Assembly: GCF_000002425.4 (NCBI RefSeq)
Contig: NC_037275.1
Location: 8,065,777-8,129,776 of the forward strand
Reading direction: 5' to 3'
Source of the DNA: Physcomitrium patens
Lineage: Eukaryota; Streptophyta; Bryopsida; Funariales; Funariaceae
DNA: 64,000 bases
Shown: positions 1-64,000 of the stretch, one piece after another
Position numbering within the stretch: the first letter of the stretch is position 1
Layout: each line of letters starts with the position of its first letter
Translations under genes and position numbers: made by a program
The notes under the pieces: model-generated
What the model saw: only the letters and a program-made list of their open reading frames with translations
What the model was told of the DNA's origin: nothing
Database searches by the model: none

Positions 1-1863
1 TGAAAAGAATTCCCGCTGAAGTTTGTCAGCATCGAATTATATTGGAGGAGAACGCTACACCAGTATGCCAAAGACAACATCGACTTAATCCAAAATACTC
101 ACTTATGGTAAAAGAAGAGCTGGATAAATTCTTGGAGGTTGGATTTATATATCTAGTTCCTTTCAGTGAATGGATTTTATCAACTGTTATGGTACCGAAA
201 AAAAATGGAAAAGTTTGCATCTGTCAAGATTTTCAAAAATTAAATGTGGCTACTAAGAAGGATTATTTTTCTTTACCATTTACGGATAGTATATTAGATG
301 TCGTCGCTAGACATGAATGTTATTCATTTCTTAATGGATTCTCCGGTTATAATCAAATTAAAATTAGAAAAGAAGACCAGTTAAAATCTACTTTTACTAC
401 GAATTGGAGGACCTTTGCCTAAAAGGTTATGCCATTTGGGCTTTCTAATGCACCAGCTACATTTCAAAGGATAATGACATAAGCGTTCGAGGATTATCTA
501 TGAATTTGAATGGAAATATTTCCAGATGATTTCTGTACATTTAGTACGAGAGCGAGGCATTTAGAATGTCTAGGTCAATATTTGAATCAATGTGCCAAAT
601 ATGGAATTTCTTTAAATTCAAAAAAATATCAATTTGGTTTGCCTTCTGGTAAATTATTGGATCATATAGTTTCGATGGCAGGCATTGCTACAAATTCGAA
701 TAAAATAAAGATTATAGTAGAATTAAAGTAACTAGATACTATTACGGGTGTTCGAGCATTTATCAGCTATGTCAGTTATTATCGGTGATTTATCTATCTA
801 TTTGCAGTTATATATCTTTCTTTGACAAATCTCTTGAAAAAACCACCAACCGATGGGACTAGTCCATTTTGGACAAAAGAATGTACAATTGCATTCAAAA
901 CATTGAAACAAAAATTGATTTCAATACCAATATTGGTAGCACCTTATTGGACAAAACCATTCCAAGTTTATGTAGATGCATCTAATGTCGCGATTGATTC
1001 TGTGTTAAGCCAAAAAGATGACCGAGGTTTTGATCACCCTATTTATTATGCAAGTTGTTAATTGATAGCAGCTGGAAGAAATTATACAACAACCGAAAGA
1101 AAAGCATTGAGAATGATTTATTTCGTACAAAAGTTTCAACATTATCTTCTTGATTATAATTTTTTTTTTCCATGTTGACCATGATGCTTTAAAATATATG
1201 ATTAATAAGCCTCAATTGAGTGGTTGTATGGCACGATGGCTTCTACTCTTGTAGGAATTTGACTTTACTATTCAGGTAAGACCAGAAAAATCACATTCTA
1301 ATGCAGACCATTTATCTTGGTTATCCAATATATTGGGTAACGAACCCATTAACGGTGCACTACCTGATGCAAAACTGTTTGTGGTAGATGTAATTATTCC
1401 GGAGTATAATGAAATAATTCAATACTTGATATTTCAAACCTTTCCACTCAATTTCAATGAAAAGCTTAAATGATGTTTAATATTAAAATGTGCACCTTAT
1501 ACGATGATTGTTGAAGCTTTATATAAACAAGGCAAGGATGGAGTGTTGCGATGCTGTATTTATCAGACTGAAGTGTGTACTATATTACAAGGTTGCCACT
1601 TGGACAGTTGTGTTGGACATTTTGCAGGGGACAACATGGCTCGTAAAGCTTTACAGGCTGGTTATTGGTAGCCAATAATGTTTGCAGATGCCCACCAATT
1701 CGTCCGTCATTGTGATCCATGTGAGAGAAAGGGTCAACCTACTGGAACTTCAGCAATGCTATTGGTACCAATTTTGACTCAAGCGCCTTTTGATAAATGA
1801 AAAATTGATTTTGGGGGACCAATTGCACCAGCCTCGAGAAATAGACAAAAATGATATATATTG
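1..1863 (+). pseudogene. Element A pol: reverse transcriptase, RNase H and start of integrase (broken)
   Basis: Reading frame 3 is recognisable from the first bases. The RT fingers carry RLNPKYSLMV and SEWILSTVMVPKKNGK, followed by HECYSFLNGFSGYNQ and VMPFGLSNAPATFQR. The catalytic box reads FPDDF where relatives have FLDDF. RNase H begins at YVDASNVAIDSVLSQKDD (about 970-1020). The integrase zinc-binding stretch is around 1600-1740. Stops fall at about 420, 480, 500, 729 and 1059, and the frame is lost after about 1160 near a run of T. Several stops correspond to CAA or CGA codons in relative B, the mark of C-to-T change. The frame stops at 1863, where G1 is inserted, and resumes at 8217. 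Confidence 0.85.
1859..1863. repeat. Left target-site duplication of G1 (TATTG)
   Basis: TATTG lies directly before the TGTCACGG start of the left LTR and recurs at 8212-8216 after the CA end of the right LTR. Five bases is the usual duplication for Ty3/gypsy integrase. The host integrase reads through correctly when one copy is removed. Confidence 0.95.
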
Positions 1864-2401
1864 TGTCACGGACATACATATAATTACCTATATGAATAGA
1901 TAAAAGTATGTAAAAGTAGATAAAAGTAGGTTAATTGTGTAATATCTTCTAGAGAAGCTTCTTAGAAGCTTCATAGATGCTGCTTTGACTTTATAGGAGT
2001 CTATAGTTGACTTTTAGGCTAGAAACTTGGTCAACAAGTTAGCCATGTGCCACACATGTTGGAAGCTTAAAGAACAAGCTAACTACGTGGTCCATCCATA
2101 GAAAACTTGCCTTGCAAGCAAAGGCATGTGGCCTAGAAAGTCAACATATATTGGAGGTCTTATAGAACACCGCCATGTGGCTTCTAGTTAGATAGTATAT
2201 ATAGAGGCAAGAGTGAAGCCCTCTTCACTCTTGTCAACTCCTTTCTTGCTTCTAGTCTAGTTTCAAGGGTCTCTAGTTTTCTTGTATTTTAGCAATAGCC
2301 ATTCCAATTTCTTTCTTAATATACATATTTCTATTTTGTCCTATTTCTTTGAGAAAAGTCTCACTTACTCTTTAGCTTTCATCGAGTTCTTGTCCTTGAC
2401 A
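1864..2401 (+). repeat. G1 5' LTR
   Basis: It runs TGTCACGGAC to CCTTGACA and is matched base for base by 7674-8211 except at five transitions. U3 holds two GAAGCTTC palindromes (1954-1961, 1965-1972) that resemble heat-shock half-sites but are one base out of phase. A TATATATA box is at 2196-2203. The predicted RNA start is 31 nt downstream at 2227. Confidence 0.97.
2196..2237 (+). promoter_or_regulatory. G1 LTR core promoter and predicted RNA 5' end
   Basis: TATATATA is at 2196-2203. ACTCTTGTCAA (2227-2237) starts 31 nt below the first base of the box, where a plant polymerase II transcript should begin. The same 11 bases are exactly complementary to the primer-binding site at 2404-2414. 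An 11-bp perfect inverted repeat (2208-2218 with 2223-2233, loop CCCT) spans the predicted start. The start site is inferred from spacing and complementarity, not measured. Confidence 0.75.
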
Positions 2402-2414
2402 GATTGACAAGAGT
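2402..2414 (+). other. G1 self-complementary primer-binding site
   Basis: Two bases (GA) after the LTR end lies TTGACAAGAGT (2404-2414). It lacks the TGG that marks binding of a tRNA CCA end. It is the exact reverse complement of the predicted first 11 nt of the element RNA (2227-2237), as in self-primed Tf1/sushi-type elements. Confidence 0.8.
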
Positions 2415-2450
2415 ACACTTACAATATGAGAGCTTTGTCTTTTCTTGATT

Positions 2451-2519
2451 AAGAGTGGATTACCCTTTTTTCTTGATAAGACATAAGCGCATTAGAAGTT
2501 GCGGATTACCCTCTTTTAA
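2451..2519 (+). other. G1 leader RNA hairpins with GGATTACC loop
   Basis: Two stem-loops lie in the untranslated leader. The first pairs AAGAG (2451-2455) with CTTTT (2465-2469). The second pairs TTAGAAG (2492-2498) with CTTTTAA (2513-2519) and has TTGCGGATTACC in its loop. G2 has the same pair of hairpins twice with different stems. A role in RNA packaging, dimerisation or translation is inference. Confidence 0.55.
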
Positions 2520-2613
2520 ACTGATATTGTTCTTAGTATTTTCTTTGTTATCAATTCCTCTCTTCTATTTGTTTTGAGCGTTATTAGACATCTTCTCTTT
2601 TCTAAGTGCTACT

Positions 2614-3621
2614 ATGGCAGAGCTTGTTGAAATGAAGAGTGCAATGGCACAGATGCAAGAACAATTGAGGGAGTTAATGCTTGCGATGCATCAACTCAAT
2701 TTACCACCACAAGGAGCAACAAGAATGGTAGGAAGTGAAGATATAGAGATGATTGGGGCTGCTTCAACATCTGCACCAAACCATGTCCCTTCTCCCAGAA
2801 TGGAATACCCTTCGAGTGTTAGAGAACCGAGAGTGGCCTTGCCCGAGAAGTTTGATGGTACCAGATCCAAGTTTCGAGGATTCATCAATTAGGTCCAATT
2901 AGTGATTGAACTTCAACCCCAGAGCTATCCAACTCCAGGGTCACAAGTTAGATTCATTGGTACACTTCTTTCAAGTTCAGCATTGTCATGGTTTTCATCT
3001 TTTCTTGAACGACGAGATCCAATATTGGATAATCTGGAGGCTTTTTTGGCGGAGTTTCGATCCATGTTTGGAGAACATGATGCAATTCGTGTTGCAACCA
3101 ACAAGATCCGTATTTTGCGACAAAGCAATCGATCAGTAACATTATATGCTTCGCAATTTCGACAACTTGCAACTGATATCAAGTGGGATGATGCCGCACT
3201 TGTGAGTCAATTTCTCTACGGATTACAATATGAGGTAAAGAAATTGATGCTTAATTTACCTGATCCTCAAACATTGAGTCAAGCAATTGACTTTGCTGTG
3301 AAGTGCGACAATGGACTTTTTGAATTTCGATCCGAGAGTCGCACAAGTAGGCCTCAACGTTACTACAATTCAATGGCAACACCGACGTCTCCTCAACACA
3401 TACCTTCAGAAGTAGAGGATATGCAAATTGATGCGGTACGTTTTAAACCTCTTACTGAGCAAGAAAAGTCTCGTCGTCGACAAGAAGGATTGTGCTTATA
3501 TTATGGAGAACCTAAGCACACTACTCAACATTGTCCAAAGAAGCGACGTAACTACAAAATGAGGAGTACGGCTGTCAAAGAAGACAGTATGTCGGAAAAC
3601 AAGTACGTCCAGCTACAATAG
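2614..3621 (+). pseudogene. gag: G1 gag (one in-frame stop)
   Basis: Gag forms the virus-like particle and binds element RNA. ATG at 2614 opens an N-terminal region predicted to be helical (MAELVEMKSAMAQMQEQ), about residues 1-30. The retrotransposon gag core follows, with KFDGTRSKFRGF, then SSALSWFSSFLERRD, FLAEFRSMFGEHD and FRQLATDIKWDDAAL. A C-terminal zinc knuckle around residue 295 reads CLYYGEPKHTTQHC. It should be C-x2-C-x4-H-x4-C, so its second Cys has become Tyr. The frame is broken by TAG at 2890-2892, where G2 has Gln, so CAG changed to TAG. The ORF ends at 3619-3621 and overlaps the pol frame, which is open from 3552, by about 70 nt in the -1 frame. The shift site is not clear. 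Confidence 0.9.
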
Positions 3622-6600
3622 GGACCGTGCGGCTGGAATCTTGTATAACTTCTAATGAAGGTCCTATCCTCTCCTCAGAACCATCTCCTTGTTTTATAAT
3701 AGATGTGCGTTTAGGACCTAATAATTACAAAGCCTCTGCCTTGATAGATTCAGGAGCCTCAGCTTGTTTTTTAGATGAAGAATTTCCTAGATGTCATAGA
3801 ATATCATTAATACAAAAAACTAAACCTGTACACGTAGAAGTCATAGATGGTCGTCCGTTGTCTTCGGGAGATGTAACTCACGAAACACTTCCTGTAGATG
3901 TAGTAATAAATGGTCATAGTAGTTGCGTAATTTTTAATATAATTAGATCTCCCTCTAATCCAGTAATTTTAGGCTTATCATGGTTAGAAAAGTATAATCC
4001 TCGAATAGATTGGATTTCTCGTAAACTTGATTTTCCTCAGAGCATTAGTAACAGTTCTATTAATCAAGTAAAAAACCATGAGTCTAGTATAGTAAAACTC
4101 GCACTTATAGGTGCAAAAGCATTTATACACGCAGCAAAAGAAGGATCAACTTTTGCTATTTATGCTGCACCTATTTCTGAAAGCGTAAAGACTTCAAGTG
4201 GCATTCCAAGTCAATATCAGGATTATCAAGACGTTTTTGAGAAAAAGAATGCAGATATTCTTTCTGAGCATCGCCCATACGATTGTTCAATCGATCTCAA
4301 GGAAGGAACTCAGCCACCATTTGGACCAATTTACAGTTTATCGCAAGATGAGTTGGCTGAACTCAAGACATATATTGACGAGAATTTAGCGAAGAATTTC
4401 ATACGCCATTCAAAATCTCCAGCAGGAGCTCCAATTTTATTCGTAAAGAAAAAAGATGGATCTTTACGAATGTGTGTTGACTATCGAGGACTCAACAAGA
4501 TCACAATCAAGAACAGGTATCCATTACCTTTGATATCAGGACTCCTTGACCAGTTAAATCAAGCTAAGATCTATACAAAAATAGATCTAAGAGGAGCATA
4601 TAATCTAGTACGGATCAAAGAAGGAGATGAATGGAAGACTGCGTTTCGAACCAGGTACGGGCATTTTGAATATAATGTCATGCCTTTTGGACTCACGAAT
4701 GCACCAGCTGCTTTTCAACATCTCATGAATGATGTATTTCGTGAATTCTTAGACAATTTTGTCGTCTGCTACCTAGACGATATCCTGATTTATTCTAAGA
4801 ATGTTGAAGAACATGAAATACATGTTCGTCAAGTATTACAAAAACTTAGAGATGCAGGATTGTACGCCAAGATAGAAAAGTGTGTATTTCACACTACTCA
4901 AGTTGATTTTTTAGGATACATCATTTCAAATGATGGTCTTATGATGGATTCTAAGAAAGTCCAAACAATCATGGATTGGAAGATTCCAAAGACTGTAAGA
5001 GATGTCCAATGTTTCTTGGGATTTGCCAATTACTATCGGATCTTCATCAAAGACTTCTCACGAGTTGCAGCTCCACTTACACGCTTGACTAGTAAAGATA
5101 AATTCCAATGGAATCAAGAAGCGGAAGCAGCATTTGAAGCCTTGAAGACATCGTTTGTCTCTGCACCAGTCTTATATCGTGTTGACTTTTCCAAGGTATT
5201 TTTTATGGAAACAGACGCATCGGATTTTGCCTTGGGTGCAGTTTTATCACAAATGGGAACAGATGACAAACTTCATCCGATAGCTTTTCATTCAAGAAAA
5301 TTCTCAGCAGCCGAGATCAATTATGAGATCCACGATAAAGAACTTCTTGCAATCGTGGATTCTTTTCAAGAATGGCGTCATTATCTAGAAGGTGCTTCTA
5401 GTCCAGTCACTGTGTATACAGATCACAAGAACCTCGAGTATTTCATGTCAGCACGCGTGTTGAATCGTCATCAAGCTCGTTGGAGTATGTCTTTGTCAAG
5501 ATTCGACTTCATTATCACTTATCGGCCAGGAAAATAACAAGGTTTGTCCGATGCTCTATCTAGACGTTCTTATTTTGCACCAAAAGAAGGAGATGCAGCT
5601 TTTGAGCAACAAAGAACGGTCCTCTTGAAACCGGAGCAATTTCATCTCCGAGCAGTGAAATCAACACTGACTGTTGATTCAACTTTTCTCAAGCAAATCC
5701 AGTCCAGTATGTCCTCAGACCCTCTTGTTCATGATATCGAGAATAATTCTTCCAAGTCTCATGATTCTTCTAAGTTCGAGTTCAAGAATAATCTATTATA
5801 TTTTGAAGGACGCCTATATGTTCCAGAAGGAAAAGCACGTTTGCGTGTTCTTCAAGCACGTCATGACTTTCCAGCAGCAGGGCACTTTGGATATAATAAG
5901 ACTCTGGAACTCATATCAAGAGATTTTTGGTGGCCACAAATGTGGAAGTCAGTCAAAGACTTTGTACAATCATGTGATATTTGTTCAAGATCAAAAATTC
6001 CTCGACATCAACCTTACGGACTTCTTCAGCCATTACCTATACCAGAACAACCATGGTCTTCTGTTTCTATGGATTTCATCACAGATCTTCCAAACTCAAG
6101 ATCTTATGATTCTATATTTGTGATAGTAGATCGTTTCACCAAGATGGCACATTTTATGCCATGTACAAAATCTATCACAGGTGAAGAAACAGCTAAGCTT
6201 TTCATTGATAATATCTATCGCTATCATGGATTACCTAAAGATATCATATCGGATAGGGGAACTCAATTTGTGTCGAGATTCTGGAGGACTCTTTTCAAGA
6301 TTTTAAAAGTGGACATAAAGCTATCTTCAGCTTTCCATCCTCAAACTGATGGACAAACAGAGCGCGTAAACCAAGTCTTGGAACAGTATTTAAGGTGTAC
6401 CATCAACTACCAACAAGATGATTGGACAAACCTTCTGCCATTGGCAGAGTTTGCTTATAATAATACGGTACATTCCTCCACGCAACAAACACCTTTCTTT
6501 GCCAATTATGGCTATCATCCACGACTTGATACTTTTGATTTTTCAAAAGTTGATAATCCTGCAGCAGAAGATATGGCAAATCGGTTGTCAGAGTTACATG

Positions 6601-7115
6601 CAATAATGAAGGCGCAGTTGAAGAAAGCTCAAGAACGACAAAAGATAAATGCAGATGTATATCGTAAAGAGCAACCACAACTCAACGTGGGTGATAAGGT
6701 ATGGCTACTTCGTCGCAATATCAAGACCACTCGACCTTGTGACAAATTGGACTATCGTAGGCTTGGCCCCTTTTCTGTTTCTGAACAGATCAACCCAATT
6801 GCATATCGGTTACATCTACCGGAGTCAATGAAGATCCATCCTGTATTCCACGTGTCTCTTCTTGAACCATATAAGACAGTGGATATACAAGGAAGAAGAC
6901 AAATGCCACCGCCTCCTATAGAAGTAGATAATAATGAAGAATTTGAGGTGGAAGAGATATTAGACTCAAGGCGGCGCCGAAATACGCTGGAATATCTTGT
7001 TCATTGGCGCGGATATGATATTAGTGAGCGCACATGGGAGCCATCCAGGAATCTAGCAAATGCATCAGCTAAAGTCAAAGTTTTTCATCAACGACATCCA
7101 TCAAAACCAAGATGA
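3552..7115 (+). pseudogene. pol: G1 pol: protease, RT, RNase H, integrase, chromodomain (one in-frame stop)
   Basis: This is the replication polyprotein, in the -1 frame relative to gag. The aspartic protease has ALIDSGASACFL. RT has [19 protein letters not shown], then MPFGLTNAPAAFQH, and the catalytic YLDDILIYS (about 4770). RNase H has ETDASDFALGAVLSQ and TDHKNLEYF. A stop TAA at 5535-5537 replaces Gln (G2 has CAG-coded Gln here). After it the same frame continues to 7115. Integrase has the His/Cys zinc finger (5866-5990, CDICSRSK), a DDE triad in MDFITDLP, ISDRGTQF and GQTERVNQ, and a GPF motif (about 6765). It ends in a chromodomain with EVEEILDSRRRR and YLVHWRGYDISERTWEPS (6944-7110), which probably steers integration to marked chromatin. 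Confidence 0.95.
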
Positions 7116-7209
7116 AAACCTCTCTTATGAAAGAGACAAGATTGAGGCAAGATAACATTCAATTTCCTATCCTTGTTTGTAGCTTCTTTGTATTTGTGAC
7201 GCTAATTAG

Positions 7210-7632
7210 ATGGAGAGCCAACAACCAGCGGATTCAACTCAAGAACCTTCATTTGCTGACTTACCGGATGAGACATTGCGATGGTCACAACCTTCAAGAC
7301 GACGCAACCGAGATGAAGACCCTCAAGAACGACATGTTCTTCCTCAAATAGATGGTGAGATACAACGCATTTGGTATCACGACCTTGGAAGAGATTCTCG
7401 ATGTTTGGTGATATTATTGGAGATAGGAACGACTCCTGATGGTGTTTCAAATGTATTATTTGAAAGAAGTTATGAAGGCCTCAACAGTGATCAAATAACA
7501 GGGTGGTCTTCTCGCCCTGGAATGGGACACTATCGATGGCTAAGAGGACCCATCAACTATCTTCGAAGAGAACAAAGATCAGAGTATGTAGCAAATACAA
7601 TTCGCCGCATATTAGATTTTCTCAATATATAA
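7210..7632 (+). CDS. G1 ORF3: conserved small accessory protein, function unknown
   Basis: This intact 140-residue ORF lies between pol and the 3' LTR, in a different frame from pol and 95 nt after its stop. It is hydrophilic, with no signal peptide or membrane segment. An Arg-rich patch near residues 37-47 (SRRRNRDEDPQ) is followed by a hydrophobic strand (CLVILLEIG) and a C-terminal block GHYRWLRGPINYLRREQ and RRILDFL. G2 has the same ORF in the same place (43256-43585), with GHYRWLQGSMNHLPREQ and a matching LVIVFEI stretch. Conservation between two diverged families argues for selection. I do not recognise the family. Its position suggests an env-like slot, but it has no envelope features. 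Confidence 0.75.
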   Translation: MESQQPADSTQEPSFADLPDETLRWSQPSRRRNRDEDPQERHVLPQIDGEIQRIWYHDLGRDSRCLVILLEIGTTPDGVSNVLFERSYEGLNSDQITGWSSRPGMGHYRWLRGPINYLRREQRSEYVANTIRRILDFLNI

Positions 7633-7659
7633 TCACCGCTCCTCGTGGAACTCGTCCCT

Positions 7660-7673
7660 AGAAGGGGGGGTAA
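7660..7673 (+). other. G1 polypurine tract
   Basis: AGAAGGGGGGG (7660-7670) followed by TAA leads into the 3' LTR and would prime plus-strand DNA. G2 has the same plan: a G run, then TGA, then the LTR. The three-base spacer is shared by both. Confidence 0.85.
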
Positions 7674-8211
7674 TGTCACGGACATACATATAATTACCTA
7701 TATGAATAGATAAAAGTATGTAAAAGTAGATAAAAGTAGGTTAATTGTGTAATATCTTCTAGAGAAGCTTCTTAAAAGCTTCATAGACGCTGCTTTGACT
7801 TTATAGGAGTCTATAGTTGACTTTTAGGCTAGAAACTTGGTCAACAAGTTAGCCATGTGCCACACATGTTGGAAGCTTAAAGAACAAGCTAACTACGTGG
7901 TCCATCCATAGAAAACTTACCTTGCAAGCAAAGGCATGTGGCCTAGAAAGTCAACATATATTGGAGGTCTTATAGAACATCGCCATGTGGCTTCTAGTTA
8001 GATAGTATATATAGAGGCAAGAGTGAAGCCCTCTTCACTCTTGTCAACTCCTTTCTTGCTTCTAGTCTAGTTTCAAGGGTCTCTAGTTTTCTTGTATTTT
8101 GGCAATAGCCATTCCAATTTCTTTCTTAATATACATATTTCTATTTTGTCCTATTTCTTTGAGAAAAGTCTCACTTACTCTTTAGCTTTCATCGAGTTCT
8201 TGTCCTTGACA
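7674..8211 (+). repeat. G1 3' LTR
   Basis: This is the second 538-bp LTR. It differs from the first by five transitions and no indels. Its TATATATA box is at 8006-8013 and the primer-like sequence at 8037-8047. Confidence 0.97.
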
Positions 8212-8216
8212 TATTG
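8212..8216. repeat. Right target-site duplication of G1 (TATTG)
   Basis: This is an exact copy of 1859-1863. Element A's integrase frame resumes directly after it. Confidence 0.95.
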
Positions 8217-9005
8217 ATAGCAACGGATTACATAACAAAATGGGCTGAAGCTATAGCTATAAAAACTGATAGTGCAAGTACAGTAGCAACCTTTTTGTAT
8301 GAAAATATTATTATATGGTTCGGTTGTCCACGAGAATTGGTTAGTGATCAAAGAACTCATTTCATAAATAATACAATCGAAGCACTCACGCCTAAATATG
8401 AGATAAAACATTGAAAGACTGTACCATTTCACCCTAGAATCAATGGACAAATGGAAAAGACTAATAGAATTTTATGTAAAATCTTAACAAAAATAGTTTC
8501 AAGAGTGGGAGCAGATTGGGACACTAAGTTGTTTGCAGCTTTATGGGCATACCGTACTGCATATAAAGCTATTACCAATGCTACCCCTTTCCAATTGGTG
8601 TATGGCCAAGAAACAATATTACCTATTGAATTGGAAGTCCAAAGTTTACGAATTGCTATAGATACTAGATTGGGAGATCAGGATACATTACGAAACCATT
8701 TAGAAGAATTGGAAAAATTAGATGAAACTAAAGTCAATACATTAATAATAATGGAAACTACCCAAAAACAGAGGAAGACTTATTATGATAGTAAGCTTAG
8801 ACTAAAGGCTTTTATGCGAAATGATTTGGTACTTATTCATGATAGTCGATTTAAAAAATTTCCACGAAAATTTCAAGTTCGATGGCATGGACCATATCAA
8901 GTTATTGAAGGATTTTCAAATAGTTCAGTACAATTGGAAGATTTCATGGATACAAAATTTACTATACGGATTAATAATAATCGGCTTAAACTTTACTATC
9001 CATAA
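8217..9005 (+). pseudogene. Element A integrase, catalytic core and C-terminal part
   Basis: The frame continues from 1863 with IATDYITKWAEAIAIKTD. The second Asp of the DDE triad is in LVSDQRTHF, and the Glu in INGQMEKTN. TGA at 8412-8414 breaks the frame at KH-stop-KT, within the core. From 8415 to the stop at 9003-9005 the frame is clean: WAYRTAYKAITNATPFQLVYGQ, then the basic KWRKTYYDSKLR-like segment, and FQVRWHGPYQVIE, the GPY motif. No chromodomain follows. This is the best-preserved part of element A. Confidence 0.9.
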
Positions 9006-9085
9006 ACCCGGGATGGGATTTTCTGTTACAAAATGGGGAGTCGGCTGAATTGATTCGACCATAGTAAGAAGTAGGAGGGGGGCTC

Positions 9086-9463
9086 TTGACAAGCATCATG
9101 TTTTTTTTTGTGGTTAAGGAGAAGATGGTGAATATGGTATCTGAGACAGTAAGGATAGAGACCGATTGGAAGAAACGGCAAGAACGGTTGCAGGTAGAGG
9201 TTGCGATGTTACAGACTAAACTAGTTGCATTAGCAAAGGAGGCCAATAATTTAGTGCTGACCAATATACCAATTTCAGCGATAACACCTTCGGAGATACA
9301 TTTGAAATCGACAGAAGAATGGTAGAAGATGTTGGAGGAGCGTGACAATCAAATTGCCCAACGTGAGTCTCAGGTATGGGAATTGGGTTTGTTGAATGAA
9401 GATCTGATGGCGCGTTTGGATGGAGAACCCTCAAACACTGAGGTAGATGACGAAGATGTATAG
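9086..9463 (+). pseudogene. Element A remnant of the post-integrase coiled-coil ORF
   Basis: A heptad-rich stretch (KKRQERLQVEVAMLQTKLVALAKEA, about 9168-9245) is followed by TAG at 9323-9325. After it come MLEERDNQIAQRESQVWELGLLNEDLM and an acidic end EVDDEDV. The same C-terminal layout closes ORF3 of B (33364-33792) and of C. The N-terminal globular part seen in B and C is missing, so A has lost most of this ORF. The gap from 9006 to 9085 holds no other gene. Confidence 0.7.
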
Positions 9464-9570
9464 ATGAGAAGGTCACCAATTCAAAAGATTGTAAGCCAAT
9501 GCTGCTACATCTTTATAAGTTGAGGCTTAATAATATTTGCGAGGACACTGCACAATTAGGAGTGGGGCTA

Positions 9571-10099
9571 TGTAGAATAGGTAAATAAACTTTGTGGTAA
9601 GTTACTGGTTGGATATTGATAACCTTAAGAATTAGACTGATGGTTAGGCAGTTTAGTTGGTAACAGTAAGTTGTTAGTGGAATAAATGGTTAAGAATTCA
9701 AAGGGTCATAACCTTTGGAATCCGCTGGCTGATGGATCATCTTTTTGGTAGGATAAATAGGTTGAGGAAAGTAAGCCGAGAGCCAGACTAAGAGAGTCGT
9801 AAGTCGGGGTAAGCTTGGTGCTACCTCTTTGTTTTCTTTATTATTTGCTTATGAAAAATGGTAATTGAGAGAAGTATTGTTGAATTGATAATCGTAGAAT
9901 GGATTATGGGTTGAATTAAGACAGAAGTAGGAAGCCTTGGTGTTTTGTAGTTTGATAATTGATTTCAGATAGCCAGAGTACAGTCAATTGTGACACTAAC
10001 AGACCCAATTCATATAATCAGTCTTTCCCCGTGTTCGAACCCACCTCTATTAGTTCAATTGCTTTGGTCTACTGAAGCTTGAATGCAATGAGAACAACA
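9571..10099 (+). repeat. Element A 3' LTR
   Basis: It starts TGTAGAATAGG, just after the purine-rich GGAGTGGGGCTA, and ends GAGAACAACA. The same sequence, interrupted, forms the 5' LTR of element D (22054-22399 plus 52935-53168). That match fixes both ends and makes A and D members of one family. The 100-odd bases before it (9464-9570) are the untranslated 3' stretch of A. Confidence 0.88.
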
Positions 10100-10972
10100 A
10101 TTATGTATGTTTTGTAGATACCATAGTGTTTAAAAATGTTGAAATTTTTTCATAAAATTTACATTCTCATGGTTTTAAAATATTTATAGAAAAATACTAT
10201 ATTAATATCATAAATTATCTATATTAATCTACCATCTTCTTTGTGTACCAGTATCAAATTTAATGTACACATATTATTCTTGAAAAGGTTGTTTTGTACA
10301 ACAAATTGTATGCTCTTTATTATTGAAATATCTGCTCTGTCATTAAACATAATATTGTCAACTTATGATTAATTAAATGTAAGTTATATTCATTTCCAAT
10401 GTTGAGAATATTATGCAGATAATATAAATAAATTAGTAATGTAAAGGTCTTAACGTCTGCTAACCTTTTGGAGTTAAAATATAAACTCTCAGCAAATAGA
10501 ACCTGAAGTTTCCAGTGACATGCTGTTTTGAGACTCAAGTAAGAATATTCATTGTACTACAGGAACGTCATTTTCTTCTCATTTCAAGTTTATCATGTAA
10601 CAAATAAATTGGGAAGTGGGTAAGCCAACTTAGAACTTATCCTACCTTAACAAGTTTTATAGAAAAGAAGCCATATAATCCTAATCGAAGAAATATGCAT
10701 CTTTAAGTTTTAAGAAAGATAGATAACCAGCAATCCAACATTGTGCAAATCCTACTTGGAGACTGGACTTGCCCAACTGATAACAGTGAAGGGCCTTTTG
10801 TCTACCAGTGTCAATCAACTGTAATCCTAAGATGATTCTCCAATATAAGCACTTTGAACTATACAAAATGAACTGATTACTAACTAGGTAAGTATCTTTT
10901 TACAAAATACAAAAAATAAGTGACTTCATCTGTTTGAACAATGGAGAACTCGGAGAGATGTTCTCAAGATCA
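10100..10972. other. AT-rich 3' flank of the coiled-coil gene
   Basis: No coding frame, RNA gene or repeat is recognisable. The stretch separates the LTR of A from the stop codon of the minus-strand gene. It should contain that gene's 3' UTR and poly(A) site, which I cannot place exactly. Confidence 0.5.
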
Positions 10973-13900
10973 TCATCTCAAGCTGAACCTGATAATTGTA
11001 GCAACCAGTATAACTGAGAAAAGGTAAATAGCAATACGGTATCTAGGGCTATGAGTCTTGTGTGCAGTTTGAAGGATTTCCTCTGGTGAACTTCTTCCAC
11101 TCTTCCCAGATTTCTTCTTACGAGACTTCAGCTTTGATTTCTGTGATGCACCGGGAGGTTGCTGAGAATCTGAGGTATCCTCCAACATGATCTGGAACGG
11201 AACAATGTCACGCAGAAATGTAAGATCGAGAATCTTTTTAATCTACATTTTCTTCAATGCATCCTTCAACGCCATTTCGCACTTGAATTGTTCAAATAGA
11301 GCACTCTAATGATTCTGATGTCATCATTCAATCAAGTCCATAACCTTTTACTACACTAATCGTAGCTTTAAGTTGTGATCCAAATCAAAAGAACTTGTCT
11401 TAAACGACCTTGGGGCACTAGAATATAGCTATTAAAATCAGGTTTTCCGAAATTAGAAATTAACTTCGCAGGAACTATACGAAATGGTGGCAACATACCT
11501 CATCAGTAACCTTGTCAGCAACCTCATCAGTAACCTTGACCTCAAGTTCAGCCTTAAGCTTTTCCAAAACATCGATCTCCTTGAGAGAAGCATTCTCTGC
11601 TTCTAATTTCATGACCGTGTTCTGTAAAGAATTGATTTTGTCTCTGAGTTCAGTTGTTGGTTTCTGTAAGATTAACACATCAGCTTAATTTAGCTGGTAT
11701 GAAAACTTTTGATAAACGACTTTTTCATAATCTTTGGTTAGGCAGAACGAGGACAATAGGGCGTTCATTAAGGAACTAAAGTAAACAAACATACCACTGA
11801 TACCTGATTAAGAAGAGAGCTCTGCAATGAGCATATTTTCTCCTCAGCTGCGGCTACTTTTCGTTGCACCTCCACCAACTCTAAATTCTGCACAAAAACG
11901 ACACAAAAGTTTTAAAATAAAGCCTTGTGCACAATTAGTAACAAACCAAATTCAAAGCAGTTAAATGGTAGAAATTAAAATCGTGAAACAAGACTCCCAC
12001 CTGCTCATATTCTCTGGTTTCTGCAGCCCGCAAGCTAAGTTGCTGCTTTTCGAGGCGTGCTTGTAAATACGGCAGTTCTGATGCTTGCGCTCTTAAACTG
12101 TGTAACTCTATGACTTGCGCTCGTAGCGACTGCACTTCTCCCTCAAGAAAAACTTCTCGAAATGATTTTTTCGGCTCTATAGCTGGCTTGTCTTGAGGAT
12201 TTTGCAAGTCTTTAGTTTTTGACTTCAACACCTCTAATTCGCTCTTTAAGCTTGTGTTTCTGTAAGCTACGTCTAGCACCTGCTTCACGAAAACCAAACA
12301 TTACAACCACGAAACCAATGGTTGTGCTCAATAAGTTTACTATCACAGATGTCCTGCGCATAGGAATCTCACACTATAATCGCGAAACTAATGAGTGTTT
12401 CATGAAACTAATACTTGAGATCAAACTAGCAAATCAAAATTATTTGATTTAAAAACATCAATACATATGTCTATGTATGTCAATTGCATGATTTTACCTG
12501 AAAATTCAAACACTTTCGTTCAAGGGACAAAAGCTCTTTACACATTTGGAGGGCTTCAGACCCGTCACACAGCTGCACACCCCTGAGCGCGAGGTGCAGA
12601 CCCTCCACCCTCGCTTGCAAGGCCTGCCTGTCTTCGTGTCCTAGAATCGTAGCTGTAGGTACTCGTTGCTCCATGTCCAAGCATTCTTCTCTCAGCCCGT
12701 GCAGTGACTCGGCATGTTCTATCATCACAGATGCAGCTTCCTCAGCCCACAAGCGTTGCTCTGCAATGCTCGCCTTGGCTTTCAGATTTTCTTCTTGTAG
12801 TTGATTAATCTGAGCTTCCATTGACTGTACTCGAATATTGTGGTCAGCAGCTAGTGACGAGGCTTCTTCCTCTAATTTGGAAGCAAACTGTTCATGAATA
12901 ACATTATTCTTCTCTAACGATTCCACGTCCTTCTGAGAATTCTGTTCCCTTCCATTCAATTCTTGTAATTCCAAACTGAGCTCACCCAACATAACCTCCA
13001 GATTCTTTATCTGTGTCTTCAGAGCAAGGCACAACTCACAAACTCTTGGAGTCTCCAATTTAGCTTGAAGATCAATGGTCTGCGCCTCCAGCAACGCATT
13101 TCTGCTCTCCACGCCCCTTAGCCTGTCACAATCCAGCGTCCACTTCTGTTGCTCAGATACGTGAGCAGCAAGTTCCCCTCTCACAGAGTTCAACTCTTCT
13201 TCCAGAATGGCGCTCTTCTTCTCCAGATTACATGTATAGTCAGCATACGATAACTTCAAACCTTCAAAAAAGGAAGCACTATCTTCCAAGGCCTTCACTT
13301 CTTGTTTCATCATGTCCTCATTTCCTCTCAAGGATGATATCTCCTGTTCAAGCTGACTCACTTTCGCTTCCAGATCTTTCACATGTTCCTGCAGCTGTGA
13401 CTTGCTCACCTCAGACTCGCAAGCATACAATATGTGAGCAGATTGTAGCTCAGTGAACTCCTTCATCAAGAGTTTTGACTGTGTCACATGAGCAATAACG
13501 TTCTCCCCCAGAAACTTCAGTTCATCTTCGATACTGTTGCTCCTTCCATGCGACATGGCCAAATCCAGATCTACGCTGGAGGCGTGACCATCCATAGAAT
13601 TACCTACCAAGACCTCATGAAGAGGACTTGAAGAGGCCTCGTGAACAACGGTCTTCTCTTCCACGGATCTTAAATCATCCTCTACCTTCTTCTCCCTGCC
13701 TCTGTACATCTGAAGCTCCTGTTCTAGAGAGTCTGCTTTATTTCGATACATGTTGAGTGCCTTGTCAAGGTCCACCCTTTCACTGTCAGACTGCACCTTG
13801 TGGCTCGAATAGAAAGAGATTTCTTCGCTGGTACGTTTCAATTGAGAATTCAAGTCTGCAATTACTGACTCCAACTCTTGGTTCTTTCGAGAAGCAGGCT

Positions 13901-15202
13901 CCATACACTTTTCAAGTTGAACAATCTTCTCTTGTGCATCTTTGACACTGTTCTCCAGCTGAAAGATCGTGTTTCGATATTGCTCAGCTTCATCATGTGC
14001 CTTCTTGAAGTTCTTCACAAGTTGATCTTCTGTCTCGAGAAAGAGAACCTTCTCGTACTCAACTTTTTTCTGTGCCTCATCATTACTCTTCGATTTCTCT
14101 TCCAGAGCAGCAATCTGCTGGTCACACAGGAGTCACAAAATTAGAACAAAAAGAGTGGCACATTAGAACTATTTTACACACAACTAGAAACCATCAACTG
14201 CATATAAGCAAACTCGTGATAAGAGACGGTACTTCATGCAGAATGTCTTTGTGATGATCTTAAAAAAGGAGTCGAATATTGCGGGATGCTCCAATCCAGA
14301 TGAAGGGAATGCATGGAGGACAGGGACATACCCAACAATACGACGTCTGGCAATTGAGGAAGAAAAAACTGGACAGACCCAAAAGACAGAGCATTCGCAT
14401 GGCTTGACAATCGATATATACCTGGATTTGTCCAGCCGTGAGCAGTTCCTCCAGTTCTTTTACCTTCTCTAGTAACGCATTAGCATCATCAAACTTTTCA
14501 AACATATTTGCTTCAAGTACTTTCACCTGCAAAGTCGTCAAATTTCAAAGAAAAATGAGCCTAGAAGTAAGAACCACGAGAACCGCAATCACAAATCTCA
14601 CCACACTAAACTCCTCAGGATGTTAACCAATGACGCAAGGATTCCTCAATCTTAAGGCTGAAGCAAGGTGTTAAATTATTTACCTGTCTTTCAAATGTCA
14701 ATGTCTTCCGCTCTGCAGTGTTATACATATCCTCCAACCTTTTGGCATGAGCAATTGCTTTTCTCATTTCCGCCTCTTTCAGCTTCAATTTGTTCTCAAG
14801 ATCATTTGGCCCTTCCTGCTCCACAACTATGTATTCATCGTCTGACTGCGTTTTAGGGCTCTCAAGGTCTGGAGAGCTCGGAGTCAGAGAATATGTCGAG
14901 CCCACCTCAGCTCTCTTCAATTTCTCCGTTAAATCTTCAACTTGATCCTCTAACATGCGGATTCGCTGCAACAAAGGCAGAAATCGAGTTAATTGATTTC
15001 CTGATACCTCGTGAATGAAAGGATTCTCGGCACGTATGCAATAAAAAAGATCATTTACCTCGTCCATGGAAAGCTCGGCATACTGTAGATTCAACGCAGA
15101 CACACGCTTGGTGTCTTCCTTCAAATCAGCCTTAACTTGACGCGCTTCTCCGTGTGCCTTCGCCAATTCCTCCATCAGAGCCTCCGAAGAAGTTTCCGCC
15201 AT
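10973..15202 (-). CDS. Tail-anchored coiled-coil protein, about 965 aa, 8 coding exons
   Basis: Exons read on the minus strand: 15202-15059, 14965-14684, 14526-14422, 14117-12498, 12279-12001, 11887-11804, 11663-11499, 11191-10973. Each junction is GT-AG, nearly all donors read CAG/GT or GAG/GT, every intron is phase 0, and the joined frame has no stop. The protein starts MAETSSEALMEELAKAHGEA and is almost all heptad coiled coil. Exon 2 carries a Ser/Pro-acidic linker (SLTPSSPDLESPKTQSDDE). Near the end are a basic patch (residues 911-926, KSKLKSRKKKSGKSGR) and one membrane segment (946-960, IAIYLFSVILVATII) with a five-residue tail. This is the plan of a tail-anchored tether of the nuclear envelope, ER or Golgi. 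I do not recognise the exact family. The start was chosen as the ATG leading the conserved-looking frame; an upstream in-frame ATG at 15226 adds only eight residues. Confidence 0.85.
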
Positions 15203-16900
15203 CGTCGTCAATAAACGGAATACCACATGAAATCAAGTTTACCCGTAAACCTGCACACACAAATGCAAATTAACATTCGCTGATTCATTTAATACGGACT
15301 GCCATCCATCAATACATAGCCAATTTCGGACAAAACTCCAACAAGTCACCTAAATTGTTCCAAGTCTCTACCTATCTCGGAGATGGCCCGGAATGGGCTC
15401 ACTCACGAACCCAAGGTGAATTGTAACAAAGATTAAGACCAGGGCCCTAAATTTTCTCGATAAGGCTCGTCTTGAGAGCTAGCTCCAGACCCTAAGACCC
15501 TTCGAAGAAACAGAGCATAAAGTGGATGCAATCCAGCTTAAATCGTAGCAACGGTTCTTACAATCCAACGATAACGTAAGCGAACCCCAGATAGAGCAGT
15601 ACAATACAAACAACAATTGTAGTGTCCACGACGTCCGGAGGCTCAAAACGCAACCCAATGCGACGTTGAAAATCAAGGTAATGCGTGCGGCATACGCGTC
15701 TTAAAACACGTCAGAATGTCTGCTGCCTCGAAGGAACACAATCAGTGACTCGGGCTGACTTTATGCATTATTGGTACTTCCGTAACTATAATGAACAAGC
15801 AGACGAGACATGAGTTGAACTACTTCGGAGCTGTCTGTCCTTCGCCCAGTCAATTTATCCCCTTAGATCAGAGCAGCCAGAATGCCCCCTATACTGCATG
15901 AAATGCAATGACCCGGAGCGAGGGATCTCATATATCATGGTTTGCGCGCCGACAAATTCGGGTGCCAGCACGAAAATTCAAAATCACACAACCTGAGGCA
16001 TTGAAATGCGCATTCCCTCCACGTCTGTGCACGTAGCCCACACGAAAAAAAGGACAAATATTGAAGGTTAAACCCAACAGAGGAAAGCAAGAGAGCTCGC
16101 GTTGCAGACGCAACTTCCAAGTCGATAACTACACCATCGATGTCCAACTACCTTCGCAGATACACAGATGAATCCCAGGTGCTCGGACTTCCAAGTCTGT
16201 GTGATCGGGCAGCGCCGAAGGGCAAGTCCTCCAATCGGCAGGCATCCACTTCACCGAGACATTCTTCGAGGGGCAAGCGCTACCATTGCCGAATCCCCAC
16301 CGCTTCGTCAGACCGAAATGGTGCCCACCACGAGAGAGATTGCAAGGGGCACTCACTGACTGTAAAGCTGTCCTGAAGGAGATGAAACGCAAGCTCTTCT
16401 CTAGAAGATCGTTCCCCCACGGCACTGCACTGCAATGTACAGCAGCCGCGGGCGATCCCGGAGATAGCGAGCTCACCCTCCCCCACCATCAAAACCCACA
16501 AGCCTTAACAACCGGAGCAAGACAACGACAGAAGGCTTCTCTCGGACGACGACGACGACGACAAGCCAACGCGGCACGCCGATCGTGCTCTTCTTGACGA
16601 ATTGCCGCGACTACTCGACAACGATCTTATTTTTCGTCGATATCTTCCAATCCACCACGCGAATCCGTGCCCGCGCTGAAGGCAAAACCGTGACAGTCTT
16701 AACCAATCGGTTGACACCTAGATTTGCTGACATAGACAGTCCATCCCCGGGGTGTGCTGACGGGGCGGACAATAAATGGCTGCTAACCGGGAGCTTGTGG
16801 TAGGTTGCAGTCGTGGACATCCGAGCTGGATCGTGTAGGCGTACGTGGCCTTATTTTTCACGGTCGTGAAGAGTGGCTGTTGATGAGAATATTGCGGATG
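15203..16900 (-). promoter_or_regulatory. 5' UTR, leader intron and promoter region of the coiled-coil gene
   Basis: This stretch is richer in G+C and CpG than anything around it and has no long coding frame. A good acceptor (GTGTGTGCAG/GTTT) at 15251-15253 implies that the 5' UTR is spliced, with the last UTR exon at 15250-15203. The donor is uncertain; CGAAG/GTAGTTGG near 16150 is one candidate. A short GAC trinucleotide run lies at about 16545-16562. Several short open frames here overlap on both strands and look like chance products of the higher GC. Confidence 0.45.
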
Positions 16901-18534
16901 GATGAAATAAACGTCGTCTAGCCAGAGTATATGGATGAATGATCCCTATATGTTTGGATCTATTAGCTGGACGAGTTTCAGAATGGGTGGATTCAGAAAC
17001 CTTTCCAACCATTTATTCCCTTTTAAAAACAGAATTAGGTGCTTCCGAATGGATGATGGATGAATCACCCACGTGTGACTTGGATTGCAATTGTTTTGCA
17101 GAAACAGCTAGGCAGTCAGTTTGTGGAAGAATTGAAAGTTTGTTGTTGTTGTTGTTATTTCTAGGATTACGTCATTTCATGTGATTATATGGAATATTCC
17201 AGATGCATTCTATAAAATATTGATTGATTAGAGTAAAGTACTTGAAATGAACTCTTGGTTCTGATGGACACACACAAGAAAACATCATTGATATTTTATT
17301 CTCAGAGAAAAAAAAGAAAAAAATTGCCAAAGATGACTTTACAATATTTTGTAATCATAAGTAGACAAGTTTATTATTGGTTTTGGAACTAGATGAAAAT
17401 TAACACATTACCTGCTTCGCTTATTTGTTTATTTACGCTAGTACAATACACTTCAATTTGATACATACATAGCTTGAGTTTTGTTAGTAGCCATGGTTGA
17501 GTTTTGCCAATGCTGTTTTGCATTATTTTAGTACAATATGCCATCCTCTTGTAGTGTAAGAATGTTCCAGATCTCATTTTAAAAATAATTGTACACATAC
17601 TTATCATGTACTCACCAATGATGGACTTGAGATGAATGAATAACTGATGCAGTATGAATATACATATATGTAAATATAATCTTATTATAGAAAAGTGTGC
17701 TGGTGACCTCAAATCCAAAAGCATGCCTCTTGGATTACATTTTGTCCTTGTAGAAGTTCTTCCATTTCTTCTTCATACGTTATGACCTCATCTTCAATGT
17801 CATCACTCCGCACTGAATGTGTTGAAGGCATTTTAAATTGTGGGTCGTTATACAATTCAAACAGGATCACATTACCTGTTCACAGTTTCAGGGATCAGTC
17901 TCTTGCTTATTTAGTGCACAGCAGTGGTCAGAATGTGGCCGCAGCTTATGGTTTGCGGAACATCTGCAGCACTGTTCATGTCCTTTCATGATCCAGATCC
18001 TGCTCTAGAAAAGTGGCCAACAAGTAAACCTTAAGAAGATGACATATCGGACTCATTTCCACTTGTGCAAGTGTGCGTCGATCCAGATATGTCCTACCCT
18101 AGAACATCTGGGTTTCAGAGTTTGGCATAACTGAATCCCTCTGACGAAAATGTGTGATCCACTGTGTCCAGATTCCGATCTGTGATCTGCAGTTTCTGAT
18201 GTAACGTAAGCAGCATTACCTGAAAGCTTTAATCTTGTTTTCGATGGCAAGAATCTTTCACGTGCAAATTTCGATTGAAGGACGGCGATTCAAGAAAGCT
18301 GCTAACAATAATGGCTATTGGATTGATGCGACTGGTGCAACAGTAGAAGGCTATCTTGATGGCCAAATCAGAGGCAATGCAGACCTAGAAATTTTCGGCA
18401 TTCATCTCTATGCGAGTGCTGAAAATATTGTAGCAGTGCATGCGCATTCAATGTCGATGGCCGGTGAGCAGTCGTGCATATATGGTGCAGCGAATACATT
18501 TGTCTAGATCGCAATAGTCTACAGTCTGTCCTGT
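16901..18534. other. Unassigned intergenic DNA
   Basis: Mixed AT-rich sequence with a short TTG run near 17140. Short open frames (for example 17782-17991 and 18235-18507, plus) have no motif I know and no matching neighbour. I see no supportable gene. A broken gene copy in 17750-18530 cannot be excluded, since that part is less AT-rich than its flanks. Confidence 0.4.
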
Positions 18535-21500
18535 GGTGGATTAAAAGTTGCCGGCCGGTCAACTTGTGGAATATCCCATCTCTGATCAACTTCCCTTTAT
18601 TACAAGGGATAAGGGTGTGTTTCAACTCAATCCCCAAATAAAGTTTCGCATCTTTTAAGTCAGTCATCTTGAAGGTGCTCATTAATTTATCCTTAAATTG
18701 TTGAATGTAAAATATATCATCTTCTATCACAATCATATTATCCACATAAAATAATACTATTATATATTTTTTATTTTTAATTATGGAATACATATTGAAA
18801 TCTTCATTGCTTTTTTGAAGTTTTTAATTGCAAAGGAAGGAGTCTAATTATCTATAACATGCTTTGGTGGCTTAACTAAGGCCATATAATGCTTGTTCTA
18901 ATTTACAATTTTTTCTTTGCTTCCTTTCTATTTGAAATCTAGTGGTAGTATCATATAGATATCTTCATTTAGTACATTGTTAAGAAAGACTATTTGTTTG
19001 TTTAAGTGTTGTATTTTCTAATTTTTCATTGGTGCCAAAGAAATTATTCTTTTGAATGTTGACTACCTAATTATAAGTGCAATTTTTTTGAAGAAGTATA
19101 TTTCTTCTTCTTGCTCATATTCTTAAGCTACCATTCTAGTCTTTAATTTTTCAGATTTGCTACTAGGACCTAATTTGGTTTTGAAGATCTACTTTGACAA
19201 TATTTGGGCCTTTCATTCAAGTAAATCAACTAGAATTCAAGTGTTGTTTTATAATATTGATTCAACTTCTTATTTGATTGCTTCTTACCATCCAATATGT
19301 TGCATAGCTTCTTTGTAGTTTTTGGATTTAATATTATTTTTTAGTGCAAATATATAACTATTCTTAAATTTAAAGTTTATTTTATTTTTTTTATTTTGAA
19401 TTGGATATATTTTCTAACCTCCTTGTTTTATGGTTTTTTAGTGAAGAACTTATATAAGTACACCATCCAAAGCCAGATCAATTAGATTGCTTATTGATAT
19501 TGAAGGGATATTTGCGCTCTCTTCTTTGTCTAATGAGTTATATTCAATCATGAGATTTTGTTTTTTTTCTTACTAAATTATAGTAATACTTGTATCTTTA
19601 AGTAAAAGATCATCATATGGAAACAAGTCTATTTTGTCTTCTAGGATTGTATTAGACTTGATATAATATATAGAGTCAAATATCCTATGGACTTTTGTTT
19701 GATTATCATACTATAGGAATGAATACTTAATGATTTTTCTTTCTAATTTTGATCTATTTTCTTTTGATATATGTAGGTATACTACGGATCTAAATATCTT
19801 CAAGTAATCTAAAGATAATTTAGTCCTATTATATAGTTTTTTTGAAGTAATCTTTCAATTAGCTCTAATAGAATTAATGTTAACCAAGTAGTTAATACAA
19901 TATATGGCTTCAAATCATAAGTAGATACATAATTGGCACACAATTGATATCAAGCATGTATTTTTTACTATAGTTTAATTGTACTTTTTGCTAATTCTAT
20001 TTTATTGTAAGATATGTGCCATTATAAGTTGTTAACTTATCCTAGGGAGGATCAAGAAGTTATTAAATACTTGAGTTAAGTATTCATCTCCTCTGTTTGT
20101 CTTTAAGCGCATGATTTTTTTTATTTTTTTTTTATTTTTTTTATAGTATGAATTTGCATTTAAATTCTTAGAATTTTCTAAAGATTTTGTGTTTATTATG
20201 TAAAAATAGATCTAATTAATATAAGAATACTACAAAGTATTTAGAGCCTTCTAAGAATAGAGTTTTTATTGAGCCAACTAGATCAAAGTATACAACTTGT
20301 AGTACTTTTTTTGCATGATGAATTGAATTTTTTAGAAATTTTACTCAATCATATCACTCCACCATAAAATTTTTAAATGTTACTCAAGGAGTGCTAAATA
20401 GTTGCAATTCTTATATCCAATGGACTTTTGATAGATATTGTAGTCTAATATAGTGTAAGTATTAAAACCTTCTATAGCATAACCATGTTTCTTTTTCTAT
20501 ATTTATTATATTTGCTTCAATTAATTTTGATTCTATTTCTTTCTTATGAAATTGATAAAGTCCATACTATTTATTTCTTATTCCTATGACTATTAACATT
20601 TCATTGTGTTCCTTGTCTAGTATTAGACATTATTTGTTTGTGAATACAATTAACTTGCTATTGTCTCTCAATAAGTGTATTAAGATCATGATGTAATTTA
20701 AGACATAAACATACAAAATATTGTGAATTTTTACTGCACCATATCTTGTAGACATAGTGGAGATATAAGTGGCTTTAATCCTATGGAGTTTAATGTCTAC
20801 AAGTTTTATTGCCCTATTCAAAGTTTGTATATCTATCAATAAGAGGTTTGATATCTCTCTAGTGAAATGATTACTTATTCATGAATCAACATACTTGTTT
20901 CTACTATGGTAGTCAACAAGATTTGCCTTGCTTGTATTATCATTGTATTCACTATAAGTATTCTCTTCTATATAGTTGATATTGAAGTTGTAATATGGAT
21001 TATGTATGCAATTTTGAGCAATGTGATTTAGTCCTCTACATGCATAATATTGAAATAAATGCACGTTTTTGTGGTTTTAAAATCTAGGTGCAGATAGTTG
21101 CGAGGCTGCTCTAACAAATATTGACAGTCCTCTTGATCTATTTTGAAGTTGATTGAACAAGTGAGGTCTTCATCATCCAAGATGTTGTGGGATTCTTTAA
21201 GTTAAGTTTCTTCTTCTTCTATCTCTTTGTATAAATTAGATTTGTATATATCTTCTAAGAGGAGTGTACTAAAAATATAGAAATAATGCTTCTTCTTGTC
21301 TCAATTTTTGTTCTTTGACTACTATACAATGATTTAAATGAAGATCTTATCCATTATATCTTCAAATGTTGCTTCTGTCATATAAATCATGCTTTAGATT
21401 GCCATTTTGTAGCTTTGTAGCTATCTATTGAGGATAATAATTATAAGTATCCAATTTGCAATGACTTTGTAAATTACTTTTAGATAATTTTTTAGGTCTA

Positions 21501-21950
21501 TTGCTTTCATTAAAAAAGTATTGATATGGCTTCCTTTTGCCATTGTCATTCTATGTAATTTATTTATTAGAAGCATTATGTATAATTAGTTTCTTACATT
21601 GAACATATTTTTGATCATGTCTAATGAATCTGCAAGATTAATATGCTAAGAAATTATATATATCAAGTTATTTATGATTGACATAGTAAGACCTAAAAGA
21701 ATTCTTTATTTAGCTTTTATGAATTAAATTTTAGTATAGGATCTCTCTTACATGTTAATTAAAAAAGATAAAATCAATCTCTTTGTTTCTATTATTTTTT
21801 ACATATTTTTTTCTTTAGAATCAAGGACATCTTCAACTTCTAAATAAATTAGTTATAGACTTCTATCAACTTATTTGATTCTCTTACCTTATAGTTTGAA
21901 GACTTCTCTCTAACTTCTACCATCTCTTCAATCACGTGATTTTACTCATT
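18535..21950 (-). pseudogene. Rotted Ty1/copia retrotransposon remnant
   Basis: Read on the minus strand the order is gag, protease, integrase, RT. Gag traces lie at about 21300-21660 (MTMAKGSHINTF, then a TEATFEDIMDKI-like end). A zinc knuckle reads YYACRGLNHIAQNC at about 21010-21055, with its first Cys changed to Tyr. A protease end reads AVKIHNILYV near 20710. RT palm reads IIVLFYVDNMIVIEDD and STFKMTDLKDAKLYLGIE (about 18640-18790), the Ty1/copia YVDD box with its second Asp changed to Asn. RNase H and LTRs are missing, and frames are broken throughout. It is far older than the gypsy elements here. Confidence 0.7.
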
Positions 21951-22053
21951 TAGTATATATCTAGTCTCTATCACTATCACTATCATTTTTTTTTTCTTTT
22001 TTTTTTCTTTCTTTCTATATAGAAAACAAGACTCACTTGATATAATATTATCC

Positions 22054-22399
22054 TATAGAATCGATAAATAAACTTTGCAGTTAGTTACTGATTGGTTATT
22101 GACAACCTTGAGAATTAAACTGATAGTTAGGCAGTTTAGCTGGTAACAATAGGTTGTTAGTAGAATAAATGGTTAAGAATTCAAAGGATCATAATCTTTG
22201 GAATCCGCTGGCTGACGAATCATCTTTTTGATAGGATAAATAAATTGAGGAAAGAGAGATCGAGAGCCAAAGTGAGAATCATAAGCCGAGAGCCAGAGTG
22301 AGAGTCGTAAGTTGAGAGCCAGACTGAGAGTCGTAAATTAAGGTAAGCTTGGTGCTACCTCTTTGTTTTCTTTATTATTTGCTTATGAAGAATGGTGAT
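22054..22399 (+). repeat. Element D 5' LTR, left piece
   Basis: It matches 9571-9850 of A's LTR. It carries a local expansion at about 22258-22336 of a unit of roughly 25-30 bases (GAGAGCCAGAGTGAGAGTCG), which occurs about three times here and once in A. It is cut at 22399 by the insertion of C. Confidence 0.88.
22395..22399. repeat. Target-site duplication of C (GTGAT), left copy
   Basis: GTGAT here and at 52930-52934 flank element C exactly. The host is D's LTR. Confidence 0.93.
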
Positions 22400-23168
22400 T
22401 GTGATTGTCGTTTTACTTATTCTACAATTCCTTCCAGAATAAACCTGTATAGGGGAATTCGAACACAAAGAAAGACTAAATGCATGAATTTCACTTATTA
22501 GGGTCATACAATTAACTGTATTTCGAACCACTAAAACACTAAAAAATACTACAATGCTTCCTCCCAGTAACAATATTCCTTCATCAACTGATAACCACAA
22601 TGTGCAACCCTGCACTCTCAAAAGACCACTCAAAACTCAATAAATTCCATCCAACACTAGGAATAACAGACTTCACTCCAACCAATTTGAATTCACAAAA
22701 TTCTTGTACTCACAGACTTCCTCTGTCAAAACACACACACACAACTCTCAATAAACAACAATCATAATCTTCCATCCATAATCAATCTTTCAATAACTTT
22801 CATATAATTCAATCACTCAGTACTCCAATTACATAATCAATAACTCATAAATCAATCTCTGATTTATTCACAAATTCACTTCTCATTATTCAAAAACTAT
22901 CCATTATTCTTCAATAACAAAGAAAACAAAAGAAACAAAGAAGAAGCACCAAGCTTAACCCTGGCTAATGACTATTACAGTTTGGCCCCTAAACAAACTT
23001 CTACAATTCCTATATAATTGCTACTGATTTCTAAATTCTAATCGTAATCTTATAATAACTGCTTTTAATAACTGAATCAATCATCTGTCCTCCAAAACTG
23101 ACTATTCTATAGACTATTAATCTATTTTTTCTAATATCTTACAAAAATAAACTAATATCTATTCTACA
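22400..23168 (-). repeat. Element C 3' LTR
   Basis: On the minus strand it runs TGTAGAATAG to GACAATCACA. It aligns along its whole length with 52162-52929, mostly with transition differences of a few percent. A purine-rich GAGTGGAGCTA precedes it, just as in B. Confidence 0.93.
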
Positions 23169-23405
23169 TAGCTCCACTCTTATTTGTACAGCGTCCTTAC
23201 AAATACACAATTGATTCCTATCTAAAAACTACTTAACAAAATTCTACAAAATTACTAATTCCTCTGGCCCACCTAATTAATTATTTGGTGTATTATCGAA
23301 TGTAGGTTCTACCGATTTTGGTTCTAAATTTAAATTTTCCTCCTCCTCCAATCCGTCCATCGGCTTCTTCCTAAAATGGTTTGATAGATCTTCATTATAC
23401 TCACC
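23169..23405 (-). pseudogene. Element C coiled-coil ORF, C-terminal end
   Basis: On the minus strand this short piece carries the acidic end of ORF3, matching 33670-33800 of B, then untranslated sequence and the polypurine tract before the LTR. It is separated from the body of ORF3 (34701-36256) only by element B. Confidence 0.7.
23401..23405. repeat. Target-site duplication of B, left copy (TCACC)
   Basis: The partner at 34701-34705 is TCATC; one transition separates them. The host frame in C supports TCATC as the original. Confidence 0.75.
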
Positions 23406-24169
23406 TGTAGAATAGATATTAATTCATTTTTGACAGATATTGGTAAAATATATTAATAGTCCATATAATAGGAAATTCAGGAGGACGGATGAGTGATTTA
23501 GTTATTAAAAGCGGTTAATTACAGAATTACAGTTAAAATCTGGAGAATTAGGGGAAAGTATTTAGGAGTTGTAGAAGTTAATTAAGGTGCCATCGCTATG
23601 ATAGTTGTGAGCCGGGGTAAGCTTAGTGCTACCGCTTTTCTTTTGTTTGTTATGTTCTTTGAATAAGAGGATTGAGAGTTTCTGAATATTGTGAAGTGAA
23701 TTATGGAATAGAAATGTGATTGGTATTATTTGAGAAGAAGAAAGATTGAATGCTGAAATCTGATTGTAGTTTTGCAGAGAGAATGAGTCTGTATTTGTAT
23801 GAAACATCGTAATGTGAATGGCAGTTCTGTGTGAAGAATCCCAGTGATTGGAATGAGGGTAGTTGTATGCTGAAAGTTGTGAGGGCGCAGTATTATAGTT
23901 GGAGATTATGAGGGTGAATATATTGGTAGAAATAGCAGTTATTGGTACGACTGAATTACTGTAAGGAAGAGATCGATAAGGTGAAGGAAGAGATTATGGT
24001 TTCTTTGTGTGTTCAGATATTAGAAATAGAGACTATACATTCAAGAGGTAATTGATTGTGTGACCCTAACGTGAACGCTTAAGCAACTAGTAATTCTTCG
24101 TGTTCGAATCTCCCTATACGGATTTATTTCCATTAGATTAATTTGGAATAAGTAAAACGAGCAATCACA
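23406..24169 (+). repeat. Element B 5' LTR
   Basis: It runs TGTAGAATAG to GAGCAATCACA, 764 bp. It is related to C's LTR and more distantly to those of A and D. Compared with the 3' copy it keeps a stretch near 23770-23820 that the other has lost. Confidence 0.92.
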
Positions 24170-24172
24170 TTT

Positions 24173-24190
24173 TGGCACCACTACCGGGAA
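24173..24190 (+). other. Element B primer-binding site (tRNA-Asp-like)
   Basis: TGGCACCACTACCGGGAA starts three T bases after the LTR. It resembles the TGGCGCCG-type site, complementary to tRNA-Asp, used by Tat and Athila elements. C (TGGCGCCGCCGCCGAGAA) and D (TGGCACCGCTGTTGAGGA) have variants of it. The tRNA assignment is from memory of the family. Confidence 0.7.
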
Positions 24191-24246
24191 GTGATAATAG
24201 CTTTGAGTGTTAGGAATTAATTACCAAACATGTGAGAAAATTAGCA

Positions 24247-27200
24247 ATGGAAGACGATTACAGTAGTGTTTGAAGCAAGATTATGGTTAATAAGAACGAG
24301 AGCATTGCATCGAGGAAAATAAATCAGTTGAAAAAAAGATAGGGAAAAGCGCAAGGAAGAAACTTGCTTAGAGAGGAGCAAGAACGTAATCTTAAAAGGA
24401 AGCATCGACAAAATTGGATTAAACCATGGTTGCAAGCTTGTCGGCCCATCCGAACATATCAAGAACCGGACAGACTGTTAATTCTGCAGTTGTATATACC
24501 ATTAGAAAAACTGCCAAGAACACTCGTGGAAAATTTTGTTAACATTCCAATGGAAATCTTGAAGCCGTTAACTGAAAGAAAAGGAGGCATAGAAGAATTT
24601 GGTACTCCATTGGGTATTTTTTCAATAGGAGGTACCGCTGAAACGAGCAATAGTGGCTCTTCAGATTGACACAAATTAGTCGCCAATAAAGATAACTATA
24701 TTGTATTTCAAAATCTGACGTTTTCACCTGTAATTCAATCAATAAAACTATTTGCAGAAAATAACAATAAATTGAGAAGCATTGAGAGCTCAAAAATTAG
24801 AATAAGAGAAAGGAGAGATTATTTTAAAACAAAGTTTAGCGAAACAAGAAATTCAATAGCGTCAAGAGGACTAGCCATTCCGATTGTAGTAAAAATGGGT
24901 GCAGTAGGCGATCGTACGACTAGTGTCGTACTACTACTTACTTTTTGGAGATTTTCGGGTGCGGATCCCGATCAATATTTGTCTCAATTTTTTATAGCAT
25001 ATATAGCTAATAATGGCAGAATTGAAGATATTTGGTTGCGATGGTTGTCAATGACTTTAAAAGACACGGCGTTTGAATGGTAAAACTACCAACTAGTGGA
25101 TCAATTTTTGAATTAGGAAGCATTGAAGAATGTATTTTTATCTCATTTTCGGCCAATTGGTTTTGAGAACCGCCTTAGAGAGAGGTTAATAAACAGCAAA
25201 ATGATCCTAGGAGAGGCAGTAGAATCATACTATGGCCGAGTGGCTGATATACTCAATAAGTGGCCGAATCACCAAATGTCGGAGGCATTTATCTTATCCA
25301 TATTAATTAATGGTTTGTACTCGCCAGGGCTAAAAATGTTTGTAAAGGAAGCTCAACCTGTTACGGTGGCTGTGTCCTTTAATAGAACCAAGGTTTGAGA
25401 GGAATGCCATTATGATCAGTTTTTAACTGTAGGAGCGACGATGATTCCAATTCAAGGTAGATATCAAAATCTGACTTGGAACGAATCAGTGGATAGTTAT
25501 CTACGGATGTTAGAAACAGGGGCCAATTTTAATACTAATATTCAGGGGCCAGTTAATATCACCCCATTGCAAGCTATACCACCGAACGGGACAACAACAT
25601 ATATTCCATATTTTTTGTATCAACAACAAGCGTTAACTACGGCAGAGATACCAATAATGCCAGCCCTAAAAGATTCCAATGAAACCCTGTTATTGAATTT
25701 GACAAAGAAAATGGAGGAAATGGCTGTCAATATGGCCAAAGATAAGGAGAAGAGGCAAAAGCCTACCAATATTAGGACCAATGTATGGTGCAGTAATTGT
25801 AAGGGCCATGGTCATTCTATAACAGAATGTCCCTCACCCTCACAAATAATGGGTCAATGTATATTTTGCATAGAAAAGCACCTAATAGCAAATTGTTGGA
25901 ATTGACAAAGACAACAATAATTAAGTAATCAAATCATGATCCCACCAACCCAATGAGATGTCAATCAAGTACAAACAGAAAATATGTTTGGATGAAATGG
26001 AAATCCATTTAATCGATAAAATTGAGCATTCAATAACTTTCAAAGTTCCAATTTTAATCAAGGGTCTACATTAAACCCCCAGAACTACGGTAAGGAGCAG
26101 CAGAGGTATGAGCAATATGCTCTATCGACGTCATCAAACCAAGTTCCCTTAGTACCAACGAGACAACCAGGATCATTTTCTAACCCTACATGGAATAAGT
26201 CTAGTAGGTATATACTAGTGGAGACACCCAATATGCCTGATGGAGGTGCAAGAAGACCACTTCGTTGTTTCCGTTGTAAACAGATTGGTCATTATGCCAA
26301 GGAATGTCCCAATCCCAGAGCCAGTGACGATTATGCGCTAGTTTGTAGAAATTACAAGTAGTCGAGGTATATGTATTAGCAATGTAATGCTTCGTTCAAT
26401 TTCAATAATTGGGATCAGCAGATCCAAAGTCAAGGAAAAATTGAGGGGATAAATCGAGGTCCTCAAGATTCTCCAATAAATTGGATGAAATGTATCCAAG
26501 CCGTTCTTACCCAGAGTCAGCAAAAGAGAAAAGGACCAATTCAACATTTGCATAATCTCGATGCGAAAGATCAATTTGATCCAATTAGGAGACCATCCAA
26601 TCTAGGTCCTATTACGGGCTTCGTACCCAGTATGAGACTTGACTCGATGGCACAACCCAATGAGGTCCCAGTTACGGAGGCTTTGATTTTGTTCCAAGCA
26701 GTTCCGATCTCTACGTAGTTTTGAGAAACGCCCTATCCGTTGAAAGATCCTGTCGGGGGCAGAAATTCTAAAAAAGCCCCGGCTGTTGTTTCAATTCTGA
26801 GTCCAGGGCAGAAGAATATCTTACCTCACGAAGTTAACCTCAAACCAATGAAAAGAAAGAAGGCATTGGAAATTACTCTAAATATGAAACCGTATGATAT
26901 TTTGAAGGATCAAGACGCTATTTGGCCTACTATTTCTATGAAGCAACTTCTAGCGATCGCATCAGAGTACCGTTCTATATTGAATTCATTGTTAACACGG
27001 CATAGGCACCGTAATAAAAAAGTTTGTGAAGTCAGTTTGAACCACGACCCAGGTGCACCAACCATCGATGTTTTGATTAACGGTGTTATGATCTCGGGTG
27101 TTCAGGTAGATGGTGGTTCCAGCATCAATTTAATGAATGCTAATACAATGGATGCTTTAGATTTCGAACACTTAGTACACATGACATTGGTATTATGGAT

Positions 27201-27303
27201 GGCAGATCATAGCCGGGTTAAACCAATGGATATCTTACGGAGTGTTCAAACTATGATTGGTGGTATTGCATATGAAATTGACTATATCGTCTTTTGGTTA
27301 TAA
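24247..27303 (+). pseudogene. Element B gag and protease, one frame with many stops
   Basis: ATG at 24247 opens frame 1. The capsid core (24900-25400) has ADPDQYLSQFF, IWLRWLSMTLKDTAFEW and HFRPIGFENRLRERL. Two zinc knuckles follow: WCSNCKGHGHSITEC (about 25790) and CFRCKQIGHYAKEC (about 26270). The protease has GVQVDGGSSINLMN (about 27100) and the conserved RMADHSRVKPMDILRSVQT-type stretch. Stops include 24271, 24664, 25081, 25114, 25396 and 26716. Compared with C and D, most are TGG to TGA or TAG, or CAR and CGA to TAR and TGA; the one at 25081 is TAC to TAA. No frameshift links gag to protease in this family. Confidence 0.88.
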
Positions 27304-30300
27304 TGTTCGACTTTATCGTATCTAATTTTATTGAGACGACCCTGGCTATATGAAGCAAAGGCCAAGAATGATTGGGGTCAGGGTATTTTGATAATTGGCA
27401 AGGGCGGAGACAAAATGGTTTTACAAATGTACCCAGTACACTATTAGGGGGAGTTTCAATTGCCAGCATCTGAAATAACGTCGGACAATGAGCTTAGCTC
27501 CGATAATGACGTAGTAGCACCAATTACGGAGGCGCCTATAGAGGCAGCACTACACCCTGGAGTGGTGTACCAATGTGGAGGTCCGGGAGAGTACTTGATA
27601 TTCCTGACGAACTCGGAAAACTTAGATTATGTTAGTACTGATTGGATGACCAAGTATGATGTACACCATGTTAGTGCCTTGGATACAGGATTCAGTACTT
27701 CGTACATGTCGAACTTACCGACTGACTTTAAACCAATACAGGGGTTGAAACAGAACATTGCCATTGCACCATTATGTCAAACTATCAACTTGGCGACCGC
27801 AGCAGAACCTTGGACAATTAAGGTCTGCGAAGGTATTAAGGAACAAGAGTTGACATGCTAGACCGAATTTTTCTTGCATCATAAATTTGCTTTTGTTTGG
27901 ACTTATGATGATTTAAAAGGTATTTCCATTGAAGTCTGTCAACGTCGTATCATTTTAGAGGAAAACACTAAACCGGTCCGGCAGAGGCAACATCGCCTTA
28001 ATCCTAAATATTTTCTCATGGTGACAGAGGAATTGGACAAGCTTCTTGCGATTGGTTTTATTTACCGAGTACCAAATAGTGAGTGGGTTTCTCCAATCGT
28101 GATGGTGTCAAAAAAGAATGAAAAAATCCAAATTTGTCAAGATTTTTGAAAACTTAATGCGGCCACCAAGAAAGATTATTTCTCATTGCCTTTCACGGAT
28201 AGTATATTGGACGCTATAGCAGGTCATGAATGTTATTCATTTCTAGATGGATTTTTCGGGTATAATCAGGTTCAAATTGCAATGGAAGACTAGCTCAAGA
28301 TGACCTTTACTATGGATTGGGGCACATTCGCTTATCGCGTGATACCTTTTGGGTTATGTAATGCTCCAGCCACGTTTCAGAGAGTGATGACTCAAGCCTT
28401 CCAAGATTATCTCCGGTTATTTATGGAAAACTTTTTAGATGATTTCTATGCATTCAGTACAAAACAAGATCATCTTAATTGTCTCGACAAATACTTGGCT
28501 CAGTGCACTAAGTTTAGGATATCGTTGAACTTGGATAAGTGTCAATTCGATATTCCGTCAAAAAAATTATTGAGACATATCATCTCTAGCCATGGTATCG
28601 CTACGGATTCGGACAAAGTGACACATATAATGAACTTGCCTAGACTAAAGACGGTCTCCGGTGTTCGAGGATTCATCGGCCATGTCAATTATTATCGACA
28701 ATTTATTCATTCGTTTGTAGTTATTTGTCAACCTTTAATGAACTTACTGAAGAAACCTCCGTTAGATGGGACTAGTTCCATTTGGACCATAGAGTGTACC
28801 ATGGCCTTTGAAGCATTGAAGTCAAAATTGGTCTCTGCACCAATATTGGTGGCCCCTCGTTGGACCGAGCCCTTTCATGTGTATGTTGATGCATCCAATG
28901 TGGCTATTGGATCGGTGCTAAGTCAGAAGGATGATCAAGGTCTGGATCATCCTATCTATTATACTAGTCGGCAATTCGTGGCTGTCGAACGTAATTACAC
29001 TACTATTGAACGAAAAGCGTTGGATATGATATACTCGGTTCAGAAATTTCGACACTATTTGCTTGGGTATCCATTTGTCTTTTATGTGGATCATGATGCC
29101 CTCAAATACATGATTAATAAGCCTCAATTGAGTGGACGAATTGCTGGATGGGTGTTATTACTTCAAGAATTTAATTTTACTATCAATGTACTATCAGGAA
29201 AGAAACATGCCAATGCAGATCACTTGTCCCAATTGTCCAATATCTTGGATAATGAGCCTATTAGTGATGCACTTCCTGACGCATAGTTATTTGCCGTCGA
29301 AGTGATTACAACCAACTATAGTAAATTGATTCAATATCTGACATTTCAAACATTCCCACCTACATATAGTGAGAAACTCAAGAAACAACTGATTTTAAAT
29401 AGTGCACCGTATACGATGATGGGAGATGCCTTGTATAAGCAAGGCCGGGATGGAATTCTACGCCATTGCATCTTTTCCAGTGAAGTACAATCGATACTAG
29501 AAGGATGTCATTTGGATAGTTGTGGTGGACATTTCGTGGAAGATAGTACTGCTCGCAAGGCTTTAATGGCCAAATATTAGTGGCCCACAATGTTTTTTGA
29601 TGCGCACCAATTTGTTTGTCATTGTGATCCCTATCAATGAATTGGTCGACCCACGGATACTTTAGCGATGCCGTTAGTACCAATCTTGGCACATGCACCA
29701 TTTGAGAAATGGAGAATTGATTTTGTTGGATCCATTGTACCAGCATCGAGACATGGATAAAATCAATATATTTTAGTCGCCACGGACTATGTAACCAAAT
29801 GGACAGAGGCTATTACTACTTGCAATGATAATGCCAGTATAGTGGCCACTTTTCTATACGAGAATATTATTATTCGATTTGGGTGTCTGAAAGAATTAGT
29901 TAGCGATTGTAGCACCCATTTCATAAATACTACCATAGCAGCCTTGACGAATACATACAAAATCAAGCACAAGAAAATAACACTATATCATCCTTGGGCC
30001 AATGGATAGACGGAAAAGACCAATGATATTCTATGTAAGATTTTAACCAAAATAATTTTGGGCGCAAGAATGGATTGAGAACCTAAATTGTTTGCGACAT
30101 TGTGGACATATCGTACTACATATAAAGTGACTACCAATTCCACACCATTCCAATTGGTGTACGGGTAAGAAGCAATATTACCAATTGAATTGGAAGTTCA
30201 GAGTTTACGCATTGCATTGGATGAATGTCTTAGAGATAAAGAATCACTCCAATATCGGTTGGCAGAGTTGGACAAATTGGATGAAATACGGGCTATAGCT

Positions 30301-30564
30301 CTCTTCAACATAGAAGCAATTCAAAAATGGCGGAAGAGTTATTATGATAGTAAACTGCGTACGAAGAGTTTTATGCCCAATGATTTGGTATTATTGTATG
30401 ATAGCAGATTTAATCATTTTTTGGGCAAATTTTAAGTTCACTGGCATGGACCATATCATGTGATTGAAGGATTTTCTAATGGGTCTGTTCAATTGGAGGA
30501 TTTCATGGATCATCGATTCAGTACTTGCATTAATGGGAACCAATTACGGTTATATCATACATAA
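27304..30564 (+). pseudogene. Element B pol: RT, RNase H, integrase
   Basis: It shares the frame with gag. RT: RLNPKYFLMVTEELDKLL, ECYSFLDGFFGYNQ, VIPFGLCNAPATFQR, and the FLDDF catalytic box (about 28436). RNase H: YVDASNVAIGSVLSQKDD and YVDHDALKYMI. Integrase: zinc finger around 29505-29640 (GCHLDSCGGHF, then HCDPYQ), ATDYVTKWTEA, LVSDCSTHF in which Cys replaces Gln, a broken GQTEK, and GPYHVIEGF. It ends at 30564 without a chromodomain. The stretch 28300-29286 is a clean 328-residue frame. Stops before and after it are mainly of the CAR, CGA or TGG transition type. Confidence 0.9.
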
Positions 30565-30889
30565 AATTCGGAACGAGTTTTCAATTTCTGGAGGAGGTCA
30601 CGTCGAATGTACCTAAGATAGACCTAATTAAGTGTGTTAGGGTGTAGAAGCGGCTCAAAGGATAATTAGTAACTACTAATGTGTCAGATAGGACAAAAGT
30701 AAAAAATGGACAATAGGGGTAACATGTTGTCGTTATCACTACTAGATAAAAGAATAGGAGTGGGGCATCCATTTATGGTCATTTTCAGGTGTCGCATTCT
30801 ATTATTGTTTGTTTTTCGTGTTACAATTTTGGGTGTTTCGGAGTACTAGAGTGTAGTATTAACGGTTAGAGCTTGAAAGAGTGTACATC

Positions 30890-31499
30890 ATGGCGATTGA
30901 GAGTGCAAAGAGAGCTACAGACAGAGAGGAAAGTAGCCAAAATGTGAAAGCTAAATGCAATTTAGGACCACCATCCGTAATAATCGTTACCAATATGGAG
31001 CCTAAGAAGCTGGAGATTTGCTGGACGCTAAGGAGAATACGAGATTTTTGAAATGCACAAATGTTTCAGTTTTTGCGAAGGTCAGATAGTTTGCCTTCAA
31101 TTAATGTGGCATTAGTGGAAGAATACATCGCGAACTATGACCCACAGGATGGATCAAGCGTAGTACAAGGGTGCGTTATCAGTATTGATGAGAAGATCCT
31201 GAAAAAAGTACTGTTTCTTCTAGTTGGAGAGATTGCGGTGGGTGTTGAGGAGTCCAGTGTCTTCCGACTGGGAAGTTATTTCAAAGGTGGCATGTCATTA
31301 TTTGAGAAGAACCAAGGTTGGCGGACGACTGAGATAATTACACCAGAGCTCAAAGAATGGTTGCGCTTCGTGTTGAGGCATCTAGGGTTGTATCGACACA
31401 ACACATATATATCAAGACGATTAATGTTTGCAGCGGTAGGGACGTTTGAAGGGATGGTGTTCAATTGGGTAGCTTATGTAGCAATCCGTATTCATGTGG
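30890..31499 (+). pseudogene. Element B ORF3, N-terminal part
   Basis: ATG at 30890 follows the pol stop by 326 nt of untranslated sequence. The frame has TGA at 31049-31051 and then runs clean to the solo LTR at 31500. A globular region with INVALVEEYIANYD, VVQGCVISIDEKILKKVLFL and LKEWLRFVLRHLGLYRHN resembles the plant-transposon-associated domain seen after integrase in Tat-type elements (recalled, not searched). The next residues, FNWVAYVAIRIH, continue after the solo LTR. Function is unknown. Confidence 0.7.
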
Positions 31500-32750
31500 T
31501 GTCGTACTGTAATTACTTATAGTATGTAAAAATTAGTGAAAACATGTAATATGTTTATAAGTCTTAATGTGAGTTAGAATAGTTAGTATGTTAATTTAAA
31601 ATGAATTGAAATAAGAAAAATTATTTGGAAGTTAATCTAGTTTGATTATAGAGTTTATATTATATAGGATTTAGATAGTTAGTATAAAGATTAAGGGAAG
31701 GGAGGAGTTAAAAGATGAAAATATAACTAGAAGGAGGCTTATTGGGAAGGATGAAAGTAAGGCATGGTTGGATGAAGGCAAGGGGTGAAGAACTTCATCC
31801 CTATTGGTCGAATACCATGCCCAATGGGCTTTGAGGAGGCTGCCCGAGGCCATATTAGGAATTAGGGTTCTTCTTTCGAGGCCATTCGAGCTTTTGAGGC
31901 TAGGGTCAGAAGGTTTAGGGTTTTGGGTATAATTTGGGTGAAGATTTTGTGTGATTTCGAGTTTTTATGGAAAAGATATGAATGTTCAAAGATAAGGTGT
32001 CAATTTCATATCTACTGTCACTTCTTTTGGGCATCACATACGAATACGGAGAGCAACGGAAGATCGGCGACTGGATTTGGAGGGAGCATTTTCTCGGCTA
32101 CACATTCTACTTACTGTATAGTGAATTCTAAGATTGGGTGAAGGAGTTATGAGGCGTTGAAGACAGCACTTGTAATTTGAAGGCAGTAAGTATATCGTTT
32201 TGTTGCTAGTTATGGGTGAAGCCATATCTTGAGTTTCTGGACGAATTTATGGCTCAAAATTTCCACAAGTGTGTGTAATTGGGTTAAAAAGCTTTATATC
32301 AAAGTTTCATAGTATTTAAATAATTACTTTGTGAGATATGAAGGAAGTTGTACACGGGTGTAAAAAAGCTAGGGTTTGAAGCTACAGTTAGGGTTTTCAA
32401 GATATCACAAGATCCAAGACGAATTTACCGTTGAATTTTGGTGTGGTAGTTGCTAAAGATATATCAGTACTCCATGTAAAATTTGGAGTTGTTTAGACGG
32501 TTAGATCGTAAGTTATAAGCTGTTGAACTTCGGAAAAAATTCCTCATAAGGATATATAAGTTTTTTATAACACCTTATCAAGTATTTTGGTGTTCTTTGG
32601 ATTTTAAGGCTTGTATATTGATGTAATTGCTCCAAAGGAGAGGAGTTTATATATATGAAATTGTTACCCTTATATTTCAAACTTGATTGAGTATTTAGTG
32701 ACAGCCAGAAGCCCAACGCTTTCTTGAGGCAAACTCTCTCTACCCCGATA
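31500..32750 (+). repeat. Solo LTR of the E group inside B
   Basis: It starts TGTCGTACTG and ends CCCCGATA. It aligns end to end with the solo LTR at 46585-47843, and its end matches element E's LTR end (GCCCAACGCTTTCTTGAG here, GCCCGACGCATTCTTGAG in E). Flanks are GTGG (31496-31499) and GCGG (32751-32754). ORF3 of B reads through when the insert and one flank are removed. No internal region remains, so it arose by LTR-LTR recombination. Confidence 0.88.
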
Positions 32751-33792
32751 GCGGTAATGGGAGCCAAGCGTAAAATAGGGAAGTTTACAGCGTTGCTATA
32801 TTTCAATTATGTGTAACTATGATCACGTACACATTGCAATAAACATCGCTAATAGAGGAAAGTTTTGAATCAGTGCCAGTGCCTCTGCAGCGAGAACGGA
32901 ATTTGTTGGCACAAAATGTCAATACAACGGAGGTAACACATGAAATTGGGGAATCCAGTCATCTAGTGGCATTGGAACAAATCTGATTCGTTCGGTGGTG
33001 GAGGAGGAGAATGAAGTCCCAACATTGTTAGATATCAATCAGTTAGCGTTTCCACAAGGCTGACTACCGAAAGGCATACATCTTAATAATGCTCTATTGG
33101 AGAGCATTTGACAAATACATTGCATGATATGAGCATTGGATGTAGAGGGCAGTGGTAAATAAAAATTAGAGGAAAGCAAAAATGTAATATTGGAGCAGAT
33201 CCGAAGAATTGAAGAGCAAGAATGGATCATCTAGGCGAATGCAAAATCCAAGCTGCTATTGGAGCAAACAATTGAAGAACAACAAGAAGCTTGGGACAAA
33301 GAAAGAGAACACATGGTGGAGACCCACAAACAAGAACTATTCTGGGCTTGTAGTCATTGAATTTTGGAACTGAAAAAAGTGAAGGATTACTTGGTAATGG
33401 AACGAGAAAAGGTCGAGTTATTGGTGCAAGAAAAATTGGTATTGAGTGACCAATACATATGTGAAACAAAGCAGTTAAGGGCTGAAATTGAAGCCTTGAA
33501 TGTCGAGGTGACAAGATTGGCAAAGGATTTAGTCAATATTGGTCAAGCACAAGTATCGACGTTGCCAATTTCCGAAGTTCTAGAAGAGAGGAGTCACTTT
33601 CAACGCTAGTTGGAGTTGAAAGATGCCTAGATCTTGAAATTAGAAGCTCAAGTCCGTGAATTGGGCGAGTATAATGAAGACCTTTCAACTCAGTTGAAGC
33701 AAGAACCGATGGAAGGATTGGAGGAGGACAAAGATTTCTAGTTGGAACCAGAATCACTGGAACTAATAACAGATGCTGCGACATTTGATTAA
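32751..33792 (+). pseudogene. Element B ORF3, C-terminal coiled coil
   Basis: The frame resumes as AVMGAKRKIGKF. It runs into long heptad coiled coil (33170-33700) with LEQIRRIEEQEW, REKVELLVQEKLVLSDQY and LRAEIEALNVEVTRLAKDL, and ends with an acidic tail. It has about nine stops, many of them matching Gln, Arg or Trp codons in C. The same coiled coil is in A (9086-9463) and C, so it is an inherited part of the family. Confidence 0.72.
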
Positions 33793-33900
33793 TTAGATAG
33801 GCCAAAGGGATCACAATTTTTGTAGAGTTTTGTTAGATAATTTTTAGATCGGTATCAATTGTGTGTTTGCAAGGACGCTGCACAGATAGGAGTGGAGCTA

Positions 33901-34700
33901 TGTAGAATAGATATTAATTCATTTTTGAAAGATATTAGTAAAATATATTAATAGTCTATATAATAGGAAATTCAGGAAGACGGATGAGTGATTTAGTTAT
34001 TAAAAGTGGTTAATTACAGAATTACAGTTGAAATCTGGAGAATTAGGGAAAAGTATTCAGGAGTTGTAGAAGTTAATTAAGGTGCCATCACTGTGGTAGT
34101 GATGAGCTGGGGTAAGCTTGGTGCTATCTCTTTTCTTTTGTTTGTTATTTTCTTTGAATAAGAGGATTGAGAGTTTCTGAATATTGTGAAGTGAATTATA
34201 GAATGGAAATGTGATTGATATTATTTGAGAAGAAGAAAGAATGGAAATGTGATTGATATTATTTGAGAAGAAGAAAGATTGAATGTTGAAATCTGATTGT
34301 AATGGCAGTTCTGTGTGAAGAATTCCAGTGATTGGAATGAGGGTAATTGTATGCTGAAAGTTGTGAGGGCGCCAGTGATTGGAATGAGGGTAATTGTATG
34401 CTGAAAGTTGTGAGGGCGCAGTATTATAGTTGGAGATTATGAGGGTGAATATATTGGTGGAAATAGCAGTTATTGGTATGATTGAATTATTGTAAGGAAG
34501 AGACCCATAAGGTGAAGGAAGAGATTATGGTTTCTTTGTGTGTTTAGATATTGGAAATAGAGACTATACATTTAAGAGGTAATTGATTGTGTGACCCTAA
34601 TATGAACTCTTAAGTAACTAATAATTCTTCATGTTTGAATCCCCCTATACGGGTTTATTTCCATTAGATTAATTTAGAATAAGTAAAATGAGCAATCACA
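33901..34700 (+). repeat. Element B 3' LTR, with internal tandem duplications
   Basis: It is 800 bp against 764 in the 5' copy. GGAATGTGATTGATATTATT-type sequence is tandemly doubled at about 34206-34277, and GATTGGAATGAGGGTAATTG-type sequence at about 34323-34425. About 50 bases found in the 5' copy are absent. AGGAGTGGAGCTA just before it is the polypurine tract. Confidence 0.9.
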
Positions 34701-36256
34701 TCATCCAATTCACAGACTCGAGCCTCAAGTTTCAAGATCTAGGCATCACGGAGTTCCAACTGATGTTGCTGCTGACTCATCTATTCTGGAATATCTTCAA
34801 TTGACACTTGAGACTAGCTTTTCATTATTAATCCTTTTGTCAAATTTGTCATCTCAGCTTATAAAACTTTATTTTCGGATCTCAACTTCTCTATTTCTCA
34901 TGTGGATTAGTTACTCAATGCTTCTTTCTCTTTCGTCAATAACTTTACCTTGTCTCGTTCCACCTGTAATTGACATTTGATTTTGTCCTGTTCCAAATCC
35001 CATGTCTTGCGATTCTGGATCAATTTGTTTCGTTGTCCTTCTACAATCCGTAAGATGTATTCTTTTTCTTTCGTCTTAGATTCAAATTGGTGAATCCATT
35101 TCCGCTCAAATACCAGCTTGGATTCCTCAATTTTATTTATCGTCCATTCTTGCTCTTCAATTCTTTGGTTTTACTCTAATATTATCTTCTTATTGTCCTC
35201 TAAATCCAGTTTGCTACTGCCTTCTACATCTAGTGCTTGCACCATACAATGTATTTGTAAAATGTGCTTTAATAAAGCATTCTTAAGAGGTATTTCTTTG
35301 GGCAATCAACCTTGTGGAAATGCCAACTGATTAATATTCATTAAAATTGGGATTTCATTCTCCTCCTCTACCGCTAAACGAATTATAACCCGTTTTGATT
35401 CAATAACTGGAACAATTCCCTATGCCACTGTATAATTTGACTCTCCAATTTCGTGTATTACATCCACGGTATTGACATTCTGTATCAACGAATTTCATTC
35501 TCTCTGCGGAGGCATTGGCACTGGTACTGGTACAGGACTTTCCTCTAATGGCATTGTTTGATGCAATGTGTGCGGGATTACAGCATACACATAATTGGAA
35601 CAAAGCAAATAAGTGAATTTCTCCAATTTCCACTTGGTTCCTATCTTTGCATGAATACGAGTGGCTATGTATGCTATTCAATTGAACACCATCCCTTCCA
35701 GTGTGTCTATCGTTGCATACAATAATTGTTTAGACATATATGTGCAATGTCGATACAATCCTAACTGCCTCACTACAAAATGAAATCATTCTATAAATTC
35801 TAGTAAAATTGCCTCAACAGTCTGCCAACCTTGGCTCTTGTCAAAGGCCAACATACCTCCCTTGAAATATCTTCCTAGATTGAAGTCGCTTGAGTCATGA
35901 GCTCCTATTGCAATTTCTCCAATGAAAAGATACAACACCTTTTACAGGATTGTTCCATCAATCTCGATAATTCACCCTTGTATCACACTCGATCTATCCT
36001 CCGAATCATAGTTCACAAAAAATTCCTCCACTAATGACATATTAATTGATGGTAAGCGATCTGACAGGTACAATAACTGGAACAACTATGCATTCCAAAA
36101 GTCTTTTATTCTTTTTGGCATCTAGTAGATATCCAACTTCATCGACTCCATATTGGTAACGATTATCACAGAAGGTGGTTTTGATGCACGTTTAGCTCTC
36201 ACATTTCGGCCACTATCTTCTTTGTCTGTAGCTCACTTTACAATTTCAATTGCCAT
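34701..36256 (-). pseudogene. Element C ORF3: globular domain and coiled coil
   Basis: On the minus strand the ATG is at 36256 and the frame runs toward 34701, where B is inserted. The N-terminal part matches B's 30890-31499, and HAKIGTKWKLEKF spans the place where B carries a solo LTR. The rest is heptad coiled coil rich in Glu, Gln and Lys. It contains several stops. It is the least interrupted copy for working out what this ORF3 once encoded. Confidence 0.7.
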
Positions 36257-36582
36257 GACGCTCCCTCTCTCAAACACTTAATTGGAACTACTACGCTTAA
36301 AAACTTAAAAGACACAAGAACTAGTAATCTTAAAAAACAACCAAGAACGACAACACAGAATGATCTCTAACTGGTGCCCCACTTCTATTCTCTTACTACC
36401 GGTGATCATGACAACATGTTATCCATATTGTCCATTTTTCACCTCCGTCCCATCTAACACATTAATAATTACTAACTATCTATTCAGCCGCCTCTACACC
36501 CTAACGTACTTATACCATACTTAGGTCTACCTTGTGTCTATTCGAAGTCACCCCTCCAAAAAATGAAAATCCGTCACGGGTT

Positions 36583-37914
36583 TTATGTATTATATAATCG
36601 TAATCGGTCTTCGTTTATGCGGGTACTGAAGTGATGGCTCATGAAATCCTCAAATTAAACAGATCCATTGGAAAAACTTTCAATCATCTGATACGGCCTA
36701 TGCCAACGAACTTGAAATTTTTTCGAAAAATGATTAAACCGGCTATCATACAGTAATACCAAATCATTGGGCATAAAATTCTTCGGACGCAGTTTACTAT
36801 CATAATAACTCTTCTTCCATTTTTGAGTTGCTTCCATGTTAAAAAGAACTATAGCCCATATTTCATCCAATTCCTCCAATTTTGCCAACTGAGAGTGTAA
36901 CGATTTGTTGTCACTGAGACGTTCATCCAAGGCAATCTGTAAACTTTGAACCTCCAACTCGATGGATAAAATTGCCTCTTGACCATAAACTAGTTGAAAT
37001 GGAGTAGAGTTGGTAGTTAATTTATATGCGGTGTGATATGCCCACAAAGCCGCAAAGAGTTTGGTTTCTCAATCGGTACCCGCCCCCAAAATTGTCTTAG
37101 TTAAGACCTTGTACAAAATTTTGTTGGTCTTTTTCGTTTATCCATTAGTACGAGGATGATATGGAGTGGTTTTTTGATGCTTAATGTCATATGTGTTTGT
37201 CAAGGCAACTATGGTAGCATTTAAGAAATGTGTGCCGCGATCGCTAACTAATTCCTTCAGACACCCAAATCAAGTTATAATATTCTCGTATAGAAAAGTA
37301 GCTACCGTATTGACATTATTATGGCGGGTAGCAATAGCCTTTGCCCATTTTGTTACATAGTCCATGGCGACTAAAATATATCACTTCTGGCTAGATTTTG
37401 ATGCTGATGCGATGGGACCGATAAAATCAATATCCCATTTTTTGAACAATGCTTGTGCCAAGATTGGAACTAATAGTATGGCAGAAGTATCTGTGGGTCG
37501 ACCAATTCATTGACAAGGATCACAACGACGAACAAATTGGTGTGCATAAGAAAACATTGTGGGCCACCAATATCCAGCCAATAAAGTCTTGCGAGCAGTA
37601 CTATCTTCCGTAAAATGACCACCACAAGTATCCAAATGGCAACCTTCGAGGATCGAATGTACTTCACTTGAAAAGATACAGTAACGTAAAATACCATCTT
37701 TACCTTGTTTATATAAAGTATTGCGAATCATTGTATACAGGGCACTCTTAAGAATGAATCGCTTCTTAAGCTTCTCGGTGAAAGTCGGTGGAAAGGTATG
37801 GAAGGTCAAAAACTGAATGATTTCACTATACTCGAGAAAAATTATATCCACCACAAATAATTTGGCATCAAAAAGAGCATCTGGGATAGGCTCGTTTTTG
37901 AGAATATTAGACAA
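36583..37914 (-). pseudogene. Element C integrase
   Basis: It continues the frame cut by G2. LSNILKNEPIPDALFDAKLF links RNase H to integrase. Then come the zinc finger (GCHLDTCGGHF, RRCDPCQ), the catalytic core, WAYHTAYKLTTNSTPFQLVYGQ, a basic KWKKSYYDSKLRPKNF segment and the GPY-like HRPYQMIESF, ending at 36583. Stops in the middle (37050-37500) break it. The spacer 36257-36582 between integrase and ORF3 is untranslated. Confidence 0.85.
37910..37914. repeat. Target-site duplication of G2 (GACAA), left copy
   Basis: GACAA recurs at 44052-44056, directly after the right LTR. C's frame rejoins between HANVDHLSR and LSNILK when one copy and G2 are removed. Confidence 0.93.
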
Positions 37915-37929
37915 TGTTAGGGACATATT

Positions 37930-38156
37930 CCTTAGAACTTTCTAGAGAGAAGTTTCTAGAACCTTCTAGAAAACAAGCCTCTGGAACCTTCTAGAAGAGA
38001 AGCCTCTGGAACCTTTTAGAGAGAAGTTTCTAGAAGCTTCTAGAAAGGAAGTCTCTGGAACCTTCTAGAAGAGAAGTTTCTAGAAGCTTCTAGAAAGGAA
38101 ACCTCTGGAACTTTCTAGAAGCTTCCTAGTTAATAGAAGTAGCTTGAGAAGCTTCC
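37930..38156 (+). promoter_or_regulatory. Heat-shock-element array in G2 U3
   Basis: Perfect TTCnnGAAnnTTCnnGAA blocks lie at 37954-37971, 38028-38045 and 38078-38095. A GAAnnTTCnnGAAnnTTC block lies at 38108-38125, and GAAnnTTCnnGAA trimers at 37984-37996 and 38058-38070. This is the consensus for heat-shock factor binding. The array lies upstream of the TATA box and recurs in the 3' LTR (about 43651-43877). Confidence 0.8.
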
Positions 38157-38166
38157 TAAGTAGGAG

Positions 38167-38209
38167 TATATATAGGGATCGAGGCTAAAGAGTTCTTCAG
38201 TCTCGACAA
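38167..38209 (+). promoter_or_regulatory. G2 core promoter and predicted RNA 5' end
   Basis: TATATATA is at 38167-38174. CAGTCTCGACAA (38198-38209) lies 31 nt below it and is the exact complement of the primer site at 38337-38348. An imperfect inverted repeat (38179-38191 with 38194-38206) spans the region, as in G1. In the 3' LTR the arm matches perfectly apart from one G-T pair. Confidence 0.75.
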
Positions 38210-38334
38210 TACATCTCTTGGAGTTCTAGCTCACCTTTCTAGTGTTGTTCTTGTACTCATCTATTTAATCTAGTTCTGCCACTTCTTCTTGAACTTCTTG
38301 TTAGTTTTCAAGTCTGTATTTTGTGTCCGTGATA

Positions 38335-38348
38335 GTTTGTCGAGACTG
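38335..38348 (+). other. G2 self-complementary primer-binding site
   Basis: After a two-base spacer (GT) comes TTGTCGAGACTG (38337-38348). It matches no tRNA CCA end and is complementary to 38198-38209 over 12 bases. Spacing from LTR end and from TATA box is the same as in G1. Confidence 0.8.
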
Positions 38349-38385
38349 CACTAACTTGAGATATCAGAGCTAGTTCTTTCTTAGT

Positions 38386-38570
38386 AGAGTGTGGATTATC
38401 CCTCTTCTTGAAGGTATACTAGCATTTTTAGAGGTTGCGGATTACCTTTCTCTAAATTGATACTTCTTTTGTTATAATATTGGAGTCTTATTCTTCTTGG
38501 AGAGAGTGAATTATCCCTCTTCTTGAAATTCTTAAGGCGTTTTATAGGTTGTGGATTACCCTCCTATAAA
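38386..38570 (+). other. G2 leader: duplicated pair of GGATTACC hairpins
   Basis: Four stem-loops: AGAG/CTCT at 38386-38405, TTTAGAG/CTCTAAA at 38427-38456, AGAG/CTCT at 38503-38520 and TTTATAGG/CCTATAAA at 38541-38570. Loops carry GGATTATCC, GCGGATTACC, GAATTATCC and GTGGATTACC. The unit is doubled relative to G1, and paired bases change together. Confidence 0.55.
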
Positions 38571-38613
38571 CCAATATTGCCTCTTATAGGATCATTTTTG
38601 TCCTTTTTTTAGA

Positions 38614-39573
38614 ATGGCCGGAGGTCAAGACATTAGTATGACAGAAAGTTCGGAGTCTAAGTTAGATGCTATTATGAATGCCCTCGCTACGTTATCACAA
38701 AGAACTACAGAGATTGAAGGAGTGGTGGCAAGGCTTCATAATGATGGAGTATCTGGGATAGCACAATCTAAACTACACCAGCCTCAAACTTCGGCACTTA
38801 GAGAAACAACTTTACCTCAGGTTCGACAAGAACCACTAGTTCTACAACATAAGGAGCCTCAAGTTAGCCTTCCAAATAAGTTTGATGGAACACGTTCGAA
38901 GTTTCGAGGATTCGTCAATCAAATCAGGTTGATAACAGTTTTACAGCCCGAACGATATCCAACGGAGGAGTCACGTGTTGGGCTTGTTGGAACCTTACTT
39001 ACGGGACAAGCTCTATCATGGTTTGCTCCTTTGTTTGAGAAACGATCATCCATATTAAACAACTTCGAAACCTTTTTGGAAGCATTTGCGGAAGCATTTG
39101 GTGAACACGATAAGATTCGATGGGCTACAACAAAGATCCGGTCGCTACGACAAGGGATGCATTCTACATCAGTCTATGCTTCGGATTTCAGGCAATTAGT
39201 ATGCGACATCAATTGGGATGAAGAAGCGTTGATGAGTCAATTCTATTGGGGTTTAAGAGATGATGTGAAGGATTTGCTGTTAACTCTTCCTGATCCACGA
39301 ACGCTCAATGAAGCCATTAGCCAAGCTGTGAAGTGCGATAATCGCCTATTCCAACGTCGCCAAGACCAACGCTCAAGACAACATACAATTCGCCATGCTC
39401 CAACTATGTTGGCAAGCGGTGTGAATTCGCATTTAGAGGTGGAAGACATGCAAATTGATGCGGTACGTATCAAATCTCTTACTACAGAAGAAAAAAAGCG
39501 ATGTATGGAGGAAAATTTATGCTTGTATTGCGGTGGAGAAGGCCACAAAGTTGGAAACTGCCCCAAAAAGTAA
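38614..39573 (+). CDS. gag: G2 gag, intact ORF
   Basis: This 319-residue ORF from ATG has no break. A helical N-terminus (SKLDAIMNALATLSQRTTEIEG, here described by its ends) precedes the gag core: KFDGTRSKFRGFVNQ, GQALSWFAPLFEKRS, FAEAFGEHDKIRW and FRQLVCDINWDEEALMSQFYWG. The zinc knuckle at about residue 303 reads CLYCGGEGHKVGNC, complete C-x2-C-x4-H-x4-C, unlike G1. The ORF ends right after KVGNCPKK. Pol lies in the -1 frame, as in G1. Confidence 0.9.
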   Translation: MAGGQDISMTESSESKLDAIMNALATLSQRTTEIEGVVARLHNDGVSGIAQSKLHQPQTSALRETTLPQVRQEPLVLQHKEPQVSLPNKFDGTRSKFRGFVNQIRLITVLQPERYPTEESRVGLVGTLLTGQALSWFAPLFEKRSSILNNFETFLEAFAEAFGEHDKIRWATTKIRSLRQGMHSTSVYASDFRQLVCDINWDEEALMSQFYWGLRDDVKDLLLTLPDPRTLNEAISQAVKCDNRLFQRRQDQRSRQHTIRHAPTMLASGVNSHLEVEDMQIDAVRIKSLTTEEKKRCMEENLCLYCGGEGHKVGNCPKK

Positions 39574-39596
39574 AATCGAGGCATAGTCAAGACTAG

Positions 39597-42500
39597 GGGA
39601 GTATTTCTTCAGGGAAACGAGGATGCCCAGCCAAAGTAGGAACCGTGCGGCTGGACAATGAAATATTCCAACAACAATCAGGTTCCTTTCTTTCTATCCA
39701 ACCTGCACTTTGTTTTACAATCCCTTTGTTTATCGGCCCTCAAAAACTGAGAACCTTAGCACTACTAGACTCAAGAGCATCTGCTTGTTTTTTAGACGAA
39801 GAATTTGCAAAGCGTCATAAGATCCCTTTAGTACAAAAATCAAAACCTGTTCATGTTGAGGTCATAGATGGGCGACTTTTATTGTCTGGTAGCATCACCC
39901 ATGAATCAAAACCTATAGAAGTAACGTTTAAAGACCATAGTAGTCATATTATTTTTAATATTATTAGAACTCCATCAAATCCTATTATTCTTGGTCTTTC
40001 TTGGTTGGAAAAACATAATCTATTGATAGATTGGAGGTTGCGGAAGATGACTTTTCCTACAAAACCACCCAAGAAAAAACCTAGTAAAAAACCTCGAAAA
40101 AAGAAATCCTTATTCATTGGAGCAAGAGCATTTATAAGATCATCTAAGGAAGGCACTCCATTTGTCATTTATACGGCTCTAACTACCGAGGAGAAGATCT
40201 CAACAACAAGTATACCGGAGCAATATAAAGATTTTGAAGACGTGTTTCAAAAGAAGAGCGCTGACATACTACTGAAACACCGACCATATGATTGTGCCAT
40301 AGACTTGCAAGAAGGAGCACAACCACCTTTTGGCCCAATCTACAATCTATCGCAAACGGAATTGGCAGAGTTGTGAAAGTACATCGATGAGAATCTAGCC
40401 AAGAACTTCATTTGTCATTCAAAATCATCAGCTGGAGCACCCATCTTATTTGTGAAGAAAAAAGATGGATCATTACGGATGTGTGTGGACTATCGAGGCC
40501 TCAACAAAGTAACAAAGAAAAATCATTACCCATTACCCTTGATTTCTAGTCTCTTAGAACAACTTGGACGTGCGAAGATCTTTACAAAAATTGATCTAAG
40601 GGGAGCTTATAATCTCGTATGAATCAAGGAAGGAGATGAGTGGAAGACAGCATTCCGTACAAGGTATGGTCATTTCGAATATAATGTCATGCCTTTTGGT
40701 CTTACCAATGCTCCGGTGGTTTTCCAACATATGATGAATGACATCTTTCAAGAACACCTCGACGATTTTGTTGTCATCTACTTGGACGAGATTCTAATAT
40801 TCTCTAAAAACGAGGAAGAGCATGAGGAGAATGTTCGTTTGGTCTTGGAGAAACTACACAAGCGAGGTCTATATGCCAAATTAGAAAAGTGTTTATTTCA
40901 CCAGACGGAGATGGAATTTTTGGCGTTCATTGCGACTACAGAAGGTTTGAAGATGGACCCCAAGAAAGTAGAAGCAATCATGTCTTGGGAGGTTCCGAAG
41001 ACGGTTAGAGATGTACAATGCTTTCTTGGTTTTGCTAACTTCTATCGGATCTTCATCAAGAATTATTCTCAAGTTGCCGCTCCTCTCACTTGATTAACAT
41101 GCAAGGATAAGTTGGAATGGGGACCTTTGGCGGAGAAGGCGTTTCAAGATTTGAAGACAGCATTTACTACAGCTCCAATTTTGGTACATCCAGACTTTAC
41201 AAAGGCCTTCTATTTAGAAACTAATGCTTCAGATTTTGCTTTGGGAGCTGTGCTTTCACAAATGAGTGAAGATAAGAAGCTCCATCCAGTTGCATTCTAT
41301 TCTCAGAAATTCTCTGCTGCTGAAATCAATTATGAGATCCACGATAAGGAACTTCTTGCTATAGTGGATTCTTTCGAAGAATGGCATCACTTTCTTGAAG
41401 GAGCTACATATCCAGTAACCGTATATAAGGATCACAAGAATTTGGAGTATTTCATGACGGCTCGAGTTTTAAATCGGCATCAAGCTTGGTGGAATATGTC
41501 GCTATCTAGATTCGATTTTGTTATCACTTACAGACCTGGAAGGCAGCAAGGACTATCCAATGCTTTATCAAGGAGATCGTATTTTGCACCAAAGGCTGGA
41601 GAAGTTGCGTTTGATCAACAATGTACAACGTTATTGAAGCCAGAGAGATTTCAACTTTGTGCTACTATTGTATCATTTGATGCTGACTTCCTAAACCAGG
41701 TACGTGCTATGACCATTAAAGATTCAGTAGCCATTGATATCAAGCAACGTATCAATGACGACAAGTTCAAGGCGGAGGGAGATCTTTTATACTTTGAAGA
41801 GCGATTGTACATTCCTAAAGGACCAGTACGACTCCGAGTTCTTCAATCTTGCCATGATTTTCCAGCTGCGGGACATTTTGGATTCAACAAGACCTTGCAG
41901 CTTATTTCTCGAGATTTTTGGTGGCCCCAAATGTAGAAGGATGTCAAAGATTTTGTCCTCACTTGTGACATTTGTTCAAGATCTAAAAATCCTCGGCATC
42001 GCCTTTATGGACTTCTACAGCCATTGCCAATTCCACGTCGACCATGGTCTTCAATTTCTATGGACTTCATCACGGACTTGCCATCATCAAACTCATTTGA
42101 CAGCATCTTTGTCGTGGTAGATCGGCTTACGAAGATGACACACTTTGTTTCTTGTAAGAAGACATCGTCCAGTGAAGTCACAGCAAGACTCTTTCTCGAT
42201 AATGTGTATCGATATCATGGACTACCAGATGACATCATATCAGATCGAGGTACCCAGTTTGTGTCAAAGTTTTGGAGATCTCTCTTTCGGATATTGAAGG
42301 TGGATATCAAGCTTTCTTCAGCTTTTCATCCTCAAACTGATGGCCAAACGGAACGAGTGAACCAAGTCTTGGAGCAGTACTCACGATGCAGCATCAACTA
42401 TCAGCAAGACGATTGGACTGCATATCTACTGCTAGCCGAGTTTGCATATAACAACACCCTCCATGCGTCGACTCAACAAACACCATTCTTTTCCAACTAT

Positions 42501-43118
42501 GGGTATCTTTCGAAGCTTGATTTATTGAGTCCGTCAACAAATAACAATCCAGCAGCTAAAGGATTTGCGAAGCAACTATCAGAGCTTCAAACTATGTTGA
42601 AGCTTCAATTACAATCTGGTCAAGAATCCTATAAGACGTCTGCAGATAGATTTCGGAATCAAGCACCTACTTTCAAAGTTGGAGACAAAGCCTGGCTTCT
42701 TCGACGAAATATCAAGACCAAGCGACCATGAGATAAGTTGGACTATCGAAGATTGGGACCATTTATCATCCAGAAGCAAATTAATCCAGTGGCATACCGG
42801 CTGGAGTTACCGGCTTCTATGAAGGTACATCCAGTCTTTCATGTTTCTCTGTTGGAACCTTATCGAGAGTCATCTTTTTCTGAAAGAGTGCAATGTCCGC
42901 CACCTAGTATTGAAATCGAGAACCACAAAGAATACGAGGTTGAAAAGATATTGGATTCACGGCGAAGGTGGAGAAAGTTAGAATATCTTGTTCATTGGTG
43001 TGGCTATGACATTAATGAGCGAACGTGGGAGCCAGCTGAAAATCTTGCAAATGTGCCACAAAAGGTACAGGAGTTTCATCAACGACATCGTGATAAACCT
43101 AAATCAATTCAACGATAG
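39597..43118 (+). pseudogene. pol: G2 pol: protease to chromodomain, six stops and three lost active sites
   Basis: One frame runs from 39597 to 43118, just after TAG at 39594-39596. Protease reads LLDSRASACFL, so the catalytic DSG has become DSR. RT has [19 protein letters not shown] and MPFGLTNAPVVFQH, but its box is YLDEILIFS where the second Asp is Glu. RNase H reads ETNASDFALGAVLSQ, so its first Asp is Asn. Integrase keeps CDICSRSK, MDFITDLP, ISDRGTQF, GQTERVNQ and a GPF motif. The chromodomain is EVEKILDSRRR, YLVHWCGYDINERTWEPA (42935-43060), with WRG changed to WCG. Stops at 40374, 40619, 41090, 41934 and 42729 fit CGA to TGA or TGG to TAG. No indels are evident. Confidence 0.93.
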
Positions 43119-43255
43119 CTTCTTTCTAAAGCTTGTTCTCCCAATAATATAACAAAAGGGGAGAGCACCATCAAAATTTGTAGTTGATGTAGTTATTTTC
43201 TCCGAGATAGATCGTAGTTTGGTCTTTTGATATAGATAGCCAAGAGATAGATACT

Positions 43256-43585
43256 ATGCCAGTCAGAGTATCGCAACCGAGTAGCTCACGAAGGCGACCC
43301 CGAGATGAAGAACTACATGTACCATGACGACGACGGAGGATACCGAGTAACCGATCACTGGTGATCGTATTTGAGATCGAGCCTGCTTACGATGGTCAGC
43401 TAGAAGGCGTGTTCGCAGGACAATTTCACAATGAGGACACAGAAGTTCATGCTTGGTCAGAAGTCGAAGGCGTGGGCCACTACCGTTGGCTTCAAGGGTC
43501 GATGAACCACTTGCCTCGTGAACAACAGTTGGAGTTCATAGCAGAAGTTATGCGACAGATCTTCATTTTTTTGCGTTGGTACTGA
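43256..43585 (+). pseudogene. G2 ORF3: counterpart of G1's accessory ORF, one stop
   Basis: ATG at 43256 is followed by an Arg-rich SSSRRRPRDEE, a TGA at 43325-43327 (fits CGA to TGA), then SLVIVFEIEP, a variable middle and GHYRWLQGSMNHLPREQ with a hydrophobic end. Order and key residues match the G1 ORF at 7210-7632: Arg patch, short hydrophobic strand, G-H-Y-R-W-L, R-E-Q. About 110 codons against 140. Not recognised as any known family. Confidence 0.7.
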
Positions 43586-43618
43586 TCAACAACATTGCTT
43601 CTCAGAGACTTCGAAGCT

Positions 43619-43635
43619 AAAGGGGGGGGGGGTGA
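43619..43635 (+). other. G2 polypurine tract
   Basis: AA and A with eleven G (43619-43632), then TGA, then the LTR. The same arrangement is in G1. Confidence 0.85.
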
Positions 43636-44051
43636 TGTTAGGGACATATTCCTTAGAACTTTCTAGAGAGAAGTTTCTAGAACCTTCTAAAAAATAAGCC
43701 TCTAGAACCTTCTAGAAGAGAAGCCTCTGGAACCTTTTAGAGAGAAGTTTCTAGAAGCTTCTAGAAAGGAAGTCTCTGGAACCTTCTAGAAGAGAAGTTT
43801 CTAGAAGCTTCTAGAAAGGAAACCTCTGGAACTTTCTAGAAGCTTCCTAGTTAATAGAAGTAGCTCGAGAAGCTTCCTAAGTAGGACTATATATAGGGAT
43901 CGAGGCTGAAGAGTTCTTCAGTCTCGACAACACATCTCTTGGAGCTCTAGCTCACCTCTCTGGTGTTGTTCTCATCTGATTAATCTAGTTCTTGCCAGTT
44001 CTTCTTGAACTTCTTATTAGATCTCGAGTCTGTATTTCTATGTCCGTGATA
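43636..44051 (+). repeat. G2 3' LTR
   Basis: 416 bp. The heat-shock array is retained, the TATATATA box is at 43888-43895 and the primer-like 12-mer at 43919-43930 (31 nt apart). Differences from the 5' LTR are mostly transitions plus a small indel cluster near 43970-44000. Confidence 0.95.
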
Positions 44052-46584
44052 GACAATCGGGATAAATGATCAACATTGGCATGTTTCTTTTCAAGTCATA
44101 CGACAATCGTAAAATTGAACTCTTGTAAGAGTAAGATCCATCAGGCAATGCACCCACTCAATTGAGGCTTATTAATCATGTATTTGAGACATCATGATCG
44201 ACATAAAAAATAAATGGATACCTAAGAAAATAGTGCCGAAATTTTTGAACCGAGTATATCATACCTAACGCTTCTCGTTCAGTAGTTGTGTAATTGTGTT
44301 CGGCAGCCACCAATTATCGACTGGCATAATAGATAGGATGATCTAGATCCTTATCATCCTTCAGACTTAACACTGATCCAATAGCCACATTAGATGCATC
44401 AACGTACATATGAAAGGGCTCCATCCAACGAGGAGCCACTAATATTGGTGGAAAGATCAATTTTGACTTCAATGCTTCAAAGGCCACGATACACTCTATG
44501 GTCCATATGGGACTAGTCCTATCTGATGAAGGTTTCTTTAGTAAGTTTGTTAAATATTGACAAATAATTTCAAACGAACGAATGAATCTTTTTTAATAAT
44601 TGACATGGCCCACAAACCCACGAACATCGGAGACCATCTCTGGACGGGGCAAGTTCATTATATGGTGCACTTTGTCAAGATCTGTAGCAATACCATAGCT
44701 AGAGATGATATGTCTTAATAATTTACTATAAAAAATATCAAATTGATATTTCTTCGAGTTCAACGATATTCCAAACTTAACGCACCAAGCCAAACATTTG
44801 CCCAAATAATTAAGATTATCTTATTTTGTACTGAATGCATAAAAATCATCTAAAAAGATTTCCATAAATAGTCGGAGATAGTCTTGGAAGGCCTGAGTCA
44901 TCACTCTCTGAAACATGGCTAGGGCGTTTCATAATCCAAAAGGCATCATGCGATAAATTAATGTCCTCCAATCCATAATAAAGGTCGTCTTAAGTTGGTC
45001 TTCCGTTACAATTTAAACTTGATTATATCCAAAAAATCCATCGAGGAATGAATGACATTTGTGACCGGCTATGGTGTCCAATATACTATCTATGAAAGGC
45101 AATGAAAAGTAATCCTTTATGGCGGTTGCATTAATTTTCCAAAAATCTTGATAAATTTGGATTTTTCCATTCTTTTTCAGCACCATGACGATTGGAGAAA
45201 CTCACTCGCTATTCGGCACTGGGAAAATGAAACCAACCGCAAGAAGCTTGTCTAATTCCTCTTTCACTATGAAGAAAAATTTAAGATTAAGGCGATGTTA
45301 CCTTTGCCATATCGGTTTAGCGTTCTCCTCTAAAATGATATGATGCTCACAGACGTCAGCAAGAATATCCTTTAAATCAACATAAGTCCAAGAAAAAGCG
45401 GACTTATGATGTAAAAAAAATTCTATCCAATAGGTCAACTCTTAGTCCTTAATACCTTCATAGATCTTAATTATCTGTGGCTCTGCTATGGTCGCCAAGT
45501 TAATAGTTTGACATAAAGGTACAACGACGATGTTCTATTTCAAGCCCCGCGTTGGTTGAAAAGCAGTCAGTAAGTTTGACATGTACGAAGTACTAAATCT
45601 TGTGTCCATGGTACTAACGTGGTATACATCATATTTAGTCATCCAATCAATACTTACATATCCAAAGTTTTCTGAATCTGTCGAGTATATCAAGTAGTCC
45701 CCCAGACCTCCACATTGATATACCACTCCAAGGTGTTGCGTTGCTTCCACGGATGCCTCCGTAAACGGTGCGACTGCATCATCATCAAAGTTAAGCTCAT
45801 CGTCCGATGTCAATTCAGATACTAGCAATTGAAACTCCCCGTAATAGCGTATTGGGTATATTTATAATACTATTTTGTCACCGCCCTTGCCAATTGTCAA
45901 AGTATCTCGACCCGAATTATTTTTCACCTTCGCTTGATAATGTCAGGGTTGTCCCAATAAAATTAGATATGATAAAGTCAAATGTTGTAGCTGAAAGATG
46001 ATATAGTCAATTGCATATGTAATATCAGCAATTATAGTTTGAACACTTCGTAAAATATCCATTGCTTTAACCCGACTATGATCTGCCATCCGTAATACCA
46101 ATGTCGTGGGTACTAAGTGTTCCAAATCTAAAGCATCCATTGTATCAGTGTTCATTAAATTGACACTAGAACCACCATCCACTTGAACACCCGAGATCAT
46201 GACACCGTCAATCGAAACATCGATGGTTGGTGCACCTGGGTCACGGTTCAAACTGACTTTTCAAACTTTCTTATTACGTTGCATATGCCGTATTAACAAT
46301 GAATTTAATGTAGAACGGCACTCTCGTGTAACTGCTAGAAGTTGCTTCATAGAAATAAAAGGCCGAATAGTATCCAGATCCTTCAATATGTCATAGGATT
46401 CCATATTTAAGGTAATGCCCAATGTCCACTTTCTTTTCATTGCTTGGAGTTTAACTCCTTGAGGTAAGATATTCTTCCACCCTGGACTCAAAATTGGAAC
46501 AGCAGATAGAGCTTCTTTGGAATTCAAGCCTACTAGAGGATCTTTCAACGAACAAGACATTTTTCAGAACGGCATCGAGAACGG
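44052..46584 (-). pseudogene. Element C protease, RT and RNase H
   Basis: On the minus strand from 46584: the gag-protease linker (LKDPLVGLNSKEA), protease with GVQVDGGSSVNLMNTD and RMADHSRVKAMDILRSVQT, a spacer with MDTRFSTSYMSNLL, then RT and RNase H (CLAWCVKFGISLNSKKYQFD, VRGFVGHVNY). RNase H ends HANVDHLSR at 44057, where G2 is inserted. RT between 45540 and 44810 is broken by several stops. A net 1-nt shift occurs between 44805 and 44083. All of it matches B's 26740-29280. Confidence 0.85.
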
Positions 46585-47843
46585 TGTCGTACTGTGAATG
46601 CTTATAGTATGTAAAAATTAGTTAAAACATATTATATGTTGATAAATCTAGATGTATGTTAGAGTAGCTAGTACATTAAATTAAAAGGAGTTGAAATAAG
46701 AAACTTTACTTTGTTTTTTTATTTCTTTTGATTTTGATATTAATATATATATATTTATATAGGATCTAAATGTTTAGTATGAAACCTTGGGAAAAGGTGG
46801 AAACCTAAGGATGAAAATCTAAACTAGTAGGAAGCTAATTGGGAGGGATGAAAGGAAGGCATGGTCGGATGAAGGCAAGGAATGGAGAACTTCATCCCTA
46901 TTGGTCGAATACCATGCCCAATGAGCTTTGAGGAGGCTGCCTGCGACCTTAAGAAGGATATAGGTGACTTCAAAGGGAGCATTCGGAGATTAGAAGCTAA
47001 GGTTGTAAAGTTTAGGGTTTGGAGAATAATTTTTGTACAAAAATTAGAGGATTTGGAGTTAGGGAGAAAAAGTTATAACCGTTTGAAGTTAAGGTGTTTA
47101 TTTAAGATATATTGTTACTCTTTTGAGAGTACGAGGAGTTTTATAGTAGCTTTTGAATATCAAAAGGTGCGATTGGAATGACGATTTCAAGGCCTATATC
47201 TTTTATGAAAGAATTATTGCTTTTGGAGTTCATATGAAGGAGTTGTAAGGAGTTGAAGGAAAATCTTCCAAATCAAAAGCAGTAAGTAAGCGGGTTTATT
47301 TGTAGTAATGGTTGAAGCCATAACTTGAGTTTTCGGACGAATTTTTGGCTCAAACTTTTGGAGAATGTAAAATTTTGTGTTAAAAATATATACATACAAA
47401 TTTCGTGGCATTGAGCTTATATTTTGTGAGATATGAAGAAAATTGCACGTGGATGTATAAAGACAAGGGTTTGAAGCGACTGTTAGGGATTTCAAGATAT
47501 CTCAAGATCTGCAATGAATTTGCAGTTGAAAATTTTTGTAGAAGTTAATAAGAATACATCAGTACCTCATGCAAAATTAGAGTTTGTTTAGACGGTCGGA
47601 TTAAGAGATATGAGGTATTGAAGTTCGGAAAAATCTCCACATAAGAATAAACAAGGATTTAGAAGATTTTATCATATTTTGGAAGTTGTGGGTTACTTGA
47701 AAATTGTGTATTTGGTGTAATTACTCAAAAAGAGAAAAAATATATATAAACTTAGGGCTTCTCTTATTTTCAAGCTTGAATGAATAATTAGTGACAGCGA
47801 GAAGCCTAGCATTTTCTTGAGGCAAACATCCTCTACCACGACA
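46585..47843 (+). repeat. Solo LTR of the E group inside C (first)
   Basis: It runs TGTCGTACTG to CCACGACA, 1259 bp, flanked by ACGG at 46581-46584 and 47844-47847. The base after the right flank is A, so the duplication is exactly 4 bp. C's gag-protease linker rejoins when it is removed. Confidence 0.9.
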
Positions 47844-48216
47844 ACGGAACAATTGGAAATGGATCCAAAGCCTCTATAATTGGTAACTCATTGGTTAGCC
47901 CAACCGAGTCAGGTCACATACTGGGTAAGAGGCTGGTAATAGGACTTGGATTGGATGTGCCCATAATTGGGTCAAATTGGCCCTTCGCTTTAGGATCACC
48001 CAAATATTGAATTGATCTTTTCTTTTTTTGCTTACTCTTGGTAAGAATGGCTTGGACACATTCCACCCAATTAACCAAAGAATCTTGAGGCCCTTGATGT
48101 ATCTCCTCCATTTTTCTTTGGTTTTGGATCTACTGATCCCATTTATTGAAATTGAACGGAGCATTACATTATTGATAAGTATGCCCTGACTGCTTGCAAT
48201 TCCCACAAACTAGCAC
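47844..48216 (-). pseudogene. Element C gag, C-terminal segment
   Basis: This segment lies between the two solo LTRs. On the minus strand it reads VNWVECVQAILTKSKQKKK, SIQYLGDPKAKGQFDPIMG and SNPSPITSLLPSM, the counterpart of 26470-26640 in B. Part of this region is the one captured in E's LTR. Confidence 0.78.
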
Positions 48217-49991
48217 TGTCGTGATGTAACACGATTAATAGGTGAAAGAGTGTAGAGATTATTTTAATTTAGGAGATCTTAGTTCAAAATATTAGAAAAA
48301 ATTATCTTAGAAATATAGTTAATAGTGAAAGGGGTAGAAAAATTAAAAGGTACCAATACTGCCTTTTAGAAAGGTAACTTCTACTTACTTTGTAGCACCA
48401 TAAGTAAGGCAAATCAAAGTAGATTGAAAAAATAAATGATATAAGCATCTTTAGAAGGAAGTTAAGAGTAAATTCTAGAAAAAAATTACTTAAAAAAACT
48501 AGATATTGATACCCAGAGAGGGCCGATTATGAACCAGGGTCGAAATCAGACCTTAGGGCACAAAACCGAGTCTTGACGACGACTCTGGGATTCTTTTGGA
48601 GATTGGAGAGTGATGTTTGATATCAAACTAAATATGATTTTATGAGCATTAATTTTGGATGATTTAAAGTTGTTATGACTTTGTAATAGCTTTGCAAAGT
48701 CAAGAATTGTTTTGGATGACTTGGGTTTTATGAAATAAAATAGGGATTATGTTTTGGGTGATTTTAAGAGTTTTGTAATAGATCTACAAGTAAAATTTTG
48801 TGGGTTTATGGTTGTAGTTGTATTCAATATGTGTTGTAAATTTGAGCTAGATCTAATGATTGAATTGAAGATTATTGAGGTTTAAAAAGGTCAAGATCTC
48901 CAAAATTAGAATTTTAGGTTTTGTGAGGGTTTTTAAGATTTCATGCAATTTATTACTTGGATTGGAGTGAAACTTATGTAAAAGGATATTAGACTTGATT
49001 TTTTATGTGTATGAGAATTTTGGGATCAATTGAATAGTACAAAGAAGAGATATTGGCTCTGAAAGATTAGCATCAAGATTAGAGAAGGAGGCCGGCCAAT
49101 ATACAAGCATATTTTTGTGGTTATCGTCAATTTGGTAACTCCGATCCTTTTCAATTTTTTTGGGCTTGTTTTCAACTTATTTTTTTAGAAGTATGAAAAA
49201 TTTGAGTTAAGATCAATGGTTTATTCATTAGTTATTGAGGTTTAAATCTATTATAGGAATTACTAGGATTTGGTTTAGGATTTTGTTAGGGTTTGGTTTA
49301 GGATTTAGGATTTGGATTAGGGTTTGATTTAGGATTTAGGATTTGATTTAGAATTTGATTAGGGTTTATTTAAGATTTAGAATTTAGTTAGGATTTAGTT
49401 TAGGATTTAAGGTTTGAATTAAGGTTTGGTTTAGGATTTGGTTAGGGTTTTATTTAAGATTTAGGATTTGGTTAAGATTTGGTTTAAAGTTTAGGATTTG
49501 TATTAGGATTTAATTAGGATTTGGTTTAGGATTTAGGGTTTGTATTAGGATTTGGTTAGGATTTGATTTAGGATTTGGTTTAGAATTTGGTTGGGATTTG
49601 GTTTAGAATTTGGTTGAGATTTGGTTTAAGATTTGTTTAGGGTTTGATTTAGGGTTTAGGATTTTATTACGATTTAAGATTTAATTAGATTTGGCTTGAA
49701 GTTTGAATGAATTTCAATAGGATTTTAAGTAGAATTAAATTAGGATTGAGTTGAGATGTATTTGAGTGATAATTGTGATTCTTCTAATATTTCTTTAAGA
49801 ATTCTTATTGTTTGTTAGAAATTTCTTTGAGTTTTTTTGAATTTGATTAAGCTTGATTAGTATTATTATGGCTTGATTAAAGCATTGTTAGTATTCTATT
49901 AAAATTAGGATTTTGTTATTATAATTTCCATTCTTCCTTCCACAACTAGGTGCCCGGAGCATTCTCAAGCAAGACTTCATGTATTACAACA
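48217..49991 (+). repeat. Solo LTR of a second E-like subfamily inside C
   Basis: It runs TGTCGTGATGTAACACG (compare E: TGTCGTGTTGTAACACG) to TATTACAACA, with the E-like GCCCGGAGCATTCTCAAGCA just before the end. At 1775 bp it is longer than E's LTR. Flanks are GCAC (48213-48216) and GCGC (49992-49995); element B shows the uninterrupted site as GCGC. It contains the TTTAGG-rich tract at about 49250-49700. Confidence 0.85.
49250..49700 (+). repeat. Degenerate TTTAGG-rich tract
   Basis: About 450 bases of irregular repeats built from GATTTGGTTTAG, GGATTTAGG and TTTAGGG. The units resemble drifted plant telomere repeat (TTTAGGG) but are mixed with GGATTT spacers. It lies wholly inside the solo LTR. 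Confidence 0.75.
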
Positions 49992-52094
49992 GCGCATAAT
50001 CATCACTGGCTTTGGGATTGAGACATTCACTAGTATAATGGCCAATCTGTCTACATCGAAAACAACGAAGTGGTCTTCTTACACCTCCATCAAGCATATT
50101 GGGTGTCTTCACTGATATATACCTACTAGGCTTGTTCCATATAGGGTTAGAAAATGATCCTAGTTGTCCTGTTGGAACGGAGGGAACTTGCTTCGATGAC
50201 ATCGGTAGAGCATATTGCTTATACCTCTACTGCTTCTTCCCATAATTCTAGGGGTTTGATGCAGACCCTTGATTAAAATTGGAACTTTGAAAGTTATTGA
50301 ATGCTCGATTTTATTGATTAAATCGATTTCCATTCCATCCAAACGTATTTTCCATTTGAACTTAATTGACATCCCAGTGAGTTGGTGGGATCATAGTCTA
50401 ATTACTAAATTGTTGTTGCCTTTGTAAATTCCAACAGTTAATTGTTAAGTACTTTCCTTCGTAAAATGTACATTGATCCATCATTTGTGAGGGTGAAGGA
50501 CATTCTGTTACCAAATGACCGTGGCCCTTATAATTATTGTACTAAACATTGGTTCTAGTATTAGTAGGCTTTTACCTCTTCTCTTTATCTTTGACCATAT
50601 TGACGGCCATTTCCTCCATTTTCTTCGTCAGGTTCAACAATAAGGCTTCATTGGAATCTTTTGGGGCTAGTATTATTGGTAATTTTGCTGTAGTTAATGC
50701 TTGTTGTTGATATGAAAAATAGGGAGCATACGCTATTGTCACGTTCTGTGGTATAGCTTGCAATGGGGTAACATTAATTGGCCCATGAATATTGGCACTG
50801 AAATTGGCTCTCGTAGCTAACATCCGTGGATAAGCACCTACTGAGCCGTTCCAAGTCGGATTTTGATAACTGCCTTGAACTGGAATCAACGTAGCTCTCG
50901 CAAATAAAAACTGATCATAATGGGATTCCTCCCAAACCTTGGCTCTATTAAAGGATGCAGACACCGTTATGGGTTGAGCTTCCTTCACAAATTTTTTTAA
51001 CTCTGGTAGTTGCAAACCATTGATTGATATGGATAAGATAAATACCTCCGACATTTGGTGATTCGGCCACTTACTGAGTATATTAGCCACTCGGCCAGAA
51101 TATGATTCCATCGCCTTTCCTAGGATCATTCTGCTATTCATTGACCTCTCTCAAAGATGATCCTCAAAACCTATTGGCTGAAAATGGATTAAAAATGCAT
51201 TCTTCAATGCTTCCCAATTCCGAAATTGACCCACTGGTTGACAGTTGTACCATTCAAATGTCGTGTCCTTTAAGGTTGCTGGCAACCATCGTAACCAAAT
51301 ATCTTTGGTTCTTCTATTATTGGCTATACATGCTGTGAAAAACTGAGACAAATGTTGATTGGGATCTGCATCCGGAAAGCCACTAAAAGTAGGTAATGGA
51401 GCCACGTTCATTGTGCGATCGCTCACATCACCCATTTTTACTGCTATTGGAACTGCTAGACCACTCGTAGCCATTGAAGAGGATAATGTGCCACTTAATC
51501 TCTTATTAAAATTACCACTGCCTTTTCCAATTATCTTTTTCAAACTTTCTAACCTCCTTAATTTACTATTATTATCCCTGAATAAGTTTATTAGTTGAAT
51601 TGGAGGTGAAAATGATGGATTTTGAAATACGCTGAATTGGCCCTTATTGGCAAGCAATTTAGGCCATTCTATTCAATCAATTTTTACAGAATTGGCAGTT
51701 TCTGCTATTGAAAAGGTATCTAATGAAGTACCCAATTTTTCTATGTTTCTTCCACTTGAAGTTAACGAGTTGAAGAGATATGCTGGGCTGTTGATAAAAT
51801 TTCCTTCGAGTACTCTTGGCAGTTTTTTTAACGGTATATATGTCTAAAATATTAGAGAACGGTCAGCTTCTAGGTATGCTCGGATATGCCAACAAGCATG
51901 CTACCATGGTTTAATCCAATTTTATCGAGGCTTCCTTTTTAACTTACGTTCTTGCTCATTTCACAATGATTTTCTTGCTTGTGCTCTCTCATGTCGTTCA
52001 TTTGACTGGCATGTTTTTTTTTACTACAATGTTCTCATTCTTAATAACCATAATCTTTCATTATATACTACTGAATTTGCTTCCTATTTTCCAT
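49992..52094 (-). pseudogene. Element C gag
   Basis: The minus-strand frame starts near an ATG at 52094. The capsid part is clean from 51657: FSGFPDADPNQHLSQFF, IWLRWLPATLKDTTFEW and HFQPIGFEDHLRERS-like residues, then SMILGKAMESYSGRVANILSKWP-type sequence. The first zinc knuckle region (about 50500-50560) is damaged. The second reads CFRCRQIGHYTSEC (about 50020-50070) and is complete. The frame is cut at 49991 by the solo LTR. The least broken gag of the A-D group. Confidence 0.88.
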
Positions 52095-52139
52095 CTACTC
52101 ATCCGACAATTAATTCCTAACACTCAATGCTATTACCAA

Positions 52140-52157
52140 TTCTCGGCGGCGGCGCCA
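52140..52157 (-). other. Element C primer-binding site (tRNA-Asp-like)
   Basis: On the minus strand TGGCGCCGCCGCCGAGAA lies four T bases inside the 5' LTR end. It is the least mutated of the three such sites in the window. Confidence 0.75.
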
Positions 52158-52161
52158 AAAA

Positions 52162-52929
52162 TATGATTGTCATTTTACTTATTCTATAATTCCTTCCAGA
52201 ATAAACCTGTATAGAAGAATTCAAACACAGGGAAAGACTAAGTGCATGAATTTCACTTATTAGGGTCAAACAATTAACTGTATTCCGAACCACTAAAACA
52301 CTAAGAAACACTATAATGCTTCCTCTTAGTAACAATACTCCTTCATCAACTGATAACCACAATGTGCAACCCTACACTCTCAAAAGACCGCTCAAAACTC
52401 AATAAATTCTATCCAACACTAGGAATAACAGACTTCACTCCAACCAATTTGAATTCACAGAATTCTTGTACTCATAGACTTCCTCTGTCAAAACACACAT
52501 ACACAACTCTCAATAAACAACAATCATAATCTTCCATCCATAATCAATCTTCCAATAACTTTCATATAATTCAATCACTCAGTACTCCAATTACATAATC
52601 AATAACTCATAAATCAATCTCTGATTTATTCACAAATTCACTTCTCATTATTCAAAAACTATCTATTATTCTTCAACAACAAAGAAAATAAAAGAAACAA
52701 AGAAGAAGCACCAAACTTAACCCTGGCTAATGACTATTACAGTCTGGCCCCTCAACAAACTTCTACAATTCCTATATAATTGCTACTGATTTCTAGATTC
52801 TAATCATAATCCTATAATAACTGCTTTTAATAATTGAATCAATCATCTGTCCTCATAAATTGATTATTCTATGAACTAGTAATCTATCTTATCAAAATCT
52901 TACAAAAACAAACTAATATCTATTCTATA
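52162..52929 (-). repeat. Element C 5' LTR
   Basis: 768 bp. Both terminal dinucleotides have decayed, from TGTAGA to TATAGA and from CACA to CATA. Flanked on the right by GTGAT (52930-52934). Confidence 0.93.
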
Positions 52930-53168
52930 GTGATTGAAAGAAGTATTATTGAATTGATAATCGTAGAATGGATTTTAGATTGAATTAAGACAGAAGTAGT
53001 AAGCCTCAATATTTTGTAGTTTAATACTTGATTTCAGATAGCCAGAATACAGTCAATTGTGATACTAACAAAACCAATTCTTATAAACAGTCTTTCTCCG
53101 TGTTTGAACCCACCTCTATTAGTTCAATTGCTTTGGTCTATTGAAGCTTGAACGCAATGAGAACAACA
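52930..53168 (+). repeat. Element D 5' LTR, right piece
   Basis: It begins with the second GTGAT copy and continues TGAAAGAAGTATTATTG to GAGAACAACA, matching 9850-10099 of A. Confidence 0.9.
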
Positions 53169-53171
53169 TTT

Positions 53172-53189
53172 TGGCACCGCTGTTGAGGA
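53172..53189 (+). other. Element D primer-binding site
   Basis: TGGCACCGCTGTTGAGGA starts three T bases after the LTR, the same spacing as in B. It resembles the tRNA-Asp type. Confidence 0.7.
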
Positions 53190-53507
53190 AATGATAACTA
53201 TATAAAATGTTAGAAATTGATTGTATGAGAGATGGAATTATATGTTGAATAAAAACGTGAGAAGAACCAGTTTTAGGATTACAAATATGTGAGTTATAAT
53301 TCAAGGCAGTATTGATTTTGTAAAGAAGAATGAAAGATTATGAGTGATAATCATAGGAGGGAAGGTTATCAAAGATATAATCAATAAGCGAAAGAAAGAC
53401 ATAAGCAATTATGCATAAGAAATAGCCTACGAGAACGACAAAAAGGAATTGCAGGTCCGAAAAAAACCAAAGGAAGAAAAATTCAGATTCAATTAATAAG
53501 GAGACCA

Positions 53508-55249
53508 GTGATAACACTAATGGCCGCGAGAGTACCAGAAGTACCAATTGCAGTACAAATAGGAGTAATAGAAGACCGAACTACAAGTGTGGCACCATTA
53601 CCTATTTTTAGTGGTTGGTTGGGCTTTGATCTCGATCACTATATATCTCAATTCTTTACAACCTGCATGGCTAATAATGGTAGAACTGAAGACATTTGAT
53701 TGAGATGGTTGCCAGCAATTTTAAAAGATACAGCTTTTGAATGGTATATTCGGCAACCAATGGATAGATTTCCTAATTGGGAGGCCTTGAGGAACACCTT
53801 TGTAATCCATTTTAGACCAATTGGATTTGAAGATCGACTTCGAGAAAGTTTTATGAATAGCAAAATATTTGCGAAGGAATCCGTAGAGTCCTATTATAGC
53901 CGGATTGCAGATATACTTCATAAATGGTCAAATAATCAAATGCCAGATGTGTTTATATTGTCGATATTAATTAACGGTTTGCATTCACTAGAATTAAAAA
54001 TGTTTGTAAAAGAGGCTCGACCAACTATAGTAGAGGCATCGTTGATATGAGCAAAGGTGTGGAAAGAATGTCATTATGACCAATTGTTAATAGTGGGAGC
54101 CACGATGATTCCAAGTTCAAGTAGCCATCAAATACAACTTGAAAATGTGTCGATAGATAATTATCCACAAATGGTTGCTTCCAATGTGAAGAATATTATG
54201 TTGCAACAACCAATTAATGCTACACCACTCCAAGCAATAGCACCAATAATGATGACACCTTATTTTACATCGCCAACCTATCAACAACTAGAGTTGTTCA
54301 CAAATGCAACTGTTAAAGATCCAAATAAAGCCTTGTTATTAAATCTAACAAAGAAAAAGGAAGAATTGGCCGTGAATTTGGCTAAAGATAAGAAGAAACG
54401 ATATAAGCCTTCTAATACGAGACCTAATGTATGGTGTAATAATTGTAAGGGACAAGGTCATTTTAATATGGAATGTCCATCACACAAACAAACGGATGTT
54501 CAATGTACATTTTACAGAGGAAAGCACCCTACTCAAAACTATTGGCATTCATAAAGTCAGAAAAAGAAAAAAGGACCAATTCAACATTTGGGTCATCCTG
54601 AAGCGAAGGGCCAATTAGACCTAATTACGGGGACATCCAATCCAGGTCTTGACATGGGCCCCTTACTCAGTATAAGACTTGAATCGATTTTGCATCCCAA
54701 TGAAGTACCAATTATAGAGGCTTTGGTTTTGTTTCAAGCTGTTTTGTTCTCTACACAATTTCGAGAAACGTCCTTTCCATTGAAAGATCCTCTAATAGGC
54801 ATGAATTTCAAAGAATCAATATTAGTCCACTTGGGAGAACAATCTTATCCATTGAAAGAACCGATTTTATAAACTCCATCAAATTCAGTTCCAGGACCTT
54901 TACCAATTTTCAATATAGAGAAAATTAATTTACTTGCATCAGTGTCTAAGACTGGGAAGAAGAAACGAACATTGGAAATTACCACTAATACAGAACCATA
55001 TGATATTCTAAAAGATTTGGGCACCATACAGCCCACAATCTCTATGAAGCAACTATTGGCGGTAGCACTTGAGTGCCAAACTATCTTGAATTTTTCATTA
55101 ATTCATTGCAGATCTCAAAACAAAGAAATTCGAGAAGTAAGTTTGAATCCCGATCCGGATGTACTTACGATTGATATCTCAATTGATGGAGTGTTATTAT
55201 CGAGAGTATAAGTAGACGAAGGATCTAGTGTAAATCTTATGTATGCCGC
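53508..55249 (+). pseudogene. Element D gag and start of protease
   Basis: A single frame carries ITLMAARVPEVPIAV, the capsid core (LRWLPAILKDTAFEW, HFRPIGFEDRLRES), one zinc knuckle WCNNCKGQGHFNMEC (54433-54480), then directly QKKKKGPIQHLGHPEAKG. B and C have about 600 nt here, including a second zinc knuckle, so D carries an in-frame internal deletion near 54552. The protease starts with VDEGSSVNLMYAA and is cut at 55249 by E. Stops at 53697, 54048, 54552, 54870 and 55209; those with a counterpart fit TGG, CGA or CAA changed by transition. Confidence 0.87.
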
Positions 55250-56572
55250 TGTCGTGTTGTAACACGAGTATACAGTGAAAATAAAAAGAAAGGAGAATTT
55301 TATTAATATTCAGTTACCTCGAATATTAGGAGCAACGACCAACTCCTGTACAAATACTGAGTGGCCAGGTTCAGTCACCCCATTACAGTCACCCAGGGCA
55401 TACTGAAATGCTCCGTTCAATTCTAATAACAGGAGTGAGTAGGAAGAGAAGGACCAATTCACACCACGAGTTCGAAGAGCCAATTGGATCCAATTTCGAG
55501 AATCCAATCCAGGTTACTACTGGACTCTTATCCAATATGAGACCTGAATTGGCCGGTCAACCCAATGCAATCTAATTATGGGAAATCCAGGTCTTACTAC
55601 GGGTCTTAGCCAATCTGACGTGAGGACCAATTTGATCCAATTATGCGAACATCCAGGTTACTACGGGCATCTTTCCCAATATGGGACCTGAATTGGTCGG
55701 GCGACTCAATGTGGACCCGAGTACGGGGTTTCGATTTTGTTTCAGGCTGTCCTGTTCTCTGTGCCATTTCAGGGAACGTTGTTTGCGGTAAATGAATCTC
55801 TTAAAGATAAAAACGGAGGAGAAGGCCTTGATGACGTGAGCCAATTTCAGATCTAAGCTCTAACGGCGGGAGCCAATTTCGGATCCAAGACGGAAGATTG
55901 AAGGAATTCAAGAGAATAAGGTTAGGAGGAGAATAAGTTTGAAGGGGAATCGGAGGGAGCTAGTTTTCAAGCTTTTGCAAGGTTACTAGTTCGGTTTTCA
56001 TTGGAGGTTTTTGAAGATCAAAGGGATTAGAGAGAGGAGCTTCATGCTTCGCGTCGGGGAAGGAAAGACAAAGAATTTGGATTTTTCTTCTTCGTAGAGT
56101 TTTGGAAAGACTGAGGCAATCGCTGCTGAAGTCAGTATTGTAATGGTGAATCGAGATTTTTAATGAAGTGGGTTTGAATACTCTTGACTGTTTTGTGAAA
56201 TCGAGTTGCGTCTGTGATTGAAGGATTAAAAGGGCGTCTATAGGATTGAGTATGCGGAGTGAATGAAATTTATTGGGTTAATCTAACAAGACAGTCAGTG
56301 GATATAAGATCGTAAGTACAAAGCGGTATTGAAGATTAACAGTTTGGGTTGTTCGCGGTTCTCTGTAACGTCTAGAGACCTACCGGCTAGGGCAAAAAGG
56401 ACTTCGACATGCAGTCAAAGAGCATCCGTATAGATTTACGGTACATTGTTACAATCGTTTATATTCCAGCAGTCAAAACTGATAGACTGCTTGACTATCG
56501 ACGAATCTACATACTACCTTCTACAGCCAGACGCCCGACGCATTCTTGAGCAGGAAAGCACGTAATACGACA
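55250..56572 (+). repeat. Element E 5' LTR
   Basis: TGTCGTGTTG to TAATACGACA. About 55380-55815 matches the gag-protease linker of B, C and D: CAGGGCATACTG and ATGCTCCGTTCAATT, then AAGGACCAATTC, a CCAGGTTACTAC-type segment in two tandem versions, and TTTCGATTTTGTTTCAGGCT. The second half (55900-56572) is its own sequence. Confidence 0.93.
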
Positions 56573-56576
56573 AAAG

Positions 56577-56594
56577 TGGTGAACTCGACGTGAA
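56577..56594 (+). other. Element E primer-binding site (tRNA-Trp-like)
   Basis: TGGTGAACTCGACGTGAA starts four bases after the LTR. From memory, plant tRNA-Trp ends TTCACGTCGGGTTCACCA, which would pair at all but one position. It needs a check against real tRNA sequences. Confidence 0.65.
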
Positions 56595-56643
56595 AGCTTG
56601 AGGTGGAAGGTATTGGATTTCGGTTGATTTTATCTTTATTTTT

Positions 56644-58914
56644 ATGGAAAACAAAAATAAAAATTTTGAAGGATTTTTGGGAGGAGTTTCTGGTGGGGAG
56701 TCTTCTAAAGGACAAGGTATGCATATGGATCCGTCTATTGCTAGTTTGTTTCAAGCCTTCTCATTGTCAATGTAGCAACAGCAAAGCAATGATCGAAAGG
56801 AAGCTTTGGCAACCAAAGCATTGCAAGCAGTGGTCAATAAAATTGATCAATTTGATGGGAGGAATATTTCAAGGTATTTAAGATGTTATGTTCATGAAAT
56901 GGAATTAAATCGGGTTTCTGAGAAGAAAATGGTTGCACTATTTGGACTTGCCACGATACCGGAGATAAGGGACCACATTACATCGATTACAGATCGTTAT
57001 GGGAATTCATGGGAGGATTTTTCACATGCATTCAAAGACGAATATTTCTTGGAAGATACTGATTGCGTTACTAAGAAGCTGTTTCTGGGATGGATTGAAC
57101 GGCCCAATAAGAATTTGCAAGCAACAGAGCTACTAAGGGAATTTGAGAGGCAGTACTCTCAACTATCGAAGGTAGAAAAATTGACATTGGAGCCGAACAA
57201 AGTTGATCTATTTCTTCAAGCTGCTGATGGAGAATTGCAAGAGAAATTAGAATCCCTTCTTGAAGACAAAGAAGAAGATGAAGGATTGACAACGAAGTGG
57301 AAGAACGTTGAAGATGCGGTGGGGTTGCTTACAAAAAAAGAAAGGAGGAAGGATAGGAGCAATATTCCGAAAACAGTACAAGCACCCAAAGCTCCAGTAC
57401 GTACAACACCACCAACAATGCCTACAGTTCAACCTTCGACATCTTTATCAAAGAAAGCAGATATGGGGATGGAACAAATTATACAAAGAATGCGAGATCT
57501 TCAAATCAAATTAGCAAGACTTGAAGAAAATACTTCTATAAATAATTCAAAGAATGTTTCAAAACAAGGATATGTACCAAGGTGCATTTGGTGTGATGAT
57601 GCTTCACACACTAGAAAAGATTGCAATGAATTTAATAATATGATACGGCAGGGAATTATTTGCTGGAAAGATGGGAAGATAGCATTGAAAAATAGAGAGG
57701 ATCTTCTTCAAACCAATTTTGGCAAGGGAGGAATGAGAGCATTGGTTCAAGATTACTTAAAAGAACATGAAACAATAGCACGAGAAAGTGCAAGTTATGG
57801 TGCTAGAGTAGATGATGAAATTGGTGGAAGTACGGAAACTAGTGAGTTTTGGGCTTCTGCCGTTTCTACAATGCAAGAAGGGAAATTACCTCGAGAAGCA
57901 TTATTGAGAATTGCAGCTACAATACGAGGTAGAACAGGTTGGGAGGATCCTGTTGAGTCTCTTTCTGTTCATGCATATATTGCTAAGAGCCAACATGAAG
58001 CTTTGATGGAAGAAAAAAGACGAGGAAATTATGATGATACTAGAGAAGGAAATTCTTCTAAGAGGCAAACTCGAGGAGACAAGGCTCGGGAGGCAGCTTC
58101 ACAAGAATTGCCTGTAAAGGATACCTCAGCATCATTGGGAGAAAAAACAACAGAGATAAAAGATAAGGGCAAATCAATTGCTTATAAGCTACTTTCTGAC
58201 ATTGAAGCGGCAACAAATTTGAAAGGGGTGTTGGAAGAACGTATATTAAACGCTAAGGTGGAATTCACATTAAAAGAAGTCTTGGAAATTGCAAAGAAGG
58301 AGTTTCATGATGTTATCATTGACAGCATTAAGCGAAAGAGGCAATTAATGGGCGAAACTGGAATGAGTCATGCTATTGATGCAAGAATATGTAGAGATGA
58401 AGAAGAGGTTGATATTGGTTACAAGCAACCAACAAATGAAAAGAATGGGTATAATCAGCGAGTATGTTTCGAAGATTTTAGTGACAAGGAAATGAAAACT
58501 TTGAGCCATTATACTCGAAAGCATTGGGCAAGGGCAACTACTGAGGTATTGGTGAAGGTAGGAAATATAGAAGAACCAATAGTTGCTTTGGTCGACCATG
58601 GTTCTGAAATAAATCTCATGTCTAAAGATCTTTATAAGAAGCAAAAATGGCCAATTGATATGGAACATGGATGGGCAATACGAGCAGCTAATAACTCACG
58701 GGGCGAATTATATGGAGCTTGTCCAAATGTCAAAATTCGGATTGGAGATGTTGCGACGGAGCAACATTTCTTCGTTCAAGATACAACGTCTTATCCGTTG
58801 ATTTTAGGACAACCTTATATCATGGCACACGGATGGAAACAAAAGTACTTGAAGATGGTTCTGCTTATGCAAGGGTACGGAGCAAAGATGGGAGGAAAGT
58901 TGTACAATTTCTAA
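56644..58914 (+). pseudogene. Element E gag and protease
   Basis: ATG at 56644 (MENKNKNFEGF) precedes a TAG at 56773-56775 (fits CAG or CAA). The frame is then clean for 702 codons. The capsid part has KIDQFDGRNISRYLRCYV, LFGLATIPEIRDHI and WEDFSHAFKDEYF. A zinc knuckle CIWCDDASHTRKDC lies at about 57580. An acidic, Lys-rich linker follows. The protease has VALVDHGSEINLMSKDLY and YPLILGQPYI (58580-58820). The true frame moves by one base near 58825-58850, because the conserved tail METKVLEDGSAYARV is in another frame (to 59015). It is longer than most gypsy gags. Confidence 0.85.
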
Positions 58915-59014
58915 CAGTACCTCCTAACCATGAACGGAATCGAGATAAGTTGAGGGAGAAACCATTGCCAAAGATTGTTGAAGGATTTAAGGATTTTGGG
59001 GAGGTACCACTGTA

Positions 59015-62000
59015 AAGCGAGATTATGGAGGTACAAAAGAGGAGGTACTCTCGCGAGATGAAGGTGCCTTTGATTCGAGTTTTATTGGTATATTGGAGAA
59101 TGGAAATATTATGTATAAGAAAGTTGATGATTTTAAAAGAAAAGAAAGAAAAAGATTATATAATATTGAAGGACAATTATGCAAGATATGTACATTGCAA
59201 GATGATGAGAGGATTTTGGGTGTTTATGAAGAAAATGGACTGGAAGATTCATTGGAATTGATTACATCTATTGGGTTAGGGGATAATGATAAGATTGTTG
59301 AGATTCATTCGAGAGAGGTTTATACCATGCTTGAATCTTTTCAAGCACCAGAAGTCACAGTAGAGACGAGATATAAAACAGCAGATAAGAAGGTAAAGCC
59401 TGTTGCCAGACCATTACCAGAGGATTCTAAAGAACAAATGGGAGAAGCATCAAAAGAAGCAAGTTTAAGAGATCCAATGAGTATTGGACATCAGTTTACT
59501 GAAGAGACTTTTGAAGAATTGAAGATTGGTTCTGATGGTTCTTTATTGTCGGAGGAAATTACTTGCTTCAAAAAGATGTTGGCTAAACAAGGTAGATCGT
59601 TTGCCTTCGAATCTCATGAAATTGGGTGTGTGGATCCAAATATTATAACACCTATGGTTATCTTCACTGTACCGCATGTAGCTTGGAATCTAAGACCGAT
59701 TCCAGTACCGAGGACACATTTACCTAAATTGGTGGAACTATTGAAAGAAAAGATAAAGATGAAAATATTGGAACCTTCATTTGCACCGTATTCTAGTCGA
59801 TGGTTTACGATACCTAAGAAGAATGGGTCACTACGTTTTATTCAAGATATGCAGCCGATGAATGCTGTAACTGTCAGGAATGCAGGAATTGGACCTATTG
59901 TGGATGAATTTGCTGAGGCGTTTGCTGGAAGGGCGATCTATTCAATGGGTGATTTGTATTCAGGTTATGATCAATTTCAACTTGCCGAAGGAATTAGAGA
60001 TATGACAACAATAAAGACACCACTTGGATTGGTTAAAATGTGCAATCTTCCTCAAGGCGCGACCAACTCAATTGCGCATATGATGAATGGGATGAATAAG
60101 GTATTGAGAGATTTTATTCCAGAAAAGACTATGCCTTTTCTGGATGATGTTCTTATAAAAGGGTGTAGAAAAGGAGACAAGGATGAAACTTTAGATACGA
60201 GGGGGTGTCGCAGATATGTTGTTGATCATATACAAGATTGTGAAAAGATTTTAACTCGGCTTGGAGAAGTTCATCTTACATTATCGGGTATGAAGTCCGT
60301 ATTTGGAGTACGAGAGGTTGTAATTGTTGGACATTTATGTGGATCTTACGGAAGAAAACCAGATCCGACTAAAGTTGATGCAATTGGAAGGATGAAAGAG
60401 GATTGTGATTCTTTAACAGAGGTTCGCAGGTTTTTGGGTGCATGTGTATTTTATCGAATCTGGATCCCTCATTTTGCTCACATAGCGGATCCATTATATG
60501 AACTGTTACGCAAGGGTTACCGATTTAAATGGGAAGAAAGGCATATTCAGGCAATGTAAAGATTGAAGAAATTATTGATGTCAACTCCAATATTGAGGAA
60601 GGTTGATTATAAGTGCAATAGACCAGTGATTCTTACAGTAGACGCTAGTCCAATTGCCGTTGGATGGACTGTGGGTCAAGATGATTCAAATGGAAGGAGA
60701 TTTGCAGTTCGATTTGGGGCTAAAGTTTTAAGTATTCGTCAGCGTGCATATTCCCAAGTCAAAAGAGAACTTTGGGGAGTCGTTTCGGCTATGAAAGCTG
60801 AAAAGGACTATTTGATTGGGGCAGTAGTAGTAATTGAAACAGATTGCTTGCCATTGCTTGGAATGATTATTAACTGTTCAACGCCAGATATTGCAATGTT
60901 GAAATGGATTGCTTATATTAAGTCACTAAATCCAGAATTTAAGCATATCACTGGGAAGGACAATTTAGTAGCAGACATGCTATCTCGAGCAAGATACGAG
61001 AGGGAGGACGAAATGGTTGAAGACATTGATGATGTCGGATTGAAATTCTATTCAATATCAAATTTCAACAAAGAAGACAAGCTATTTCTTGAAGAATCTT
61101 ATGAAGGAGAATTATTGGATATTGGTCATTATTTGAATACCTTGACTAAGCAAGGAAATTGGCCTACAAAAAAATTCAAACAAATAAAAAAAAAAGCATA
61201 TGGATTTTTGCTTCGAGATGGATTCTTATGGAAGAGACCGAAGAAAGGAATTGGGATGCCACAACGAGTGATAGGCAAAAGGGAAGAAAAACTAAAATTA
61301 TTAAAGGAGTTTCATGATAGTTTATGGACAAGGCATAGAGGAATTTGGGCTACTTTTGCTAAACTCAAGGAACGATATTGGTGGAAAAATATGTATCGAG
61401 ATGTGCTCTCATTTGTAGAGTCATGTGAAATCTGTCAATCGTATTCTAATATCGGACATCGAGATGGTCTTCATCCTACGTATCCTCTGGCTATTCATTT
61501 TAAATGGATTGTTGATTTGGTTATTATGCCGGTTGGGTTATGGCAGATGAGATATTTGGTTTTAGCTCGCGAAGATTTATCAAATCAAGTAGAAGGAAGA
61601 GCATTGAGGACAAAATCTACAGAGGGGATTTGTAGGTTTTTGCTTGAAGATGTCATTTGCCGTTACGGGTGCGTAGGAAAAATCACTGCAGATCGTGGAG
61701 AATTAAATGCACAAGAAGCTCGTAAGTTCTTTGAAAAATGTGGAGTTAAACTATCACTGACTACTGCTTATAATCCGGAAGGGAATGCAAAAAGCGAACG
61801 CGCTCACCCGCCGATTGTGAAAGCATTGATTAAAGCTTGTAATGGGAAAGTTAAAGAGTGGCCACGGCTATTGTCATTTGCATTATGGGCTGATCGAACT
61901 ACACATAGTTCGGTGACAGGATATATGCCAGTAGAACTTATGACAGGTCAAAAACCAATTATGCCGATCGAAGAAAGGGTACTTACTTGGAATATGCTAC

Positions 62001-62491
62001 CATGGGAAGATGGATTGACAAGAGAAGAACTTCTGGCTATTAGGATTCGACAATTGGAGCAAAGAACGGAAGATGTCCAGATAGCATTGGGAAGGTTAAA
62101 AAGGGCAAGGTTACAAAACAAGGCGTGATTCGATAAGCAACATCGATTGAGACCAAAAGCAATCGAGAAAGGTGACTGTGTACTTGTTTATGACAATAGT
62201 CTGGATAATCAACATAGTACTTTGCGGAAATTCTCAAAACGTTGGTTTGGACCATATGTGGTAACGACTGTTCATAATAATGCGACTTACTCATTACGGG
62301 AGTTAGATGGTACAAAATTGAAAATACCAATTGCAGGGAAGCGAGTAAAAATATTTAAACGAAGACATGCAGAGATGAATATGGAAGACCTTAATGAAGG
62401 TATAGAGATTCCGTAGCAAGAAGATGAAAGTGATTTGGATAATGAAGGTGACAAAGACGAACTGGACAAAGACGTAGAGGATATATTCTGA
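59015..62491 (+). pseudogene. Element E pol: RT, RNase H, integrase, acidic tail
   Basis: Frame 2 is open from 59015. RT: FTIPKKNGSLRFIQDMQPMN, GDLYSGYDQFQLAEG, TPLGLVKMCNLPQGATNS and the PFLDDVLIKG box (about 60130). RNase H: LTVDASPIAVGWTVGQDD, ETDCLPLLGM and NLVADMLSRA. Integrase: TRHRGIWATF with CEICQSY, VDLVIMPVG, ITADRGELNA and NAKSERAHPP, then WFGPYVVTTV. Stops TAA 60557-60559, TGA 62126-62128 and TAG 62414-62416 each fit CAA, CGA or CAG by one C-to-T change. The last 25 residues are almost all Asp, Glu and Lys. There is no chromodomain. Confidence 0.9.
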
Positions 62492-62535
62492 AGCAAATAG
62501 CAATTGGGTAAATTGGTGCATACCGGAGGATGCAC

Positions 62536-62553
62536 AGGTTCAGAGGGGGTGGA
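62536..62553 (+). other. Element E polypurine tract
   Basis: AGGTTCAGAGGGGGTGGA directly precedes the 3' LTR; the AGAGGGGG core is the likely plus-strand primer. Confidence 0.7.
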
Positions 62554-63877
62554 TGTCGTGTTGTAACATGAGTATACAGTGAAAATAAAAAAAAAAAGGG
62601 GAATTTTATTAATATTCAGTTACCTCGAATATTGGGAGCAACGACCAACTCCTGTACAAATACTGAGTGGCCAGGTTCAGTCACCCCATTACAGTCACCC
62701 AGGGCATACTGAAATGCTCCGTTCAATTCTAATAACAGGAGTGAGTAGGAAGAGAAGGACCAATTCACACCACGAGTTCGAAGAGCCAATTGGATCCAAT
62801 TTCGAGAATCCAATCCAGGTTACTACTGGACTCTTATCCAATATGAGACCTGAATTGGCCGGTCAACCCAATGCAATCTAATTATGGGAAATCCAGGTCT
62901 TACTACGGGTCTTAGTCAATCTGACGTGAGGACCAATTTGATCCAATTATGCGAACATCCAGGTTACTACGGGCATCTTTCCCAATATGGGACCTGAATT
63001 GGTCGGACTACTCAATGTGGACCCGAGTACGGGGTTTCGATTTTGTTTCAGGCTGTCCTGTTCTCTGTGCCGTTTCAGGGAACGTTGTTTGCGGTAAATG
63101 GATCTCTTAAAGATAAAAACGGAGGAGAAGGCCTTGATGACGTGAGCCAATTTCAGATCTAAGCTCTGACGGCGGGAGCCAATTTCGGATCCAAGACGAA
63201 AGATTGAAGGAATTCAAGAGAATAAGGTTAGGAGGAGAATAAGTTTGAAGGGGAATCAGAGGGAGCTAGTTTTCAAGCTTTTGCAAGGTTACTAGTTCGG
63301 TTTTCATTGGAGGTTTGTGAAGTTCAAGGGATTAGAGAGAGGAGCTTCATGCTTCGCGTCGGGGAAGGAAAGACAAAGAATTTGGATTTTTCTTCTTCGT
63401 AGAGTTTTGGAAAGACTGAGGTAATCGCTGCTGAAGTCAGTATTGTAATGGTGAATCGAGATTTTTAATGAAGTGGGTTTGAATACTCTTGACTGTTTTG
63501 TGAAATCGAGTTGCGTCTGTGATTGAAGGATTAAAAGGGCGTCTATAGGATTGAGTATGCGGAATGAATGAAATTTATTGGGTTAATCTAACAAGACAGT
63601 CAGTGGATATAAGATCGTAAGTACAAAGCGGTATTGAAGATTAACAGTTTGGGTTGTTCGCGGTTCTCTGTAACGTCTAGAGACCTACCGGCTGGAGCAA
63701 AAAGGACTTCGACATGCAGTTGAAGAGCATCCGTATAGATTTACGGTACATTGTTGCAATCGTTTATATTCCAGCAGTCAAAACTGATAGACTACTTGAC
63801 TATCGATGAATCTCCATACTACCTTCTACAGCCAGACACCCGGCACGTTCTCGAGCAGGAAAGCACGTAATACGACA
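62554..63877 (+). repeat. Element E 3' LTR
   Basis: 1324 bp, the counterpart of 55250-56572. Differences are mostly transitions, with a longer A run near 62586. It carries the same captured gag-like segment, so the capture predates this insertion. Confidence 0.93.
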
Positions 63878-64000
63878 CCGCTACAATGGAGGAACTGGGT
63901 TTGGATCACTTATTACCTACTATAGTAGTTTTGAGAATGGCTGACTCCAGTCGAGTTAAATTTATGGATATTTTACGAAGTATTGATACAGTAATTGAGG
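63878..64000 (+). pseudogene. Element D protease, continued to the window edge
   Basis: After CCGC the host frame resumes as TMEELGLDHLLPTIVVLRMADS, then RVKFMDILRSIDTVIE (shown in two parts), matching B at about 27140-27260. The window ends inside this domain. Confidence 0.88.

Follow-up and report, generated by a model that had tools for sequence, protein, structure and literature searches.

Two chromodomain retrotransposon families of the moss Physcomitrium patens very probably prime reverse transcription with the first 11 nucleotides of their own RNA

The window, by which we mean the whole 64,000-nucleotide stretch of Physcomitrium patens DNA analyzed here (contig NC_037275.1), contains two LTR retrotransposons of different families, G1 and G2 (Table 1). 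G1 is a 6.3-kb element (positions 1864 to 8211) with two 538-bp LTRs. Its gag frame is interrupted upstream of position 2902, and the C terminus of its integrase is a chromodomain (PF00385, 56.2 bits, residues 467 to 517 of a 523-aa ORF). G1 seems to have inserted within another retroelement: in the stretch from 8212 to 9005, beyond its 3′ LTR, there is an integrase-like ORF, read by eye at positions 8451 to 9005. One and the same frame relation (−1) links the gag and pol ORFs of G1 (2902/3627), of G2 (38614/39645), and of a relative that is encoded on L001 (471/1478), a 3.8-kb contig listed in an assembly named as a cyanobacterium, and is 72% identical to G1 pol. This suggests that pol may be expressed by frameshifting. 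Both families in the window also have an extra small ORF between the chromodomain and the polypurine tract (7210 to 7632 and 43361 to 43585), which encodes 140 aa in G1 and is a 74-aa open piece in G2. The two products are 38% identical over 72 aa, and neither has a Pfam match at an E value of 0.1.

Table 1. Features of the G1 and G2 elements, in window coordinates
Feature	Position	Strand	Remarks
G1 5′ LTR (TGTCAC...TTGACA)	1864..2401	+	target site duplication TATTG just before, 1859-1863
TATA box, G1 5′ LTR, TATATATA	2196..2203	+	
U3 “decoy PBS” arm of G1 U3/R hairpin	2206..2218	+	pairs with 2223-2235
3′ arm of G1 U3/R hairpin	2223..2235	+	predicted RNA start A2227
G1 predicted self-primer ACTCTTGTCAA	2227..2237	+	first 11 nt of predicted RNA
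G1 PBS TTGACAAGAGT	2404..2414	+	after 2-nt gap (GA)
Leader hairpin with GGATTACCC in loop	2491..2520	+	
G1 gag, open part	2902..3621	+	PF03732, PF19259
G1 protease, RT, RNase H	3627..5537	+	
G1 integrase with chromodomain	5544..7115	+	PF00665, PF24626, PF00385
Putative polypurine tract adjoining G1 3′ LTR	7660..7670	+	read by eye
G1 3′ LTR	7674..8211	+	then target site duplication TATTG, 8212-8216
U3/R hairpin and primer copy inside G1 3′ LTR	8016-8045; 8037-8047	+	
G2 element	37915-44051	+	target site duplication GACAA, 37910-37914 and 44052-44056
G2 5′ LTR	37915..38334	+	
TATA box, G2 5′ LTR, TATATATA	38167..38174	+	32 nt before primer
G2 U3/R hairpin, 5′ LTR copy	38178..38207	+	11/13 pairs
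G2 predicted self-primer AGTCTCGACAA	38199..38209	+	
G2 PBS TTGTCGAGACT	38337..38347	+	after 2-nt gap (GT)
G2 3′ LTR	43636..44051	+	hairpin 43899-43928 (12/13 pairs), primer copy 43920-43930

The leader between the PBS and gag (window positions 2415 to 2613 and 38348 to 38613; L001 positions 293 to 470) holds hairpins with GGATTACCC in the loop, and in the G2 leader this hairpin unit is doubled. A comparison of 11 sequences shows one 8-bp helix of the leader in which both partners of two pairs have changed; paired cells make up 94.3% of this helix, compared with 33 to 58% in slid controls, and two of five shuffle measures were not exceeded. An Rfam scan of the window returned no family at threshold. 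We regard the hairpin as a candidate packaging or dimerization signal.

G1 and G2 best fit the Tf1/sushi type of Ty3/gypsy elements with a chromodomain, and among plant elements they are Tcn1-like. G1 combines three features of that type: its reverse transcriptase groups accordingly, its chromodomain is C-terminal, and its PBS, which has no TGG, is complementary to the 11 nt at the predicted RNA start. The reverse transcriptase of G1 is 65 to 67% identical to those of two fungal elements, 57 to 59% to those of four vertebrate elements, and 50 to 51% to those of seven angiosperm elements. In a tree of 22 rows, G1, L001, and environmental, fungal, and vertebrate rows are separated from the angiosperm and Closterium rows (support 100/99). 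Two distant outgroups were dropped from this tree, one of which had fallen inside the group by a long branch in an earlier tree, and the seed-plant side consists of seven rows of one plant family, which we take to be Asteraceae, together with the alga Closterium. The tree shows no indication of a separate origin of self-priming in G1, which groups with fungal and vertebrate elements.

Two bases past the end of its 5′ LTR, G1 carries the 11-mer TTGACAAGAGT, which is the perfect reverse complement of ACTCTTGTCAA within the same LTR. The latter begins 31 nt after the first T of the box TATATATA, and there is no TGG within positions 2402 to 2420, the 19 nt past the LTR. The exact match, its distance from the TATA box, and the lack of TGG had been noted in the preliminary description of the locus, which had also placed primer, TATA box, and PBS correctly. 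The base that follows the PBS is A in the G1 of the window, as it is in 25 of 28 copies of G1 and 37 of 40 copies of G2 from the same genome, with G in the remainder (3/28 and 3/40). Given that this A is unable to pair with the C at −1, pairing mostly stops at 11 nt. In the G2 of the window and in L001 the base is G, and the complement can there reach 12 nt instead of 11.

G2 repeats this layout, with a TATA spacing of 32 nt against 31 nt, a 2-nt gap between LTR and PBS, and a CA start (A after C). The primers of the two families differ at positions +2, +6, and +8, and the PBS has changed to match at all three. Outside this region the LTRs have diverged: their raw identity in a global alignment is 52%, and the longest local match is a stretch of 54 nt (72% identical) running from the TATA box to just past the primer, all others being shorter. 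The covariation is between two independent families only, with L001, which has a G2-type primer/PBS match 32 nt after its TATA box, counted as G2-type.

Matches of this length are rare by chance. A complement of at least 11 nt was found anywhere in the G1 LTR for 26 of 20,000 Markov-random 15-mers and anywhere in the G2 LTR for 15 of 20,000; this test ignores position, and the location of the actual matches 31 and 32 nt after the TATA box adds to the argument against chance. When the window was scanned for 11-mers lying 26 to 38 nt after a TATA box with a complement 90 to 700 nt downstream, the + strand yielded three sites (G1, G2, and a further one that starts the count at 21245) and the − strand yielded no site; three control relations gave 0, 0, and 1 sites on the + strand and 1, 2, and 2 on the − strand. 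The same TATA-anchored scan in 20 genome stretches of 10 kb yielded 217 matches versus 163, 186, and 127 for the controls. These matches are mostly AT-rich repeats, because of which the larger scan does not discriminate. The scan alone proves little, and the case for self-priming is carried by the second family and by the copies. As a negative control, we examined 133 viral stretches carrying one of the 15-mers: a PBS complement 60 to 700 nt downstream was present in 0 of the 133, and a 9-nt decoy arm (described below) in none. A protein search of viral contigs returned no relatives.

A search for the G1 LTR-PBS stretch in the genome of the window (470.4 Mb, 101 contigs) returned 2598 first-look candidates, the best 40 of which were scored. 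Among the 28 G1 copies read, which are part of the 40 long matches listed and include the window's own, the primer is intact in 28, the PBS in 27, and both are exact in 27. These copies are about 99% identical to one another and hence not independent; they show upkeep of the pairing rather than independent events. For G2, 40 upstream stretches were taken from the top and bottom of the 125 gag matches listed, and the primer is exact in 34, the PBS in 36, and both in 30. None of the 10 mismatched G2 copies is compensated, and no compensatory change was seen within either family. The covariation that the preliminary description had proposed to look for among family members is thus found between the families, where 3/3 differences are compensated, and not within them.

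Twenty 10-kb stretches of the genome, sampled at fixed positions, added four more exact primer/PBS pairs, of which L050 holds three and L052 one. An LTR-PBS pair could be read in 11 elements, and in four it is mismatched (L054, L048, L039, and L045). L045 (− strand, about 4970 to 5200) has a G1-like LTR and hairpin, yet the sequence after the LTR pairs with the primer at only 6 of 11 positions; its gag is 34% identical to that of G1. This mismatch represents either decay or a different priming arrangement. Chromovirus contigs are also placed in assemblies with bacterial names (L001 to L006; cyanobacterium, Neobacillus, Shewanella, and others), and they are probably contamination. In the assembly of L001, the only relatives were on the same contig; L002 to L006 were checked for an LTR pair, and the short repeats in L003 and L006 were not accepted as one.

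In the fission yeast Schizosaccharomyces pombe, the first 11 bases of Tf1 RNA are complementary to the PBS, and the RNA is cut between bases 11 and 12, as described in the available text of PMC7175516. We consider it very probable that G1 and G2 likewise start reverse transcription without a tRNA, by means of the first 11 nt of their own RNA. The RNA of G1 would start at A2227, as the TATA spacing and the CA context suggest, and its first 11 nt would fold back onto the PBS, be cut off after nucleotide 11 as in Tf1, and, once freed, be extended by reverse transcriptase. The exact complement, its location at the expected start, the change compensated between families, and the grouping of the reverse transcriptases are direct observations. 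This reading, which the preliminary description proposed for G1, is strengthened by two diverged families with three compensated differences, a shared layout, and the reverse transcriptase grouping. The 11-bp helix between primer and PBS is present in both the minimum free energy and the centroid folds of the G1 and G2 leaders, while neither complete leader folds more stably than shuffled sequences (z = −0.81 and −0.93). The leaders of G1, G2, and L001 were searched for the “pretzel” side helices of Tf1, which were not consistently found: the fraction of 500 shuffles with an upstream/downstream helix as good was 0.07/0.16 for G1, 1.0/0.03 for G2, and 0.88/0.60 for L001, the last with the LTR end and PBS entered one base off.

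Two other explanations of the complement have to be weighed against self-priming, and each has only a very slim chance of being correct. A host tRNA, or an internal fragment of one, could prime at the PBS, with the match in the LTR being incidental; priming by half-tRNAs has been reported from certain copia lineages of plants (PMC6317226). With no TGG in positions 2402 to 2420, the CCA 3′ end of a tRNA finds no partner, and tRNA priming does not predict that two families would each match their LTR at the expected RNA start, with all three primer differences compensated in the PBS. On these two grounds, the lack of TGG and the covariation of primer and PBS, tRNA priming was rejected, judging from the element sequence alone. 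Alternatively, the complement could serve RNA circularization, translation control, or packaging, given that the primer sequence is also present in the 3′ LTR, where the PBS can pair with it in a long-range helix that could do such work. However, the complement lies two bases past the LTR, in the usual location of the primer site of LTR elements, and no other candidate was seen there in G1. Moreover, the primer copy in the 3′ LTR is enclosed in a hairpin, and its calculated binding to the PBS is weaker.

This hairpin spans the junction of U3 and R. A second complement of primer nucleotides 1 to 9 (1 to 8 in most G2 copies) sits in U3 just upstream of the primer, and the resulting stem has 12 to 13 bp and a 4-nt loop, with four pairs preceding the predicted RNA start, which occupies position five of the 3′ arm. 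With G-U pairs counted, the stem has 13 pairs in 8 of 15 LTR copies, 12 in 3, and 11 in 4. All 28 fetched G1 copies have 13 pairs, and the 40 fetched G2 copies have 13 (3 copies), 12 (31 copies), 11 (4 copies), 10 (1 copy), or 9 (1 copy). Between the families the decoy arm tracks the primer at +2, +6, and +8, the last being a G-U pair in the G1 of the window, and the loop is variable (CCCT, GCTT, CCTT, AGTT, GGTT, and GATT). In a scan of 36-nt hairpins at every third position, the G1 and G2 hairpins surpass all others on the + strand of the window (−19.9, −19.7, and −18.9 kcal/mol), and on the − strand 2 of 21,322 windows reach −18.9 kcal/mol or below. The hairpin copy in the G2 5′ LTR is weaker and carries a change that L086 shares. 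When hairpins just downstream of 1173 TATA sites, drawn from the window and the 20 stretches, were ranked by strength, the top eight all belonged to G1- or G2-type LTRs. For pairing of the PBS with the RNA 5′ end, the computed energy is −16.1 kcal/mol in G1, −14.9 in G2, and −13.6 in L001, compared with −8.2, −0.8, and −3.5 kcal/mol, respectively, for the primer copy that has the U3 arm, with the only LTR of L001 standing in for its 3′ copy.

The potential of the U3/R hairpin to pair is thus observed. Correctly started transcripts contain U3 at their 3′ end alone, and it otherwise occurs just in read-through transcripts, so that the hairpin could conceal the primer copy at the 3′ end. We therefore propose, as a tentative hypothesis for which we claim somewhat less than an even chance, that the arm at the end of U3 is a decoy PBS that covaries with the primer, and that the hairpin hides every copy of the primer except the one at an authentic RNA 5′ end. 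A rival to masking, although not to self-priming, is that the hairpin is a dyad acting in the DNA, for example, a binding site of the promoter or initiator, and not an RNA mask. Its location between the TATA box and the start fits this role, as does the 54-nt TATA-to-primer stretch, which exceeds in length every other match of the two LTRs. A binding site, however, should keep its letters, whereas the arms covary at three positions and the loop varies, and we consider the DNA-level role unlikely, if still a serious contender. A start of the RNA upstream of the decoy arm, which would put the hairpin at the RNA 5′ end and require the primer to be made by processing, is far less credible, with a probability barely above negligible. 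The calculated stability of the hairpin (−19.7 kcal/mol) would be compatible with it, but such a start would lie about 10 nt from the TATA box, and the PBS complement ends at A2227 in most copies read. An A that follows a C and lies 31 nt from the TATA box is a usual transcription start site.

Self-priming in a moss element is well supported by these data and is a known kind of mechanism that had already been predicted. According to the available text of Neumann et al. 2019 (PMC6317226), self-priming is predicted for the majority of Tcn1-clade elements, in moss and club-moss species, by the rule that a run of 10 bp or more complementary to the LTR begins 0 to 5 bp after it, and no other plant chromovirus group self-primes. 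G1 and G2 fit this REXdb rule for the Tcn1 clade, with no mechanistic difference seen in the text consulted. The suggestion in the preliminary description that a plant chromovirus primes itself is accordingly upheld as to mechanism, while the idea is not new for plants. Like Tf1, as far as the accessible parts of PMC7175516 and PMC10085805 describe it, G1 and G2 have a PBS that matches the predicted first 11 nt of their RNA, a chromodomain integrase, and probably no tRNA primer; they differ from it in the inconsistent “pretzel” side helices, in a comparison made by description. A P. patens element appears in the chromovirus figure of a 2023 paper, the consulted portion of which reports the group from non-seed plants (PMC10085805). 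SM-Tcn1 of Selaginella moellendorffii is, like G1, a Tcn1-type element of a non-seed plant, but unlike our result for G1, the sections of Novikova et al. 2010 available to us (PMC2864245) report evidence of neither tRNA priming nor self-priming for it. G1 resembles RLG1, described in part of PMC7466625 as the most abundant P. patens element with a chromodomain integrase, in having such an integrase and many copies, a likeness judged from descriptions; RLG1 is also reported there to be expressed in protonema. Plant elements of the TAR lineage (Houba and Osr-1) are, like G1, predicted to self-prime, in the same available text of PMC6317226; TAR is a Ty1/copia lineage, whereas G1 is Ty3/gypsy. 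The portions of the Tf1 descriptions examined make no mention of a decoy hairpin in U3, and none was found in the literature searched, although it may be in print.

In the parts of the literature searched, tRNA-free priming in plants is a prediction only. The compensated changes of two families, together with L001 from another source, provide comparative evidence for it in a land-plant element. If the hairpin does act as a mask, it would solve a problem built into self-priming, namely, that R contains the primer, so that the RNA has it twice, and it would further serve to verify that the RNA had started correctly. The covarying hairpin makes testable the general question of how the 3′ copy of the primer is kept from competing with the 5′ copy.
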